Below, one piece after another: positions 1 to 64,000 of a stretch of DNA of 64,000 nucleotides. The stretch comes from Dysgonomonas sp. BGC7 (GTDB lineage: Bacteria; Bacteroidota; Bacteroidia; Bacteroidales; Dysgonomonadaceae): positions 186,001 to 250,000 of the forward strand of contig NZ_CVRP01000007.1 in assembly GCF_001261735.1 (NCBI RefSeq), written 5' to 3'. Under the pieces are notes generated by a model, which was not told the origin of the DNA, did no database searches, and worked only from the letters and a program-made list of their open reading frames with translations. The first letter of the stretch is position 1, and every line of letters begins with the position of its first letter. The translations under genes and the position numbers were made by a program.

Positions 1-1066
1 GAGCCTCTTGTACCATTTTTATGATCTGTCCCAATAGCGTATCTTTTCCTACTTTTTCGGCAACGAAATGAAAGCTGCCTGTTTGGTTGATTGTTCCCGC
101 GAATACCTTATTGCCTTCGGTTTTCTCTACAGCTAGAGGCTCACCGTTTATCATGCTTTCGTCTACGAAAGAGTTGCCTTTGACTATCTTTCCGTCCACA
201 GCTATTTTTTCGCCTGGCTTCACTACTATTTCGTCACCTATTTGTATGCTTTTTATAGGTGTTTCTTCAAATTTGCCATTCTTGACAACAATAGCTGTGT
301 TGGGTTGCAATCCTATAAGTTGTTTTATTGCCGAAGTAGTATTTTGTTTTGCTTTATCTTCCAAATATTTTCCGAGAAGAACAAATGCTATGACAACGCC
401 TGCAACCTCAAAATATACGTGTGGTTCTAGTTCCTTATTGATCCAAAATGACGGATATATTGTGTTGAACACACTGAATAGATATGCCGTACCTGTACTT
501 AGAGCAACAAGAGTGTCCATGTTGGTCGACCGATGTTTTATTTGCTTCCACGCCGAAACAAAAAACTGTCTTCCAAAAACAAATACGATTGGTGTTGATA
601 GTGCCCACATGATATAATTGGCGTAAGGCATTGTGTGGAACAGCATTGCTATTATTACTAATGGAATGCTGAAAGCAATAGATGCTATGCAGTTCTTTTT
701 TAGATCAGATAGATGTTTGTTTCTAATATCTTCCAGTTCTTGTTCATCGGTTTCTTCTATTATGAGATCATATCCGGAGTTTTGTACGGCCTCTTTCATC
801 TTTTTGGGAGAAGATATGTTTGGTATGTATTCTACGTATGCGGTTGCATTAGCCAAATTAACAGAAGCTTTAGTTACTCCGGGCTGCTTGGCTAATGTAG
901 ACTGTACATGAGCAACACATGATGCGCATGACATACCTGTGACCGGAAACTCCGCTTTCACTGCTTTAGATTCTGCAAATACAAGATTAGTATTGGGTTT
1001 AACAGAGGTTGATTTGTTATTCGAGTTATTGTTGTTTAGGAGAGATTTATTATTTAAAGTTGCCAT
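1..1066 (-). CDS. copA: Copper-translocating P-type ATPase, 3' end cut by window edge
   Basis: Heavy-metal P1B-type ATPase that would export Cu(I) across the inner membrane. About 355 N-terminal residues are visible. An Asn/Ser-rich tail (about 1-35) precedes one heavy-metal-associated (HMA) domain with the metal motif GMSCASC. Several hydrophobic segments follow, then the actuator domain. Its loop reads INGEP, whereas most family members have TGE or SGE; this could be a tolerated variant. The phosphorylation (DKTGT) and ATP-binding domains lie beyond the left edge. The start is the ATG at 1066; no in-frame alternative looks better. The regulator at 1154-1723 lies just upstream on the same strand, so the pair is probably co-regulated by copper. 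A weak promoter-like CATCTTTG lies in the 87-base gap. Confidence 0.9.
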
Positions 1067-1153
1067 ATCTTATTGTTTTGGATTTTAGTATAACAAAGAT
1101 GGCATAGAAAATGATTATTCGTGTTACATTATTTATTGATAGTTTTATAAGAT

Positions 1154-1723
1154 TTACACCTTGTCGAGAGGATTTCGTTTATTCGTTTTTATAGTTTTAA
1201 AGTAACTGGGAGTGAGTCCTGTTATTTTCTTAAACTGACTGCTTAAATGTGCTGTACTCGAATAATTAAGCCGAAAAGCAATCTCGTTTAACGTTAGTTC
1301 GTCATAAACCAGAAGTTCTTTTACTTTCTCTATTTTTTGTGCTATAAAATACTTTTCGATAGTGGATCCCTCAATTTCCGAAAACAGATTACTTATATAG
1401 TTGTAGTCGTGATGCAGTTTTTCGCTGAGGTAATCTGAAAGATTTATTTTTAGATCATTGTTGTTATAGTGTACCAACTCGATAATCAGAGTCTTTATTT
1501 GTTCTATCAGTCGGCTCTTCTTGTCATCAATAACTTCGAAACCTATTGGGGCTAAAGCTTTTTGTATCTGTGTTTTTTGAAGATCGCTTAGGGGGCTGCT
1601 TAAAATAACTTCTCCTAAGTCTACATTCAATACTGTGATACCCAGTTTTTCGAGCTCCGATTTGACTACCATTTTGCAGCGGTCGCAAACCATATTCTTT
1701 ATATATAGCTTCTCTGTCTCCAT
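1154..1723 (-). CDS. AraC-family regulator with N-terminal HMA-like copper-sensor domain
   Basis: 189-residue two-domain protein. Residues about 1-68 resemble a heavy-metal-associated domain, with the motif MVCDRC in the usual metal-binding loop position. Residues about 95-183 are an AraC/XylS double helix-turn-helix, including the typical segments LTLNEIAFRLNYSS and FKKITGLTPSYFK. The classic AraC sugar-binding cupin domain is absent. The gene sits immediately upstream of copA on the same strand, so the simplest inference is a transcription factor that binds Cu(I) through its CxxC and controls copA. Family assignment of both domains is confident; the ligand and the direction of regulation are inferred. 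Confidence 0.85.
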   Translation of the reverse strand: METEKLYIKNMVCDRCKMVVKSELEKLGITVLNVDLGEVILSSPLSDLQKTQIQKALAPIGFEVIDDKKSRLIEQIKTLIIELVHYNNNDLKINLSDYLSEKLHHDYNYISNLFSEIEGSTIEKYFIAQKIEKVKELLVYDELTLNEIAFRLNYSSTAHLSSQFKKITGLTPSYFKTIKTNKRNPLDKV

Positions 1724-1860
1724 TTCTATTTAATGTATAATTGCATATAAAGGTAAAAAATTATATCGTATATTTATTCTCGATAGACTTTTCTGTTTTA
1801 CAAGGCTCCTATAGTTTTCAAGAAATGTCGTTAATTATTTATATTCTCAAAAAAACTTTA

Positions 1861-1868
1861 TATCTTTG
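1861..1868 (+). promoter_or_regulatory. Bacteroidetes -7 promoter element for yceD-rpmF
   Basis: TATCTTTG matches the Bacteroidetes sigma-ABfr -7 consensus TAnnTTTG and lies about 40 bases before the GTG start at 1910. The -33 TTG element is weak. Confidence 0.6.
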
Positions 1869-1909
1869 CAGCCGTTCTTTTTCTTATATATTGATATTTA
1901 TATATAGAC

Positions 1910-2482
1910 GTGGGAAAGTTTAGTTTATACAATATACCTTTAAGAAGTTTATCTGAAGGGAAGCATGAGTTCAAATATGATTTGGACAATAAGTATTTTG
2001 CACTTATTGATGATGGTACAGCTGATGTAAAAAAAGGTAGCGTGCAGGTTTTGGTGTCTTTAAAGAAAACATCTATGACCTTCGAGCTTAATTTTGAACT
2101 TAACGGTGCTGTTTCAGTTCCATGTGATAGATGTCTTGATGATATTTCTATGCCTGTAGAAACTAAAAGTAAGCTCATTGTGAAATTTGGAAAAGAATAC
2201 TCAGAAGAAAGCGATGAAATAGTTATTATTCCGGAAGAAGATGGAGAAATAAATATAGCATGGTTTCTTTACGAATTTATTGTTTTGAGCCTGCCTACGA
2301 AGAAAGTACATCCGGCTGGGACTTGTAACAAGGCAATGTCTTCTAAGCTAAATAAGCACAGAGCAAGAAGTGCTGATGATGATACAGAGGAAGAAACAGA
2401 TGATGTTGAATTAGAGGATGATTCTTCTTTTTCAGATCCAAGATGGGATGCTCTTAAAGATGTCTCTGTAGATGAAGATTAA
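1910..2482 (+). CDS. yceD: DUF177 (YceD-like) protein
   Basis: 190-residue member of the DUF177/YceD family, which is almost always encoded just upstream of rpmF and is linked to ribosomal RNA and L32 accumulation in other organisms. The conserved CxxC-containing core is visible (VPCDRCLDD, about residue 67). The C-terminal third is very acidic (runs of D and E), as is usual in the family. The start is GTG at 1910; MGKFSLYNIPL matches how Bacteroidales homologues begin, and the promoter box at 1861 fits. rpmF follows 61 bases later and is probably co-transcribed. Confidence 0.88.
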   Translation: MGKFSLYNIPLRSLSEGKHEFKYDLDNKYFALIDDGTADVKKGSVQVLVSLKKTSMTFELNFELNGAVSVPCDRCLDDISMPVETKSKLIVKFGKEYSEESDEIVIIPEEDGEINIAWFLYEFIVLSLPTKKVHPAGTCNKAMSSKLNKHRARSADDDTEEETDDVELEDDSSFSDPRWDALKDVSVDED

Positions 2483-2543
2483 TATAATAGAAAATAGTTT
2501 TTCTAAATTAGATAAATAAAAATAACTAAATAAAGCAGAAAAA

Positions 2544-2729
2544 ATGGCACATCCGAAACGAAAACAGTCAAAATCTAGAACCGCAAAGAGAAGAACTCAT
2601 GATAAAGCTCTGACTCCTACGCTTGCAGTATGCTCTAATTGTGGAGCTTGGCATGTATTTCACACTGTTTGTCCTGAATGTGGATATTACAGAGGTAAAT
2701 TGGCAATAGAAAAAGGTGCGGCGGTTTAA
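2544..2729 (+). CDS. rpmF: 50S ribosomal protein L32
   Basis: 61-residue basic ribosomal protein. The N-terminus MAHPKRKQSKSRTAKRR is characteristic of L32. A zinc ribbon with both CxxC pairs intact (CSNC and CPEC) follows, so this is the zinc-binding form. It is probably co-transcribed with yceD and is followed by a strong terminator at 2749. Confidence 0.97.
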   Translation: MAHPKRKQSKSRTAKRRTHDKALTPTLAVCSNCGAWHVFHTVCPECGYYRGKLAIEKGAAV

Positions 2730-2748
2730 TTCGATACCGAATCTTTAA

Positions 2749-2774
2749 GCCCTATCCAATAGGGCATTTTTTTT
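2749..2774 (+). terminator. Rho-independent terminator after rpmF
   Basis: Seven-base-pair stem GCCCTAT / ATAGGGC with a three-base loop, followed by a run of eight T. It lies between rpmF and fabH, so fabH depends on read-through or on its own promoter. Confidence 0.85.
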
Positions 2775-2803
2775 ATTAATAGACACAAAAATCAAAGAGA
2801 ATA

Positions 2804-3787
2804 ATGATTCGAGCTGCAATAACCGGTATTGGTGCATATATTCCTGAAGATGTTTTGACTAATGCCGAAATGGCAACAATAGTTGACACAACAGACGAAT
2901 GGATAATGTCGCGTGTTGGTATCAAAGAACGCCATGTATTAAAAGGTGAGAATAAGGGTACATCTACGATGGGTGCGGAAGCCGTTAAAATGGTCTTGAA
3001 AAAAACAAATACTAAACCGGAAGAAGTAGAGGTGATAATATTTGCTACTACTACTCCCGATTATATATTCCCTTCTACTGCTGCAATGACGGCTGAAGCA
3101 TGTGGAATTAAAAATGCTTTAGGATTTGATATTCAAGCTGCTTGTTCAGGTTTTATTTATGCTTTGGAAATTGGCTCTAATTTTATAAAATCGGGCAAAT
3201 ATAAAAAAGTGATTATAGTAGCAGGAGACAAAATGACTTCTATTACAAACTATAAGGATCGTACTACTTGTCCTCTGTTTGGTGATGCTGCGGGTGCCGT
3301 TTTGCTTGAGCCTACTACAGAAGAGGTAGGTGTGATGGATTCTATTCTTCATATAGATGGTGTAGGTATTCCTCATTTGCATATGCATGGTGGTGGATCT
3401 GTCCATCCGGCTTCACACGAAACAGTCGATAAAGGTATGCACTATGTATATCAGGAAGGACAAGTTGTATTTAAACATGCTGTGTCTAAAATGGCAGATG
3501 TTTCTGTAGAGATTATGGAACGTAATCATCTGACAAAAGATACTGTTAATTGGCTTGTGCCTCATCAGGCAAATATTCGTATTATAGAGGCTGTCGGTAA
3601 TCGTATGGGACTTCCTGCCGAAAAGGTAATGATAAATATCCAAAAATACGGAAATACGAGTGCCGGAACAATTCCTGTGTGTTTGTATGAGTGGGAATCT
3701 AAATTGAAAAAAGGAGATAACCTAATTCTTACAGCATTTGGAGGAGGATTTACATGGGGAGCACTATATTTAAAATGGGCTTATTGA
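2804..3787 (+). CDS. fabH: 3-oxoacyl-[ACP] synthase III (KASIII)
   Basis: Condenses acetyl-CoA (or branched acyl-CoA) with malonyl-ACP to start type II fatty acid synthesis in the cytoplasm. It has 327 residues, the normal length. The full catalytic triad is visible: Cys114 in QAACSGF, His254 in VPHQAN and Asn284 in GNTSAG. The C-terminal GGGFTWG is also typical. It follows rpmF, the usual Bacteroidales order. The next gene is not era, which is commonly found here, but a fucosidase. A terminator lies directly downstream at 3811. Confidence 0.97.
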
Positions 3788-3810
3788 TTATATCATAATA
3801 AGAATTAAAA

Positions 3811-3841
3811 AAGGACAACCTATCTAAGGTTGTCTTTTTTT
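3811..3841 (+). terminator. Rho-independent terminator after fabH
   Basis: Stem GACAACC / GGTTGTC with a seven-base loop followed by a T run, about 25 bases after the fabH stop. Confidence 0.85.
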
Positions 3842-3889
3842 ATTCCTCAAAAACTCTTATTTTCGGGAAGAATTTAATACATACTACAA

Positions 3890-5932
3890 ATGAAAGCCGT
3901 TATTAATAAGTTTTGCTTTTTTTTACTGATCCCTATTTTGTTTTCTTGTGAAAGTGTTCAACCTCCAAAACCTTATGGGGTTTTACCTTCCAAACCTCAG
4001 ATCGATTGGCAACAAATGGAGTATTATATGTTTGTCCATTTTGGTCCTAATACTTTTACAGATGTGGAATGGGGTGATGGGAAGGAAGATCCTAAAGTTT
4101 TTAATCCAACAAATGTTGATTGCAGACAATGGGCGGCTACAGCAAAGCAAGCGGGTATGACAGGTATTATCATAACAGCAAAACATCATGATGGTTTTTG
4201 CCTTTGGCCAAGTAAATTTAGTACACATACTGTGCGTGAAAGTCCTTGGAAGGATGGAAAAGGAGATTTATTGAAAGAACTGTCAGAGGCATGTAAAGAA
4301 TATGGCTTAAAGTTTGGTGTATATCTGTCACCATGGGATCAGAATCATCCTGCATATGGAACGTCTGATTATAACCAGATTTTTGCTAATACTTTGAATG
4401 AGGTGCTTTCCGGATATGGCGATGTGTTTGAGCAATGGTTTGATGGAGCAAACGGAGAAGGGCATGGCGGAAAGAAACAGGTTTATGATTGGCCATTATT
4501 TCATAGTGTAGTGTATAAGAATCAGCCTAATGCTGTAATCTTTAGTGATGTGGGCCCGGGTTGTCGATGGATGGGTAATGAACGTGGTGTGGCAGGTAAA
4601 ACAAATTGGTCTACACTCAATATTACTGGTTTTGGTCCTGGACATGATGCTCCTACTACCGAAGTGTTGAATATGGGAAATGAAGGAGGAGAGGCTTGGG
4701 TTCCTGCCGAAACAGATGTTTCTATTCGGCCGGGATGGTTTTATAGTCCTTCTACAGACGAGAAAGTAAAAACATTGGAACAGCTTATTGATATATATTA
4801 TACTTCAGTCGGACGTAATTCAAATTTACTGTTAAATGTACCACCGGACAGGAGCGGACGTATTCACTATAACGATTCGGTTCGTTTAATGGATTTTCAT
4901 AAAGCAATTAATGATATTTTTGCCGATAACCTTATATCCGGAGCTGAGATAAACGCAAGTAATGAGAGAGGAAGTCAATATCGTGCATCGAATATGCTCG
5001 ATGAAAACTACGAGACTTATTGGGCAACACAGGATAATGATTTAACACCTTCCGTAGAGATAAATCTAAGCAGTAACAAAATGTTTAATCGGTTGATGCT
5101 ACAAGAATACATACCACTGGGACAGCGTATCTCTTCTTTTAAGGTGAGTTATTGGAACGATAAGAATGGTGACTGGTCTGATCTGTTAGATGGAACAACT
5201 ATTGGCTATAAACGTATTCTTCGCTTTCCTACCGTAGAGACAAGTAGACTGAAAATAGAGTTTAAAGGGTTAGCTTGTCCTGTAATAAGTAAGATAGGGC
5301 TTTATCTGGACAAAGTTTTATTATCCTCTCCAGTGATAGAAAGAGACAAATCAGGAATGGTGACTATAAATACAGATGATCTGCAAGTTGATATATACTA
5401 TACAACAAACGGAGATGTTCCTTCCGAAGAGTCGATGAAATTCGAAGAGGATTTCTCTATGCCGAAGAAAGGTATTGTAAAAGCCATTGCTATTAGTAAT
5501 GGACGAAAAAGTGGAGTTTCTACAAAAGAATATGACGTATCTCCAATCTTATGGTCGGTAATCTCTTCTGGAAAAGATGCTGCATTTTGTATAGATGGAA
5601 GTGAACATACTTTTGCAGAGATGGATAAGAGTGAACCTTTAGTTGTCGATTTAGGAGAGGTTCTATTATTGAAAGGTTTTTCCTATATTCCCGTTAATAA
5701 TGTGGAAGCAGCTAATATAGTCAAATATAATTTCTATACAAGTCTTGATAGTAAGAATTGGACGAAGGTTAAGGATGGTGCCGACTTCAAGAATATAAAG
5801 AATAACCCTATAGTGCAGATGACATTATTTAATGATGTTACTAAATGTCGGTATTTAAAAATGCAGCCACTTGAATTGACAAAAGAAGTAGATAAATATA
5901 TTGTTGCTGAGTTGGGCGTAATCACCAAGTGA
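3890..5932 (+). CDS. GH29 alpha-L-fucosidase lipoprotein with discoidin domains
   Basis: 680-residue secreted glycosidase. A lipoprotein signal ends at Cys20 (ILFSC), so it is expected to be membrane-anchored, probably on the outer membrane. Residues about 35-345 form a GH29 barrel: AKHHDGF (97-103) and the nucleophile motif EQWFDGA (Asp185) are clear. A first F5/8 type C (discoidin, CBM32-like) domain follows (about 350-475; RASNMLDENYETYWAT). Then comes a chitobiase C-terminal-like strand segment (about 480-545; YYTTNGDVPSEES) and a second discoidin-like domain to the end. It likely removes terminal fucose from host or plant glycans. It is flanked by the fabH terminator and two lipoprotein genes; no SusCD genes are adjacent. 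Confidence 0.92.
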   Translation: MKAVINKFCFFLLIPILFSCESVQPPKPYGVLPSKPQIDWQQMEYYMFVHFGPNTFTDVEWGDGKEDPKVFNPTNVDCRQWAATAKQAGMTGIIITAKHHDGFCLWPSKFSTHTVRESPWKDGKGDLLKELSEACKEYGLKFGVYLSPWDQNHPAYGTSDYNQIFANTLNEVLSGYGDVFEQWFDGANGEGHGGKKQVYDWPLFHSVVYKNQPNAVIFSDVGPGCRWMGNERGVAGKTNWSTLNITGFGPGHDAPTTEVLNMGNEGGEAWVPAETDVSIRPGWFYSPSTDEKVKTLEQLIDIYYTSVGRNSNLLLNVPPDRSGRIHYNDSVRLMDFHKAINDIFADNLISGAEINASNERGSQYRASNMLDENYETYWATQDNDLTPSVEINLSSNKMFNRLMLQEYIPLGQRISSFKVSYWNDKNGDWSDLLDGTTIGYKRILRFPTVETSRLKIEFKGLACPVISKIGLYLDKVLLSSPVIERDKSGMVTINTDDLQVDIYYTTNGDVPSEESMKFEEDFSMPKKGIVKAIAISNGRKSGVSTKEYDVSPILWSVISSGKDAAFCIDGSEHTFAEMDKSEPLVVDLGEVLLLKGFSYIPVNNVEAANIVKYNFYTSLDSKNWTKVKDGADFKNIKNNPIVQMTLFNDVTKCRYLKMQPLELTKEVDKYIVAELGVITK

Positions 5933-5954
5933 AATAAAAATTATCTATCTTTAC

Positions 5955-6560
5955 ATGTCTAAAAAAATAAATATGAAATACTTTATATATCTGCTTGTTG
6001 TATCTGTGTTCTCTATGCTTGTCGGTTGCAGCAGCAGTGATGATGATATAAAGCCACGTGAACGAACTGTCAGCTATATTGATGTTTCAGATTTTTTAGT
6101 ATGTCAGGGCTCTTCTAAAGGTGCAGATACTATCCACTATAATAATCTGAAAGATAGAGATCTATTGGCTCTATATTTCGATACTGTATACAAGCCAATT
6201 TTGTATCAAGGACGAATTGTTGAATTTTTTGGAGATAAATTAACTTATACTTATCCTGTAGGTTCGTCGTCTAATAAGATCTTGTCTTCCTATGTGTTCG
6301 ACAAAGACTCTCTTTTTATAATCAATTCCGGTAAGAAAAAAGTGTTTGTTGCTTTAGGTAGCTCCGAAAATTATCTTTACTATAAGCGCTCGATGGTTCG
6401 CTATCCAATCAAAGACACTAACCGTGATACAATCTTTTCTACGGCTAATGAAATGAGTTTAGATAAAGTGTTGCAACTTGCGGGATACGATAGTAAAGAT
6501 AATCTTACCAATCCGTCAGATACTATTGCTTGGTGCAATATGGTATATGTATATAACTAA
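5955..6560 (+). CDS. Hypothetical lipoprotein (paired with the next gene)
   Basis: 201 residues; family not recognised. It has a lipoprotein signal peptide (LVGC, Cys25 from the first ATG) followed by a Ser/Asp-rich tether. The mature part is mixed, strand-rich and ends with NPSDTIAWCNMVYVYN. A second start at 5973 (MKYFIYLL) is equally credible, because a promoter-like TATCTTTA lies at 5946-5953, immediately before the first ATG. The next gene starts 6 bases later, encodes a lipoprotein of similar size and ends with a related DT-x-x-WC motif, so the two may be diverged paralogues working together. It lies directly downstream of the fucosidase, but a functional link is only inferred. Confidence 0.75.
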   Translation: MSKKINMKYFIYLLVVSVFSMLVGCSSSDDDIKPRERTVSYIDVSDFLVCQGSSKGADTIHYNNLKDRDLLALYFDTVYKPILYQGRIVEFFGDKLTYTYPVGSSSNKILSSYVFDKDSLFIINSGKKKVFVALGSSENYLYYKRSMVRYPIKDTNRDTIFSTANEMSLDKVLQLAGYDSKDNLTNPSDTIAWCNMVYVYN

Positions 6561-6566
6561 AGAATT

Positions 6567-7136
6567 ATGTTGAAACATAAAATATTCATTTTCTTCTTCG
6601 TATTAGTTTTGCTCTCATCCTGTGGCGATGACGAAGGAGATATCATACGTTATAGTGCCTCTACAATCGAACCTTTCAAAGTCTATGTGAAAAGTACCGA
6701 CTCTGAACAGGGAGGTGTTGAGTTAGATGAAAGCAGTATAACGAGTCGCATTCGAAAAATTATCCCAGAGTCTACCTATGAGTATTATGTAAATACTACT
6801 ATTACTTTTCTCGAAGATAATATAATAATAGATCCTCAGGCCAGCTTAGCATTACCCGAAAAAAGCCCGTGCAAATTCGAAGGAGGATCATTGTATATCT
6901 CAAAAGCATCTCAGTGGCAATATTTTGGAGATGGAGATCAGCGTATGATTACAATACGTCAGCACTATATAGCACATAAACAAAATGGTTCGGAGAAATT
7001 TCAGATAAAGCAAGTACCTCCGCAGAAAGATATGAACGGAGAGGTTGCTGCCGGTCAGTCTCCTTTTGGAGAATTGAAGAATATGGTTGAGGGTGATACG
7101 CTTATTTGGTGTACGCGCAATTCTGTATTTCGCTAA
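6567..7136 (+). CDS. Hypothetical lipoprotein (paired with the previous gene)
   Basis: 189 residues; family not recognised. The lipoprotein signal ends at Cys19 (LLSSC), followed by an acidic DDEGD tether. The mature protein is probably beta-rich, with a central region carrying charged and aromatic residues. Its C-terminus EGDTLIWCTRNSVFR resembles the end of the previous gene's product. The 6-base spacing indicates an operon with that gene. A terminator follows at 7167, closing the unit before the der promoter. Confidence 0.75.
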   Translation: MLKHKIFIFFFVLVLLSSCGDDEGDIIRYSASTIEPFKVYVKSTDSEQGGVELDESSITSRIRKIIPESTYEYYVNTTITFLEDNIIIDPQASLALPEKSPCKFEGGSLYISKASQWQYFGDGDQRMITIRQHYIAHKQNGSEKFQIKQVPPQKDMNGEVAAGQSPFGELKNMVEGDTLIWCTRNSVFR

Positions 7137-7166
7137 GTTTCAGAATAAATATAAGTTAATAATATA

Positions 7167-7191
7167 GTCCGTTTTTAATACGGACTTTTTT
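7167..7191 (+). terminator. Rho-independent terminator after the lipoprotein pair
   Basis: Stem GTCCGT / ACGGAC with an A/T-rich loop followed by six T. It separates the fucosidase/lipoprotein unit from der. Confidence 0.75.
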
Positions 7192-7218
7192 ATTAAAGAA
7201 AATTCCGAGAAAAAACAC

Positions 7219-7226
7219 TAACTTTG
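7219..7226 (+). promoter_or_regulatory. -7 promoter element for der
   Basis: TAACTTTG matches TAnnTTTG and lies 30 bases before the der ATG at 7257. It overlaps the in-frame TTG at 7224, which argues against translation starting there. Confidence 0.6.
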
Positions 7227-7256
7227 CACCTAAATTTAGAGAACATAGATAATTGT

Positions 7257-8570
7257 ATGGGAAATTTAGTAGCTATAGTCGGTCGGCCTAATGTAGGCAA
7301 ATCAACTCTCTTTAATCGTTTGACCGAAAGCCGGCAAGCTATTGTGGATGAGACATCCGGAACAACACGTGACAGACAGTACGGTAAAGTAGAATGGGGA
7401 AAACAGGAGTTTTCTCTGGTAGATACAGGTGGATGGGTTGTAAACTCAGAAGATGTATTCGAAAGTGAGATCAATAAACAAGTTAAAATAGCCATTGAAG
7501 AAGCTGATGTAATTCTCTTCCTTGTGGATGTGATGAATGGGCTTACTGATTTGGATTCTAATGTAGCAAATATGCTGCGTCGTTCAAAGAAGCCAATATT
7601 GTTAGTATCTAATAAGGCTGATAATTTTAATCTGCATGCTCAGTCTGCAGAGTTTTATGCTTTGGGCTTAGGAGATCCTATCAACGTTTCGGCTATCAAT
7701 GGTTCGGGAACAGGGGATTTGTTGGATATGATTATTTCCAAATTTACAAAAAATGAGGTAGACGAACCCCTTGAAGAAATACCTCGTATTGCTATTGTTG
7801 GGCGACCTAATGCCGGTAAGTCGTCTTTTGTGAATGCACTGATGGATGAGGAACGCAATATTGTAACCAACATTGCCGGAACTACACGGGATTCGATATA
7901 TACTCGTTTCGATAGATTTAATATGGATTTCTATCTGGTAGATACAGCAGGTATACGCAAAAAAGGAAAAGTAACGGAAGACTTAGAGTATTATTCTGTC
8001 ATACGCTCTATCAAAGCCATTGAAAATTCTGATGTTTGTATATTGATGATTGACGCTACGCAAGGTATAGAGAGTCAGGATATGAATATTTTTTCATTAA
8101 TTCAGAAAAATAATAAAGGGCTTGTTGTTTGTGTCAATAAATGGGACTTAGTAGAGAATAAAGAGCAAATTGTAATCAAGACATTTGAAAAAGCTATCCG
8201 CGAACGTTTAGCTCCATTTACCGACTTTCCTATAGTATTTGCTTCTGCTCTTACCAAACAGCGTATATTGAAAGTGTTGGAAATAGCTAAAGATGTATAT
8301 GGTCGTCGTAAGACAAAAATACCTACTCATAAGCTAAATGAAGTGCTACTGCCTATAATAGAGCATACACCACCTCCTGCAAATAAGGGGAAATATATTA
8401 AGATAAAATACATAACTCAGCTGCCAAAAACACAAGTGCCTTCGTTTGTATTCTTCTGTAATCTTCCACAATGGATAAAAGAGCCTTACAAACGCTTTCT
8501 CGAAAACAGAATAAGAGATAATTGGGATTTGTCGGGTACGCCTATCAATATATTTATCAGAGAAAAATAA
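7257..8570 (+). CDS. der: Ribosome-associated GTPase Der (EngA)
   Basis: Essential double-GTPase involved in 50S subunit maturation; 437 residues, the normal size. Two complete G domains are visible: GRPNVGKS at 9-16 and GRPNAGKS at 182-189, each with DTxG switch motifs and NKxD-type guanine-specificity motifs (SNKAD, VNKWD). A KH-like C-terminal domain follows (about 350-437). The start is ATG 7257. The longer in-frame reading from TTG 7224 starts inside the promoter box and is rejected. A strong terminator follows at 8591. Confidence 0.97.
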
Positions 8571-8590
8571 TATATGCTAAATATTTTATA

Positions 8591-8625
8591 CAAAGACCTC
8601 CATTATGGGGGTCTTTGCTTTTTTA
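8591..8625 (+). terminator. Rho-independent terminator after der
   Basis: Strong stem CAAAGACCTCC / GGGGGTCTTTG (with one wobble) followed by a T-rich tract. Confidence 0.9.
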
Positions 8626-8672
8626 TTTAATTGATATATCGGTAATTTCATTAAAATTTCTTCTGAAATTTG

Positions 8673-8680
8673 TATTTTTG
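8673..8680 (+). promoter_or_regulatory. -7 promoter element for the smpB-metH operon
   Basis: TATTTTTG matches TAnnTTTG, about 42 bases before the smpB GTG start. It is the only clear promoter seen before the co-directional run that reaches 17.9 kb. Confidence 0.5.
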
Positions 8681-8721
8681 TAGGTTTTAGATAATGAACA
8701 CATATTTTATAACAAAGAACA

Positions 8722-9177
8722 GTGGATCAATCAAACATAAATATAAAAAATAAACGTGCCAGTTTCGACTATGAGTTCATCGAAACATTTACGGCAGGTA
8801 TAGTTCTTACAGGTACCGAGATAAAATCTATTCGTCTGGGAAAAGCTAGCTTGGTAGATACTTTTTGTATTTTCGAAAAAGATGAATTGTGGGTACGCAA
8901 TATGTATATTGCAGAATACTTCTATGGATCGTACAATAATCATGCAGCGCGCCGCGATCGTAAACTATTGCTAAATAAGAAAGAATTGCGGAAAATGCAA
9001 CGATTAGTCAAAGAAACAGGATATACGATTGTTCCTACTCGTCTCTTTCTAAACGATAGGGGACTTGCAAAAGTAAATATAGCAGTAGCCCGAGGTAAGA
9101 AACAATATGACAAACGTCAGTCTTTGAGAGAAAAAGATGATAAGCGAGCTATGGACAGAGCTATGAAGGGTGAATAA
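8722..9177 (+). CDS. smpB: SsrA-binding protein SmpB
   Basis: 151-residue partner of tmRNA in trans-translation (rescue of stalled ribosomes). Family hallmarks are present: [13 protein letters not shown] near the N-terminus, [14 protein letters not shown], and the basic C-terminal tail [18 protein letters not shown]. The start is GTG at 8722; no ATG is available in frame before MYIAEY, deep inside the protein. The first DUF6056 gene starts 2 bases after the stop, so smpB appears to head a long operon. Confidence 0.96.
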
Positions 9178-9179
9178 AG

Positions 9180-10583
9180 ATGAACGCATCTCGAAACTTA
9201 TTTTCTATAACTTGGTATAAGAATAATGCCTCAAAGTTAGTTTTGGGAGGCTTAGTCCTTCTTATTGGGATATTCTTCTACCTGTTAAATGTGCTTTATC
9301 CTATTTACCTCGATGATTGGTTTTATTCTTTCAATCTGGCTAATGGGAAACCAATAGATGGAATTCTCGATATTTTAGAGAGTGAGTATGCTCACTATTA
9401 TAAATGGGGAGGAAGAGTTGTTTTGCATAGTATAGCGCAGTTTATGTTATGGCTGGGCGAATCGTGGGCTAATGTACTAAATACTCTTGCCTACTTGTCT
9501 CTTGTGCTTCTTATGTATTCTGTAGCTAATAAGGGAAATAAGACTAATCTTGTGTTATTTTTGTTTGTGAATATATTTATCTGGTTTTCGTTACCTTCTT
9601 TGTCACAAAATCTACTTTGGACAACAGGGAGTGCAAACTATCTATGGGGATGCCTTATCTTATTCTCATTTATTTGGTTCTATGTATCATCTTATATTGG
9701 GGATGGACAAAAAGATACATTATTTCAGCGCTTAGGCTTGTTCTGTTTAGGTGTTTTTGCCGGATGGACAAATGAAAATATGGGAGTTGCACTCATTTTC
9801 TTTCTTTTCGGATTATTGGCTTTGCTCCGCTTACAAAAACGAGATATACCGAAATGGATGATATTGGGGCTTATAGGGGCTGTTGTCGGTTGTGCTTTTA
9901 TGCTGCTAGCTCCCGGTAATGCAATCAGAAGCAAAAATGACTTGTGGGTAGCACATCACTTGAGAGAAGCAAATCTGTCATTCTACTTTTATCGTTTTGT
10001 TACAGTCGTAAAGCTGTCGTTTGTTTATATTCTCATTCCATGCGTTATATATTTACTATCATTAGTTCTATGTTGGTTAAAAGGAAAAAGAGAGAAGAAG
10101 AAAGAGTATTTATCTCTGTCTCTACTTCTGTTTAGTTCTTCTATTGTAGCTACTTGTGTTATGGCTGGGGCTCCAATGTTCCCTGAAAGAACTTGGTTTG
10201 GTATACTCATACTGCTAATTACTGCTTGGGGAGTTCTATTTGCTAATATTGACCTTTCGGGTAAAAAAGTCGGAATAGCTAGCTATACTGTTTTTACAGT
10301 TGCATTTATTATTTATTTGATTTCTTATTTCGAAAACTATTCAGAGCTGGCGCGTTTCAGTGAAATGTGTCAGCGTCGTGATATAATGATAGAAACAGAA
10401 AAGAGAAAAGGTATTGAGGATATCGTGATTACTGACGAATTATTCAAACAGAAAGATTCGAGACTGATTGTCCTCGATCTCCAAGATTGGTTGGTTATAG
10501 ATCCTGCTTGGGATACTCGTTTGGGGAAATATAAAGGAGTAAAAACTATTATAGTAAAAGAAAATAAGGCTAATCCTTTCTAA
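9180..10583 (+). CDS. DUF6056 polytopic membrane protein, copy 1
   Basis: 467-residue integral membrane protein with roughly ten hydrophobic segments and a soluble C-terminal tail (about 395-467). Motifs shared by all three tandem copies: YPIYLDDW just after the first membrane helix (Asp45-Asp46), [28 protein letters not shown] and APMFPERTWFG. An acidic pair in the first periplasmic loop of a many-helix protein resembles the catalytic layout of GT-C-fold lipid-phosphosugar glycosyltransferases, but that activity is inferred. It starts 2 bases after smpB and ends 3 bases before copy 2, so translation is likely coupled. Confidence 0.88.
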   Translation: MNASRNLFSITWYKNNASKLVLGGLVLLIGIFFYLLNVLYPIYLDDWFYSFNLANGKPIDGILDILESEYAHYYKWGGRVVLHSIAQFMLWLGESWANVLNTLAYLSLVLLMYSVANKGNKTNLVLFLFVNIFIWFSLPSLSQNLLWTTGSANYLWGCLILFSFIWFYVSSYIGDGQKDTLFQRLGLFCLGVFAGWTNENMGVALIFFLFGLLALLRLQKRDIPKWMILGLIGAVVGCAFMLLAPGNAIRSKNDLWVAHHLREANLSFYFYRFVTVVKLSFVYILIPCVIYLLSLVLCWLKGKREKKKEYLSLSLLLFSSSIVATCVMAGAPMFPERTWFGILILLITAWGVLFANIDLSGKKVGIASYTVFTVAFIIYLISYFENYSELARFSEMCQRRDIMIETEKRKGIEDIVITDELFKQKDSRLIVLDLQDWLVIDPAWDTRLGKYKGVKTIIVKENKANPF

Positions 10584-10586
10584 AGT

Positions 10587-11975
10587 ATGGACAAACTTAA
10601 AAGAACAAAATATAATACGATATTTCTGTATATAGCCATTCTCGTTACATTTCTGGGTATATATGTACTAAATCATTTCTTCCCTTTATATACTGACGAT
10701 TGGGTATATTCTTTTGTCTACGGACGCACATCTGATCGGGTTGCCGGATTTTTCGATGTTTTAGAGTCTCAGTATTGTCACTATTTCACTTGGGGAGGAA
10801 GATCAGTGGCTCACACCATCGCTCAATATTTACTCTATTTAGGCGAGTCATGGGGCGATTTGTTGAATAGTATTGCATACGTTATATTAGTCGTATTTAT
10901 ATATTTTATAGCCGATTACCGTAGACGGATCAATCCACTTTTGTTTATGGCTATCAGTGCTCTTATTTGGGTACTTGTTCCTGAACTGATTTATAGTATC
11001 GTCTGGCTGACAGGAAGTGCAAATTATCTGTGGGGGTGTTTATTTGTTGTAGCTTTTACTTATCCGTTTTGTATGTATTACCTTCGTCATAAGGCGGGAG
11101 AAAATAATGAAAAGAGCATTCTTAAATATGTTTTATTCTTTCTGGGAGGCGTTGTTGCCGGATGGACAAATGAGAATCTGGTAGTTGGCCTGCTATTTTT
11201 TATTGTAGCTTTCTTTGCCTTGCTCAAGTATGAAAAAAGAAACATTCCGAAATGGGCTATCATTGCTTTTATTGGAGTTGTTATTGGTTGCTGTTTTATG
11301 TTGCTTGCTCCCGGTAATTATATAAGAAACAAAATGGAGCTTAGTATAGTACATGGCATCAATGAGAGTAACTTTAGTTATTCGTACTATTTCTATCGGT
11401 TTGTGTCTGTTGCAAAGGCTTACCTTGTATATGGAATAGTGCCTACCCTTATCTATCTGGTTAGCTTTGTTGCGTATTGGAAAATAGGAGATAAGGGAAA
11501 TAAGCAGAGCGTGTTGCGTTTGTCTGTTGTCTTTTTCTGTATGGCTACTATTTCTATGCTGGTTATGACAGCCGCACCCATTTTTCCAGAAAGGGTATGG
11601 TTTGGCATCATTGTATTGTTTACTATAGCAACTTTGTTGTTGTATGCAAATCTTGACTTTTCATATAAGCCTATTTATATCTTCAATTATGTTGTATGTA
11701 TTACATTAGTCGTTTTTTTAGTCATTTCGTACTCTTCTACTTTAGAAGATACAATTAGGCTAAGAAATGTCTTCGATAGGAGAGAGGCGCTTATCATAAA
11801 AGAGAAGTCGAAAGGAAAGACAGATTTTATTTTTAATGATAGATTCGAGCCTCAGAGCTCATTTTTTTATATCCAGAAAGTATACGACCTTCCTCACCTC
11901 GAAGGAGATCTGTGGGAAAAAGCATATTCAAAATATTGGGGAATAAATTCTGTGAAAATAGAAGCTCCGAAGTAA
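10587..11975 (+). CDS. DUF6056 polytopic membrane protein, copy 2
   Basis: 462 residues, with the same topology and motifs as its two neighbours: LYTDDW (Asp37-Asp38), WGGRSVAH, LTGSANYLWG, AGWTNENLV, LAPGN and APIFPERVWFG. The C-terminal soluble tail contains the shared RREALIIKEKSKGKTDF segment. It is clearly a paralogue from tandem duplication that has since diverged, since identity is concentrated in the motifs. It may be a GT-C-like glycosyltransferase or related lipid-linked sugar enzyme; the substrate is unknown. Confidence 0.88.
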   Translation: MDKLKRTKYNTIFLYIAILVTFLGIYVLNHFFPLYTDDWVYSFVYGRTSDRVAGFFDVLESQYCHYFTWGGRSVAHTIAQYLLYLGESWGDLLNSIAYVILVVFIYFIADYRRRINPLLFMAISALIWVLVPELIYSIVWLTGSANYLWGCLFVVAFTYPFCMYYLRHKAGENNEKSILKYVLFFLGGVVAGWTNENLVVGLLFFIVAFFALLKYEKRNIPKWAIIAFIGVVIGCCFMLLAPGNYIRNKMELSIVHGINESNFSYSYYFYRFVSVAKAYLVYGIVPTLIYLVSFVAYWKIGDKGNKQSVLRLSVVFFCMATISMLVMTAAPIFPERVWFGIIVLFTIATLLLYANLDFSYKPIYIFNYVVCITLVVFLVISYSSTLEDTIRLRNVFDRREALIIKEKSKGKTDFIFNDRFEPQSSFFYIQKVYDLPHLEGDLWEKAYSKYWGINSVKIEAPK

Positions 11976-11986
11976 AGAAAGAATAA

Positions 11987-13345
11987 ATGTCAGATTTTGA
12001 TAATTCAAAGAGTAGAGTAATAGGGTGCAGAAGAAAAAATGCCACACTGTTAGCTTTTGTGTTATTATTCTTTGTCCTTATATTTATCTTGAATAGATTA
12101 TACCCTCTCTATGCTGACGATTGGGGATATATTTATTCTGAGAATAGCTGTGTTCTATCTCAGATCTATCAACGTTTGCTCGACCAATATTTCTCGTGGG
12201 GAGGTCGTACTGTTGTTCATGCCATAGCCCATCTGCTTTCGTGGGCAGGACTATTGGTAAGCGATCTAGTGAATAGTGCGGCTTATGTTTTTTATTTATA
12301 TATCGTATATTGCATTTGCAACAAAGGAAGGCAAACTGATGCTTGGCTGTTCCTCATTTTGGGTTTGGTGTTATGGCTTGTTCTTCCGGCGTTCAATAAT
12401 ACTGTATTGTGGCTTGTTGGAACAGCTAATTATCTTTGGGGAACATTGATCGTTATCGCCTATCTTTACCTCTATTATTCATTTTACATCACAGACAGAA
12501 CTTATAATAATCATATATACCTATTGCTATTCTTCTTAGGAGGTATTATTGCCGGCTGGACAAACGAGAATATGTTTGTCGCTCAGGTCTTTTTCATTGT
12601 AGCAATGTTCGTTCTGCTTCGATATCGGAAAAGGGCAGTTCCGCTATGGTTTATTTGTGGTTTCGTTGGCGTATGTGTAGGAGGGGCTTTTATGGTACTT
12701 GCTCCCGGCAATTACATTCGTTCCGAGTTTGTGAACGAGAGTATGGGTTTGGCAGATAAATCATTTATTGAAAATATTTTGTATCGGATTATGAAGGTAG
12801 GATACAGATATTTGGTCTATGTATTGCCTCTGTCTGTTATATATTCAGTATTATTCTTTTTATATAAAAAACAAGTGAAAGATGGGCTAAGGAACAAAAC
12901 ATTGTGCGGCTCTTTGTTGTTCTTTGTTTCGGCACATGTAGCGTGTCTGTCTATGGCAGCATCGCCTATATTTCCTCCTCGGGCTATATTTGGTATTGTA
13001 ACGCTGATTGTTATAGCATCAGGTATTTTATTTGCCAATCTGGAGTTTAGTAAATATAAGATAAAGAATGTAAGCCTGATTATTATATCAGTTCTTTCTT
13101 TATGGTTTGTAATCGATTATTATAATAAATATAAAAATGTTCACTTTCTCTCAGAACGGTTCAAGGAGAGAGAAATGTATATAGAAACACAGAAAAAACA
13201 GGGTAATAAAGACATAGTATTAAAAGATAAGATAACTTTGCCTGCAAAATATGAGTTTGAAGACTTATCTTCCGACTCTCAGTTTTGGCTAAATAAGAAA
13301 TACGCAGCATTTTATGCTGTAGATTCCGTAAAAGTTATTCAATAG
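11987..13345 (+). CDS. DUF6056 polytopic membrane protein, copy 3
   Basis: 452 residues; third member of the tandem family. Shared motifs: LYADDW (Asp44-Asp45), [32 protein letters not shown] and [11 protein letters not shown]. It has the same many-helix layout and a short soluble C-terminal tail. It appears slightly more diverged than copies 1 and 2: Thr replaces Ser in the GSANYLWG motif, and Pro-Pro-Arg replaces Pro-Glu-Arg. metH starts 10 bases after its stop. Function unknown; glycosyltransferase is inferred only from the acidic first-loop pair. Confidence 0.87.
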
Positions 13346-13355
13346 GAAAGAGATA

Positions 13356-16300
13356 ATGAGTAAAATACAAGATATATTAAAAGAAAGAATTCTGATTCTG
13401 GATGGTGCAATGGGTACCATGATACAGAAGTATAAACTGACAGAAGAAGATTTCAGAGGCGAAAGATTTAAAGACTACACCACTCTGTTGAAAGGAAATA
13501 ACGATTTACTAAGCCTTACTCGTCCCGATGTTATTGAGGCTATTCATCGTGAATATCTTGAGGTAGGAACGGATATCATTGAAACCAATACTTTCAATGC
13601 CAACTCTATATCTATGGAAGACTATAATATGTCTGACTTGGTAAGAGAAATAAATGTTGCTGCGGCCAGGTTGGCTCGTAAAGCAGCTGATGAATATACC
13701 CAACAAAGTCCTAATCGGCCTCGTTTTGTTGCAGGTTCGATAGGGCCTACGAATAAAACGGCTTCTATGAGTCCGAAGGTGGAAAACCCTATATTTAGGG
13801 CTGTAACTTTTGATGACTTGTATTTTGCTTATAAAGAACAGATAGAAGGATTGGTAGACGGAGGCGTCGATTTGTTGTTAATAGAAACAATATTCGATAC
13901 ATTGAATGCGAAGGCAGCTTTGTTTGCTGCCACAGAAGTAAGAAAAGAGCGTAATATCAGTTTGCCAATAATGATTTCTGTTACCCTGTCAGATAAAGGA
14001 GGGCGTACGCTGTCGGGACAAACTATTGGAGGTTTCCTTGCTTCTGTAAGTCATATCGATTTTCTGTCTATAGGACTTAACTGTTCGTTTGGAGCTTCCG
14101 ATATGAAGCCATTCTTGAAAGAACTTGGACGTATTGCTCCTACATATGTTTCTGCATATCCTAATGCTGGTTTGCCAAACCAGTTTGGAGAATATGATGA
14201 GACGCCGGAGATAATGGCAAACCAGATAAAAGAGTTTATCGACGAAGGACTCGTTAATATTATAGGAGGCTGTTGTGGTACTACTCCCGCCCATATTGCA
14301 AAATATGTAGATATTGTGAAAGATGCTATACCTCATACTCCTGCCCAAAAGCCGAAATATATGTGGTTGTCGGGATTGGAGCTATTAGAGGCAAAGCCCG
14401 AAATAAACTTCATGAATATAGGTGAACGCTTAAACGTGGCGGGTTCCCGAAAATTTCTTCGACTAATTAAAGAAGAAAAGTACGAAGAGGCTCTTACTAT
14501 TGCTCACAAGCAGGTGGAGGATGGAGCACAAGTACTGGATGTGAACATGGATGAAGGCTTACTCGATGGAGTAAAAGAAATGACAACTTTCCTCAATCTG
14601 ATGGCTTCAGATCCGGATGTGTCTCGTGTTCCGGTAATGATAGACTCTTCCAAATGGGAGGTGCTTGAAGCTGGGCTAAAGTGTGTACAAGGAAAGCCTA
14701 TCGTAAACTCTATTTCCCTAAAAGGTGGAGAAGAGGAATTTCTCCATCAGGCTCGTTTAGTTAGCAGCTATGGTGCTGCTGTTATTGTGATGGCATTTGA
14801 CGAAACAGGACAGGCAGATACGTTTGCCCGCCGTATCGAAATATGTGAAAGGGCTTATAAACTATTGGTCAATGATGGATTTAATCCGCTGGATATAATA
14901 TTCGACCCCAATATATTGGCAATAGCTACAGGCATTGAAGAGCATCGAAATTATGCTGTCGATTTTCTGGAAACTATTACTTGGATAAAAGAGAATCTCC
15001 CTCATGCCAAAATAAGCGGAGGGGTCAGTAACTTGTCTTTCTCTTTCAGAGGGAATGATTATGTGCGTGAAGCTATGCACGCTGTATTTCTTTATTATGC
15101 TATACAGCGAGGCATGGATATGGGTATTGTCAATCCGGGACAATCTATATTGTATGACGATATTCCTCTCGAATTAAGGAATCTGGTCGAAGATGTGATT
15201 TTCAATCGCAGACCGGAATCTACAGACGAGTTGATAGAATATGCTGAAAAAATAAAGAATGAAAAAACTGGTACTGTAGAACTGAAAGTGGAAGAATGGC
15301 GCTCTTTTCCTCTCGAAGAACGTATTCAGTATGCTTTGATAAAAGGAATCAGTGATCACTTGGAAGAAGACCTAGAAGAAGCTCTTAAGGTATATCCTAA
15401 GGCTGTCGATATAATAGACAAGCCATTGATGGATGGTATGAATAAGGTCGGAGATTTGTTCGGGTCAGGAAAGATGTTTCTTCCTCAGGTTGTGAAAACA
15501 GCTCGTACAATGAAACGTGCCGTAGCTATTCTTCAACCGGTATTAGAAGAACAAAAAGCGTCTTCTTCGGGAAGCAATAAGGCAGGAAAGCTTATCATTG
15601 CAACAGTAAAAGGTGATGTACATGATATCGGTAAAAATATTGTGGCTATTATTCTGGCTTGTAACAATTATGAAGTGATAGATCTCGGCGTTATGACTCC
15701 CCCCGAAGTTATTATACAAAGGGTGAAAGAAGAGCAGCCCGATATCCTATGTCTTAGCGGATTAATTACTCCTTCGCTGGAAGAAATGAGCATAGTTGCA
15801 CATGAGATGGAAAAAGCAGGTTTTTCCATTCCTCTGATGATCGGCGGAGCTACCACCTCCAAGCTGCATACAGCTATCAAGATAGATCCGAAATATAATA
15901 ATGGGTCGGTAGTATATGTAAAAGATGCTTCACAAGCTCCTGCCGCAGTGAGCAAGCTAATCAATCCTACTACTAAAGAAAATTATATAAAAGAAGTGCG
16001 GGACGAATACGCCTCTTTGCGAGATACAGCCGGTGACAAAAAAGCCGATTTACTTCCTTTCTCCGAAGTTCTTGTAAAAGGTATGAAAATAGAATGGAAC
16101 AATTATGTAGCTCAACAACCATCTGTACATGGTCGACAGGTATTGAAGAATATACCTGTGGAAGAGATTGTTCCATATGTAGACTGGAAATTCTTTTTCC
16201 ATTCTTGGAACTTGTCTGCACGCTATGCCTCGGTTCAGAATATAGATGATTGTCCTGCATGCAGGGCGACTTGGTTAAACTCTTTTCCCGAATCGGAGAG

Positions 16301-17048
16301 AGAAAAAGCATCGGAAGGCATGCAATTATATAAAGATGCCAAAGCTTTGTTAGACCAACTTGTGTTCAATAAAGCCGGATATATAAATGCTGTCTTTGGT
16401 ATTTTCGACGCATATAGCGATAGTGAATGCTTGTATATTAATGATATTTGTTTTCCAATGCTTCGCCAGCAAAAGAAGAACGACAAGGGAGAATATCTTT
16501 CTCTTTGCGATTTTGTAGCTCCTAAATCTTCGGGAAAGAAAGATTATATTGGGGGCTTTACTGTTACTGCGGGAGTTGGAGCAAATGAGTTGATGAGCGA
16601 GTATGAAAGACAAGGAGATGAGTATAAAGTTCTGTTATTAAAATCTGTTCTTGATCGCTTGGCGGAGGCTGCAACAGAGTGGCTTCATGCCCGAATAAGA
16701 AAAGAGTATTGGGGCTTTGCGGCAGATGAGAATATAACTGTAAACGAAATGTTTACTCTCAAGTATCAGGGTATCCGTCCGGCTGTGGGTTATCCTTCTA
16801 TTCCCGATCAGTCTATCAATTTCTTACTTAATACAAATTTGCTACAATCAACTGAAATAGGAGTAGAATTAACAGAGAATGGAGTTATGCTACCAAATGC
16901 GTCGGTGAGTGGTATTATTATTTCTCATCCCAAGTCGAAATACTTTAATATAGGCAATATTCTTGAAGATCAGGCTGAAGCATATATCGAAAAGCGTGGA
17001 GAAGATCCAAAACTTATTCGTAAATTCTTGGCAGCAAATCTTATATAG
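13356..17048 (+). CDS. metH: Cobalamin-dependent methionine synthase
   Basis: Transfers a methyl group from methyltetrahydrofolate to homocysteine through cobalamin. It has 1230 residues, full length. Modules in order: homocysteine-binding barrel with zinc ligands Cys243, Cys306 and Cys307 ([13 protein letters not shown]); pterin-binding barrel (about 355-615); cap and cobalamin-binding domain with DxHxxG (DVHDIG, His756 as lower axial ligand); and a C-terminal AdoMet reactivation domain (about 900-1230, with RPAVGYPS). No cobalamin riboswitch can lie directly upstream, since the gene starts 10 bases after DUF6056 copy 3. It appears to be the penultimate gene of the smpB operon. Confidence 0.97.
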
Positions 17049-17069
17049 TAAATAATGGCTCTTTAGCAA

Positions 17070-17903
17070 ATGCAGTTTTTTGATCTTATATCTTATCCTT
17101 TTTTTCAGAATGCCCTGCTGGGCAGTTTGTTTGCCAGTATAGCCTGTGGCATTATAGGCTCTTATATTGTCATTCGCCGGCTTGTTTTTATCAGCGGAGG
17201 AATAACACATGCTTCGTTAGGAGGCATTGGTATGGGGTTCTATTTCGGATGGAATCCTATTCTGTCTGCAATGATCTTTTCCATATTGTCGGCTTTTGGT
17301 ATAGAATGGCTATCGTCTCGGCAAGGTGTTCGGGAAGACTCTGCAATAGGCTCATTCTGGTCGTTGGGAATGGCCATTGGTATTATCTTCATATACTTGA
17401 AACCCGGTTTTGCTCCCAATCTGTCAGACTATCTTTTTGGTAATATTCTTACCATTACCAGGCTCGATATAACATATCTGGCTATTCTGTCACTTGTCCT
17501 TATACTTGTTTTTACACTATTTGGTAAGCAAATCCTTTTTGCTGCATTCGATCCCGACTTTGCCAAAACACGGGGGCTACCAGTCAATCTGATTAAATAT
17601 ACTATGATGATGGGTATTGCTATTACCATTGTCTTGTCAATCCGTCTTGTAGGGATAGTGCTCCTTATGTCGATACTAACTGTGCCTCAAATGACAGCAA
17701 ATCTTTTTACCTCAAACTTTGTAAAGATGATCTTGCTCTCTATTCTTATAGGCTTTTTAGCCTGTATCGCAGGGCTGTTTCTATCAGCCGTATTGGATGT
17801 TCCTTCCGGGGTTTTCATCATCTTTACACAAATAGTAGTCTTTCTTATTTCTCGCTCATTAGTAAGGCTCGTTCATAAACGACAAAGGAAAGTATTGGCT
17901 TAA
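17070..17903 (+). CDS. Metal ABC transporter permease (ZnuB/MntB family)
   Basis: 277-residue polytopic membrane protein of the ABC-3 family that imports Zn2+, Mn2+ or Fe2+. Typical signatures are GSYIVIRRLVFISGGITHASLGG near the N-terminus (the ATPase coupling region) and LVGIVLLMSILTVPQMTA. It is an orphan: no ATPase or metal-binding lipoprotein gene is adjacent, so partners must be elsewhere. It starts 21 bases after metH; supply of the zinc that MetH needs is a possible but unproved link. The stop codon overlaps that of the convergent exporter gene at 17900. Confidence 0.92.
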   Translation: MQFFDLISYPFFQNALLGSLFASIACGIIGSYIVIRRLVFISGGITHASLGGIGMGFYFGWNPILSAMIFSILSAFGIEWLSSRQGVREDSAIGSFWSLGMAIGIIFIYLKPGFAPNLSDYLFGNILTITRLDITYLAILSLVLILVFTLFGKQILFAAFDPDFAKTRGLPVNLIKYTMMMGIAITIVLSIRLVGIVLLMSILTVPQMTANLFTSNFVKMILLSILIGFLACIAGLFLSAVLDVPSGVFIIFTQIVVFLISRSLVRLVHKRQRKVLA

Positions 17904-18409
17904 CCTTTTCCTATCATATCTTTGAAGGAAATGTGCTTTACACTTTGTTTGCGAAACAGTAGTGCTCCTATACATATTCCTATAGCAAGAGTAAACAGCA
18001 GAGACATGGTTAGCATAAGGTTGTGTGACATCTCTATCAATATCCGAGGATTCTGTTCTACAGTAGAGATATCCGTAACTTTTATTCCTGCCAGCATTGT
18101 GCGGTATGCAAACATACCGGGTATCATTGTTATACATGCCGGCATTGTGAATACAACAGGCGGGCTATTTACCCTATGAGCCGCAAAAATGCCTACCAGC
18201 CCGATCAAGACAGATCCCGCAAGAGTTGCTGTGATGAGGCCAAAATCGAGTTGTATAAGAATAAAGCGGATGCAATGCCCCATTCCGCCGAGTAGTCCGG
18301 CTACCCAGAGTAGGCGTTTGGGTGAACCGAAAAGTATACCCCAGCAAAATCCTACCACGAAGGCAATTCCAAAATCGCGAAGTATATTTATTATAGTTAG
18401 TTCTTCCAT
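17900..18409 (-). CDS. ThrE-type exporter small subunit (DUF3815/ThrE_2)
   Basis: 169-residue membrane protein with about five helices. It matches the C-terminal half of the threonine/serine exporter ThrE (WGILFGSPKRLLWVAGLLGGMGH; FTMPACITMIPGMFAYRTMLAG). In many bacteria this exporter is encoded as two adjacent genes, as here. The partner (DUF1212) lies 6 bases upstream at 18416. The pair would form an inner-membrane Thr/Ser or dicarboxylate exporter. Its stop overlaps the stop of the metal permease on the opposite strand by four bases. Confidence 0.88.
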   Translation of the reverse strand: MEELTIINILRDFGIAFVVGFCWGILFGSPKRLLWVAGLLGGMGHCIRFILIQLDFGLITATLAGSVLIGLVGIFAAHRVNSPPVVFTMPACITMIPGMFAYRTMLAGIKVTDISTVEQNPRILIEMSHNLMLTMSLLFTLAIGICIGALLFRKQSVKHISFKDMIGKG

Positions 18410-18415
18410 TTTTTT

Positions 18416-19201
18416 CTAAAAATTACTTATTCCCATTAATGTAATGCAGAGCGTCATTCCGGCTGCTATACAAAGCAATATGAAACCTCCGAACAGCGCC
18501 CTGTTGATTGCAGACGACAAATATCCTTCTATCAGATCTATTACACAATTGATAAGAGGAACTCCTGGTATAAGATAGAGAACAGCGGTAGCCATTGCAG
18601 CTTCAGGGTGAGTGCCGATACCGTATAGGCGTCCTAATCCCGCTATAAGTGTTGTTGTAAATGCTGCAATAGAAATACATATCATAGGGTTGAATTTCTT
18701 TTTTGCAAATACGCTTTTTACAATAAACCCAACGAATGCAGCAACAAATGCTACTAAAGCATTCATTATGTCTCCCATTGAAAACAGACATAATCCGGCA
18801 CATGAAAATCCCACTGCTATTGCAACAGGCAGGTCTTTATAGTTTGGTTTGTTTTTTATACGAATAAACTCTTTTTCTACCTCTTCGATAGGTAATTTCT
18901 CTTCCTGTACTTTCCACGAGAGGTGAGACACTTCCGTTAATATGGCTAAGTGAACGTTGTGAGGAGGGGAGAGCTTGTATCTTGTGATCGAATTCTCGGG
19001 ATCATTCTTATCTTTTACTGTAACCAACAAGCCACTGAATGTTGGACTCATATTCACATCAAAACCCCATGTTGTTGCCAAACGCCCCAAGTTGCTGTTG
19101 AGTCGCCCACAGTGAGCTCCCGATGCCAGAAGATAAGTTCCGATATCCAATATTAAATCGGCAAAACGTTGTGCTGGTATTTTTTTGTAGTATTCCGACA
19201 T
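18416..19201 (-). CDS. ThrE-type threonine/serine exporter large subunit (DUF1212)
   Basis: 261 residues. The N-terminal part (about 1-115) is soluble and shows the DUF1212 pattern (LASGAHCGRLNSNLGRLA; SHLSWKVQEEKLPIEEVE). The C-terminal part has about five membrane helices, including GFSCAGLCLFSMGD and YLIPGVPLINCVIDLIEGY. Together with the downstream small subunit it reconstitutes a full ThrE exporter. Start ATG 19201; a -7 promoter box TATCTTTG lies 23 bases upstream. Confidence 0.9.
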   Translation of the reverse strand: MSEYYKKIPAQRFADLILDIGTYLLASGAHCGRLNSNLGRLATTWGFDVNMSPTFSGLLVTVKDKNDPENSITRYKLSPPHNVHLAILTEVSHLSWKVQEEKLPIEEVEKEFIRIKNKPNYKDLPVAIAVGFSCAGLCLFSMGDIMNALVAFVAAFVGFIVKSVFAKKKFNPMICISIAAFTTTLIAGLGRLYGIGTHPEAAMATAVLYLIPGVPLINCVIDLIEGYLSSAINRALFGGFILLCIAAGMTLCITLMGISNF

Positions 19202-19224
19202 TTTTTTACTGATCTGTTTTTATG

Positions 19225-19232
19225 CAAAGATA
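19225..19232 (-). promoter_or_regulatory. -7 promoter element for the thrE pair
   Basis: On the minus strand this reads TATCTTTG, a match to TAnnTTTG, about 24 bases before the ATG at 19201. Confidence 0.6.
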
Positions 19233-19514
19233 ACAGTTTCGAGAATTTGTTCTATATAGATTTGCATCTTACTCGATAAAAAGTAATACTGTAACATATC
19301 TAACTGTTGACTGATTACTGCTAACTGATCAGTATTTTAACTAAAACCTGACAAACTTGTACACTTTTTACCTGTCTTTTACTTATTACGTTTAACATTG
19401 CACCAAAGAAAGTATTTTCTTTATAGATAAAGTTTTGGAAACACGAAAACTAGCATGTATTCTCCTACAGACTCTCATTTATCTTAATTAATACATCAGA
19501 AAAATGCTTTTTCA

Positions 19515-19528
19515 TGCAATCGTTTGCA
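19515..19528. promoter_or_regulatory. Candidate LacI/MalR-type operator
   Basis: TGCAATCGTTTGCA is a near-perfect palindrome with a central CG, the hallmark of LacI-family operators, and is close to the GCAAACGTTTGC sites bound by maltose regulators in Firmicutes. It lies 137 bases upstream of the GH77 gene that begins the maltodextrin operon; the operon itself encodes a LacI regulator. It lies about 56 bases upstream of the best -7 box, which would fit activation as well as repression. Confidence 0.6.
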
Positions 19529-19583
19529 ATTTATTTTAGTCTAAAATAAAAAGAGAAAGATGTGCTTTTTGTCTTTTAATCAG

Positions 19584-19591
19584 TAGTTTTG
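19584..19591 (+). promoter_or_regulatory. Possible -7 element for the maltodextrin operon
   Basis: TAGTTTTG fits TAnnTTTG, about 60 bases before the GH77 ATG. No good -33 partner is at the expected spacing, so this is tentative. Confidence 0.4.
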
Positions 19592-19651
19592 TTTAGGTAA
19601 ACATATAGTCCTATAACCTGTTGATCTAATAACCATAAATGTAAGTTTTAG

Positions 19652-22327
19652 ATGAGAGTTAAATTACATATTAATTATTATACAAACTGGGGGCAAACAG
19701 TACATGTTTGTGGATCGTCTTCCTCATTAGGAGGATTTGATGAAAATAAATCCTTGGAGATGATATATAGCCCCGGATCTCAATGGTCAGTCGAATTTGA
19801 AACTTCAGATGACGATGCTGAGTATTTTTATCTTATAAAAGATCACTCTAAAACAATAAGAAGAGAGTGGGGAAGACGATATCTGAAAACAAAAGGTGTC
19901 GATCTTCTTGATGTGAAAGATACATGGAAGAATGCGCCTCAACAAAAATTCCTTTATACATCAGGTTTTTCCGGCAGCTTCTTTTATCACGACGATGACA
20001 ATAAATTGAAATATAATAAAAATTCAATTCTTCTAAGTGTAAATTGTCCTTATGTCAATAAGGATCAAATATTGATATTATGTGGAGATTCGAAAGAACT
20101 GGGAAACTGGGAGCCTGAAAAAGCATTACATTTCTCTCCAACAAAATATGGAATTTGGCAGCTTGTAATAAATAAAACATGGATAAAATCTCCTCAAGAA
20201 TATAAGTTAGCAATATATGATACCGTCGCAAAGACGGTAGTGCATTGGGAAGAAGGAATAAACCGGATATTATATCCTGTGTCTGTAGCAGCTAAGTCTG
20301 AGGGAACATCTGTTTTTGTAGAGTCTTTGGATTATTGGTATGGTTGGATAAACTGGAAAACAGCAGGGGTTGCAATTCCTGTTTTCTCTTTGCGTTCTGA
20401 AGATAGCTTTGGGATTGGAGAATTTTCTGATCTGAAAAAAATGATAGATTGGGCTGCTGTAACTAATCAGAAAATAATACAGGTGCTTCCTGTAAACGAT
20501 ACGACCAATACACATACGTGGACAGATTCTTACCCTTACAATGCCATATCTATCTATGCTTTACATCCCATCTATTTGGGCTTGAAATCTTATCCGCTGA
20601 AAGATAAAGCATTATTCGATAAATATAAGAAAGAGGCTGAAGCGTTGAATCAGCTAAAAGATACAGACTACGAAAAAGTTTATAGCTTAAAACAATCTTA
20701 TATTGCAGATTTATACAACGAATCGGGTAAAAATGTTCTTGAAAGTAAAGAATATTTAAGCTTTTATAAGCATAATGAAGAGTGGCTTTTCCCATACGCC
20801 TGTTTTTCTTATTTGAGAGATCAACATAAGACTTCCGATTTCTTGAAATGGAAGACATCTAAGAAGTATAATAAGAAGAAATTACAAAAACTGGTAGAAA
20901 CAGAGTCCACTGTCAGAGATGCGATAAATCTACACTGTTTTGTTCAATACCTGTTACACGAGCAATTATTAGAGGTAAAAGAGTATGCACACCGACACAA
21001 TGTGATATTGAAGGGAGATATTCCTATTGGGATTAGTCGCTGTAGTGTGGAAGCATGGACTGAGCCCCATCTGTTTAATATGGATGTGCAAACAGGTGCA
21101 CCGCCTGACGATTTTTCTTTCTTTGGTCAGAACTGGGGTTTTCCTACATATAATTGGGAAGAAATGGCTAAAGACGGATATCAGTGGTGGATCAAGCGTT
21201 TTCGCAAAATGGCTGATTACTTTGATGCTTATCGTATAGACCATATATTGGGCTTTTTCCGGATATGGGAAATTCCATTGTCATCGGTACAAGGCTTACT
21301 TGGCTATTTCAGTCCTGCTCTGCCTTTGTCGGTAAATGAGATACAATCGGCTGGGATGTGGTTCGATGATTTTCGTATGACTCATCCTTTTATCCATGAA
21401 AGCTTTTTAGGCGATCTCTTCGGCGAATACACACAAGAGGTGATTGATGCCTATCTCCACCCTATAGCATGGCAGCGTTACGAATTGAAAGAATCTTGCA
21501 ATAGCCAAGTCAAAATTAAAGAAATATTTAATGGCCTTTCAGGACAAAAAAATGACCGTATCCGAGATGGTTTATACGGTTTGTGCAACGAAGTCCTTTT
21601 CATCCGAGATAAACATGATCCTGAAAAGTTCCATCCACGTATAACTGCTCAATATAGTTATTCGTACAAATATCTGGATGAAGGAGCAAAATATGCCTTC
21701 AATCGTATCTATAACGATTATTTCTATAATCGGCACAATCAGTACTGGCGTGATCAGGCAATGAAAAAACTTCCTCCTCTCATATCTTCTACTTCGATGC
21801 TTGTTTGTGGCGAAGATTTGGGTATGGTACCCGAATCGGTACCATCGGTAATGAACGAATTGCAAATACTGAGTCTTGAGATAGAGCGCATGCCTAAAGC
21901 GAGGAATGTAATGTTTAATAATTTGCAGAATCTCCCTTATCTGAGTGTTTGTACTACATCTACTCACGATATGGCTCCTATCAGAGCTTGGTGGCACGAA
22001 AATAGAGAAGTTACCCAAGCATACTACAATCAGGTGCTATGGAAACAAGGGCCTGCACCCGAAGATTGTTCAGCTGATCTTTGCAGACACATATTAATGA
22101 ACCATCTTAACTCTCCTTCCATGTTAGTTATACTTCCTCTTCAAGACTGGTTGTCTGTAGATGATAAACTAAAAAGAAGCGTTGCTGAAGAAGAAAGAAT
22201 AAATATTCCTGCCATATCTCAACATTATTGGAGATACAGGATGCACATCACTTTGGAAGAGCTTATTGCCTCGGCTGAGTTCAATGAGAATGTGAGAAAT
22301 ATGATAAAGTCATCCGACAGAGAATAA
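19652..22327 (+). CDS. malQ: 4-alpha-glucanotransferase (GH77) with tandem CBM20 domains
   Basis: Disproportionating enzyme (amylomaltase/DPE2-like) that moves alpha-1,4-glucan segments between maltodextrins and releases glucose. It has 891 residues and no signal peptide, so it is cytoplasmic. Two N-terminal starch-binding CBM20 domains (about 1-115 and 125-230; HVCGSSSSLGGFDENKSL, LCGDSKELGNWEPEKAL) precede the GH77 barrel. Catalytic residues by motif: Asp530 (YRIDH, nucleophile), Glu721 (CGEDLG, acid/base) and Asp773 (STHD). This CBM20-GH77 architecture matches the plant DPE2 type and is common in Bacteroidetes. It is the first gene of a five-gene operon, and a LacI-type operator lies upstream. 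Confidence 0.96.
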   Translation: MRVKLHINYYTNWGQTVHVCGSSSSLGGFDENKSLEMIYSPGSQWSVEFETSDDDAEYFYLIKDHSKTIRREWGRRYLKTKGVDLLDVKDTWKNAPQQKFLYTSGFSGSFFYHDDDNKLKYNKNSILLSVNCPYVNKDQILILCGDSKELGNWEPEKALHFSPTKYGIWQLVINKTWIKSPQEYKLAIYDTVAKTVVHWEEGINRILYPVSVAAKSEGTSVFVESLDYWYGWINWKTAGVAIPVFSLRSEDSFGIGEFSDLKKMIDWAAVTNQKIIQVLPVNDTTNTHTWTDSYPYNAISIYALHPIYLGLKSYPLKDKALFDKYKKEAEALNQLKDTDYEKVYSLKQSYIADLYNESGKNVLESKEYLSFYKHNEEWLFPYACFSYLRDQHKTSDFLKWKTSKKYNKKKLQKLVETESTVRDAINLHCFVQYLLHEQLLEVKEYAHRHNVILKGDIPIGISRCSVEAWTEPHLFNMDVQTGAPPDDFSFFGQNWGFPTYNWEEMAKDGYQWWIKRFRKMADYFDAYRIDHILGFFRIWEIPLSSVQGLLGYFSPALPLSVNEIQSAGMWFDDFRMTHPFIHESFLGDLFGEYTQEVIDAYLHPIAWQRYELKESCNSQVKIKEIFNGLSGQKNDRIRDGLYGLCNEVLFIRDKHDPEKFHPRITAQYSYSYKYLDEGAKYAFNRIYNDYFYNRHNQYWRDQAMKKLPPLISSTSMLVCGEDLGMVPESVPSVMNELQILSLEIERMPKARNVMFNNLQNLPYLSVCTTSTHDMAPIRAWWHENREVTQAYYNQVLWKQGPAPEDCSADLCRHILMNHLNSPSMLVILPLQDWLSVDDKLKRSVAEEERINIPAISQHYWRYRMHITLEELIASAEFNENVRNMIKSSDRE

Positions 22328-22337
22328 ATAATAATAA

Positions 22338-24191
<1,854 letters not shown>

Positions 24192-24225
24192 TTACTTTTA
24201 TGAAAGTATCAAAATCTGAAAATTC

Positions 24226-25257
24226 ATGAAAAAAGGCCCTCTTACCATTAAAGATATTGCTAGAGAGTTGAACATATCGCCCTCGACTGTGTCGAGGGCT
24301 TTAAAAGATAATCCCGATATAAGTTCCGAAACCAGAAGGCTGGTTCAGGAATATGCGAAGAAACATAAGTATAAGCCGAATGCATTAGCGTTAAGCCTGC
24401 GTACACAGCACAATAATATTATTGGTGTAATGGTGCCCGAGTTGGCTAATCATTTCTTTTCAGGAGTCCTTTCGGGTATGGAGACTGTGGCAGAAGAGAA
24501 AGATTATCATGTGATAGTTTGTCAATCATTAGAAGATTATCATAAAGAGATAAGGAATGTACAAACTTTGATAAAGGCTCGTGTTTGTGGGGTACTAATC
24601 TCTCAATCGAAGACTACAACACAGTATGGCCATTTTCAGGAGTTGATAGATAATGATATTCCTGTAATCTTTTTCGATCGTATCTGTACAGGTATAGATA
24701 CTGATAAAGTTGTGGTAGACGATTACTCAGGAACATTTACTGCTGTAGAATATATGATAAAAACAGGTTGTAAGCGTATAGCCTTTTTCTCAGCTCCAAC
24801 ACACCTTGAGATTTCGAAAAACCGTAAGAACGGGTATTTAGATGCATTGCGCAAATATCACTTATCGGTGGATGAGAATCTGATACGTATTGCTGATACA
24901 AAATCTTTAGGATATGAAAGGGCTATGGAAATATTGCAGGAGCCAAATCGCCCTGATGCTTTTATGGCCATGAATGACTATACGGCATCGGGGATATTAG
25001 TTGCAGCAAAGCAATTGGGGCTAAAAGTGCCTGAAGAAATATCTATATTTGGGTTTTCTAATTCTAATATATCTCAGGATACAGATCCTATGCTTACTAC
25101 TATGGATCAACATCCGCAGACTGTAGGAGAAGAAGCTATGAGGCTTATTCTTGAAAAAGTAGAAAACCCGGAACATATTTCGCGTAAAAATAAGATAATA
25201 AAGACTTCGTTGATAGCTCGGCAGACAACACGTAAGCTTCCGGACGGAAACGGATAG
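24226..25257 (+). CDS. LacI-family transcriptional regulator
   Basis: 343 residues, the standard family length. The N-terminal helix-turn-helix is textbook (TIKDIARELNISPSTVSRAL, residues about 7-26), followed by the hinge helix (PNALALSLR). The periplasmic-binding-protein-like ligand domain includes FDRI, GYLDAL and DAFMAMNDYTASG. Its position inside the maltodextrin operon, plus a LacI-type palindrome at 19515-19528, suggests it controls this operon in response to maltose or a maltodextrin. This site-regulator pairing is inferred. Confidence 0.93.
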   Translation: MKKGPLTIKDIARELNISPSTVSRALKDNPDISSETRRLVQEYAKKHKYKPNALALSLRTQHNNIIGVMVPELANHFFSGVLSGMETVAEEKDYHVIVCQSLEDYHKEIRNVQTLIKARVCGVLISQSKTTTQYGHFQELIDNDIPVIFFDRICTGIDTDKVVVDDYSGTFTAVEYMIKTGCKRIAFFSAPTHLEISKNRKNGYLDALRKYHLSVDENLIRIADTKSLGYERAMEILQEPNRPDAFMAMNDYTASGILVAAKQLGLKVPEEISIFGFSNSNISQDTDPMLTTMDQHPQTVGEEAMRLILEKVENPEHISRKNKIIKTSLIARQTTRKLPDGNG

Positions 25258-25286
25258 AAATAGTTTATAAAAACCATACTATAACC

Positions 25287-26636
25287 ATGAAACAAAAACC
25301 AACACTCTCCTTCTGGCAAATCTGGAACCTTAGTTTCGGATTTTTGGGTATACAAATTGGATATTCATTACAGAGTTCTCAGACAAGTCGTATTCTTTCA
25401 GCATTGGGTGCAGATCCACACGAGTTACCCCTATTTTGGCTCGCAGCACCTGTTGCCGGTCTTCTTGTACAGCCTATTATTGGGTTGTCGAGCGATCGTA
25501 CATGGACTCGTCTTGGGCGACGCATCCCTTTTATTTTAGGAGGAGCTATTGTTTCGGCCATTGCTATGTTTTTTATGCCAAATTCAGAGTTTGCGGCTGC
25601 TATTATGCCTCCGGTTATTTTTGGGGCATTTATGTTATTGTTTATGGATTGTGCTTTTAATGTTTCCATGCAGCCTTTCCGGTCGTTGGTTGGTGATATG
25701 GTCAATGAAAAACAGCGGAATCTGGGATATTCTACTCAAAGCTTTCTCACTAATGTTGGCGCTGTAGTAGGGTCATTTCTTCCTTTTATACTCACATGGA
25801 TAGGCATTCAAAATATACCCGAGGCCGGGGATAAAGTTGCGCCATCGGTCATCTGGGCCTTCTACATTGGAGGCGGGGCCCTCTTGCTTACTGTATTATG
25901 GACAAGTTTCAAAGTAAAAGAATATCCGCCTAGGGAATATGAAGAGTATAACCATATAACGGAAGAGGAGAAGAAGAAGAAATCATTTCTTGCTATATTG
26001 CGAGAAACTCCCAAAACGATGCTTCAACTAAGTATTGTGCAATTTTTTTCATGGTTTGCATTGTTCATAATGTGGGTATATGCTATAGGAGGAATTGCCG
26101 AAAATGTTTGGCATACAACAGATCCTTTGTCTGAAGCATATAATGAAGCAGGAAACTGGAATGGAGTACTTAGTGGTGTATATGGTATATTTGCTGCAAT
26201 ATTTGCAATCTTTATGGCAAAAATAGCAGATAAGATAGGACGTCGAAAAGTATACTCTCTGGCATTGTTCCTTGGAGCTTTAGGGCTGACCTCCATGTAT
26301 GTATTCGATGATAAATATATGCTCTTAATCTCTATGGTGGGTGTAGGTATAGCTTGGGCTGCTATATTGGCTATGCCATATGCAATCTTGTCTGCTGCAC
26401 TCCCGGCTAATAAAATGGGAGTATATATGGGGATATTTAATGCAACTATTACAATTCCTCAGATTGTTGCCGGATTGACAGGAGGTTTGATTCTCAAATA
26501 TGTGGTTGAAGGAAGTTCCATCTCTATGTTGGTGGTAGCAGGAGTGTCTATGTTATTAGCAGCAATTTCTGTTGTCTTTGTTAAAGAGACTAATCACGAT
26601 GAGCAGGTTATGCAAAGTTTGGAAAATAAAAAGTAA
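25287..26636 (+). CDS. SLC45-type MFS maltose/sugar transporter
   Basis: 449-residue inner-membrane permease with about 12 helices. The cytoplasmic loop between helices 2 and 3 carries SDRTWTRLGRRIPFI, the RxGRRxP signature of the SLC45/sucrose-maltose MFS branch; a second-half counterpart reads ADKIGRRKVYS. An N-terminal GFLGIQIGYSLQSSQTSRI is also typical. In context (two GH13 enzymes, GH77, LacI) it is the likely importer of maltose or short maltodextrins from the periplasm. It lies 29 bases after the regulator. Confidence 0.92.
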   Translation: MKQKPTLSFWQIWNLSFGFLGIQIGYSLQSSQTSRILSALGADPHELPLFWLAAPVAGLLVQPIIGLSSDRTWTRLGRRIPFILGGAIVSAIAMFFMPNSEFAAAIMPPVIFGAFMLLFMDCAFNVSMQPFRSLVGDMVNEKQRNLGYSTQSFLTNVGAVVGSFLPFILTWIGIQNIPEAGDKVAPSVIWAFYIGGGALLLTVLWTSFKVKEYPPREYEEYNHITEEEKKKKSFLAILRETPKTMLQLSIVQFFSWFALFIMWVYAIGGIAENVWHTTDPLSEAYNEAGNWNGVLSGVYGIFAAIFAIFMAKIADKIGRRKVYSLALFLGALGLTSMYVFDDKYMLLISMVGVGIAWAAILAMPYAILSAALPANKMGVYMGIFNATITIPQIVAGLTGGLILKYVVEGSSISMLVVAGVSMLLAAISVVFVKETNHDEQVMQSLENKK

Positions 26637-26662
26637 TATTAATCACTAAAAAATAAAGAGGA

Positions 26663-28021
26663 ATGAAAACAAAATTATTGTTTATTGCAATAGCAGTAAT
26701 CTTTGCAGGTTATTCTTGTGATTCGAAAAAGCAGATAGAGGCTCCAAAAGAAAAATGTACAGTTTCTCATCAGGATTGGACTCGCAATGCGGTCATTTAT
26801 GAAGTGAATGTAAGACAATATACAAAAGAAGGTACTTTTGCAGCTTTCGAACAGCATCTTCCTCGATTAAAAGAACTAGGTGTTGATGTATTATGGTTTA
26901 TGCCAATTCATCCTATATCAGAGAAAAATCGTAAAGGTACTTTAGGTAGTTATTATGCCGTAAAAGACTATAAGGAAGTCAATCCTGAATTTGGAACAAA
27001 AGAGGACTTTAAAAGAGTAGTTGATAAAGCTCATGAAATGGGTTTTAAGGTGATTCTTGATTGGGTTGCCAACCATACCGGCTGTGATAACGTATGGACA
27101 GTAGAACATCCCGACTGGTATGTTAGAGATGAAGCGGGTAATTTTAAAAGTCCTTATGACTGGACTGATACTTATGAGCTCAATTATGATAATAAGGATA
27201 TGCGTGCAGGCATGCTAGATGCTTTGAAGTATTGGATTACAGACTTCGGGATTGATGGTTATCGTTGCGATATGGCGCATGAAGTACCCACTGATTTTTG
27301 GAACGACGTGCGTCCGGCTTTAGATAGTATAAAACCTGTCTTCATGTTGGCTGAATCAGAAAACTATGATTTACTTGAACATGCTTTCGATGCTAATTAC
27401 TCATGGGAACTGATGCACATGATGGCGGATGTGAGTAAAGGAAATAAAAATGTAGAAGACCTGACTACTTATATTCAAAAACTTGATACTATAAAATGCC
27501 CGGATGGTTATAAAATGAATTTTCTTACTAATCATGATGAAAATTCATGGAATGGAACCGAATTTGAACGTTATGGAAAAGGTATAGAAGCTTTTGCTGT
27601 TCTTACATATACATTGAATGGCATGCCGATGATATACACAGGGCAAGAAGTCGGGCTAAAAAAACGTCTTTCGTTCTTTGAGAAAGATATGGTTCCGTCA
27701 TGGACTGAAAATGGGACTACTAAATTCTATAAGAAACTGAATGAATTGAAGCATACTCATCCTGCCTTACGTGCCGGAAGTATGGGAGGAGATGTGAGAA
27801 TCTACACTTCTAATGCTGGAAAAGAATTGTTGATATTTTCGAGAGAAAAGGCAGGGAAAGAACTTATGGTTATGTTGAATTTGTCGGATAGAAATATAAC
27901 ATATACGAGTAATGATGCTTTAGGACGAAATAACTATTATGATGTTTTTACAGGCAAGCTGATTGGCAATCTACCTAAGACTTTAAAGGCTTGGGAATAT
28001 AGGGTACTTACCAGAGAATAA
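26663..28021 (+). CDS. GH13 alpha-amylase lipoprotein
   Basis: 452 residues. The lipoprotein signal ends at Cys19 (AGYSC), so the enzyme is membrane-anchored. The amylase barrel starts at about residue 40 (VIYEVNVRQYT). Catalytic residues by motif: Asp203 (GYRCDMAH), Glu231 (LAESEN) and Asp292 (TNHDENSW). The C-terminal beta domain is short. It is the last gene of the maltodextrin operon, followed by a bidirectional terminator. It probably degrades starch or longer dextrins outside the cytoplasm, feeding the SusA-like enzyme and the transporter; surface versus periplasmic location cannot be told, since no obvious lipoprotein export signal is seen. Confidence 0.93.
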   Translation: MKTKLLFIAIAVIFAGYSCDSKKQIEAPKEKCTVSHQDWTRNAVIYEVNVRQYTKEGTFAAFEQHLPRLKELGVDVLWFMPIHPISEKNRKGTLGSYYAVKDYKEVNPEFGTKEDFKRVVDKAHEMGFKVILDWVANHTGCDNVWTVEHPDWYVRDEAGNFKSPYDWTDTYELNYDNKDMRAGMLDALKYWITDFGIDGYRCDMAHEVPTDFWNDVRPALDSIKPVFMLAESENYDLLEHAFDANYSWELMHMMADVSKGNKNVEDLTTYIQKLDTIKCPDGYKMNFLTNHDENSWNGTEFERYGKGIEAFAVLTYTLNGMPMIYTGQEVGLKKRLSFFEKDMVPSWTENGTTKFYKKLNELKHTHPALRAGSMGGDVRIYTSNAGKELLIFSREKAGKELMVMLNLSDRNITYTSNDALGRNNYYDVFTGKLIGNLPKTLKAWEYRVLTRE

Positions 28022-28040
28022 GTAGTGGAATCTATAATAA

Positions 28041-28073
28041 AAAAGTCCCGGAATATTTCCGGGACTTTTTTAT
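28041..28073. terminator. Bidirectional terminator between the amylase and nifJ genes
   Basis: Stem AAAGTCCCGGAA / TTCCGGGACTTT with a TAT loop, with A-run and T-run flanks that serve both convergent genes. Confidence 0.92.
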
Positions 28074-28093
28074 TTTGATATGTATAGAACTTA

Positions 28094-31000
28094 TCAATTT
28101 TGTAGTTCTGTCGATTCATCGAACTTGTCGAATACCTCGGCAGCTAGTCTTTGATAGCTCTTATAACGCCACATTGCATTATTCTGAGCAGCATCATATA
28201 GTTCAGAAGACTCTCCCGGATTTGATTTCTGAAGAGATGTATAACGAACCTCTCCCTTAAGGAAGTCTTGGAATTTGCTCCAGTCCGGTTCTTTACTGTC
28301 CATTGTAAATGGATTTTTACCTTCTTCTTCCAACATAGGGTTGTAGCGCCATAAGTGCCAGTAACCACATGCAACAGCAGCCTTTTCTTCATCCTGAGCA
28401 TGTCCCATTCCTTTTCTCAAGCCGTGGCTGATACATGGAGAATAGGCAATAACCAATGATGGTCCTTTATATTCTTCTGCTTCTTTGATAGCTTTCAGAC
28501 ATTGTCCCTGATTTGCTCCCATAGCTACTTGTGCAACATATACATAGCCATAAGTAGTAGCAATCATACCAAGATCTTTCTTGCGTATCTTCTTACCGGC
28601 AGCAGCGAATTTAGCAACAGCAGCAACTGGTGTAGATTTAGAAGACTGACCTCCTGTATTAGAATACACCTCTGTATCTAAGACAAGAATGTTTACATCT
28701 TCGCCCGAAGCTATTACATGGTCAAGACCACCAAAACCTATATCATAAGCCCAACCGTCACCACCAAAGATCCAGATAGAGCGCTTGATAATATATTGTT
28801 TCAAAGAATATATTTCTTTACAATAGTCGCAGTTCTCTTTTTCTTTTTCGAGTAATGGCATGATCTGAGCATGAAGTTCTTTTGTCTTTTCAGATTCATC
28901 TTTATTGTCTATCCATTCTTTGTATAGAGCTTTCAATTCAGGAGAACATTTGTCGCAGTCCTGAACCTGAGTCATTAGTTTTACTAAGCGATCGCGCATA
29001 GTAATGTTGGCTAAAGCATAACCAAGACCAAACTCAGCATTGTCTTCAAATAATGAGTTAGCCCAAGCCGGACCTTTTCCTTCCTCATTCTTACGATAAG
29101 GGGTAGAAGGTGCAGAACCACCATAAATAGAGGTACAACCTGTTGCATTTGCAATCAACATACGGTCTCCGAATAATTGAGTAACCAATTTGATATATGG
29201 AGTTTCACCACAACCGGAACAAGCACCTGAGAACTCAAATAATGGAGTTGCAAACTGAGAGTTTTTAACATTCAGTTTAGTATCTACAAGGTGAGCCTTG
29301 CTAGTTACATTTTTGATCATGAAATCCCAATTGTCTTGCTCAGGGAATTGACCACCTATTTCAACCATTTTAAGAGCTGAATTCCCTTTTTTACCCGGGC
29401 AAATATCAGCACAGTTACCACATCCAAGGCAGTCTAGTACGTCTACTTGAATACGGAATGCCATACCATCAAACTGTTTACCCTGAGCTTTTAGCAATTC
29501 TACTCCTTCAGGAGTTTTAGCTTGCTCGTTTCCGTCTAAAACGAACGGACGAATAGTTGCGTGAGGACAAACATATGCACACTGATTACACTGAATACAG
29601 TTTTCAGCTTCCCACACAGGAACAAATGCAGCAACACCGCGTTTTTCGTATTCGGTTGTTCCATGATCCCAAGTACCATCTTCACGTCCTACGAAAACAG
29701 ATACAGGAAGATCGTAACCTCGTTGAGCATTTACGGGACGTACTACTTTCTTGATGAATTCAGGAGCATCATCTTCTTCCGATTTGCCAACAACTAGGTT
29801 TGCCCATTCGGCTGGAACTTCAACTTTTTCAAGTTCAATACCACGATCTACAGCAGCATAGTTTTTGTTTATAACGTCTTCACCTTTACGTCCGTAAGAC
29901 TTAACGATGAATTTTTTCATCTGTTCCACAGCAAGGTCGTAAGGTATTACGTTAGATATTTTAAAGAATGCTGATTGAAGAATTGTATTTGTACGTCCCC
30001 CCAAACCTATTTCTGTAGCAATCTTTGTTGCATTGATGATATAGAAATTGATATTGTTTACTGCAAGATACTTCTTCACATTGTCTGGTAAGTAGTTACC
30101 TACATCCTCTTTGCTCCATACCGAATTTAATAAGAATGTTCCATTCTTTTTCAACCCTTTAGTTACATCATAAAGATGAAGATAGGCAGGAACGTGACAT
30201 GCTACAAAGTTTGGAGTATTTACCAAATACGTAGAACGTATAGGGTTGTCGCCAAAGCGAAGATGAGACGCTGTAAATCCTCCTGATTTTTTAGAGTCGT
30301 AAGCAAAATATGCCTGACAATATTTATCAGTATTATCTCCTATAATTTTTACTGTATTCTTATTAGCACCGACGGTACCGTCTGAACCTAAACCATAAAA
30401 TTTAGCTTCATATGTAGTGTCGTCTACAGAAACTTCTTCTTTCTGTGGAAGAGATTTGAATGTAACATCATCTACTATACCGATCGTAAAATCATTTTTA
30501 GGAAGGTTCATTCCAAGATTTTCATATACCGACATAATTTGAGCCGGAGTAGTATCCTTAGAAGAAAGCCCATAAATACCACCTACAATCGTAGGCGCAT
30601 CTTCAGATCCGTAGAAGCAATCTTTAATGTCCATGTATAATGGCTGTCCTAGTGCTCCCGGTTCTTTTGTACGGTCTAATACTGCGATTTTCTTTGCAGT
30701 TTTAGGTATTACCGACAAGAATGCTTCTGCCTTGAACGGGCGATAAAGGTGAACAGCTACTAAGCCGACTTTTTCTCCTTTTGCATTCAGGTAATCAACA
30801 GTTTCTTTTATTGCTTCTGTAACAGAACCCATTGCTATGATTACGCGGTCTGCATCTTCTGCTCCGTAATAGTCGAACAAGCCATACTTGCGTCCTGTAA
30901 TCTTATATATCTCTGCAAGATATTTTTCTACGATTTCAGGTACTGCATCATAAAACTTATTTGCAGCTTCACGAGACTGAAAGTAGATATCATCATTTTG

Positions 31001-31663
31001 AGCTGTTCCGCGAGTAACCGGATTTTCCGGATTCAGAGCTCTCTCTCTGAATTCTTTTACTGCTTTTTGATCAATAAGTGGAATTAAATCTTCTTGATTC
31101 ATTTCTTCCACTTTTTGGATTTCGTGTGAAGTACGGAATCCATCGAAAATATTCATAAATGGAATACGGGATTCAAGAGTAGCCAAGTGAGGAACAGCAG
31201 ATAAGTCCATCACTTCTTGTACCGAACCGGAGAAGAACATAGCAAAACCTGTTTGACGGGCAGCCATTACGTCCTGATGGTCTCCAAAAATAGACAAAGC
31301 TTGTGCAGCTAGTGCACGTGCAGAGATGTGGAATACACTAGGTAAAAGTTCTCCTGCAATTTTATACATATTAGGAATCATCAGCAATAATCCTTGCGAT
31401 GCTGTATATGTAGTCGTCAATGCACCTGCCTGTAGCGAACCGTGAAGAGCACCTGCGGCACCTGCTTCGGATTGCATTTCCTGAACTTTGAGCACTTCGC
31501 CGAATATGTTTTTACGTCCGGCAGCGGCCCATTCATCGACATATTCTGCCATAGTCGACGATGGTGTGATAGGGTAGATCGAAGCTACTTCACTGAACAT
31601 ATATGAAATATGTGCAGCAGCCTGATTACCATCACATGTTAAAAATTTTTTTTGTTTAGCCAT
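28094..31663 (-). CDS. nifJ: Pyruvate:ferredoxin (flavodoxin) oxidoreductase
   Basis: Single-chain PFOR that oxidatively decarboxylates pyruvate to acetyl-CoA with reduction of ferredoxin, a key anaerobic enzyme. It has 1189 residues, full length. The N-terminal pyrimidine-binding domain includes YPITPSSTMAE. The two ferredoxin-type 4Fe-4S motifs are CIQCNQCAYVCP (from about residue 689) and CLGCGNCADICPG (about 745). The C-terminal TPP domain shows GCSGCGETPY and GDGWAYDIGFGGLDH, plus the conserved SNTGGQSSKSTP. It stands alone between a terminator and an ATPase gene. Confidence 0.97.
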   Translation of the reverse strand: MAKQKKFLTCDGNQAAAHISYMFSEVASIYPITPSSTMAEYVDEWAAAGRKNIFGEVLKVQEMQSEAGAAGALHGSLQAGALTTTYTASQGLLLMIPNMYKIAGELLPSVFHISARALAAQALSIFGDHQDVMAARQTGFAMFFSGSVQEVMDLSAVPHLATLESRIPFMNIFDGFRTSHEIQKVEEMNQEDLIPLIDQKAVKEFRERALNPENPVTRGTAQNDDIYFQSREAANKFYDAVPEIVEKYLAEIYKITGRKYGLFDYYGAEDADRVIIAMGSVTEAIKETVDYLNAKGEKVGLVAVHLYRPFKAEAFLSVIPKTAKKIAVLDRTKEPGALGQPLYMDIKDCFYGSEDAPTIVGGIYGLSSKDTTPAQIMSVYENLGMNLPKNDFTIGIVDDVTFKSLPQKEEVSVDDTTYEAKFYGLGSDGTVGANKNTVKIIGDNTDKYCQAYFAYDSKKSGGFTASHLRFGDNPIRSTYLVNTPNFVACHVPAYLHLYDVTKGLKKNGTFLLNSVWSKEDVGNYLPDNVKKYLAVNNINFYIINATKIATEIGLGGRTNTILQSAFFKISNVIPYDLAVEQMKKFIVKSYGRKGEDVINKNYAAVDRGIELEKVEVPAEWANLVVGKSEEDDAPEFIKKVVRPVNAQRGYDLPVSVFVGREDGTWDHGTTEYEKRGVAAFVPVWEAENCIQCNQCAYVCPHATIRPFVLDGNEQAKTPEGVELLKAQGKQFDGMAFRIQVDVLDCLGCGNCADICPGKKGNSALKMVEIGGQFPEQDNWDFMIKNVTSKAHLVDTKLNVKNSQFATPLFEFSGACSGCGETPYIKLVTQLFGDRMLIANATGCTSIYGGSAPSTPYRKNEEGKGPAWANSLFEDNAEFGLGYALANITMRDRLVKLMTQVQDCDKCSPELKALYKEWIDNKDESEKTKELHAQIMPLLEKEKENCDYCKEIYSLKQYIIKRSIWIFGGDGWAYDIGFGGLDHVIASGEDVNILVLDTEVYSNTGGQSSKSTPVAAVAKFAAAGKKIRKKDLGMIATTYGYVYVAQVAMGANQGQCLKAIKEAEEYKGPSLVIAYSPCISHGLRKGMGHAQDEEKAAVACGYWHLWRYNPMLEEEGKNPFTMDSKEPDWSKFQDFLKGEVRYTSLQKSNPGESSELYDAAQNNAMWRYKSYQRLAAEVFDKFDESTELQN

Positions 31664-31745
31664 ACTTTTAGTATTTGTTGATTACCTTCTTTAATTTAAT
31701 TGACCTATGTAGTTTTTAAACTCTTTTAAAATATTATTTATTTGG

Positions 31746-32945
31746 TTAATATAAAAAGCCAAAAAGCCAAAGAGGAATAATGTTCTTCTCACCTGTTTCC
31801 AGATTTCCAACAGCATAAAGCCATTCCTGCTTGTTTTTTCCTCTGCTTCGTTGTCCTTCTATTTTAAATCTATATTTGTTCTCATTATCTTCTACAATAA
31901 ACATTCCACTTTTCGAAGCTTTTTTTAGTTTACTGTCGCTATGATGAATCTGATTATAAAAAAAAGTTTCTCTCAAAGCCTGATCTGCAATTGGAGTCAT
32001 TTTGAGAGGAAACATCAGATTTGTATTATGCATATATACTAAATCCGGTTTTTTAGGAAACTCTTCTCCTTCGCGATAAAGCATATTTATAAGGCGTGCA
32101 CTTCTTAAATATTCGAGATAGTTTGTTACAGTAGCTCTTGATATTTCACAATCTATGCTGAGTTGGCTGATATTTGGTTTGCCCGGAGCTGACAGAGACA
32201 AGAGATACAGTAACTTTCTTAGTTTGGGCAAATAGGTCAATTCTATTTGTCTGATAGACAAAACATCGACCTCAAGCATCATGTTTACTGTTTTAAGTAA
32301 GTTTTCTGAAAAATTCTTCTTCTCCAAAAAGAATGGATAATAGCCGTGATGCATATATGGCCAAAGATGATCTAAAGGATTTATCTGTTTACAGATTTCT
32401 TCCGCTATCTGCTGATGATTGGCTATAAGTTCTTCTAACGAATAGTGCTCGAAGTTCTTATTTAATAGTATATTGAGAAATTCTCTAAATGAGAATCCTC
32501 TCAAGTTATATACACTGACAATGGAAGATAATTCTTCGTCTTCATCAAGCTTCATTACAGTAGAGCCTGTGAATACGATTTTGAGTTGAGGGTACAACTC
32601 ATAGCATTCTCTTAATTCTTTCGACCAGTTTGGGTACTTATATACCTGATCTAACAGCAATGTCTTACCTCCTCTTTCAACAAATTCTTTGGCAAAAGAA
32701 GTGATAGTTCTTACTGTAAAGTAGAATTGGTTTAGATTTATGTACAAACAATCTTTTTTATCCAAGTCAAAGAATTCTCTGGCGTACTGGAGTAGAAAAG
32801 ATGTTTTACCTACACCTCTGGTTCCTTTTATCCCAATTAGTCGTTGGCTCCAATCAATTTGCTTCATCAACAGTCTGGGAATAAGCCCTTCGAGATGCTC
32901 AACCAAATACTTATGTGTCCGAAAAAATGGTTCCACTAAATTCAT
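31746..32945 (-). CDS. AAA ATPase with DUF4143-like C-terminal domain; altered Walker B
   Basis: 399 residues. The N-terminal AAA_14-type ATPase domain has Walker A GTRGVGKTS (about 41-49). Walker B reads LLLDQVYKYPNW, where family members usually have LLLDEV; the expected catalytic Glu is Gln. Sensor-like FTGST follows. The middle region includes a winged-helix-like segment (ISRATVTNYLEYL), then a DUF4143-type nuclease-like fold remnant (YRFKIEGQRSRGK). This family is common and mobile in Bacteroidales, and its role is poorly known. It may be ATPase-impaired. No toxin or partner gene is recognised beside it. Confidence 0.85.
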   Translation of the reverse strand: MNLVEPFFRTHKYLVEHLEGLIPRLLMKQIDWSQRLIGIKGTRGVGKTSFLLQYAREFFDLDKKDCLYINLNQFYFTVRTITSFAKEFVERGGKTLLLDQVYKYPNWSKELRECYELYPQLKIVFTGSTVMKLDEDEELSSIVSVYNLRGFSFREFLNILLNKNFEHYSLEELIANHQQIAEEICKQINPLDHLWPYMHHGYYPFFLEKKNFSENLLKTVNMMLEVDVLSIRQIELTYLPKLRKLLYLLSLSAPGKPNISQLSIDCEISRATVTNYLEYLRSARLINMLYREGEEFPKKPDLVYMHNTNLMFPLKMTPIADQALRETFFYNQIHHSDSKLKKASKSGMFIVEDNENKYRFKIEGQRSRGKNKQEWLYAVGNLETGEKNIIPLWLFGFLY

Positions 32946-33144
32946 TGTATTAAACTCGACGAAGATACTCTTTTTTCACGGCATTGCAAAGTCTAGATAG
33001 CAATTTTAATCATTTTTTTGTCAAAAAAGAGGGTAGCTATAAATTGAATTATTATAACTATCACTAAAATAAGAATAAACAAAATATAAGAAAAGGCTAT
33101 TTATAATAGAAAATTAATATAACCTAAGAGATACGATTGTGAAA

Positions 33145-33954
33145 CTATTTGTAATATTTCCGATAAAGTTTTTCATACTCTTTTGTTGCTTTCACCTGTT
33201 TTATCCAAACGTTCATCGAGTCTAGTAAGACCGGTGATTTTTCACTGACAGCCCATGCTTCCAAGTGGGTAAATCCTATAAGAGTAGCATAGTCTATTTC
33301 TGGAATTGACTCAGCGACTTTAGAAGCTACAATTTCGTCACAAACAGCGTAGTCGATGTCTTTCGATGCTACAAGCATAGCTAACTGTTCGGCGCCGTAT
33401 GTATCATCTTCTTTTATGAATATTGTATCTCCTATTTCGTGAGACAGATTCCTAATTCTGAGAATTGCCGGAGAGTTAGTGGGCACATAGAGTGTTTTCT
33501 TTGCTAAATCTAAATGACTTCGTAAAGGGGGGATTCCATCATTGAAATCTTTTTTGCGCTGAATAAGTACCTGCCTGTTTTGAGATACAGGCTTGGTAAA
33601 GCGTAGAGATTCTCTAAGCTCGGAAGTTATCGGTATATTGCGTGCTAATACATCATATTTGCCCGTTTTCAGCCCTTCGATACTTTTACTCAGATTTGCT
33701 TCGAGTAAAACTTCTACAGAGAGAGGTATGTGAGATTTTAACAGCTCGATAAGGTCATGATTAAATCCCGCAATAGTATCTCCGGATACATAATAGCCGA
33801 TAGAATTGTAATCTGTTACTATACGCAGTTTACCATCTTTTTCTATCTCGGCAAAATCTTTTGGAGATTGCTTTTTCCCCGAAAAAATAATCCATCCGAT
33901 AGCAATTAGTAGCAGGCAGGATGATATTATGATAAATCTCTTGTTTTTCAACAT
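33145..33954 (-). CDS. Membrane-anchored solute-binding-like protein (SBP_bac_3)
   Basis: 269 residues. One N-terminal hydrophobic helix (about 6-25) is followed by a KK-rich boundary, best read as an uncleaved anchor rather than a lipoprotein signal. The rest is an extracellular solute-binding family 3 domain (LRIVTDYNSIGYYV; KSIEGLKTGKYDVLARNIPIT; SKDIDYAVCDEIVASKV), as in amino-acid-binding proteins and in the sensor half of MltF. The MltF lytic transglycosylase domain is absent. It ends 6 bases downstream of the porin-like gene, so the two are probably an operon. The ligand is unknown. Confidence 0.85.
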   Translation of the reverse strand: MLKNKRFIIISSCLLLIAIGWIIFSGKKQSPKDFAEIEKDGKLRIVTDYNSIGYYVSGDTIAGFNHDLIELLKSHIPLSVEVLLEANLSKSIEGLKTGKYDVLARNIPITSELRESLRFTKPVSQNRQVLIQRKKDFNDGIPPLRSHLDLAKKTLYVPTNSPAILRIRNLSHEIGDTIFIKEDDTYGAEQLAMLVASKDIDYAVCDEIVASKVAESIPEIDYATLIGFTHLEAWAVSEKSPVLLDSMNVWIKQVKATKEYEKLYRKYYK

Positions 33955-33960
33955 ATCTAA

Positions 33961-36027
33961 TCAATTATTAAACTGCCAAGAAATGCCAAGCTTCAATATA
34001 CGAGGGTTTGCCGCATAACGATGTAATAAGAATGATTGAGAGTTGCCCATGCCTTCCGCAATATTGTACATCATCAAGAAGAAACGTGTATATTTGAGAT
34101 GTAAATTTGCATAGGCTGTAACAATAGGGAAGTTTCCTAGTTTCATCTCATTTTGGTTATAAAACTGCATAGTTAATGGCTCATAGCCGGGCATATAATA
34201 TGAAGTGTGATAATGAGCATCTACGCCTAACTGAAATGTCAGCACCTTTGCTATTTTGCTTGTTATATATACATTAGTGTACACACTCAATGTAGGCAAC
34301 GGAATGGCAACATCGTTAGTCGATTTTTGAAATACGACTTGATTGTCCCAATGAAATATTCCTGCTTTGAAATCCTGATCGAGCCTGAAAGATACAACTT
34401 GTACGTCGCTTGTTTCTTGAGCGATTAAGCGATCAGCACCGTAATATATGTAATTCTTGATTGTCTCTACTCCTCCACTTATTCTTGTCTTGGAGAAGGA
34501 GAACTCGGGTAAAGAAATTTCCCCACCGATGAATACTCTACGTGTATTGCTGAGGTTTTCATTCCAGTTCCAGTATTTGGAAGAGAAGTTGTTCCTTGTA
34601 TATCCCGGGCTTATATTCTTTATATATGCGTTTGCTTTTACTGACAGATTTTTTCCGAAGAGACCAATCATCGAAGTTATCTCTCCTTCTGCTCTAAAAT
34701 CGGAGTTTAGCATGTCCTTCTCCACTGTTGCTTTATACCTAAGATATTTTCCTTTCTCTTTAGATAAAACTCCTCCGATATTTAAAGCATTTTCGCTTTG
34801 CCTTTCATGCAGTCCGGGCAATCCTCCGGGAACAGAATACTTTCTCATATCATATTCTACAAAGGCTGTAAGCCCAAATTTAGTCCAACTGCGAAAGCCT
34901 TCATTCATAGCCAGAGCAAATGTGTTTTTGAATGAATAATATGACATATAATCGTCTATATTCTGTACATATTTAGGATCCTTAATTAGTTCGTCAGAGA
35001 GGGTGTAAGGCAGATATAGGTTGTCCATTTTTGCAAAATCAGACGTTATCCTTCTTCGTTGATCTGTATAATGTGTAGTAAGTATTGCGCTGGCAAGAGG
35101 TACATAATTCGGCTTTTTACGCCACGCTGTAACACTGTCGTTTACGGCATATTCTTCCATCTCGTTTCCTAAATCGTAGCGATTGGTTACGTAAAGATGA
35201 CGTCCTCTCATCTTGTTTTTTGTATTCTGCATTCTAGTCGGAATATCCAGTGTGTTTCCTGAATACGATCGATCCAGTCTTACTTCATCCGAATTGGGGC
35301 GAGTTATGTAAAGAGTATCACTTATCCCTCCATTTTCGATATTGGTAAAATTGTTATTGTGCAGGAAAACATGCATCTTGTATTTGTCTCCTATATAGCT
35401 GGCATAGAAGTCATAACTCATTTGCTTATTTGAGAGAGAATTGTAAAATCCACGAGCGTAGATATAGTCAAAATCGAAACCTACATTCAACTTCTTACCC
35501 ATATTCATCGACATTTCTGCTTGAAAGCGGTTTTCGGCACTTTGTCCACCCCCACCACTCTGATATTTTATATTTGAATATGGAATTTTGGTATTAAGAT
35601 AATAATGGTCTTCCGGATTTTTGCGCCATAGATACATTGCATCTAAGAAACTAAAACGTGAAGGCTCGGGTCTTTCAAAGAATATTTTAGACTGAGCCGG
35701 AGAGCCTACATTGCCAAGATATCCCATAGCAACACTGCGTCCGTCCACTAACATACTTTGATGGAAGCCATAGAGGAGAGTATCGCGTGGAACGAATATA
35801 CGTTCGCCTAGGCGCGGTGTTATTTTCCATGCGTATATGTTGGGCATATCTATTTTTGCAGTATCAATCTTGGTCTGGTTAACCGGAAGGTTCACCGAGT
35901 CAGGATGAAGAGAGTCTGTATGTGTATGCCCCTCTCCTGTAGAATGGGGAACATTCGGTCTGTTTTGGGCACTAGTTGCTAGACATATTCCCAAAAACAA
36001 GAGCAATGCTATTATATGTTTTTTCAT
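33961..36027 (-). CDS. Putative outer-membrane porin (porin_10-like)
   Basis: About 688 residues. The signal peptide is MKKHIIALLLFLGICLATSAQ. A disordered His/Thr/Ser-rich linker follows, then a long beta-strand-rich region with alternating polar and aromatic residues, ending in ILKLGISWQFNN, a typical C-terminal outer-membrane strand with an aromatic residue near the end. It matches the Bacteroidetes putative porin family. I chose the ATG at 36027. The reading that starts at 36045 begins inside a promoter-like TAAGTTTG (36033-36040, minus strand) and would put six extra residues before the signal. It is co-directional with the solute-binding-like gene. Confidence 0.85.
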   Translation of the reverse strand: MKKHIIALLLFLGICLATSAQNRPNVPHSTGEGHTHTDSLHPDSVNLPVNQTKIDTAKIDMPNIYAWKITPRLGERIFVPRDTLLYGFHQSMLVDGRSVAMGYLGNVGSPAQSKIFFERPEPSRFSFLDAMYLWRKNPEDHYYLNTKIPYSNIKYQSGGGGQSAENRFQAEMSMNMGKKLNVGFDFDYIYARGFYNSLSNKQMSYDFYASYIGDKYKMHVFLHNNNFTNIENGGISDTLYITRPNSDEVRLDRSYSGNTLDIPTRMQNTKNKMRGRHLYVTNRYDLGNEMEEYAVNDSVTAWRKKPNYVPLASAILTTHYTDQRRRITSDFAKMDNLYLPYTLSDELIKDPKYVQNIDDYMSYYSFKNTFALAMNEGFRSWTKFGLTAFVEYDMRKYSVPGGLPGLHERQSENALNIGGVLSKEKGKYLRYKATVEKDMLNSDFRAEGEITSMIGLFGKNLSVKANAYIKNISPGYTRNNFSSKYWNWNENLSNTRRVFIGGEISLPEFSFSKTRISGGVETIKNYIYYGADRLIAQETSDVQVVSFRLDQDFKAGIFHWDNQVVFQKSTNDVAIPLPTLSVYTNVYITSKIAKVLTFQLGVDAHYHTSYYMPGYEPLTMQFYNQNEMKLGNFPIVTAYANLHLKYTRFFLMMYNIAEGMGNSQSFLLHRYAANPRILKLGISWQFNN

Positions 36028-36126
36028 CGGTGCAAACTTACACAAAAAATGAAAAATGAGACGTTAATGTTTCTTTAAAAACAAGCGAAGGTACAGATTA
36101 TTGCGTCTACAATCTTATTATTATGT

Positions 36127-37242
36127 TTAAATAACACCTTTAGTCGAAGGAAGCTCATAATTAAAGATATCTCTTTTCTTTGCCATTTTTAGAGCTCGCG
36201 CAAATGCTTTAAATATACCTTCTATTTTGTGATGTTCGTTAGTACCTTCTGCTTTTATGTTCAGATTCATTTTTGCTGCATCGCTGAGTGATTTAAAAAA
36301 GTGCAGAAACATTTCTGTTGGCATATCTCCTACTTTTTCACGATGAAACTCAGCATTCCAAACCAACCATGGACGTCCTCCAAAATCGAGAGCAACAGAG
36401 CACAGGCAATCGTCCATAGGCAGACAATAGCCATAGCGTTCGATGCCTCGCTTATCGCCAAATGCTTTGTGTAAAGCTTCGCCCAAAGCTAGAGCAGTAT
36501 CTTCGATGGTGTGATGTTCGTCTACCGCAAGATCTCCATTTACTTTTATTGATAAATCCAGTCCCGAATGTTTGCCTATTTGTTCGAGCATGTGGTCGAA
36601 AAAGCCCAATCCTGTAGATATATCGCAATCGCCCTTTCCATCCAGATTGAGAGCTACATATATATCCGTTTCTTTTGTAGTGCGCTTTATCTCGGCTTTA
36701 CGTTCTCCGGCAAAAAGGAATTCACTCACTACATCCCAGTCGGTGGTTTGCAATGCGCAAACGTTTTTCAGTTCTTCAGGAATTTCTATGTCGTTGCGAA
36801 GGAAGATAGCTTTTGCTCCCAGGTTTTTAGCTAGTTCTACATCGGTTAGTCTGTCACCTATTACAAAGGAATGCTTCAGATCATATTCTTCGGTAAGATA
36901 TTTGCCTAATAGTCCCGTGCGTGGTTTGCGTGTAGGTGCATTGTCTTCGGGAAAACTACGGTCTATCAGAATATCATCGAAGGTAATATCTTCGCTTTGC
37001 AGGGTTTTTAGCATGAGGTTGTGAACAGGCCAAAATGTGTTTTCCGGAAACGAGTTTGTACCTAGTCCGTCTTGATTGGTAACCATGACAAATTTGAAAT
37101 CCAGATTTTTTCGGATAAAGTATAAATTCCGTATAACTTTAGGGTAGAACTCAAGCTTCTCGAAGCTGTCCAGTTGATAATCTATTGGTGGTTCTATCAC
37201 TATCGTTCCGTCTCGATCTATAAATAAGGCCTTTTTCTTCAT
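36127..37242 (-). CDS. hisB: Bifunctional histidinol-phosphatase / imidazoleglycerol-phosphate dehydratase
   Basis: 371 residues catalysing two histidine-pathway steps. The N-terminal HAD phosphatase domain (about 1-165) has FIDRDGTI with the nucleophile Asp. The C-terminal dehydratase domain (about 180-371) has both His-rich metal motifs, [17 protein letters not shown] and [17 protein letters not shown]. The bifunctional form is usual in Bacteroidales. It lies 21 bases after hisC and ends the his cluster. Confidence 0.97.
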
Positions 37243-37263
37243 TTCTTTTTGGAGTTTTTCTTC

Positions 37264-38292
37264 TTAAATATTCTGTAATGTCTCTATCAGCTTTTTATTT
37301 TCTTCGTCTGTACCTACTGTTATCCGTAAGCATCCGACACATAGCGACACCGTGTTACGATTACGTACAATTACACCTTTGCCTGCCAGTTGCTTGTACA
37401 AGCTGTTGGCATCATCTACTTTTACTAGCAGGAAATTTGCATCAGTAGGGTAGATTTTCTCAACAAAAGGTAGCTTCGATAGTTCTTCTTTGAGATAGTC
37501 ACGCCCATTCAATAATATTTGTATCCATTCTTTTCTTAGAGCTAACTTATCTAATTCATCATTAACAAAATTCTGAGTGAGAATATTAACATTGTATGGA
37601 TACTTTACCTTATTAAACAGTTTGATGATTTCGGGTGATGCAAAAGCCATGCCTAAACGAACAGCAGCCAGTCCCCACGCTTTTGAGAATGTTTGAAGAA
37701 TTATAAGATTTGGATATTTGTGGAGACGGGTTAGCCATGTAGCTTCGGAAGCAAAGTCAATATACGCCTCATCTACAACCACTATTCCGTCAAAAGATTC
37801 TAATGTTTTCTCTATTTCTTTGGTATCGAGAAGATTTCCTGTAGGATTGTTAGGAGAGCATAAGAATATGATTTTAGTCTTCTCGTCCGTATTCTTCAAC
37901 AGCTCATCGGCTTTGAAATTAAAATTCTCATTCAGTAATACTTTTCTGTATTCTACGTCATTTACATTTGCACAAACCTGATACATGCCATAGGTAGGAT
38001 CTATTGCGACAATATTATCTATACGTGGCTCACAAAAAATACGAATAACTAGGTCTATGGGTTCATCACTACCATTTCCTAAAAATATTTTTTCAGGATT
38101 TACTCCTTTTACTTGTGCTATTTTTTCTTTCAATTTCCATTGTAAAGGATCGGGATAGCGATTATATTTGTCGTTTAACGGATTTTCGTTAGCATCGAGA
38201 TAAACAGAAGCTTCGCCCTTAAATTCGTCCCGAGCCGAAGAGTATGGTTTCATTTCCCATACATTTTTGCGTACTAATTGTTCTAAATTCAT
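37264..38292 (-). CDS. hisC: Histidinol-phosphate aminotransferase
   Basis: PLP-dependent class I/II aminotransferase converting imidazole acetol phosphate to histidinol phosphate. It has 342 residues. The motif [14 protein letters not shown] contains the PLP lysine. [11 protein letters not shown] and VVDEAYIDF are also canonical. A hairpin at 38323-38361 separates it from the DJ-1 gene, so hisC-hisB may be transcribed from their own weak promoter or by read-through. Confidence 0.96.
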
Positions 38293-38322
38293 TGTTCTTT
38301 GATCCTAAATCCTTTATAAAAT

Positions 38323-38361
38323 AATAGCTACAATAATATCATATAGATTATTGTAGCTATT
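38323..38361 (-). terminator. Probable terminator between the DJ-1 gene and hisC
   Basis: Perfect 15-bp stem AATAGCTACAATAAT / ATTATTGTAGCTATT with a nine-base loop. The downstream minus-strand sequence is T-rich (ATTTTAT) but not a clean T run, so termination may be partial. Confidence 0.65.
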
Positions 38362-38381
38362 CTATTTTTCAATTCAATTGC

Positions 38382-38960
38382 TTACAATTCTATTTTTACA
38401 CCCAACAATTTGTAAAACTCCCGCAATATAGCCGGATGTCCTGGCCAAGCAGGAGATGTAGTTAGGTTGCCATCTGTAATAGCTTCTGTAGCCGGTATAT
38501 CCTTATAGTTGCCACCGGCAAGTGTTACTTCCGGCCCTACAGCTACATAGCATGTCAGAGTTCTTCCTTTTACAACATTGGCGGCCGTAAGTATTTGTAT
38601 TCCGTGACAAATGGCAGCGACAGGCAGATTCTTCTCAAAAAAATAGCGGGTATATTCTAACACTTTAGGATCGAGCCGGATGTATTCCGGTGCGCGCCCT
38701 CCTGTTATATAAAGCCCTGCATAATCACTAAGATTTACACTGTCGAAACTCTTGTTGAGTACAAAATTATGACCACGAAGCTCAACATATGTCTGAAAGC
38801 CTACAAAATCGTGAATGGCCGTTGCCACTTGTTCTCCGGCTTTCTTTCCCGGACAGACTACATCTACATGAAAGCCGACACCAGAAAGAGCCTGATAAGG
38901 AACCATTAATTCATAATCTTCGACAAAGTCGCCGGCGAGCATTAATATTCTTTTACCCAT
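38382..38960 (-). CDS. DJ-1/PfpI family protein
   Basis: 192 residues of the class I glutamine amidotransferase-like superfamily. The nucleophile elbow is AICHG (Cys at about 118), with acidic residues near the N-terminus (DFVEDYE) and ITGGRAPEY as expected for PfpI/YhbO-like proteins. Possible roles are protein deglycase/glyoxalase-like stress protection or a chaperone; the sequence does not decide. It sits between the cupin gene and hisC, yet is bounded by a 104-base gap upstream and a hairpin downstream, so it may be an independent unit inserted in the his cluster. Confidence 0.88.
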   Translation of the reverse strand: MGKRILMLAGDFVEDYELMVPYQALSGVGFHVDVVCPGKKAGEQVATAIHDFVGFQTYVELRGHNFVLNKSFDSVNLSDYAGLYITGGRAPEYIRLDPKVLEYTRYFFEKNLPVAAICHGIQILTAANVVKGRTLTCYVAVGPEVTLAGGNYKDIPATEAITDGNLTTSPAWPGHPAILREFYKLLGVKIEL

Positions 38961-39064
38961 GATAAAACAGATTTAGATGTTCAACAATTAGTAATTACCT
39001 TTAAATGTAACTAAAATTGTTAAGGCTGAATCTATTTAAGCGGTAAAAATGTTTAAAACACCTA

Positions 39065-39514
39065 CTACTGCTTTTCGTAAGTAGTGACTACAAATATAAT
39101 AAGAGGCTCGTTGCCTGTATTTATTATCGAATGGTAGTTGTTATCTCCCTGTATAGATGTTACATTTCCTTTCTTCAGGTTGAATTTTCTTGTAATGTTG
39201 TCAAGCCCTTCGCGCTCTATGTATTCGCCTTGCCCATTTACAAGTACATACAACTCCTGCTCTTTTTTGCTTCCATGTTCGTGGAAGCCTGCCTGATCGC
39301 CTTTATTGGGCAATACCATATAGGTACCTATGCGATTATTAACCAAATCGCCTTTTTCGAAAATAGATAGCATATATACAACTCCGGCTCCATCGTACAT
39401 TGGTGCACGCTTTTCTACATCTATTACAGACCTTTGAGGTTTACCAAAAGGCGTCAATGTGATGTCTATATATTGGGATACAATGTCCAATATTTGTTTT
39501 TTTTCTTCTTCCAT
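39065..39514 (-). CDS. Cupin-domain protein
   Basis: 149 residues. A single cupin barrel is visible in the second half (about 60-145): a metal-site-like FHEHGSKKEQELYVLVNGQGEY, then YHSIINTGNEPLIIFVV as the second motif. Histidine and glutamate ligands are present, so metal binding is likely. The enzymatic or binding role is unknown. It starts 4 bases after the upstream acetyltransferase stop, so it is transcribed with hisG-hisD. Confidence 0.85.
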   Translation of the reverse strand: MEEEKKQILDIVSQYIDITLTPFGKPQRSVIDVEKRAPMYDGAGVVYMLSIFEKGDLVNNRIGTYMVLPNKGDQAGFHEHGSKKEQELYVLVNGQGEYIEREGLDNITRKFNLKKGNVTSIQGDNNYHSIINTGNEPLIIFVVTTYEKQ

Positions 39515-39518
39515 ATTT

Positions 39519-39959
39519 TTATTTTATGATTTCTTTCTTCATTTTATAATGTGGGATTCCTACTTCTGTAAATTCTTCGCCTATGATCTGATATCCATAT
39601 TTTTCGTAAAAACCGATTGCCGTTTTTCTTGCATTTAATATGATCTGTTGAAACCCTTCCCGTGAAGATACATATTCGGCAAAAGAGAGCATAGCAGTTC
39701 CTAGTCCCGACTGTTGTAAATCGTTATCGACTGCCATTTGTCTGAGTTTTACCGATAGACTATTAATAGGGGTGAGAATGCAACAGGCAGCTACCTTTTG
39801 TTCCTCAGGCAAAAGGAGACCTAGAAGAATATCGTCTTTGTCTTTTTCCAGATCTTTTTCCGAAAAAGATAGTCCTAATGGTTCTCTTAGTACCCTTGTT
39901 CGCAAAGATAGCATTTCTTCATATTCAGTGCTTCCGTATTCTACTATTAGGGGATGCAT
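39519..39959 (-). CDS. GNAT family acetyltransferase (ElaA-like)
   Basis: 146 residues. The acetyl-CoA-binding region is partly recognisable (LRQMAVDNDLQQSGLGTAMLSFAEY), with the QxxGxG/A-type loop degenerate (QQSGLGTA), followed by LNARKTAIGFYEKYGYQIIGEEFTEVGIPHYKM, which is typical of the ElaA/YjcF branch. The substrate is unknown. The start overlaps the hisD stop (TAATG), implying translational coupling to hisD. No role in histidine synthesis is known for this family. Confidence 0.87.
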   Translation of the reverse strand: MHPLIVEYGSTEYEEMLSLRTRVLREPLGLSFSEKDLEKDKDDILLGLLLPEEQKVAACCILTPINSLSVKLRQMAVDNDLQQSGLGTAMLSFAEYVSSREGFQQIILNARKTAIGFYEKYGYQIIGEEFTEVGIPHYKMKKEIIK

Positions 39960-41236
39960 TATTCTTTCAAGCGCAGTGTTACTGCATTTTTGTGTGCAAA
40001 TAGTTCTTCGTTTTCAGCCATTACTTCTATGGTTGGCCCTAGATTTTTTATACCTTGCTTAGTTATTTTTTGGAAGGTAATTTTTTTTGTAAAACTATCG
40101 AGGTTTACACCGCTATATGCTGTTGCATAGCCGTTTGTTGGCAGAGTGTGATTTGTTCCCGAAGCGTAGTCTCCGGCACTTTCGGGTGTATAGCTGCCCA
40201 GAAATACGGAGCCTGCATTTATTATTCTGTCGGCCATGTCCATGTATTCTGCAGTTTCTATTATCAGGTGTTCGGGAGCATATTGGTTGGTCATCTCCAC
40301 TATTTCGTTCTCATCTCTCAATAAAATGAGCTTACTGTTCTGTAATGCTTTTTCTGCTATTTCGCGCCGAGGCAGTTCGAATAGTTGACGCTCCACTTCA
40401 TGAAGTACTTCGGAGATAAAAGGCTCGCTAGTCGTAGTCAGTATAACCTGACTATCGGGCCCGTGTTCGGCCTGAGATAATAGGTCGGCTGCAACAAACT
40501 TCGGATTTGATGTTTCGTCAGCTATAACCTGTACTTCCGATGGACCTGCCGGCATATCTATGGCTACGTCCTTGAGGCTTACCAATTGTTTAGCTGCCAT
40601 TACGTATTGGTTGCCGGGGCCAAATATTTTATACACTTTGGGTACAGACTCGGTGCCATATGCCATTGAGCCAATAGCCTGTATTCCTCCTGCTTTGAAT
40701 ATTTTATCCACTCCTGCTTCTTTTGCAGCAAAGAGTATTGCCGGATGTATTTTCCCTTCTTTGTTAGGGGGTGAGCATAAAATTATTTCTTTACATCCTG
40801 CTATTTTTGCCGGAATAGCCAACATCAATACCGTGGAAAAGAGAGGGGCGCTTCCTCCCGGAATATATAAACCTACTTTTTCTATAGCAACAGCCTTTTG
40901 CCAACAAGTAACCCCCGCAGTGGTTTCTACTTTCTTAGTTTCGAATATCTGGCTACGATGAAATGTCTCTACATTTTGTTTTGCTATGCGGATGGCTGAT
41001 TTCAGTTCTTCTGAAACTAAAGCCTCCGATTTGTCGATTTCTTCTTTGCTGACTGTTAAAGTAGATAACTTTATTTTGTCAAACTTCTCTTCATATTCCA
41101 AAACGGCTTCGTCTCCTCTGCTTTTTACATCTTTAAGAACAGAATCTACTGTCAGATTGAGCGATGATGTGTCAAAAACAGGGCGAGTCAGTATTTGCTC
41201 CCATTCGTTACGTTGCGGATATATTATGATCTGCAT
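39959..41236 (-). CDS. hisD: Histidinol dehydrogenase
   Basis: Catalyses the last two oxidations to L-histidine, NAD- and Zn-dependent. It has 425 residues, normal length. Signature regions are PAGPSEVQVIADE, DLLSQAEHGPDSQVIL (zinc-ligand Gln and His) and NHTLPTNGYATAYSG. It lies 4 bases after the acetyltransferase that follows hisG. Confidence 0.97.
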   Translation of the reverse strand: MQIIIYPQRNEWEQILTRPVFDTSSLNLTVDSVLKDVKSRGDEAVLEYEEKFDKIKLSTLTVSKEEIDKSEALVSEELKSAIRIAKQNVETFHRSQIFETKKVETTAGVTCWQKAVAIEKVGLYIPGGSAPLFSTVLMLAIPAKIAGCKEIILCSPPNKEGKIHPAILFAAKEAGVDKIFKAGGIQAIGSMAYGTESVPKVYKIFGPGNQYVMAAKQLVSLKDVAIDMPAGPSEVQVIADETSNPKFVAADLLSQAEHGPDSQVILTTTSEPFISEVLHEVERQLFELPRREIAEKALQNSKLILLRDENEIVEMTNQYAPEHLIIETAEYMDMADRIINAGSVFLGSYTPESAGDYASGTNHTLPTNGYATAYSGVNLDSFTKKITFQKITKQGIKNLGPTIEVMAENEELFAHKNAVTLRLKE

Positions 41237-41240
41237 AATT

Positions 41241-41768
41241 TTATTTATTATATTCTCTTTTCAACAAGCTATAAACTACAATATCTGTATATATATTGTC
41301 TACCAATAGCTCTCCATCCCTTTCGATTCCTTCATTCTGAAATCCGATTTTTTCGGGTATGCGACGGCTTTTGTGATTTCCTTCGGCTACTTTAATCTGA
41401 ATACGGTTCATATCCATTTCGTCGAAAGCATATTGGATAAGTTCTTTTACCGAGCGTATTATAATGCCTTTTCCTTGTGCATGTTGTGAAAGCCAATAGC
41501 CAATTTCTGTTTTCTTATTGCTCCAGTCAGTATCTTTAAATCCGACTAACCCAACAAATTTATCTTGATAAAAGATGGTGAATTGCTTATCTGTAGTTTG
41601 AAGTACATGATTTACAAAGTCCGCAGTGTCTTCTACTACATGAGTGGTATCTACAAATGGCAACCATTCACGCATATATTCCCGTTGTTCGTTCAGGGTG
41701 TTGAAGATTCTGAAAATATCATCGACCGACAATGGGTTGAGTACTATTTCTTCTGAAACTTTTATCAT
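41241..41768 (-). CDS. GNAT acetyltransferase (RimL/YdaF-like)
   Basis: 175 residues. It resembles ribosomal-protein-serine N-acetyltransferases: an N-terminal REYMREWLPFVD motif, IGYWLSQHAQGKGI (CoA-binding loop) and IQIKVAEGNHKSRRIPEKIGFQNEG. The start overlaps the hisG stop by four bases (ATGA), so the two are translationally coupled. The substrate in this organism is unknown, and the position inside the his operon is unusual. Confidence 0.9.
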   Translation of the reverse strand: MIKVSEEIVLNPLSVDDIFRIFNTLNEQREYMREWLPFVDTTHVVEDTADFVNHVLQTTDKQFTIFYQDKFVGLVGFKDTDWSNKKTEIGYWLSQHAQGKGIIIRSVKELIQYAFDEMDMNRIQIKVAEGNHKSRRIPEKIGFQNEGIERDGELLVDNIYTDIVVYSLLKREYNK

Positions 41769-42619
41769 AATATCATTTTCTCGATCGGTAATACAATTAT
41801 ACCCTCAGCTCCCGAAGCTTTAAGTTTAGTTATTACTTCCCAAAAGCGTTTGTCTTCGATAACAGACTGAACTGAACACCAGCCTTTTGTTGCTAAAGGT
41901 GTTACTGTAGGGCTTCGCATTCCCGGTAGGATGTCAAATATTTCGTCCAGTTTATCTTCGGGTGCATTCAAAAGTACATATTTTTTCCCTTCTGCGCTTT
42001 GTACAGCTTCTATTCTGAATATCAATTCGTCCAGAATATCCCTTTTTTCCTGAGATAGTCCTTTAGTTGCTATAAGCAAGGCTTCTGAACGCATAACGAC
42101 CTCGACTTCTTTCAGACGGTTACTCACCAATGTGCCCCCTGAGCTGACAATATCGAATATTGCGTCTGACAGGCCTATGCTGGGAGATATCTCTACAGAG
42201 CCAGATATGACATGTATCTCAGATTTGACACCATTTTCCTGCATATATTTATTTAGTATGTGAGGATATGATGTTGCTATTTTTTTCCCTTCAAACCATT
42301 TTATGTCACTGTAATTTTCGTCTTTAGGTATAGCCAAAGATAATCGGCATTTACTGAAACCAAGGCGTTTTATGATGTCCGAGACTTCATTCTTTTCTAC
42401 AAACTCGTTTTCTCCGACTATTCCAATATCAGCTACACCAGTAGCTACAGCCTGAGGTATGTCGTCGTCTCGTAAAAATAGTACTTCTACAGGGAAATCT
42501 TTAGCAGGTATAAGCAAGGTTCTCTTAATATTATTCATTTTGATACCTGCTTCACCTAAAAGAGCCATAGATTCTTCAAATAACCGACCTTTAGATTGTA
42601 TTGCAATTCTTAATACCAT
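41765..42619 (-). CDS. hisG: ATP phosphoribosyltransferase, long form
   Basis: First committed enzyme of histidine synthesis. It has 284 residues, the long HisG_L form with its own C-terminal ACT-like regulatory domain (about 210-284), so no HisZ partner is needed and histidine feedback is expected. The catalytic core includes ADIGIVGENEF and DIVSSGGTLVSNRL (PRPP-binding loop). It is the first structural gene after the histidine leader and attenuator. Confidence 0.97.
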   Translation of the reverse strand: MVLRIAIQSKGRLFEESMALLGEAGIKMNNIKRTLLIPAKDFPVEVLFLRDDDIPQAVATGVADIGIVGENEFVEKNEVSDIIKRLGFSKCRLSLAIPKDENYSDIKWFEGKKIATSYPHILNKYMQENGVKSEIHVISGSVEISPSIGLSDAIFDIVSSGGTLVSNRLKEVEVVMRSEALLIATKGLSQEKRDILDELIFRIEAVQSAEGKKYVLLNAPEDKLDEIFDILPGMRSPTVTPLATKGWCSVQSVIEDKRFWEVITKLKASGAEGIIVLPIEKMIL

Positions 42620-42650
42620 GATATATATATTTTATTTATAATTTTATTAG

Positions 42651-42688
42651 AAAAAAATAAGAGCTTACCCTCATCAGGCAAGCTCTTA
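42651..42688 (-). terminator. his operon attenuator terminator
   Basis: On the minus strand a 12-base arm TAAGAGCTTGCC pairs with GGTAAGCTCTTA (one mismatch) around a seven-base loop and runs straight into seven T, 31 bases before the hisG start. GGTAAG at the end of the leader peptide gene (42724-42729) repeats the start of the 3' arm, so it can pair with CTTGCC of the 5' arm and act as an antiterminator. Confidence 0.9.
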
Positions 42689-42720
42689 CTATATTTTTGT
42701 AAACATCACATCAATATATG

Positions 42721-42774
42721 TTACTTACCAAGTGGCAGTAATATAAAATGATGATGATGTGTATTATTATTCAT
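42721..42774 (-). CDS. hisL: Histidine leader peptide
   Basis: 17-residue ORF MNNNTHHHHFILLPLGK with four consecutive His codons. It starts 23 bases downstream of the end of a good promoter box and ends 33 bases before the attenuator hairpin. This layout (promoter, short His-rich peptide, terminator, hisG) is diagnostic of transcription attenuation by ribosome stalling when charged tRNA-His is scarce. Confidence 0.9.
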   Translation of the reverse strand: MNNNTHHHHFILLPLGK

Positions 42775-42796
42775 TGTTGTTCTTTCTTTTCAAAGA

Positions 42797-42827
42797 CAAA
42801 AATATATATTATTTAGATTAAAACAAA
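42797..42827 (-). promoter_or_regulatory. Promoter of the his leader and operon
   Basis: On the minus strand TTTG (42827-42824) is followed after 19 bases by TATTTTTG (42804-42797), matching the Bacteroidetes -33/-7 pair at the usual spacing. Confidence 0.8.
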
Positions 42828-42853
42828 CTTTATGAAAGTTTTTTATAAAAAGA

Positions 42854-43306
42854 TCATTTTCCGGGATTGTTTTTCCGATGCTCTTGCAGCATTCTTTCTT
42901 TAAATTTTAAGTCTGCACTTCTATATTTTTCTATCTTTTGAGCAGACAACACTTCTGCAAATTTCTTATAATATTCTATTTGAAGCTGGGTTTCTTTTTG
43001 CTCCGACTCCAGATTCAACTGAGTTATTCTTTTGTAATCTGCTTCAGTTTTATTTTCTTTTCGTTTTAGTTCTCGGGTTTCTCTGCGTGCACTCCTGTTT
43101 ACTTCATATTTTTTAGTCATGAACTCAGCCTCGAGAGGTAAAAACACCTTAGCCTCACTTTCGGTGAGGTCCATTTCTTTTTTAAGAAATTCGGCTTTTT
43201 CTTTTCTTATCTTCTCTATATCGAAACCACTACCATGTCTCATCTGAGCGCTAACAGAAAATGTTATACATAGCAGAAATAACATTAAAACGCTTTTAGA
43301 TTTCAT
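42854..43306 (-). CDS. Spy/CpxP-like periplasmic protein
   Basis: 150 residues with a signal peptide (cleavage near SVSA-QMRH). The mature protein is almost all charged helix, rich in K, E and R (KEMDLTESEAKVFLPLEAEF; YKKFAEVLSAQKIEKYRSAD). This is the layout of small helical periplasmic proteins encoded next to ECF sigma factors in Bacteroidetes, resembling the Spy/CpxP chaperone class. It lies 17 bases after the small membrane protein gene and is probably in the same stress-response unit. Chaperone function is inferred from family resemblance. Confidence 0.8.
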   Translation of the reverse strand: MKSKSVLMLFLLCITFSVSAQMRHGSGFDIEKIRKEKAEFLKKEMDLTESEAKVFLPLEAEFMTKKYEVNRSARRETRELKRKENKTEADYKRITQLNLESEQKETQLQIEYYKKFAEVLSAQKIEKYRSADLKFKERMLQEHRKNNPGK

Positions 43307-43323
43307 ATAAAATTTTACTTTAG

Positions 43324-43680
43324 TTATTGGTTGTATATCATCTCCTTATATTTGGCTTTAACAACTTCGTCTTCGATGAATGAATAGTAATATTCTTCAT
43401 CCTCAGTTGAAGCCAATCCATTTGTAATTGCAGATTCCGGCTGATGTGCCGTTGTATCCGGGTTGACAGTAGTGCGATTAAATACTCCTGTTAAGAAAAG
43501 TACTCCGGCAAACACTGCGGCAACTGCTGTCCAAGGTATAACCTTTTTCCACAATGGAACAATCTTTCCTTTATTAGCTTCTTTGGCCGGAAGTTTATCC
43601 ATTATCTCAGCATTAAAGTTCTGAAAATAATTTTCAGGCACTTTAAACGGATTCTTATTTTCGTCAATATGATTCAGCAT
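43324..43680 (-). CDS. Small single-pass membrane protein, possible anti-sigma factor
   Basis: 118 residues. A short cytoplasmic N-terminal region (about 1-50) has NPFKVPENYF, a motif common in proteins encoded beside Bacteroidetes ECF sigma factors. One membrane helix follows (VIPWTAVAAVFAGVLFLTGVF, about 50-70), then an acidic outer tail. No zinc-binding anti-sigma motif is seen. Position directly after the ECF sigma gene and single-pass topology suggest it restrains that sigma factor, but this is inference. Confidence 0.75.
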   Translation of the reverse strand: MLNHIDENKNPFKVPENYFQNFNAEIMDKLPAKEANKGKIVPLWKKVIPWTAVAAVFAGVLFLTGVFNRTTVNPDTTAHQPESAITNGLASTEDEEYYYSFIEDEVVKAKYKEMIYNQ

Positions 43681-43738
43681 AGTTACACACTCTTTTTAAA
43701 CACTATTTAGAATATAGACTATAAATATATGAAAAGGT

Positions 43739-44290
43739 TTAATGTTCAATAGATAAAAAATCTTCGATTTTCTTTACCGCATGATGATATGAGGCTTTTA
43801 ATGCCCCTACCGATGTTTCAAGTATTTCCGACATTTCTTCATATTTCATTTCTTCAAAATACTTTAGGTTGAAAACTATCCTTTGTTTCTCCGGTAATGT
43901 GAGAATTGCCTTTTGTAATTTTAACTGAGCTTCATCTCCATCAAAGAACTCATCTCCTTCGAGTCGAGATATGAGAAAAGAGTCAGCATCGTCGAGAGAT
44001 ATATTATTTGCAGAACGTTGTTTATTCAAGAAAGATATAGCTTCATTGATAGCAATACGGTAGAGCCATGTAGAGAACTTTGAGTCTCCCCTAAAGTTAT
44101 CTATACTTGTCCATACCTTTATAAATGTATTTTGCAAAACATCGTTGGCATCGTCATGACTTAGTACTATTTTTCGTATCTGCCAATATAGGATCTCACT
44201 GAATTCTTTTACTAATTCAGAGAATGCAGCTTGCTGTGTTTTAGGGTTGTGAAGCTTTTCTATTAAATTATTTTCTGTTTCTTGTGACAT
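43739..44290 (-). CDS. ECF-type RNA polymerase sigma factor
   Basis: About 183 residues. The sigma-70 region 2 core is clear (DANDVLQNTFIKVW; STWLYRIAINEAISFL), and region 4 ends with LPEKQRIVFNLKYFEEMKYEEMSEIL and the helix-turn-helix SVGALKASYHHA. I chose the ATG at 44290 (MSQETE); the ATG three codons upstream (44299) is possible. It lies next to a single-pass membrane protein and a Spy-like protein, which suggests an envelope-stress regulon. Confidence 0.93.
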   Translation of the reverse strand: MSQETENNLIEKLHNPKTQQAAFSELVKEFSEILYWQIRKIVLSHDDANDVLQNTFIKVWTSIDNFRGDSKFSTWLYRIAINEAISFLNKQRSANNISLDDADSFLISRLEGDEFFDGDEAQLKLQKAILTLPEKQRIVFNLKYFEEMKYEEMSEILETSVGALKASYHHAVKKIEDFLSIEH

Positions 44291-44303
44291 TAATATCAAA
44301 TTG

Positions 44304-45353
44304 TTATTTGCTAGGGATGTCTTCTAGGTCAGAGTCGTCTCCATAATCTGCTTCTTCATCAACTCCTCCTTGTCCGTTTTCGAACCATTCTATAAAGTTG
44401 TCTACATGTGTTTTATTTTTATCCCACCAAGCCAGAGATTCCGGAAAGTAAGAAACACTTATATAACGACAGTATGTATCAAAATGTCCTGATCCTAAAA
44501 TTTCATCATATGTAGGTACGAAAAAGTACCATAGTAGACCGCTTTGGCTATCATTTTGCATTTGTCCTAAAGTAAAAAATATAGCTTTAGAAGCTTCAAC
44601 AAAGAAGTTGTAATTAGATATATCGTCCGTAGCTCCTGTCTTTTTCTTTTTAATTAAGTCATATATCATTCGTCTGTCTACTCCTTCTTCCGGCGATAAT
44701 TTTTCAGGAGTATCGTCCATTTTACTGTTTATTATATCAAACATTTCGCCAAAGGCATCTTTCGAACGTTCTGTATTTGGTTCTAGCAAGAGGAAAAAGT
44801 GGAATGAATAAAAGCTTTGTACCCAGCGTCCCAAATCGCTTAATGCGTACGCATATAGTAGGAATGCACTAGAATGTGTAGCGTCAATTTCTATTGCTTT
44901 TCTCAAGTGCTGCACAGCCATTTTATTGTCCTTGCTATTGAAATAGCTTAGTCCTAGATTGAAATGGAGTAGATACTCGTCTCCACACCGATCGAGCGCT
45001 TCGTTTAACAATTTTATAGCATCTGCTACTTTTCCCTGATTGGCAAAAGCTGTACTTTTAACTATATATGCATCCATTAACAGGGGCTGGAAGTTTGCAG
45101 TTATAACCTTTGTGCTGTATTTGATTGCTTTTTCATTGTCTTTCAACTGTAGGTAGGAAAGAGACATTTCATAAATAGCAGACATTGAGGTCGGATTGAC
45201 TTTCAATGCTTCTTCATAGCAGGTAATTGCTTCTTTGTAACGTCCTTTGTCGTGTAGCGCAACACCTTGTCTAATGAGCTTTTCTGATGACGGTTGCGCA
45301 TAAGAATATGTAAATGTGAATAATAAGAATGTTATAATTAAGTATTTTCTCAT
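44304..45353 (-). CDS. Secreted tetratricopeptide-repeat protein
   Basis: 349 residues with a signal peptide (TYSYA-QPSS). About five TPR units fill residues 25-205 (GRYKEAITCYEEALKVNP; DNKMAVQHLRKAIEIDATHSSA). The C-terminal third has no recognised domain and ends in a very acidic tail. It probably acts as a periplasmic scaffold. It is the first gene of the minus-strand run toward the ECF sigma factor, only 4-13 bases away from it, so the two are probably co-transcribed. Confidence 0.85.
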   Translation of the reverse strand: MRKYLIITFLLFTFTYSYAQPSSEKLIRQGVALHDKGRYKEAITCYEEALKVNPTSMSAIYEMSLSYLQLKDNEKAIKYSTKVITANFQPLLMDAYIVKSTAFANQGKVADAIKLLNEALDRCGDEYLLHFNLGLSYFNSKDNKMAVQHLRKAIEIDATHSSAFLLYAYALSDLGRWVQSFYSFHFFLLLEPNTERSKDAFGEMFDIINSKMDDTPEKLSPEEGVDRRMIYDLIKKKKTGATDDISNYNFFVEASKAIFFTLGQMQNDSQSGLLWYFFVPTYDEILGSGHFDTYCRYISVSYFPESLAWWDKNKTHVDNFIEWFENGQGGVDEEADYGDDSDLEDIPSK

Positions 45354-45376
45354 GCAAACTAAAATTTATAGAAATA

Positions 45377-45384
45377 CAAAAGTA
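45377..45384 (-). promoter_or_regulatory. -7 promoter element for the TPR-sigma unit
   Basis: On the minus strand this reads TACTTTTG (TAnnTTTG), 24 bases before the TPR gene start. No clear -33 element. Confidence 0.45.
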
Positions 45385-45466
45385 AGAAAATACTCGGAAT
45401 ATAGTCTTTTTAGATTAACTCTTAGGTATTTTTTACAACTTGGAATACCAACTCTTTGTTCAAAAC

Positions 45467-45502
45467 AAACAAAAGGGTGCAATTTCTTGTATCCTTTTGT
45501 TT
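45467..45502 (-). terminator. Terminator after the Fibrobacter-paralogous-domain gene
   Basis: Ten-base-pair stem AAACAAAAGG / CCTTTTGTTT with a 16-base loop and a T-rich tail on the minus strand, just past the gene stop at 45521. Confidence 0.6.
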
Positions 45503-45520
45503 ATTTAGAATTTGATTGAA

Positions 45521-47011
45521 TTATTCTTTTACACATCTTACCGAAGCGCCTACAGCCCTGAATGCACGATCGTTTGTAGCTGTATTATATGGGGCAAAAA
45601 GCAGTTTGAATGCATAATATTCTACAGATAAGACTGAACCATACCATACATAGCCAGTATGACCTATATCAGTCAATTGTCCATTAGTGCCCGACCTATA
45701 TCCGGCGGCAGGATAGTATCCGGCATTAGCACTAGAGAAATCTATACCTGTGCCCGCAACGAAATTCTCAGATGGTAACCCATCCCAAGGAGAGGGGTTA
45801 GATGAACTTGTATTGGCTTTAGGTACACGCCATCCCGGAGGGCATGGATCGTATGGGGTCTTTTGATGAGTTCCTACTTCGTCCCATAGATAATCATCTT
45901 TTTCTGTCGCAACATTAGAATACCAGTCTCCCTGAGAAGAAGACGTATAGTAGAAATTGTTCGGGTTGTTTATGGCCGTTTCCATATGATTGTTGTTGAC
46001 CAAAGGTACTCCCATTATATCTGTTTTAGAAATGCCTGTCAAAGAGTTGTCTATTCGGTATATATCTTTTTCTGAGTTTCCGGTTGTGGACGAAGAGTTC
46101 GGAAACGGATCTTTTCGCCCCCATTGATAATGTAGCCCTTTTGAGCCTACTGCACCCTCGTTGATAAAAGTTACACCCAAGTTTCGATCCATGAATACAT
46201 AGCCATTATAATTTTTTTGGTGTGTAGCGTCATCAGGGTTGAAGTCTGTTACCCAGATATGCCAACTCCAATAAATAGTTCCATTTATTTTTATTGCAAT
46301 AACTGCATTTCCTGTAAAGTGTTGGTCATTAGTGGATAGCCGTATTCTCGATTTGGTTTTTACAGAGTTTTCCTCCAAAGAGACACTCTTTATCAAATCC
46401 GGACGATCTTGCCATAATAATTCTACAGATAAAGTTCCGCTTTCTAAGGAGTGTAAGTCAGCATCAAGTCTCTGTATCCATACTGCAAATGCTTTTATTA
46501 TTGGAATATCCACAGTTTTCCCATAGCCTACAATATAGCAATTAGAGAGGTTCAATGTTTTTGGATCCTCTACATCAATTAAGGGTGGTTCTACTTCCCG
46601 TATGGTGTCGTTGCCAGCACCGCTATTGTTATTCCCCTGATTTATGCGGGTGGATATCATATCCCATTGCTCTCCATCCCAGTAATAAAGTCCGGGGTAG
46701 ATACTGTCACTTTCTAATCGGTTTATATTATATACAAAAAGTCCGACACTCGATTTTTTTTCATCTGCATAACCTGCTTCTGATGTTTCCACAAATGGTT
46801 GTAAAGTTTTCAGGTTTACTAACCCCACTCTGGGTAGTAGAAAACCTCCAGTCTTACTTGTTATATTATTTTCGTCAGCAGATTGGTCTTTCAGTTGAAG
46901 TAGGGCTGTCTTAGCTGGAGTTTCTCCCATACCTATCGTAACTTGAGATGTTGTCGGAATTGATATAAAAAAGATTAAGAGAACTGTAATTAGCTTAGTA
47001 CAAGTTTTCAT
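45521..47011 (-). CDS. Secreted protein with Fibrobacter succinogenes major paralogous-type domain
   Basis: 496 residues with a signal peptide (cleavage near TTS-QVTIG). The N-terminal part (about 22-130) resembles surface-protein segments that begin VTIGMGETPAKTALLQLKD and include GLYYWDGEQWDMI. The C-terminal half has the FSMPD pattern: YVFMDRNLG, HYQWGRKDPFP, CPPGWRVPKA and a terminal AFRAVGASVRCVKE. Such proteins are abundant exported proteins of Bacteroidales, of unknown function, possibly cell-surface. No type IX C-terminal sorting domain is apparent. Flanked by a terminator downstream and a 257-base gap upstream. Confidence 0.85.
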   Translation of the reverse strand: MKTCTKLITVLLIFFISIPTTSQVTIGMGETPAKTALLQLKDQSADENNITSKTGGFLLPRVGLVNLKTLQPFVETSEAGYADEKKSSVGLFVYNINRLESDSIYPGLYYWDGEQWDMISTRINQGNNNSGAGNDTIREVEPPLIDVEDPKTLNLSNCYIVGYGKTVDIPIIKAFAVWIQRLDADLHSLESGTLSVELLWQDRPDLIKSVSLEENSVKTKSRIRLSTNDQHFTGNAVIAIKINGTIYWSWHIWVTDFNPDDATHQKNYNGYVFMDRNLGVTFINEGAVGSKGLHYQWGRKDPFPNSSSTTGNSEKDIYRIDNSLTGISKTDIMGVPLVNNNHMETAINNPNNFYYTSSSQGDWYSNVATEKDDYLWDEVGTHQKTPYDPCPPGWRVPKANTSSSNPSPWDGLPSENFVAGTGIDFSSANAGYYPAAGYRSGTNGQLTDIGHTGYVWYGSVLSVEYYAFKLLFAPYNTATNDRAFRAVGASVRCVKE

Positions 47012-47213
47012 TTTTTTGAATTGAGTAATTTATTGTGATTCGTTTTGTCTCATTTTTGATAAAACATATTCAATCAATATATTGTTTACTTTTTAATATT
47101 TTGTGTTTTTTTGATGAAAAATAAAGCATGATATAAATTTCTTTAAACAAGTCATAGAAAAAAGATATCAGTTTGATTATTGTGTAATACATTTACAAAC
47201 TAAATATTTTTAT

Positions 47214-47221
47214 TACATTTG
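47214..47221 (+). promoter_or_regulatory. -7 promoter element for the aconitase operon
   Basis: TACATTTG matches TAnnTTTG, 47 bases before the aconitase ATG. A weak TTTAC lies about 18 bases upstream of it. Confidence 0.5.
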
Positions 47222-47268
47222 TTTTTACAGCAATTAGAAACTAAAAACCAATCAAAATAAAAAGGCAT

Positions 47269-49539
47269 ATGATAAAAAGTAGCACTTTTGATATAGAGAT
47301 GATCCGTAGATTTTATAACCATTATCCATCAAAAGCAGAGAAGGTAAAAGCATTCTTGAATAGACCATTAACACTGAGTGAGAAGATACTATACACACAC
47401 TTGGCTCTGGATGAAGATATTCAGAACTATAAACGAGTAATAGATTATGTCAATTTTTCGCCAGATAGGGTTGCCATGCAGGATGCTACAGCCCAGATGG
47501 CTCTGTTGCAATTGATGAACTCTGGCCGTACTACTGTTGCTGTACCATCTACAGTTCATTGTGATCATCTTATACAGGCATATAAGTCTGCTAAAGAAGA
47601 TTTGAATACAGCTGAGGTTACAAATAAAGAAGTATATGATTTTTTAAGTTCAGTATCCAATAAATATGGTATTGGCTTTTGGAAACCGGGTGCCGGAATA
47701 ATACATCAGGTTGTTCTCGAAAATTACGCTTTTCCCGGAGGAATGATGATTGGTACAGATTCTCATACGCCAAATGCAGGAGGATTAGGGATGATCGCCA
47801 TCGGTGTAGGAGGAGCAGATGCTGTAGATGTCATGGCAGGTATGCCATGGGAACTAAAAATGCCTAAGTTGATTGGTGTGAAATTGACAGGTAAGCTTTC
47901 AGGCTGGGCATCACCTAAGGATGTAATACTCAAACTGGCAGGTATTCTTACTGTAAAAGGAGGAACTAATGCTATTATAGAATATTTTGGAGAGGGAGCA
48001 GATTCCTTGTCTGCTACAGGTAAAGCCACTATATGTAACATGGGTGCAGAAGTAGGGGCTACAACATCTATATTTCCGTACGATGCTAAATCTTCATCTT
48101 ATCTGAAGGCAACGGGTAGGACGGATGTTGCTGAAATGGCAGATGAAATAATGGAATATCTGAGACCTGATGAAGAAGTAGTTGCTGATCCAAATAAGTA
48201 TTTTGATCAACTTATCGAGATCAATCTTTCAAAACTTGAGCCTTATGTAAATGGGCCTTTTACCCCTGATGCTGCACACCCTATATCTGAATTTGCAAAA
48301 GTGGTAAGAGAGAAAGGTTACCCACAAAAGATGGAAGTAGGACTTATCGGTTCGTGTACCAATTCTTCGTATGAGGATTTATCGCGGGCGGTCTCAATAG
48401 TAAAAGATGCTAAAGAAAAAAATATAAAAGTAAAAGCTCAGTTTATTATAAATCCGGGATCGGAACAAGTGAGATATACAGCAGAACGCGATGGTATATT
48501 GCCTGCATTTGAAGATGCCGGTGCTACAATAATGGCAAATGCTTGTGGCCCATGCATTGGTCAATGGAAACGTGAGAGTGATAACCCTGATCGTCCAAAT
48601 TCAATTGTTACATCTTTCAATCGTAATTTTGCAAAAAGAAACGATGGAAACCCAAATACCCATGCATTTGTTACTTCGCCTGAAATAGTGGCTGCGCTTA
48701 GTATTGCAGGCGACTTGTGCTTCAATCCAATGACGGATACACTCGTAAATGAGAACGGCGAGAAGGTTAAATTGCAGGAGCCGCAAGGATATGAATTACC
48801 TCCTTCGGGTTACAGTATGGAAGATGGAGGTTATATTGCACCCACGGCAAATAGTTCGGATATAGAAATAAGGATAGCACCCGATTCTCAACGTTTACAA
48901 GAGCTTAAACCGTTCTCGTCATGGAATGGACTTGATATTTTAGAACAACCTTTGTTGATAAAAGCAAAAGGAAAGTGCACCACTGATCATATATCTATGG
49001 CAGGTCCTTGGTTGCGCTTTCGTGGGCATTTGGATAACATTTCCGATAATATGCTGATTGGAGCAGTAAATGCATTTAATGATAAAACAAACTCGGTATT
49101 AGATCCTACTACCAAGGAGTATCTTGCTGTACCTCAGTTAGCAAGAAAATTTAAGGCTGCCGGTCAGGGATCAGTTGTTGTTGCCGAAGAAAATTATGGA
49201 GAGGGTTCGTCTCGTGAACACGCAGCAATGGAGCCTCGTTTTCTTAATGTAAAAGCCATTTTGGTAAAATCATTTGCACGTATTCATGAAACTAACTTGA
49301 AGAAGCAAGGTATGTTGGCTCTTACTTTTGTCAACAAAAATGACTATGATAAAATACAAGAGGATGATAAAATAAGCATACTAGGTTTGTCGAGCTTTGC
49401 TCCGAGAAAAAACTTAACAGTTGAACTTACTCATTCGGATGGTAAAAAAGAATCTTTTGAAGTTGCACATACATATAACGAAACACAGATAGAGTGGTTC
49501 AAGGCTGGTAGTGCACTAAACTTTATGAAGCGTAAATAA
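47269..49539 (+). CDS. acnA: Aconitate hydratase
   Basis: Isomerises citrate to isocitrate; 756 residues, resembling the mitochondrial-type aconitases. The [4Fe-4S] ligands are visible as [10 protein letters not shown] and [11 protein letters not shown] (two Cys). The C-terminal swivel domain has [16 protein letters not shown]. Other signatures include HCDHLI and [13 protein letters not shown]. It is followed by a small acetyltransferase and citrate synthase on the same strand, a partial oxidative TCA branch toward isocitrate/2-oxoglutarate. Confidence 0.96.
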
Positions 49540-49544
49540 TAGAG

Positions 49545-49997
49545 ATGGCTATATCAATTCGTCCAATAGAAGAATATGATTTTGAAGATCTGATTTTTCT
49601 TTTCAAAGAATTTGCTGTGTTCGAAAAGGTGCCTGAGCGAATGGTAAATACTTTAGAACAGATGAAACAGGAAAAAGAATTCATTCTTGGATTTGTTGCT
49701 CGTGACGACAATAATAATATTGCCGGTTATGTTACATGTTTTTTCTCTTACTATACATGGGTTGGGAAATCTTTATATATGGACGATCTGTATGTAAAGC
49801 AAGAATATAGAGGAAAAGGTATAGGAACTTTGTTGATAAATAAAATCATTGACTTTGCCAAAAGAGAAAAATGTAACAAAGTGAGGTGGCAGGTATCTAG
49901 TTGGAATCAGCCTGCTATCAGTTTTTATGAAAGTTTGGGTGCGAAAATAGATAATATAGAAATGAATTGTGATTTGATAATAAATACAACTAATTAG
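49545..49997 (+). CDS. GNAT acetyltransferase, spermidine/thialysine N-acetyltransferase-like
   Basis: 150 residues, closely resembling the SAT1/thialysine acetyltransferase branch: FFSYYTWVGKSLYMDDLYVKQEYRGKGIG and WNQPAISFYESLGAK. The CoA-binding loop (YRGKGIG) is intact. Likely substrates are polyamines or lysine-like amines. It starts 5 bases after aconitase and ends 7 bases before citrate synthase, so it lies in the middle of a TCA operon where Bacteroides often has isocitrate dehydrogenase. Confidence 0.9.
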   Translation: MAISIRPIEEYDFEDLIFLFKEFAVFEKVPERMVNTLEQMKQEKEFILGFVARDDNNNIAGYVTCFFSYYTWVGKSLYMDDLYVKQEYRGKGIGTLLINKIIDFAKREKCNKVRWQVSSWNQPAISFYESLGAKIDNIEMNCDLIINTTN

Positions 49998-50004
49998 ATA
50001 TATC

Positions 50005-51366
50005 ATGGAAAGATTAAATAATAATGAAATAGTAGACCGAATTTCGAATACAGTCTCAAATACTTGTAGTATTGATAATGAGCTATTTCAAAAACATAAT
50101 GTAAAGAGAGGTTTACGCAACGAAGATCATACCGGAGTTGTTGTCGGACTTACAAAGGTTGGAGATGTAGTTGGGTACGATCGTGATGAAAAGGGCGATA
50201 CTTATCCAATACCCGGTAAATTGATGTATCGAGGAATTAGTCTTGAAGATATAGTGAGAGGTGCACAAAAAGAGAACCGATTGGGATTTGAAGAGGTCGT
50301 GTATTTGATCTTGTCCGGAAATCTTCCTAAGCAAGAAGAGCTTACTGAGTTTTCTCAGCTTTTGAGTAAAACAATGGATCTTAATGCAAAAATAGTAATG
50401 CATATTCTCGATTTGGTAGGAAACGACATAATGAACTATTTGTCACGATGCGTTCTGGAATTATATACTTTCGATCAAAAGCCGGATGATACAACACCCG
50501 AAAATCTGATTAAGCAATCTTTGAACTTGGTGGCAACTTTTCCTACAATAGTGGCTTATGCGCATAATGCACTAAGGCATAGTGAAGGTAAGTCGCTGCA
50601 TATACGGCACCCTCAGCCAGAACTGTCTCTAGCTGAGAATTTTTTATATATGATGAAAGGTCATCATTATACACCGCTGGATGTGAAAATTCTTGACTTA
50701 GCGCTTATGGTACATGCAGATCATGGTGGTGGTAATAATTCAACATTTACAGTGCGTGTAACCAGCTCTACCGGAACTGATACATACTCTGCCATTGCGG
50801 CAGGAATAGGCTCTCTGAAAGGCCCTTTGCATGGAGGGGCTAACCTAAAGGTTGTGGATATGTTGAAGAATATAAAAAAGAATGTCAAGGATTGGAGTAG
50901 TGTAGAAGAAGTAGACGATTATATTCTGAAGATTTTGAATAAAGAAGCGTATGACAAAACAGGGTTATTTTATGGTATGGGGCATGCTATATATACTATT
51001 TCCGATCCACGTACAGTTTTGTTGAAAGAAATGGCTCGTGATCTGGCCATTGAAAAGGGACGCGAAGATGAGTTTAATTTCATGAGTCTGCTTGAGGAGC
51101 GCGCCATATATAACTTTATGGAAAAAAAAGGTAAATCTGTGAAAAAACAAGTCTGTGCGAATGTCGATTTTTACTCGGGTTTTGTTTACGATATGATAGG
51201 TCTCCCACAAGAAATATTTACTCCTTTGTTTGCAATGGCTCGTATTGTGGGTTGGTGTGCTCACCGTATAGAGGAACTCAACTTCAAACAAAAGCGTATT
51301 ATTCGTCCGGCATATAAGAATGCTGCGGATATACGTGAATATGTCTCTATTAAAGATAGAATGTAA
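50005..51366 (+). CDS. gltA: Citrate synthase
   Basis: Condenses oxaloacetate and acetyl-CoA; 453 residues, with an N-terminal extension of about 40 residues relative to compact forms. Catalytic motifs: VHADHGGGNNSTF (His237, His240), GPLHGGANLKVV and YGMGHAIYTISDPR. The C-terminal substrate-binding region includes GFVYDMIGLP and GWCAHRIEE. 2-methylcitrate synthase activity cannot be excluded from sequence alone. It is co-directional with aconitase and the GNAT gene. Confidence 0.95.
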   Translation: MERLNNNEIVDRISNTVSNTCSIDNELFQKHNVKRGLRNEDHTGVVVGLTKVGDVVGYDRDEKGDTYPIPGKLMYRGISLEDIVRGAQKENRLGFEEVVYLILSGNLPKQEELTEFSQLLSKTMDLNAKIVMHILDLVGNDIMNYLSRCVLELYTFDQKPDDTTPENLIKQSLNLVATFPTIVAYAHNALRHSEGKSLHIRHPQPELSLAENFLYMMKGHHYTPLDVKILDLALMVHADHGGGNNSTFTVRVTSSTGTDTYSAIAAGIGSLKGPLHGGANLKVVDMLKNIKKNVKDWSSVEEVDDYILKILNKEAYDKTGLFYGMGHAIYTISDPRTVLLKEMARDLAIEKGREDEFNFMSLLEERAIYNFMEKKGKSVKKQVCANVDFYSGFVYDMIGLPQEIFTPLFAMARIVGWCAHRIEELNFKQKRIIRPAYKNAADIREYVSIKDRM

Positions 51367-51369
51367 TTT

Positions 51370-51759
51370 ATGAAGCAATTCGTATTAATCATAGCCGGTT
51401 TGTATGGAGCTTTGGCTGTAATATTAGGTGCGTTTGGTGCTCATGCTTTTAAAAGCATATTGTCTCCCGAAAAACTTGTGAGTTTCGAAACCGGGGTGAA
51501 ATATCAGATATATCATGCTATTGTGCTTCTTATATTGGGGTTTGCATTGAGCTTTTCTACTTCTATCGAAAAATGGGCTGCTATATGTCTGATGGTCGGA
51601 GTATTGCTGTTTTCTTTCAGTATTTACTTGTTGAGCTTTGCCGAATACTGGAATGTGAATCTTAAATCTTTTGGGCCTGTAACTCCTATTGGCGGCGCAT
51701 TTTTAATAACAGGATGGATTTTATTGATAATATTTTTTATAAAAATGAAAATATCCTGA
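51370..51759 (+). CDS. DUF423 membrane protein (YgdD/YwdK-like)
   Basis: 129-residue protein with four membrane helices. It begins with the family pattern GLYGALAVILGAFGAHAF, then ETGVKYQIYHAIVLL and ends with TPIGGAFLITGW. The function of DUF423 is unknown. It starts 3 bases after the citrate synthase stop and is likely the last gene of that operon. Confidence 0.92.
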   Translation: MKQFVLIIAGLYGALAVILGAFGAHAFKSILSPEKLVSFETGVKYQIYHAIVLLILGFALSFSTSIEKWAAICLMVGVLLFSFSIYLLSFAEYWNVNLKSFGPVTPIGGAFLITGWILLIIFFIKMKIS

Positions 51760-51825
51760 TCTTTTTTGTAACCAAATCCGATACAATTGAGTCATATCTG
51801 TAACAATAACAAAAAACATATCAAT

Positions 51826-52542
51826 ATGAAAACTTTTTTTTATGCATTTAGTCTACTTCTAATAGCTTATACGGCTCAGTCTTGTGATTTTAAATCGGTG
51901 AAAGGAAACAAAGTAATTAAAGAACAAGAGTTTAATATCTCAGATTATAGTACAATAAAATTTAGTGGTGGAGCGACACTCGAATATGAACAGAAAGTTA
52001 ATGATGCTCCATATTTGAGAATAGAAACCGATGAAAATATACTTCCCTTATTAGTTATTGAAACCAAAGATGGAATTCTTACTATAGATAGTGAAAAGAA
52101 AATTAAACCATCGAAATATAATATCTATACTAACTCTAAAGAATTGGCCGGTATTGTATCGAGTGGTTCTATAAAAGCTCTGATAAAAGGAAAGCTACAA
52201 ACAGAAGATTTTGATATAAAGCTTGCAGGAAGTGCAGAGGTTACTATAGATAGTATAGTGGCAAAAAGAATAAATTCTAAGATAGCCGGATCTTGTGACC
52301 TTAAAATAACAGGTATTGCAGAGCTGTTCGGAACCAAAATAAGCGGTAGCGGTAAAATTCATGCTTTTGATCTGCAAGCTGATTCCGTTAATTGTAAGCT
52401 TGCCGGAAGCGGAGAGTTTTTTGTGTCTGCTAATAAGTATCTGAGGGTTGATGTGGCCGGAAGCGGAAACGTACAATATAAAGGAGATCCTAAAATAGAT
52501 CAATCAATAGCCGGATCGGGAAAAGTTGTTAAGGCCGATTGA
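51826..52542 (+). CDS. DUF2807 (GIN domain) lipoprotein
   Basis: About 238 residues. I chose the ATG that starts MKTFFYAFSL; the longer reading from a TTG adds 13 residues without a signal. The lipoprotein signal ends at Cys20 (TAQSC). The rest is a DUF2807/GIN domain: repeated GSG turns (VSSGSIKAL, IAGSCDLKI, ISGSGKIHA, LAGSGEFFV, VAGSGNVQY, IAGSGKVVK), which predict a right-handed beta-helix. These are common putative auto-transporter-adhesin-head lipoproteins in Bacteroidetes. Role unknown. Confidence 0.9.
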   Translation: MKTFFYAFSLLLIAYTAQSCDFKSVKGNKVIKEQEFNISDYSTIKFSGGATLEYEQKVNDAPYLRIETDENILPLLVIETKDGILTIDSEKKIKPSKYNIYTNSKELAGIVSSGSIKALIKGKLQTEDFDIKLAGSAEVTIDSIVAKRINSKIAGSCDLKITGIAELFGTKISGSGKIHAFDLQADSVNCKLAGSGEFFVSANKYLRVDVAGSGNVQYKGDPKIDQSIAGSGKVVKAD

Positions 52543-52561
52543 GTAATGATGTAATTTAATA

Positions 52562-52604
52562 AAAAACTCCGGATTCAGTTAAATCTCTGAATTCGGAGTT
52601 TTTA
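52562..52604. terminator. Bidirectional terminator between the GIN lipoprotein and the minus-strand small gene
   Basis: Seventeen-base-pair stem AAAAACTCCGGATTCAG / CTGAATTCGGAGTTTTT (one G-U pair) with A and T runs on both sides. Confidence 0.9.
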
Positions 52605-52700
52605 TTTACTTGTCCTCTTTTGGTAATATTGTTAGCCTTTGCTTGTATAGAACAAGGACGAAGGTATTAAAGTGATATAAGTATTTCTGAAATAGGGCGT

Positions 52701-52964
52701 CTATAAACCCATTTGGGCTTTTAGAAAACTATTAGCATCCTCTTCGTAAAGAAAATACCAAAGTCCTTTAAACTCGAATGGAAGCTTATTAAACGGTATC
52801 CGAAAGTGTTTTTTTTCACATTCTATAGAGAAATTCTCGTAAGTAGTTGTTGTATAATTATACGTTTCATCTACATTGTATATTTTCACTACCTTGACAG
52901 ACAACTTGCGTGGGTCAACTCGATAAAGAATATCTCCCACTTTAAACATTCTTTCTTTTTTCAT
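52701..52964 (-). CDS. Hypothetical 87-residue protein
   Basis: Not recognised. A small, soluble, basic and aromatic-rich protein with no signal peptide, beginning MKKERMFKVGDILYRVD. The first half (FKVGDILYRVDPRKLSVKVVKIYNVDETY) looks like a small beta domain. It is the only credible ORF between the terminator at 52562 and the mce promoter, and its codon use resembles the neighbours. Upstream on its strand lie two direct copies of CAAATGTTTG (53011-53034), which could be a control site. Confidence 0.6.
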   Translation of the reverse strand: MKKERMFKVGDILYRVDPRKLSVKVVKIYNVDETYNYTTTTYENFSIECEKKHFRIPFNKLPFEFKGLWYFLYEEDANSFLKAQMGL

Positions 52965-53291
52965 AATATCCTGCTTTAATAAATTAGATTACAAACCCTC
53001 AAAAAATAAACAAATGTTTGTTGTCAAATGTTTGAGAAACGTCTTCATTTAAAACATTATAAACATTCAGAGGGCTTATTTAACAAAGATTTATGATTTG
53101 CGAGCCAATTTACTTATAGAATGCTTTTTCTAGAGAAGGATGTGTCGCTATTATCTATGTAAGATGTATTGCACACTTTTTGTATTTATGTGCATATTTG
53201 AAGTTTTTTTTGTAAATTTAATTTCGTTGTCTTATAATTTAATAGTACCTTTGCGCGGAACTAAATAATAACTTTTTATTCATATTAAATC
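52965..53291. other. 327-base divergent intergenic region
   Basis: No gene is seen. It contains two tandem CAAATGTTTG copies (53011-53020 and 53025-53034) and the promoter of the methylmalonyl-CoA epimerase gene (53246-53253). Confidence 0.55.
53246..53253 (+). promoter_or_regulatory. -7 promoter element for mce
   Basis: TACCTTTG matches TAnnTTTG; a TTG lies about 18 bases upstream (53226-53228). It is about 38 bases before the mce ATG. Confidence 0.7.
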
Positions 53292-53705
53292 ATGGATATT
53301 TCACACATCGAACATTTAGGTATTGCTGTAAAAAGCATCGAAGAACAATTGCCTTATTACGAAGGTGTTTTAGGTCTAAAATGCTACAATATTGAAGTAG
53401 TAGAAGACCAAAAGGTGAAGACTGCTTTCTTTAAAGTAGGACAAACTAAAATCGAGCTTCTTGAGCCTACAAGCCCGGACAGTACAATCGCCAAATTTAT
53501 TGAGAAAAAAGGCGAAGGTATTCATCACATCGCATTTAGCGTGCAGGATGGTGTTGCAAATGCTTTGGCTGAAATGGAATCTAAGGGAGTACAGTTGATC
53601 GACAAAGCCCCACGTGGAGGAGCCGAAGGTCTTCAGATAGCTTTCCTTCATCCAAAATCAACAGGAAGCGTACTTACCGAATTGTGCGAACATCCTAACA
53701 AATAA
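53292..53705 (+). CDS. mce: Methylmalonyl-CoA epimerase
   Basis: Interconverts (R)- and (S)-methylmalonyl-CoA on the succinate-to-propionate route. It has 137 residues, with two vicinal-oxygen-chelate repeats. Metal ligands are at IEHLGIAV (His), IELLEP (Glu), HHIAFSV (His) and VLTELCEH (Glu). A hairpin follows at 53713, so expression of the downstream mmdA depends partly on read-through or another promoter. Confidence 0.95.
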   Translation: MDISHIEHLGIAVKSIEEQLPYYEGVLGLKCYNIEVVEDQKVKTAFFKVGQTKIELLEPTSPDSTIAKFIEKKGEGIHHIAFSVQDGVANALAEMESKGVQLIDKAPRGGAEGLQIAFLHPKSTGSVLTELCEHPNK

Positions 53706-53712
53706 ATCACAG

Positions 53713-53749
53713 AATGACTTTACTTACGATTAAGATAAAGTCATTTTTT
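53713..53749 (+). terminator. Terminator between mce and mmdA
   Basis: Ten-base-pair stem AATGACTTTA / TAAAGTCATT with a 13-base loop followed by a T run. Possibly partial, since mce and mmdA work in one pathway. Confidence 0.7.
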
Positions 53750-53793
53750 GCGTAAAAAAACTTTCAAATTATTAGAATCTAAAATAAAAAAAC

Positions 53794-55344
53794 ATGGGCC
53801 AACTTGAAAAGGTAAAAGAGCTGATGGAGCTTCGTGCTAAAGCTCGCCTCGGTGGAGGTGAGAAAAAAATAGAAGCTCAGCATGCAAAAGGCAAATACAC
53901 TGCACGCGAACGTATATCATTGTTGCTTGATGAAGGTAGTTTCGAAGAATTCGATATGTTTGTAGAACATCGTTGTACAAACTTCGGAATGGAAAAAACT
54001 AAATTCCTTGGTGACGGTGTTGTTATCGGTTGCGGAACAATAGAAGGTCGCTTAGTTTATGTTTTTGCACAAGACTTCACTGTGATAGGAGGATCATTGT
54101 CAGAAACTTTAGCCATGAAGATATGTAAAGTGATGGACATGGCAATGAAGGTAGGTGCTCCTGTAATCGGTCTTAACGACTCGGGTGGTGCACGTATTCA
54201 GGAAGGAGTAAATGCTCTAGCTGGATATGCAGAGATTTTCCAACGCAATATTCTTGCTTCGGGGGTTATCCCTCAAATATCAGGTATCTTCGGACCATGT
54301 GCCGGTGGTGCAGTATATTCTCCTGCTCTTACAGATTTTACTCTTATGATAGAAGGCTTGTCTTATATGTTCCTGACAGGGCCTAAAGTTGTGAAGACTG
54401 TGACAGGTGAAGATGTTACTCAGGAAGAACTTGGTGGAGCAAGTGTTCACGCAAGCAAGTCTGGTGTAGCTCATTTTACAGCTCCTAACGAAGATGAAGG
54501 TATAAGTCTGATTAAGAAATTATTCGGTTTTCTTCCTTCAAACAATATGGAAGAAGCTCCTCGTCGCGAATGTGCAGATCCAATCGCAAGAATGGATGAT
54601 CTGTTGAATGAAATTATACCTGACAATCCGAACAAAGCATACGATATGTATGAAGTAATCGGTGCCGTTGTAGATAATGGAGAGTTTCTTGAAGTACATT
54701 CTTCATATGCAAAAAATATTATTGTTGGTTTCGCTCGCATGAACGGACAGTCTGTTGGTGTTGTGGCTAATCAACCTAAATATATGGCTGGTGTTCTTGA
54801 CATCAACGCATCACGTAAGGCTGCTCGTTTTGTGCGTTTCTGCGATGCATTCAATATTCCATTGGTAACACTTGTTGATGTTCCGGGATTCCTTCCGGGT
54901 ACAGGACAGGAGTATGGTGGTGTTATTACTCACGGAGCAAAGCTTCTTTATGCTTACGGGGAAGCTACTGTGCCTAAAGTGACTGTAACCCTTCGCAAAT
55001 CATATGGAGGTTCTCATATTGTGATGAGTTGTAAACAACTTCGTGGTGATATTAATTATGCATGGCCTAGTGCCGAAATAGCAGTAATGGGTGCTGATGG
55101 TGCCGCAGAAGTTCTTTATGCAAAAGACATCAAAGAAGCTGCCAATCCGGCTGAAGCTCTTGCTGCGAAGAAAGAAGAGTACAACAAACTGTTCTGTAAC
55201 CCATACAATGCAGCTCGCTACGGATATATTGATGATGTTATTGAGCCACGTAATACTCGTTTCCGCGTTATACGTGCGTTAGAACAACTGAGAACAAAAA
55301 GGCAAGCTAATCCGGCTAAAAAGCACGATAACCTGCCTCTATAA
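53794..55344 (+). CDS. mmdA: Methylmalonyl-CoA/propionyl-CoA carboxyltransferase subunit
   Basis: 516-residue carboxyltransferase of the acyl-CoA carboxylase/decarboxylase family. It moves CO2 between methylmalonyl-CoA (or propionyl-CoA) and a biotin carrier. Signatures: [19 protein letters not shown] and [13 protein letters not shown] in the N-terminal half; [18 protein letters not shown] and [10 protein letters not shown] in the C-terminal half. Next to it lie a tiny OadG-like gene and the biotin carrier. No biotin carboxylase or membrane decarboxylase (OadB/MmdB) gene is nearby, so decarboxylase, carboxylase or transcarboxylase use cannot be decided here. Confidence 0.95.
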
Positions 55345-55366
55345 TTCCTCTAAAAATTAAAAAATT

Positions 55367-55543
55367 ATGAGTGATAATTATATACCGACAGAAGTTTTAG
55401 CAGCTATAGCCATGGCTATATATGATATGCAAGACCAACATGATGTAGAAAGCAATGTGCTGACTATAAAGCATGTGTCAAAAGATTATTTGCCATGGGC
55501 AGACAAAGGGAATGCTATGCTTCAACAGCCAGTAAGAAAATAA
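55367..55543 (+). CDS. Short OadG-like subunit without membrane anchor
   Basis: 58 residues, beginning MSDNYIPTEVLAAIAMAIYD and continuing HDVESNVLTIKHVSKDYLPWADK. This resembles only the C-terminal segment of OadG/MmdD-type subunits of Bacteroidales, where a similar VLTI...YSPW stretch follows an N-terminal membrane helix. Here the helix is absent, and a stop codon lies in frame at 55358-55360, so no longer start exists. It starts 22 bases after mmdA and ends 16 bases before the biotin carrier, so it is surely co-transcribed. It likely links carboxyltransferase and carrier in a soluble complex; this is inference. Confidence 0.8.
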   Translation: MSDNYIPTEVLAAIAMAIYDMQDQHDVESNVLTIKHVSKDYLPWADKGNAMLQQPVRK

Positions 55544-55559
55544 AACTTGAAATATTATT

Positions 55560-56009
55560 ATGAAACAATTCATATATAGAATTAACGGTCAAGAATACGT
55601 AGTTGCCGTAAATAAGATGGATAACTCTGTTGCCGAAGTAGCTGTAAACGGAACTAATTACTCGGTAGAGTTAGTAAACAATGAAGAAGAAGTTACTTTT
55701 GTTTCGCGTCCGGCAGCAAAAGCTCCTGTAGCTTCTGCTCCTGTTGCACCTAAAGTTACAGCTTCTGCCCCTGCTAGCTCAGGTACTGTATCGGGTGCCG
55801 GCGCATTGAAGTCACCGCTTCCGGGTATTGTAGTTGCTATCAATGTAAATGTTGGTGACGTTGTGAAAAAAGGCCAACAAGTAGCTACATTGGAGGCTAT
55901 GAAGATGGAAAATGCATTGGCTGCACCTATAGATGGTACAGTTCAGAGTATTAATGTAAATGTTGGAGACTCTGTTCTAGAAGGAGTCGTGATTTTAGCT
56001 ATTGCATAA
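55560..56009 (+). CDS. Biotin carboxyl carrier protein of the methylmalonyl-CoA complex
   Basis: 149 residues. The N-terminal part (about 1-45) is a small beta domain, followed by an Ala/Pro-rich flexible linker (about 50-80). The C-terminal biotinyl domain has the biotin-lysine motif LEAMKMENAL and the second half QSINVNVGDSVLEG. It carries CO2 for the MmdA carboxyltransferase upstream and is similar in size to the 1.3S carrier of Propionibacterium transcarboxylase. A strong terminator follows at 56034. Confidence 0.94.
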   Translation: MKQFIYRINGQEYVVAVNKMDNSVAEVAVNGTNYSVELVNNEEEVTFVSRPAAKAPVASAPVAPKVTASAPASSGTVSGAGALKSPLPGIVVAINVNVGDVVKKGQQVATLEAMKMENALAAPIDGTVQSINVNVGDSVLEGVVILAIA

Positions 56010-56033
56010 GATTTACATAATAGAATATTAAAA

Positions 56034-56079
56034 TAAAATGCTGTAGGCAATAAGTCCATGCAGCATTTTATTTTTTTTG
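56034..56079 (+). terminator. Terminator after the biotin carrier gene
   Basis: Nine-base-pair stem AAAATGCTG / CAGCATTTT with a 17-base loop and an eight-T run. Confidence 0.85.
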
Positions 56080-56137
56080 CGTCTATTGTCTTGTAGTGAA
56101 ATTATATTATTATTATTATTAATTAAATTAAATAAGC

Positions 56138-56602
56138 ATGAAACTTTCAAAACTATTATTTTCTGTACTTGCTGTTTCTTTATTAATTGGATTTGCTTCT
56201 TGTAGCGACGATGACGATGATGCTATCGTAGGAACATGGGAATACTCTAAAACTGAAGTGTCTGTTGTAGCAACAGATAAAACCGTGGAAGGCCTGATAA
56301 AAGAAGATGCTATAGGTTATAATGATGGTGTTCAAACAATAACGTTTAATAAAAATGGTACTTTTGTAATGGCCGGAGAAGATGAAGATGGTACTTTTTC
56401 ATATGGAGGTTCTTACGTCTACAAAGACAACTTGCTTACAACAACTATTGATGGTGAAGAAGATGGTGGTGGTATAACAAAGCTAGTTGTTAACAAAAAT
56501 GCTTTGACTGTAGAGTTGGACGAAACAGAAGATTATCAATACGATTATCCTCAAGCGGGTATCTCTAAAGTTTTATTCTTTATAAACTATACGCACAAGT
56601 AA
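56138..56602 (+). CDS. Lipocalin-like lipoprotein
   Basis: 154 residues. The lipoprotein signal ends at Cys22 (GFASC) with an acidic SDDDDD tether, which may favour surface export of Bacteroidetes lipoproteins. The mature part begins IVGTWEYSK, continues QTITFNKNGTF and ends in strands, the pattern of small lipocalin-like Bacteroidetes lipoproteins. The ligand is unknown. It is a single gene bounded by terminators. Confidence 0.85.
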   Translation: MKLSKLLFSVLAVSLLIGFASCSDDDDDAIVGTWEYSKTEVSVVATDKTVEGLIKEDAIGYNDGVQTITFNKNGTFVMAGEDEDGTFSYGGSYVYKDNLLTTTIDGEEDGGGITKLVVNKNALTVELDETEDYQYDYPQAGISKVLFFINYTHK

Positions 56603-56620
56603 AATAATAAAATATATGGC

Positions 56621-56662
56621 AAGAGGCTGGATTATGAGAATCCAGCCTCTTGATATTTTTTC
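56621..56662 (+). terminator. Terminator after the lipocalin-like gene
   Basis: Perfect 13-base-pair stem AAGAGGCTGGATT / AATCCAGCCTCTT with a five-base loop, followed by a T-rich tail. Confidence 0.9.
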
Positions 56663-56889
56663 AAGTGTTAATATCTGTAAATATATATACTGTTGTCTCT
56701 ATAAAATAATAAGGCTTATTTTCGAAAACAATAACCTTGTTTTTCTGTTTATATTATAAATAAATTGAATTTAATATTAAGCTTGTCTGATCAGAGTGAA
56801 GTGATATTATAAACTCCTTATTATTACGAGATTCAACTCTCTAAGATGTAATTTTAGTATATTAAATTAATATATTAAAAAATATATAT

Positions 56890-56897
56890 TATCTTTG
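56890..56897 (+). promoter_or_regulatory. -7 promoter element for the gldKLMN operon
   Basis: TATCTTTG matches TAnnTTTG, 40 bases before the gldK ATG, inside a very A/T-rich stretch. Confidence 0.65.
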
Positions 56898-56937
56898 CGA
56901 CACTTGATATATAGTTGTAATAACTGATATAGAATAT

Positions 56938-59067
56938 ATGAACAAAAAGACTTTACTAACTTCACTGCTATTGCTCTGTGTGTCAATAGTATTTTATGCC
57001 CAGTCGGAAAGACCTGGGTCGTATTCAGTTCCTTCTCGAAACGAATACTTATTGAAAGATCCTCTCTGGTTTATTTCTGTTGGGTCTGGTGTCCAGACTT
57101 ATTTTGGCGAGGATGATAATGGTGTGGCCGGAAATCGTATTTCACTTTCCAGTAGGCTAACATATGCTCCAACTTTGACCATTGGTCGTCGTATGGGTAA
57201 CTTGGTAACCTTACGTCTCCAGTTTTCAGGAGGTTCTCTTCATGGTTTTAATGATGGTTGGAGTGGAACTTATTCCAGATGGTGGAAAAATGGTACTAAT
57301 GAAGCTAATCTGATAACAAAAGATCCATCTTGGGGATATATGGGATGGGTTGAAGGTGTTGATTATGTGTATGATGCAAAACGTGGTTGGCATCCTACTA
57401 AATGGAATGAAAACGAAAATTATTATATGCAACATCTTCGTTATTTCAGTGCTTCAGGAGATATATCTTTAAATCTGTTAAATTTGTTGCAAGGTTATAC
57501 TCCTAACAGAAAGTTTGAAATACATCCGTTTCTTGGAGTTGGTCTTTATCAGAGATTTGCTCATAGAGGAACTCTTAATAACACTTTCTTTGGAGCGAGT
57601 CTAGGTGGCCATATGGCATACTCTATCTTTAGAGATTTTCAAGTGTTTGTTGAAGGTAGAGGAGTGTTGATCAGTGACTCTTTTGATGGACAGAATGGAG
57701 ATATGAGTAATAATGGTATAGCTCAGGTTACTGCTGGTATTACCTATAAGTTTGGGCGTCCTAAATATATCGACCCTGCAATTGAAACTCGTCTGAATCT
57801 ACCGTATAATATAGCTCGTGGTTGTGATAATATGGTACTTGTTCCCGGAGGTAATATCGAAATGGGTACAGGTGTAGACCCTTTATGGGGAGATTCTGTT
57901 CCTCGCAAACTTGTTGCAGTAAGTCCTTTCTGGATGGATGAGACTGAAGTGACAAATAAACAATACAGAGAGTTCGTGTTTTGGGTAAGAGACTCTATTG
58001 TACGTGAAAGACTAGCCGATCCTTCATATGGAGGCGACCCTACATACAAAGTATTGGTACGACCTAATGAAGCATACAATCCGGTAGGACAACGGTTGAA
58101 TTGGCATAAACCTATTCCTTGGAAAAACCCTACTCAGAGAGAAGCTGCTGCTATTGCCAGTGTTGTTGGTGGAAATAATAAAGATGCAATTATAACATCT
58201 ACAATCAATTATAAATATGATTGGTTCGATTCGAAAAGCTATTATGCATTTTTAGCTAAAATGCGTGATGGTGAAGCTAAATCGATCGTGATAACAAAAG
58301 ATACTGCGTATGTAAATCTAAGAGGGGATATTGTTCGTGAAACTCTATCGAGAATATCTAAAGGAGATAAGGCAGACTTTACCAATACATACATCGTAAA
58401 TGTATATCCGGATGTAATGAGTTGGATGACAGATTTTGCTAATGCTAAGAGTGAGCAATATGTAGAACACTATTTCTCTTCAAAAGCATATGATAACTTC
58501 CCTGTGGTGGGTGTTACATGGGAGGCTGCTGATGCGTATTGCGCATGGCGTACAAAAAAATATATTGAGGATGGTAAATGCGGTTTAGTTGGTTTCGAAG
58601 GCTACCGTTTGCCAACAGAAGCAGAATGGGAATTTGCTGCAAGAAATGGACGCTCAGAGCTTGAATATCCATGGTATTCGGACGAAACTCATACAAGAGA
58701 TGGATTGGCTCATGCTAACTTCAGAGCATCTAAAGATCTTAAAGATCTTGTTTCTCCTGTGGCTTCTTTCTTGCCAAATCGATTTGGATTGTATGATATG
58801 GCCGGTAATGTTGCAGAATGGACTACAACAACATTTACTGAGTCTGTAGATCGTATGGCAGATGAAGCAAATCCTGACTTTAGCTATAGAGCAGTATTAT
58901 CAGATCCTGCAATATTGAAACGTAAAATAATAAAAGGAGGTTCATGGAAAGATGCAACTGTAAAATCAGGTGATCGTTCTGTAGAATTCCAAGATAAAGC
59001 CCGCTCTTTTATCGGTTTCAGATGTGTGAGATCGTGGGGCGTTGATGAAAAAGGTAGATTGAAATAA
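56938..59067 (+). CDS. gldK: GldK/PorK fused to an N-terminal outer-membrane beta-barrel
   Basis: 709 residues, much longer than the usual GldK/PorK lipoprotein (about 450-500). Residues 1-22 are a cleavable signal (FYA-QSER) with no lipobox at the cleavage site; the Cys at 14 lies inside the hydrophobic core. Residues about 41-273 are strand-rich with outer-membrane barrel features (WFISVGSGVQTYFGEDD; IHPFLGVGLYQRFAHR; ending QVTAGITYKFGRPKY). The GldK domain starts near 298 (MVLVPGGNIEMGTG, FWMDETEVTNKQYREF) and ends GFRCVRSW, a formylglycine-generating-enzyme-like fold. It would be the periplasmic ring subunit of the type IX secretion system, here with its own outer-membrane anchor in cis. 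First gene of gldKLMN. Confidence 0.93.
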   Translation: MNKKTLLTSLLLLCVSIVFYAQSERPGSYSVPSRNEYLLKDPLWFISVGSGVQTYFGEDDNGVAGNRISLSSRLTYAPTLTIGRRMGNLVTLRLQFSGGSLHGFNDGWSGTYSRWWKNGTNEANLITKDPSWGYMGWVEGVDYVYDAKRGWHPTKWNENENYYMQHLRYFSASGDISLNLLNLLQGYTPNRKFEIHPFLGVGLYQRFAHRGTLNNTFFGASLGGHMAYSIFRDFQVFVEGRGVLISDSFDGQNGDMSNNGIAQVTAGITYKFGRPKYIDPAIETRLNLPYNIARGCDNMVLVPGGNIEMGTGVDPLWGDSVPRKLVAVSPFWMDETEVTNKQYREFVFWVRDSIVRERLADPSYGGDPTYKVLVRPNEAYNPVGQRLNWHKPIPWKNPTQREAAAIASVVGGNNKDAIITSTINYKYDWFDSKSYYAFLAKMRDGEAKSIVITKDTAYVNLRGDIVRETLSRISKGDKADFTNTYIVNVYPDVMSWMTDFANAKSEQYVEHYFSSKAYDNFPVVGVTWEAADAYCAWRTKKYIEDGKCGLVGFEGYRLPTEAEWEFAARNGRSELEYPWYSDETHTRDGLAHANFRASKDLKDLVSPVASFLPNRFGLYDMAGNVAEWTTTTFTESVDRMADEANPDFSYRAVLSDPAILKRKIIKGGSWKDATVKSGDRSVEFQDKARSFIGFRCVRSWGVDEKGRLK

Positions 59068-59139
59068 TACTAAAAAACAATATATAACGTTGTTTTTATA
59101 TTGTGGTAAATATTAGTGTTATTGTAAATATATAAGTAA

Positions 59140-60066
59140 ATGGGAAAAATGCATAATTTTAGACTATTCTTAGCCAGTAGAAAAGGGCAAATTTTATTTA
59201 ATGTCTTATATAGCTGGGGAGCTGCAGTTGTTATTGCAGGAGCAATGTGTAAAATTATGCATTTTAAAGGAGGCGATTATATCTTAATGGCAGGTATGAT
59301 AGTCGAAGTTCTGGTCTTTGTTGTTGCCGGATTCGACTATGCGTCTATTGGTAGTCTCGAGTCTGAAACTAATGGCGGTGTCATTGTAGGTAGTGGTAGT
59401 GCTATTGGAGGAGTTGATTCTTTAGAAGATATTAGTAATACTACATCTAAAGAGAGTAAGGTCAAAACTACGGGAGCATCTGGTCATGTTGTGGTTGTAG
59501 CCGGAGGAGGAAATGGCTCTTTTGGTGGATTGCAACAACAAGGAACTTCTGTTTCTGTCGGAGGCCAGCCTGCACCTTCAAATGTAGTTTCTTCCGGAAA
59601 CTCTTCTGTAGGAAATATAGCACCTTCTTCTTCTGGGAACTCGATAAATCCGGAATACGCACAAAGTTTATCTAATACTGCTCAGAATCTTGATGACTTT
59701 TCCAATACTATACATTCTTTGAATGAAGCGTCTCAAAAAATACTAGATGCCTATCGAAATGTTACGGATGCTAATGGGTTCGCTGATAATCTGGCTACAT
59801 TAAATCAAAATGTAAGTGGATTGAATGAGGTGTTCAGCGGTCAGCTACAAACTATTTCGGAACAAATGGCAGCCATCAGATATATAAATGATAGCTTGCA
59901 ACGGATGAAAAATCTGTACGATGGAGCTATTGGCGATAGTTATATGTTTAGAGAAGAATCTGCAAAAATGACAAAGCATATTGAATCATTGAATAATGTA
60001 TATGCGCGTCTTTTGCAGGCTATGACAACAAATAATAATAGCAATATGAACCAGAATAATTTCTGA
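59140..60066 (+). CDS. gldL: Type IX secretion inner-membrane motor protein GldL/PorL
   Basis: 308 residues. Two N-terminal membrane helices (about 18-38 and 45-65); the second carries Glu56 in MIVEVLVFVV, matching the membrane glutamate thought to be in the proton path of the GldLM motor. Then come a Gly/Ser-rich linker (about 75-165) and a C-terminal helical region with heptad-like pattern (about 170-300). It couples proton flow to type IX secretion and gliding together with GldM. A second in-frame ATG at residue 4 is possible. It lies 72 bases after gldK. Confidence 0.93.
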   Translation: MGKMHNFRLFLASRKGQILFNVLYSWGAAVVIAGAMCKIMHFKGGDYILMAGMIVEVLVFVVAGFDYASIGSLESETNGGVIVGSGSAIGGVDSLEDISNTTSKESKVKTTGASGHVVVVAGGGNGSFGGLQQQGTSVSVGGQPAPSNVVSSGNSSVGNIAPSSSGNSINPEYAQSLSNTAQNLDDFSNTIHSLNEASQKILDAYRNVTDANGFADNLATLNQNVSGLNEVFSGQLQTISEQMAAIRYINDSLQRMKNLYDGAIGDSYMFREESAKMTKHIESLNNVYARLLQAMTTNNNSNMNQNNF

Positions 60067-60100
60067 TTTTTTTGATTAGAAATTAAAAAGAAGATAACTG

Positions 60101-61672
60101 ATGGCATTAACTAAAGGGCAACAAACGCGACAGAAGATGATAAATCTGATGTATCTCGTTTTTATAGCGATGCTAGCCCTGAATATATCGACAGAAGTAC
60201 TTGATGGTTTTGTATTGATGAATGACAATCTTCAGGAATCTATTAAAGTTGCTGAGGAAAGAAATCGTAAAATATATTCTGAAATAGATGCTGCATATGC
60301 AGCTAATTCTGAGAAAGCAGAGAAGTCTTTTATTACGGCACAGGGAGTTAAACTTCAAACAGATTCCTTATTTGATTTTGTTCAATCATTGAAATTGCAA
60401 ATTGCAAAGGAATCGGATGGAGCTGATGCAGATGTAAATAATTTAGAGTCTAAAGATAATCTAGATGCTGCTTCTGAAGTTATGCTATCTCCTATCGGAG
60501 GAAAGGGGAATGAGCTGAAAAGAAGATTGGATCAGTACCGCGAGAGTGTTGTTGGGCTGATTAATGATGAGGAAAAGAAGGAAGTGGTAAGAAGAACCCT
60601 TTCTACTGAACCATCGGAAAGAGCAAAAAAAGATAGAAAAAACTGGCTTCAGGCTTCTTTCGAAAAAATGCCAAGTATAGCAGCTGTTACTTTGTTGTCC
60701 GAATTGCAGGTGAATATAAGACAGGCAGAAGGCGAAGTCCTCAATGTTGTTTCTCAAAATATAGATTTAGAGGATATCAGGGTGAATGAACTGAGTGCAT
60801 TTGTTATTCCTCAATCAAATATGGTGATGAGAGGAACTACTTATAAAGCTAATATAATATTGGCGGCAGTAGATACAACTCAGCGTCCTAAGATAGTAAT
60901 AGATGGTAAAGAGTTACCAACCGCAAATAACGGTTTGTATGAGCGACCTGCCGGAGTTATTGGAGCTAATTCGTTTAGTGGCTTTATAGAACTAATAGAT
61001 AGAATGGGAAGGCCTCTACGTCGTGAATTTACACAGAAATACACCGTAATGGAACCTATGGCTACTATTGCGCCATTATTGATGGATGTGCTTTATGCAG
61101 GTATTGACAATCCAATTAGCATATCAGTTCCGGGAGTTGCTACAAATGATGTAACTGCCCGAGCAATGGAAGGCGGTACTTTAGTTCAAGGCTCAAATGG
61201 TCAATGGATTGCTAAACCTTCAGCTTCCAATATTGGTAAGAAGTTTATTATAGCTGTATCTGCTAATGTAAATGGAGCTACGCAGCAAATAGCATCTAAA
61301 GAATTTAGAATACGTGCATTGCCAGAGCCGTTACCATATATAGAATATAAAGATCATAATGGAAATACACGTATCTTTAGAAAAGGCTCTTTGGCCAGAG
61401 CAGTTATATTAAGTGCAACTGGAATTAAGGCATCTATTGATGATGGTATATTAAATATTCCTTTCAATGTACTTAGTTTTAGAACGATGGCGATAGATGC
61501 TATGGGGAATGTTAGTCCTGAGATGTCGAACGGAGCAAACTTTTCGTCTCGTCAGATGGAACAAATCCGTCGGATGAATAGAGGTACACAGTTCTTTATT
61601 ACTAGTATAAAGGTGAAAGGGCCGGATGGAATAGACCGAGAAGTTTATCCAATGGAAGTAAGAATTAATTAA
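60101..61672 (+). CDS. gldM: Type IX secretion periplasmic shaft protein GldM/PorM
   Basis: 523 residues. The single N-terminal membrane helix (about 14-34; MINLMYLVFIAMLALN) inserts into GldL, followed by a long periplasmic region of D1-D4-type domains, typical of GldM, ending near VYPMEVRIN. It transmits motor rotation or force across the periplasm to the GldK-GldN ring. It lies 34 bases after gldL and 16 before gldN. Confidence 0.95.
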   Translation: MALTKGQQTRQKMINLMYLVFIAMLALNISTEVLDGFVLMNDNLQESIKVAEERNRKIYSEIDAAYAANSEKAEKSFITAQGVKLQTDSLFDFVQSLKLQIAKESDGADADVNNLESKDNLDAASEVMLSPIGGKGNELKRRLDQYRESVVGLINDEEKKEVVRRTLSTEPSERAKKDRKNWLQASFEKMPSIAAVTLLSELQVNIRQAEGEVLNVVSQNIDLEDIRVNELSAFVIPQSNMVMRGTTYKANIILAAVDTTQRPKIVIDGKELPTANNGLYERPAGVIGANSFSGFIELIDRMGRPLRREFTQKYTVMEPMATIAPLLMDVLYAGIDNPISISVPGVATNDVTARAMEGGTLVQGSNGQWIAKPSASNIGKKFIIAVSANVNGATQQIASKEFRIRALPEPLPYIEYKDHNGNTRIFRKGSLARAVILSATGIKASIDDGILNIPFNVLSFRTMAIDAMGNVSPEMSNGANFSSRQMEQIRRMNRGTQFFITSIKVKGPDGIDREVYPMEVRIN

Positions 61673-61688
61673 CACAAAAATAAGTATT

Positions 61689-62549
61689 ATGAAATATTTG
61701 ATTTCATTAATTTTAGGCGGTTTTTTTCTAGCGAGTCCGCTTATTGCACAAAACGCAGCAAATAATGGACCCAGAATATTGGATCAGGTAGATGTTGTAA
61801 CAAATACAGCCGAAGATGCAGCAACAGACATATCTTCGCGCGAACTTTTTGTTATGGAGAACTCTATGAATGATTATTCATCAACGATATGGTCTAGAGA
61901 GATATATCGTCAGATAGCTGCGGATACAGAAGGTAATGAAACATTTTTTTATCCGGCTAAGTCAACGGACAATAGAGTGAATTTATTCTCTTTATTAATA
62001 AATCTTATAAGTACTAATACCGTGAAAGCGTATGAGTATGGTGCTACTCCGGAGATTACTGATAGTAAAGCTTTAGATGCTAAGAAAGTCTTGTATGACA
62101 ATATGATTACTCCTGATGGGGAAAGCACTAAATATAACTTGGAGAATGTTCCCTCTGACAAAATATCTCACTACTTGGTAAAGGAAAGATGGTATTTCGA
62201 TATAAAGACTTTTAAAGGAGATGTAAGAGTTACTCACATTTGTCCGGTATTGTTAGAAAAAGGTAAATACTATCCTTTGTTTTGGGTTGCATTTGATGAT
62301 GTGAGTGTATATTTGGCCAGAGCTAAATCTCCTGTTGCAGTTGCTAATGTAACACCGGTTTTAAGTAATGCTTCTATATTCGACATCATAAGAAATAGAT
62401 GGTACAGAGGATGTATATATCAAGTTGGTTTGAGACAATTGTCTCACTACTTCCCTGAAATGAAAGATCTTATCAAAGAACGTCAGCGTATAGAAAACGA
62501 GTTGGATTATATTCAGGCAAAGTTCTACGCAGCAGAAAGAAGACGATAA
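61689..62549 (+). CDS. gldN: Type IX secretion ring protein GldN/PorN
   Basis: 286 residues with a signal peptide (SPLIA-QNAA). Family features include SSTIWSREIYRQIA, ISHYLVKERWYFD and RWYRGCIYQVGLRQLSHYFPEM. It forms the periplasmic ring with GldK. It is the last gene of gldKLMN, followed by a strong terminator. Confidence 0.95.
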   Translation: MKYLISLILGGFFLASPLIAQNAANNGPRILDQVDVVTNTAEDAATDISSRELFVMENSMNDYSSTIWSREIYRQIAADTEGNETFFYPAKSTDNRVNLFSLLINLISTNTVKAYEYGATPEITDSKALDAKKVLYDNMITPDGESTKYNLENVPSDKISHYLVKERWYFDIKTFKGDVRVTHICPVLLEKGKYYPLFWVAFDDVSVYLARAKSPVAVANVTPVLSNASIFDIIRNRWYRGCIYQVGLRQLSHYFPEMKDLIKERQRIENELDYIQAKFYAAERRR

Positions 62550-62572
62550 TATAGTCTTATGTTATAATAAAT

Positions 62573-62611
62573 AAAGAAGACAGAGATATATTATCTCTGT
62601 CTTCTTTGTTT
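62573..62611 (+). terminator. Terminator after gldN
   Basis: Stem of about 16 base pairs (AAAGAAGACAGAGATA / TATCTCTGTCTTCTTT) with a three-base loop, followed by GTTTG. Confidence 0.85.
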
Positions 62612-62774
62612 GTGTAATGAGTTGAAATAGAATTGTTATGGACTCTATTTCTTTCAAAGAAAATACAGATGTATTAATTATAATCCTTAATGTGATCTGG
62701 GTGACTGTTGTTGGCATTTAATCTGCGAATGACATATTGTGTCTTGATTCTTTTAATAGTATTTTGTAGGGTAT

Positions 62775-62810
62775 AAAAAAGGCTTTAATAGATCTATTAA
62801 AGCCTTTTTT
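62775..62810. terminator. Bidirectional terminator, perfect 36-base palindrome
   Basis: AAAAAAGGCTTTAATAGA is followed immediately by its exact reverse complement. It ends the OmpA-domain gene (minus strand) and can also stop read-through from gldN. Confidence 0.9.
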
Positions 62811-62827
62811 ATGTAGGTTTATTCTTG

Positions 62828-63505
62828 TTATGGATTGATCAGGAAGAGTACTGCACGATTCTTGTCATTCTCTAATTGGAATGGCTGTAGTCCGTCTCCT
62901 TTCCAGTTTACTGATATTCTGTTTTTGGCAATCCCATATTTTGTTTCCATAGCTTTAGCTACAGCTTCAGACCTATTCTTAGACAATTTTAGATTTATAG
63001 CAGCATTACCTGTTTTTTTGTCTGCATAACCTGTAACAACCACAGTTGCCTCAGGATTCTTATTAAGATGATCTACCGCCAATTCTATTTTGGCCCATTC
63101 AGCCTGATCTATTACCCATTTGTTTATACGGAAGAAAACAGGATCAGGTAAGAAAAACGGATCTTTCTTAATGATTGGTTTTTCTTCAGGCTTAGCATCT
63201 ATAGGCCTTCTTGTAGGCTCATCTATCTTTTTACTCTCTGCCTGAGGTGCCGGAGCTAAAATGTCTGGGCAATCATACATTTTTCTGCGTTTAGCCATTT
63301 CTGATTGGCTTACACTAAGCTGCTGAGCGCTTCTTTTCACTACGATGATTTCTTCTCTGCTGTTGAGTTGGAGTAATACAGAGTCTCTTACAGATTCACA
63401 AGCACAAGGGTCAACCTTTTTTTCTGTCGTGACTCTGTTTTGTGCGTTTAGTGAAAGTGATAATACTATTAAAAGTATTGGTAGTAATATAAATCTCATT
63501 TTCAT
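62828..63505 (-). CDS. Periplasmic OmpA C-terminal domain protein, no barrel
   Basis: 225 residues. The signal peptide ends near LNA-QNRV. Two Cys follow the start of the mature chain (DPCACES). A Pro/Lys/Glu-rich linker (about 85-120) leads to an OmpA-like peptidoglycan-binding domain (about 122-225): PVFFRINKWVIDQAEWAKIE, GYADKKTGNAAINLKLSKNR, with the Asp and Arg that contact peptidoglycan conserved. No beta-barrel domain is present. It is convergent with gldKLMN; type IX systems use OmpA-like peptidoglycan-binding partners such as PorE, so a link is possible but unproved. Confidence 0.9.
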   Translation of the reverse strand: MKMRFILLPILLIVLSLSLNAQNRVTTEKKVDPCACESVRDSVLLQLNSREEIIVVKRSAQQLSVSQSEMAKRRKMYDCPDILAPAPQAESKKIDEPTRRPIDAKPEEKPIIKKDPFFLPDPVFFRINKWVIDQAEWAKIELAVDHLNKNPEATVVVTGYADKKTGNAAINLKLSKNRSEAVAKAMETKYGIAKNRISVNWKGDGLQPFQLENDKNRAVLFLINP

Positions 63506-63557
63506 ATTGTGATTACGGTGTTAAGGAAAATCCTAAATTATATTATATACTAAGATA

Positions 63558-63565
63558 CAAAATTA
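63558..63565 (-). promoter_or_regulatory. Possible -7 element for the OmpA-domain gene
   Basis: On the minus strand this reads TAATTTTG, matching TAnnTTTG, 52 bases before the start at 63505. No -33 element at the right spacing. Confidence 0.35.
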
Positions 63566-63688
63566 ATATATTATTCTCAATTAACTTTCTTTTTAAACAC
63601 AGAAAATAGTAGTTTGTTCATTTTTATTTATGTTGAGATATGGATAGATTTTTAATTAGTTATCTTTAATCTCTTTTTTATAATTAAA

Positions 63689-64000
63689 ATGTCAGGAATA
63701 GTATTAAAATTAAATGAAGTAGTTGCAAGACAGGAGTATTTACGATTCAGAAATCCGATCTCTTGGAAGTTAAAATCAGGAGAGCATTGGGCTGTATTAG
63801 GCCCAAATGGAGGCGGGAAAACTTTATTGATAGATACATTACTTGGTAAGTATGCTTTAAAATCGGGAGAAATTGTTTGTCAAGATTTGGATGGAAATGA
63901 AAAGTCTGTCTTTAAATTGATAAAATATGTTGCTTTTAGAGATATCTATAGCATAATAGATACAGGAAATAGTTATTATCAGCAGAGATGGAATAAAGGT
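63689..64000 (+). CDS. ABC-type ATP-binding protein (ModF/PhrA-like), cut by window edge
   Basis: First 104 codons only. The protein begins MSGIVLKLNEVVARQEYLRF and has a clear Walker A loop GPNGGGKT near residue 48, with GEHWAVLG just before it, a pattern seen in the ModF/PhrA-type cytoplasmic ABC ATPases. Signature motif, Walker B and any second ATPase half lie beyond the right edge. No membrane subunit is visible in the window. Confidence 0.85.
   Translation, partial: MSGIVLKLNEVVARQEYLRFRNPISWKLKSGEHWAVLGPNGGGKTLLIDTLLGKYALKSGEIVCQDLDGNEKSVFKLIKYVAFRDIYSIIDTGNSYYQQRWNKG

Follow-up and report, generated by a model that had tools for sequence, protein, structure and literature searches.

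The window, a stretch of 64,000 nucleotides from Dysgonomonas sp. BGC7, carries a four-gene operon whose first gene joins a predicted outer-membrane barrel to a GldK domain. The features of this locus are as follows, in window positions.

56620..56652, both strands: strong terminator-like hairpin (14-bp stem and T tail) upstream of the operon, from a hairpin scan
56890..56897, plus strand: TATCTTTG, resembling a Bacteroidota -7 promoter element, from sequence reading
56938..59067, plus strand: barrel-GldK fusion of 709 amino acids, a single unbroken reading frame of 709 codons
56938..57003, plus strand: signal peptide, residues 1-22, ending in YAQ, without a lipobox by eye
57067..57753, plus strand: predicted eight-stranded OmpA-type outer-membrane barrel, residues 44-272 (AlphaFold2 and Foldseek)
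57754..57828, plus strand: linker, residues 273-297, with Cys296 (57823-57825)
57829..59034, plus strand: GldK/PorK domain (FGE-like fold family), residues 298-699 (TIGR03525)
58579..58581, plus strand: Cys548 of the GldK domain, co-occurring with linker Cys296
58705..58707, plus strand: Leu590, in the alignment column of the PorG-reactive cysteine (PorK Cys356, GldK Cys343)
59140..60066, plus strand: gldL, motor (TIGR03513)
60101..61672, plus strand: gldM, motor, the genome's only gene to pass the family cut-off (TIGR03517)
61689..62549, plus strand: gldN', divergent ring-partner paralogue (TIGR03523, 92.3 bits)
62573..62607, minus strand: terminator-like hairpin fitting the convergent ompA-like gene, from the hairpin scan
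62771..62814, plus strand: terminator-like 20-bp stem fitting the end of the fused operon, from the hairpin scan
62828..63505, minus strand: stand-alone OmpA C-terminal-domain protein of 225 amino acids, convergent with the operon (PF00691)

The fused gene lies in an operon with gldL, gldM and a gldN, as looked for in a member of the GldK family, and the intergenic gaps are 72, 34 and 16 bases. The hairpin scan returned nine terminator-like hairpins in the region covered, against 2.7 expected. The element TATCTTTG is a candidate promoter element, likened to the Bacteroidota -7 motif TAnnTTTG. The window was also searched for RNA families, tRNAs and tandem repeats, without a match. A pyruvate:ferredoxin oxidoreductase gene lies ahead of the fused operon in several genomes, though not in the window, and ahead of the gldLM pair in G016 (L048, L050-L055, L042).

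The original prediction described a single polypeptide with a signal peptide lacking a lipobox, a barrel-like N-terminal region and a full GldK domain; the open reading frame, TIGR03525 and the structural searches bear this out. The NCBIfam model TIGR03525 (GldK/PorK) scores 377.4 bits over residues 298-699, its curated cut-off being 350, and the GldK domain matches the PorK chains of PDB entries 9myj, 9p6h, 9ots and 9mzu with E-values of 4e-107 to 5e-107. Since the TIGR03525 match begins at profile position 35, the fused protein lacks the lipoprotein leader and the beginning of GldK. The last two residues of the signal peptide, A21 and Q22, are invariant in an alignment of the fused proteins with their OmpA-type barrel relatives. 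A lipobox cysteine is normally preceded by G, A or S. Cys14, present in 20 of 21 fused proteins, lies in the hydrophobic core after L, I, V, M or F, a context that by eye does not appear to fit a lipobox. Translation of a lipoprotein from an internal start near residue 295 is unlikely: the 39 residues before Cys296 contain no methionine, and 4 of 20 fused proteins do not have this cysteine.

No Pfam or NCBIfam model matched residues 1-294 at E<=1, and the 33 sequences of the barrel alignment, scanned singly, gave weak generic matches only (OMP_b-brl in 1/33, Legionella_OMP in 1/33 and an NCBIfam barrel model in 2/33). AlphaFold2, run on residues 1-290 with 33 alignment rows, returned eight long strands (44-56, 75-85, 90-105, 163-178, 193-207, 215-231, 234-245 and 259-272) with a pLDDT of 78.7 and a pTM of 0.71. 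The top Foldseek match of this model in the PDB is the OmpA barrel 9fzc (E 8e-8; query TM-score 0.45, target TM-score 0.72). Ail, NspA, OmpX, OprF and OmpW are also within the best 50, together with larger barrels at low TM-score. Residues 44-272 are predicted to form a closed eight-stranded outer-membrane barrel, where the original prediction had placed a barrel-like region. As in the OmpA family, the predicted barrel is N-terminal; the PF00691 domain is absent from the same chain and is encoded apart, at 62828-63505. The full-length AlphaFold2 model is poor (pLDDT 46.1, with 17 similar rows) and therefore does not predict the relative placement of the barrel and the GldK domain.

Both halves of the protein are under purifying selection, with dN/dS at 0.03-0.11 overall wherever dS is unsaturated: the GldK half gives 0.03-0.06 in five of five pairs, and the barrel 0.04-0.11 in three of five, the remaining two having saturated dS. 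Conservation extends over the linker and the first residues of the GldK domain (IDPA.E.RL..PYNIAR). Moreover, Cys296 and Cys548 are both present in 16 of 20 fused proteins and both absent from the other four, neither occurring singly. Such a pattern is expected of a disulfide stapling the linker, and is suggestive only, as each cysteine changes three times on the tree, which leaves at most three independent pairs and a sign test that is not significant. The linker (273-297) could instead be cut after export, leaving a barrel and a soluble GldK domain and no working fusion; with the linker and domain start conserved, and a cysteine pair able to staple the linker in 16 of 20 proteins, we consider this very unlikely. 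The fused GldKs of L025 (G008) and L072:10001-12037, both of 678 amino acids, seem to be missing an internal segment of the GldK domain; that of G008 matches positions 1-357 and 414-707 in one frame.

How common the fusion is among relatives had been left aside in the original prediction, and can be answered in part: it is a genus-wide trait that, among the matches listed, was seen in none of the other genera sampled. Among the matches listed, it occurs in 21 of 25 genomes of the window's genus, mostly named Dysgonomonas and including the single-contig genome G003; chance and misassembly were rejected on this ground and on the dN/dS values above. The genomes of the genus without it, among the same matches, are G001 (51% complete), G004 (71%), G006 and G016. 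The order barrel-gldK, gldL, gldM, gldN' recurs in all 11 genomes where the whole operon was retrieved and in 17 of 18 fused loci of named genomes, the remaining one being cut by a contig end. These 18 are among 33 loci that the barrel alignment picked out when named genomes were scanned; they include D. mossii DSM 22836, D. hofstadii, further Dysgonomonas and several metagenome-assembled genomes or strains titled Prevotella sp. At the other 15 loci the barrel is on a different protein, with an OmpA domain in 14 and a contig end cutting the last. D. capnocytophagoides, D. macrotermitis and D. alginatilytica appear in the scan with barrel-OmpA proteins only. NCBI's Dysgonomonas takes in more than the genus of the window.

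In a sample of Bacteroidales, GldK exceeds the cut-off in 129 of 139 genomes, and the fused form is found only in the two sampled genomes of the window's genus (among the matches listed); in a sample of the phylum Bacteroidota, GldK is present in 37 of 148 genomes and fused in the window's genome only. In either sample a fusion whose GldK part fell below the thresholds would escape. The fused form has about 700 residues, whereas in the Bacteroidales sample most conventional GldK frames among the matches listed measure 440-560. A 685-aa GldK frame in G217 was discarded as a second fusion: its 678-aa open reading frame has a lipobox-like start and an internal insertion, and keeps the reactive cysteine. 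Among the matches listed, titles and abstracts of open-licence PMC papers name no GldK-barrel fusion; in the available part of PMC12421860, 'fusion' concerns tags and cloning only.

Where does the barrel come from? Its relatives are the N-terminal domains of OmpA-type proteins, to which it shows 28-41% identity within the 33-row barrel alignment and 36-38% for three OmpA-type barrels in another alignment (the class of L045:4253-5680). Complete proteins with this barrel and an OmpA domain occur in G006, in G029 and in G036, a genome of another genus that also has an ordinary porP-gldK-gldL-gldM-gldN operon; none occurs in the fused genomes among the matches listed, best first. Orthologues of the orphan OmpA-domain protein at 62828-63505 are present in 19 of 21 fused genomes and in none of the four genus genomes without the fusion, a match in G004 being a contig-end fragment closer to another OmpA protein. 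The orphan was not found in G021 and G023, the most divergent fused genomes. Read as a correlation only, this looks like an OmpA protein that was taken apart, with one half placed on GldK.

The same distribution could also mean that barrel-GldK and the orphan (whose window copy matches PF00691) form a static anchor, tying part of the ring or motor to the outer membrane and the peptidoglycan without moving, much as the halves of one ancestral OmpA protein would have done. We regard this as unlikely. The orphan is missing from the two genomes just named; in 10 of 19 genomes the conventional gldK is less than 10 kb away from it, and it adjoins the fused operon in the window only, out of 11 fused operons read; and PorE, the known peptidoglycan link, is found in every genome of the genus (25/25). 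The window's orphan has a Cys-Ala-Cys near its N-terminus, and a C-x-C or C-x-x-C pair is present in 9 of 19 orthologues, while a later cysteine, within C-P-D, is found in 19 of 19. Two further proteins were seen: another OmpA-type protein of 389 amino acids with a shorter barrel (L005:4429-5598), and, in G006, a protein of 663 amino acids that has this type of barrel and, towards the C-terminus, weak matches to OmpA and TPR models (L039:4959-6950).

The fusion is not the sole GldK of the cell: a conventional lipoprotein GldK is encoded in the same genome (L004:7138-8628), between porP and a second gldN. This porP-gldK-gldN locus (L004:6150-9677) has a lipobox-like FVSC in its gldK and lacks gldL and gldM, no gldL being found beside it. 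It starts about 6 kb past the fused operon, and its gldK starts about 11 kb past the fused gene. The remark that no porP precedes gldK thus holds at the fused locus, and not at this neighbouring one. The two GldKs of the window's genome are 48% identical.

The arrangement porP-gldK-gldN without gldL or gldM was found in 15 of 15 genus genomes read, whereas all 10 genomes read from elsewhere in the family and order have gldK, gldL, gldM and gldN together (the locus in G032 starts at a contig end). Among the matches listed, 20 of 21 fused genomes have a conventional GldK, the exception being G007, 88% complete. Both gldN and gldN' are present in 19 of 21 (two genes in the window's genome; one each in G007 and G012), gldN' being over the family cut-off in 13 and below it in 7. 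Against these two K/N pairs, 20 of 21 fused genomes have a single gldM that passes the cut-off, and G012 has none. Weak, partial matches to the GldM C-terminus, below the cut-off, were seen in G000, G015, G020 and G024; that of G000 (C10:433107-433622) resembles only positions 330-512. SprA (25/25 genus genomes), PorE and the DUF6089 protein, which we take to be PorG (24/25), are each single apart from fragments.

G006 and G016, without the fusion, keep porP-gldK-gldN and carry gldLM alone elsewhere in the genome; they also have SprA and, among the matches listed, 3 and 8 CTD cargo tails, respectively. The fusion is therefore not needed for the type IX gene set: as judged from gene content, the conventional ring and motor are the whole set there. 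By extension, the motor of the fused genomes most likely serves both rings. One might still suppose that barrel-GldK, GldN' and the motor form a machine outside type IX secretion, moving surface proteins for instance. The absence of the fusion from G006 and G016 would fit, as would the small number of CTD cargo tails (3 to 9 in genus genomes at least 90% complete, among the matches listed). We hold this to be improbable, as in G006 and G016 these motor genes are retained although the ring genes are all conventional, and a casual reading of neighbours noticed no surface-partner gene in common beside the fused operons.

In trees, long branches (1.74 and 1.29, respectively, each with 100/100 support) separate the 13 fused GldKs and the 11 GldN' sequences from their conventional sisters. 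GldM of the genus forms one clade that includes G006 and G016; a search of the loci of these two genomes for traces of barrel-gldK or gldN' found none (best E 0.5). The tree being unrooted, the long fused-GldK branch may reflect an ancient duplication or fast change, both of which fit.

The strongest clue concerns the joint with PorG. According to Liu et al. (Nat Commun 2025, PMC12635249), Cys343 of F. johnsoniae GldK, equivalent to PorK Cys356, bonds the C-tail cysteine of PorG and of SprF and is required for type IX export; in PorK this cysteine sits in an Arg-Gly-Cys-Phe loop on the membrane side of the ring, at the inner rim. We compared this column in 46 whole conventional GldKs from 45 genomes and in 20 fused ones, the G012 gene stopping at a contig end before it. 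It is leucine in 20 of 20 fused proteins and cysteine in 45 of 46 conventional ones. In the window's genome, the loop reads KACFMANF in the conventional GldK and DGLAHANF, followed by a five-column gap, in the fused one. The lipid-bearing cysteine is likewise present in 46 of 46 conventional proteins, and its column has a cysteine in 0 of 21 fused proteins, aligned from residue 271 on. Two other cysteine columns, taken as a disulfide of the GldK fold, are kept in 20 of 20 fused proteins and in 35 and 43 of 46 conventional ones.

A separate PorG is retained. The window's genome has one DUF6089 protein, ending in a Cys-Pro-Cys tail; all 20 genomes read, of which 15 belong to the window's genus, have a tail cysteine, which fits the description of PorG in PMC12635249. 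The tail is C-P-C in 12 of the 15 genus genomes and C-x-x-C in G006, G016 and G023 (L114-L127, L132). With leucine in the reactive column of fused GldK and the PorG tail cysteine kept, PorG would be expected, within one cell, to form its bond with the conventional GldK and not with barrel-GldK. The barrel itself was rejected as a PorG: the domain search gave no Pfam match for residues 1-294, PF19573 included; hhalign against the PorG of the same genome returned a probability of 27%; and the C-tail cysteine that follows the barrel in PorG has no counterpart, since the fused barrel runs into the GldK domain and Cys296 is absent from 4 of 20 proteins. Of the proposal that the fusion replaces the lipid anchor and perhaps PorG, the first part stands, the fused protein having no lipid anchor. 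The second is not supported, given the separate PorG and a barrel that resembles OmpA-family barrels (28-41% identity) and not PorG. The idea that a PorG-type mount is replaced nevertheless gains support in a new form, as this paralogue has lost the PorG-bonding cysteine column.

We think it more likely than not that barrel-GldK is a paralogous track subunit of type IX secretion, its outer-membrane mount encoded in cis, working beside the conventional ring and sharing its motor. This reading draws on the barrel in place of the lipoprotein leader, the leucine in place of the reactive cysteine, the conventional set kept along with PorG, PorE and SprA, and the one full-length gldM. The barrel would insert in the outer membrane. 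The GldK domain would pack below it with GldN', and perhaps with GldK and GldN, into a ring or a section of track, and GldL-GldM would drive it, the barrel being moved through the membrane by a peptide bond and not by the PorG disulfide. Barrel-GldK would act beside the lipid-anchored ring, not instead of it. The cysteine loss could also follow from a change of function, and at 48% identity the fused GldK may not co-assemble with its sister.

Are barrel-GldK units mixed into the conventional ring, or do they build a second one? A few barrel-GldK/GldN' units within the conventional ring could serve as ready-made handles, taking PorG's role in cis. That two K/N pairs occur with a single full-length gldM and a single SprA would agree with this, as would the large molar excess of GldK over PorG reported in PMC12635249. 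The strong divergence of fused GldK and GldN' (the branches given above) suits a self-contained partner pair better, and PorG is retained; we regard this mixed arrangement as rather unlikely. A second, all-barrel track, in which every GldK of a ring of about 33 units would have its own barrel, with no lipid anchor and no disulfide, is a tentative idea of similar standing. An eight-stranded barrel is roughly 25-30 A wide. From the published ring (33 units, 380-540 A) we compute a spacing per subunit of 36 A at the inner rim, 44 A at mid-wall and up to 51 A, so that a barrel on every subunit is sterically possible. If this were true, the motor would turn a near-continuous ring of barrels inside the membrane.

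The probable cis-mounted subunit can be set against known systems. Like PorK/GldK (TIGR03525; PDB 9mzu, 9ots, 9myj), it has a GldK domain over the cut-off (298-699) and an operon with gldL, gldM and gldN; unlike them, it has no lipobox and no PorG-reactive cysteine, and the barrel replaces the first 34 profile positions. As with PorG (DUF6089, PF19573), an eight-stranded barrel is covalently joined to GldK; here, however, the joint is the backbone and not a disulfide, and the barrel is of another family, N-terminal and without a C-tail cysteine. With OmpA-family proteins (N-terminal barrel and PF00691, for example L045:4253-5680) it shares barrel sequence and fold, but GldK stands where the OmpA domain would, and the OmpA domain is a separate protein. 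SprF, disulfide-bonded to GldK in gliding bacteria according to PMC12635249, is also an outer-membrane protein mounted covalently on the track; from that published description, it differs in being a separate chain, mounted by a disulfide, in gliding.

The same paper, from late 2025, reports that outer-membrane proteins are held by disulfide bonds to a moving track, which pulls them along in gliding and in type IX secretion. Barrel-GldK looks like a natural covalent fusion of such track partners from which the bonding cysteine has gone, and its sequence suggests that a connection ordinarily built from a lipid and a disulfide is here fixed within a single polypeptide. It may serve as a test case for whether the bond is a mechanical tether only, which a fusion can replace, or has to be made and broken. 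A cell with ring genes of two kinds and one motor also raises the question of how the motor chooses its ring.

A link between this barrel type and GldK also appears outside the genus. In G038, from another Bacteroidales family, a homologous barrel of 240 amino acids without a C-tail cysteine is encoded between porP and gldK (L108:8439-9161, minus strand), and hhalign relates it to the fused barrel with a probability of 98.8% (E 6e-17). Twenty other gldK loci read have no such barrel, porP lying directly upstream in 19. This one independent case supports, without proving, a working link of this barrel type with GldK. Finally, G104 has two conventional GldKs flanking gldL-gldM-gldN (L165:2348-8630, in the order P-K-L-M-N-K), and the porP-adjacent one of the two is the sole conventional exception at the reactive-cysteine column.
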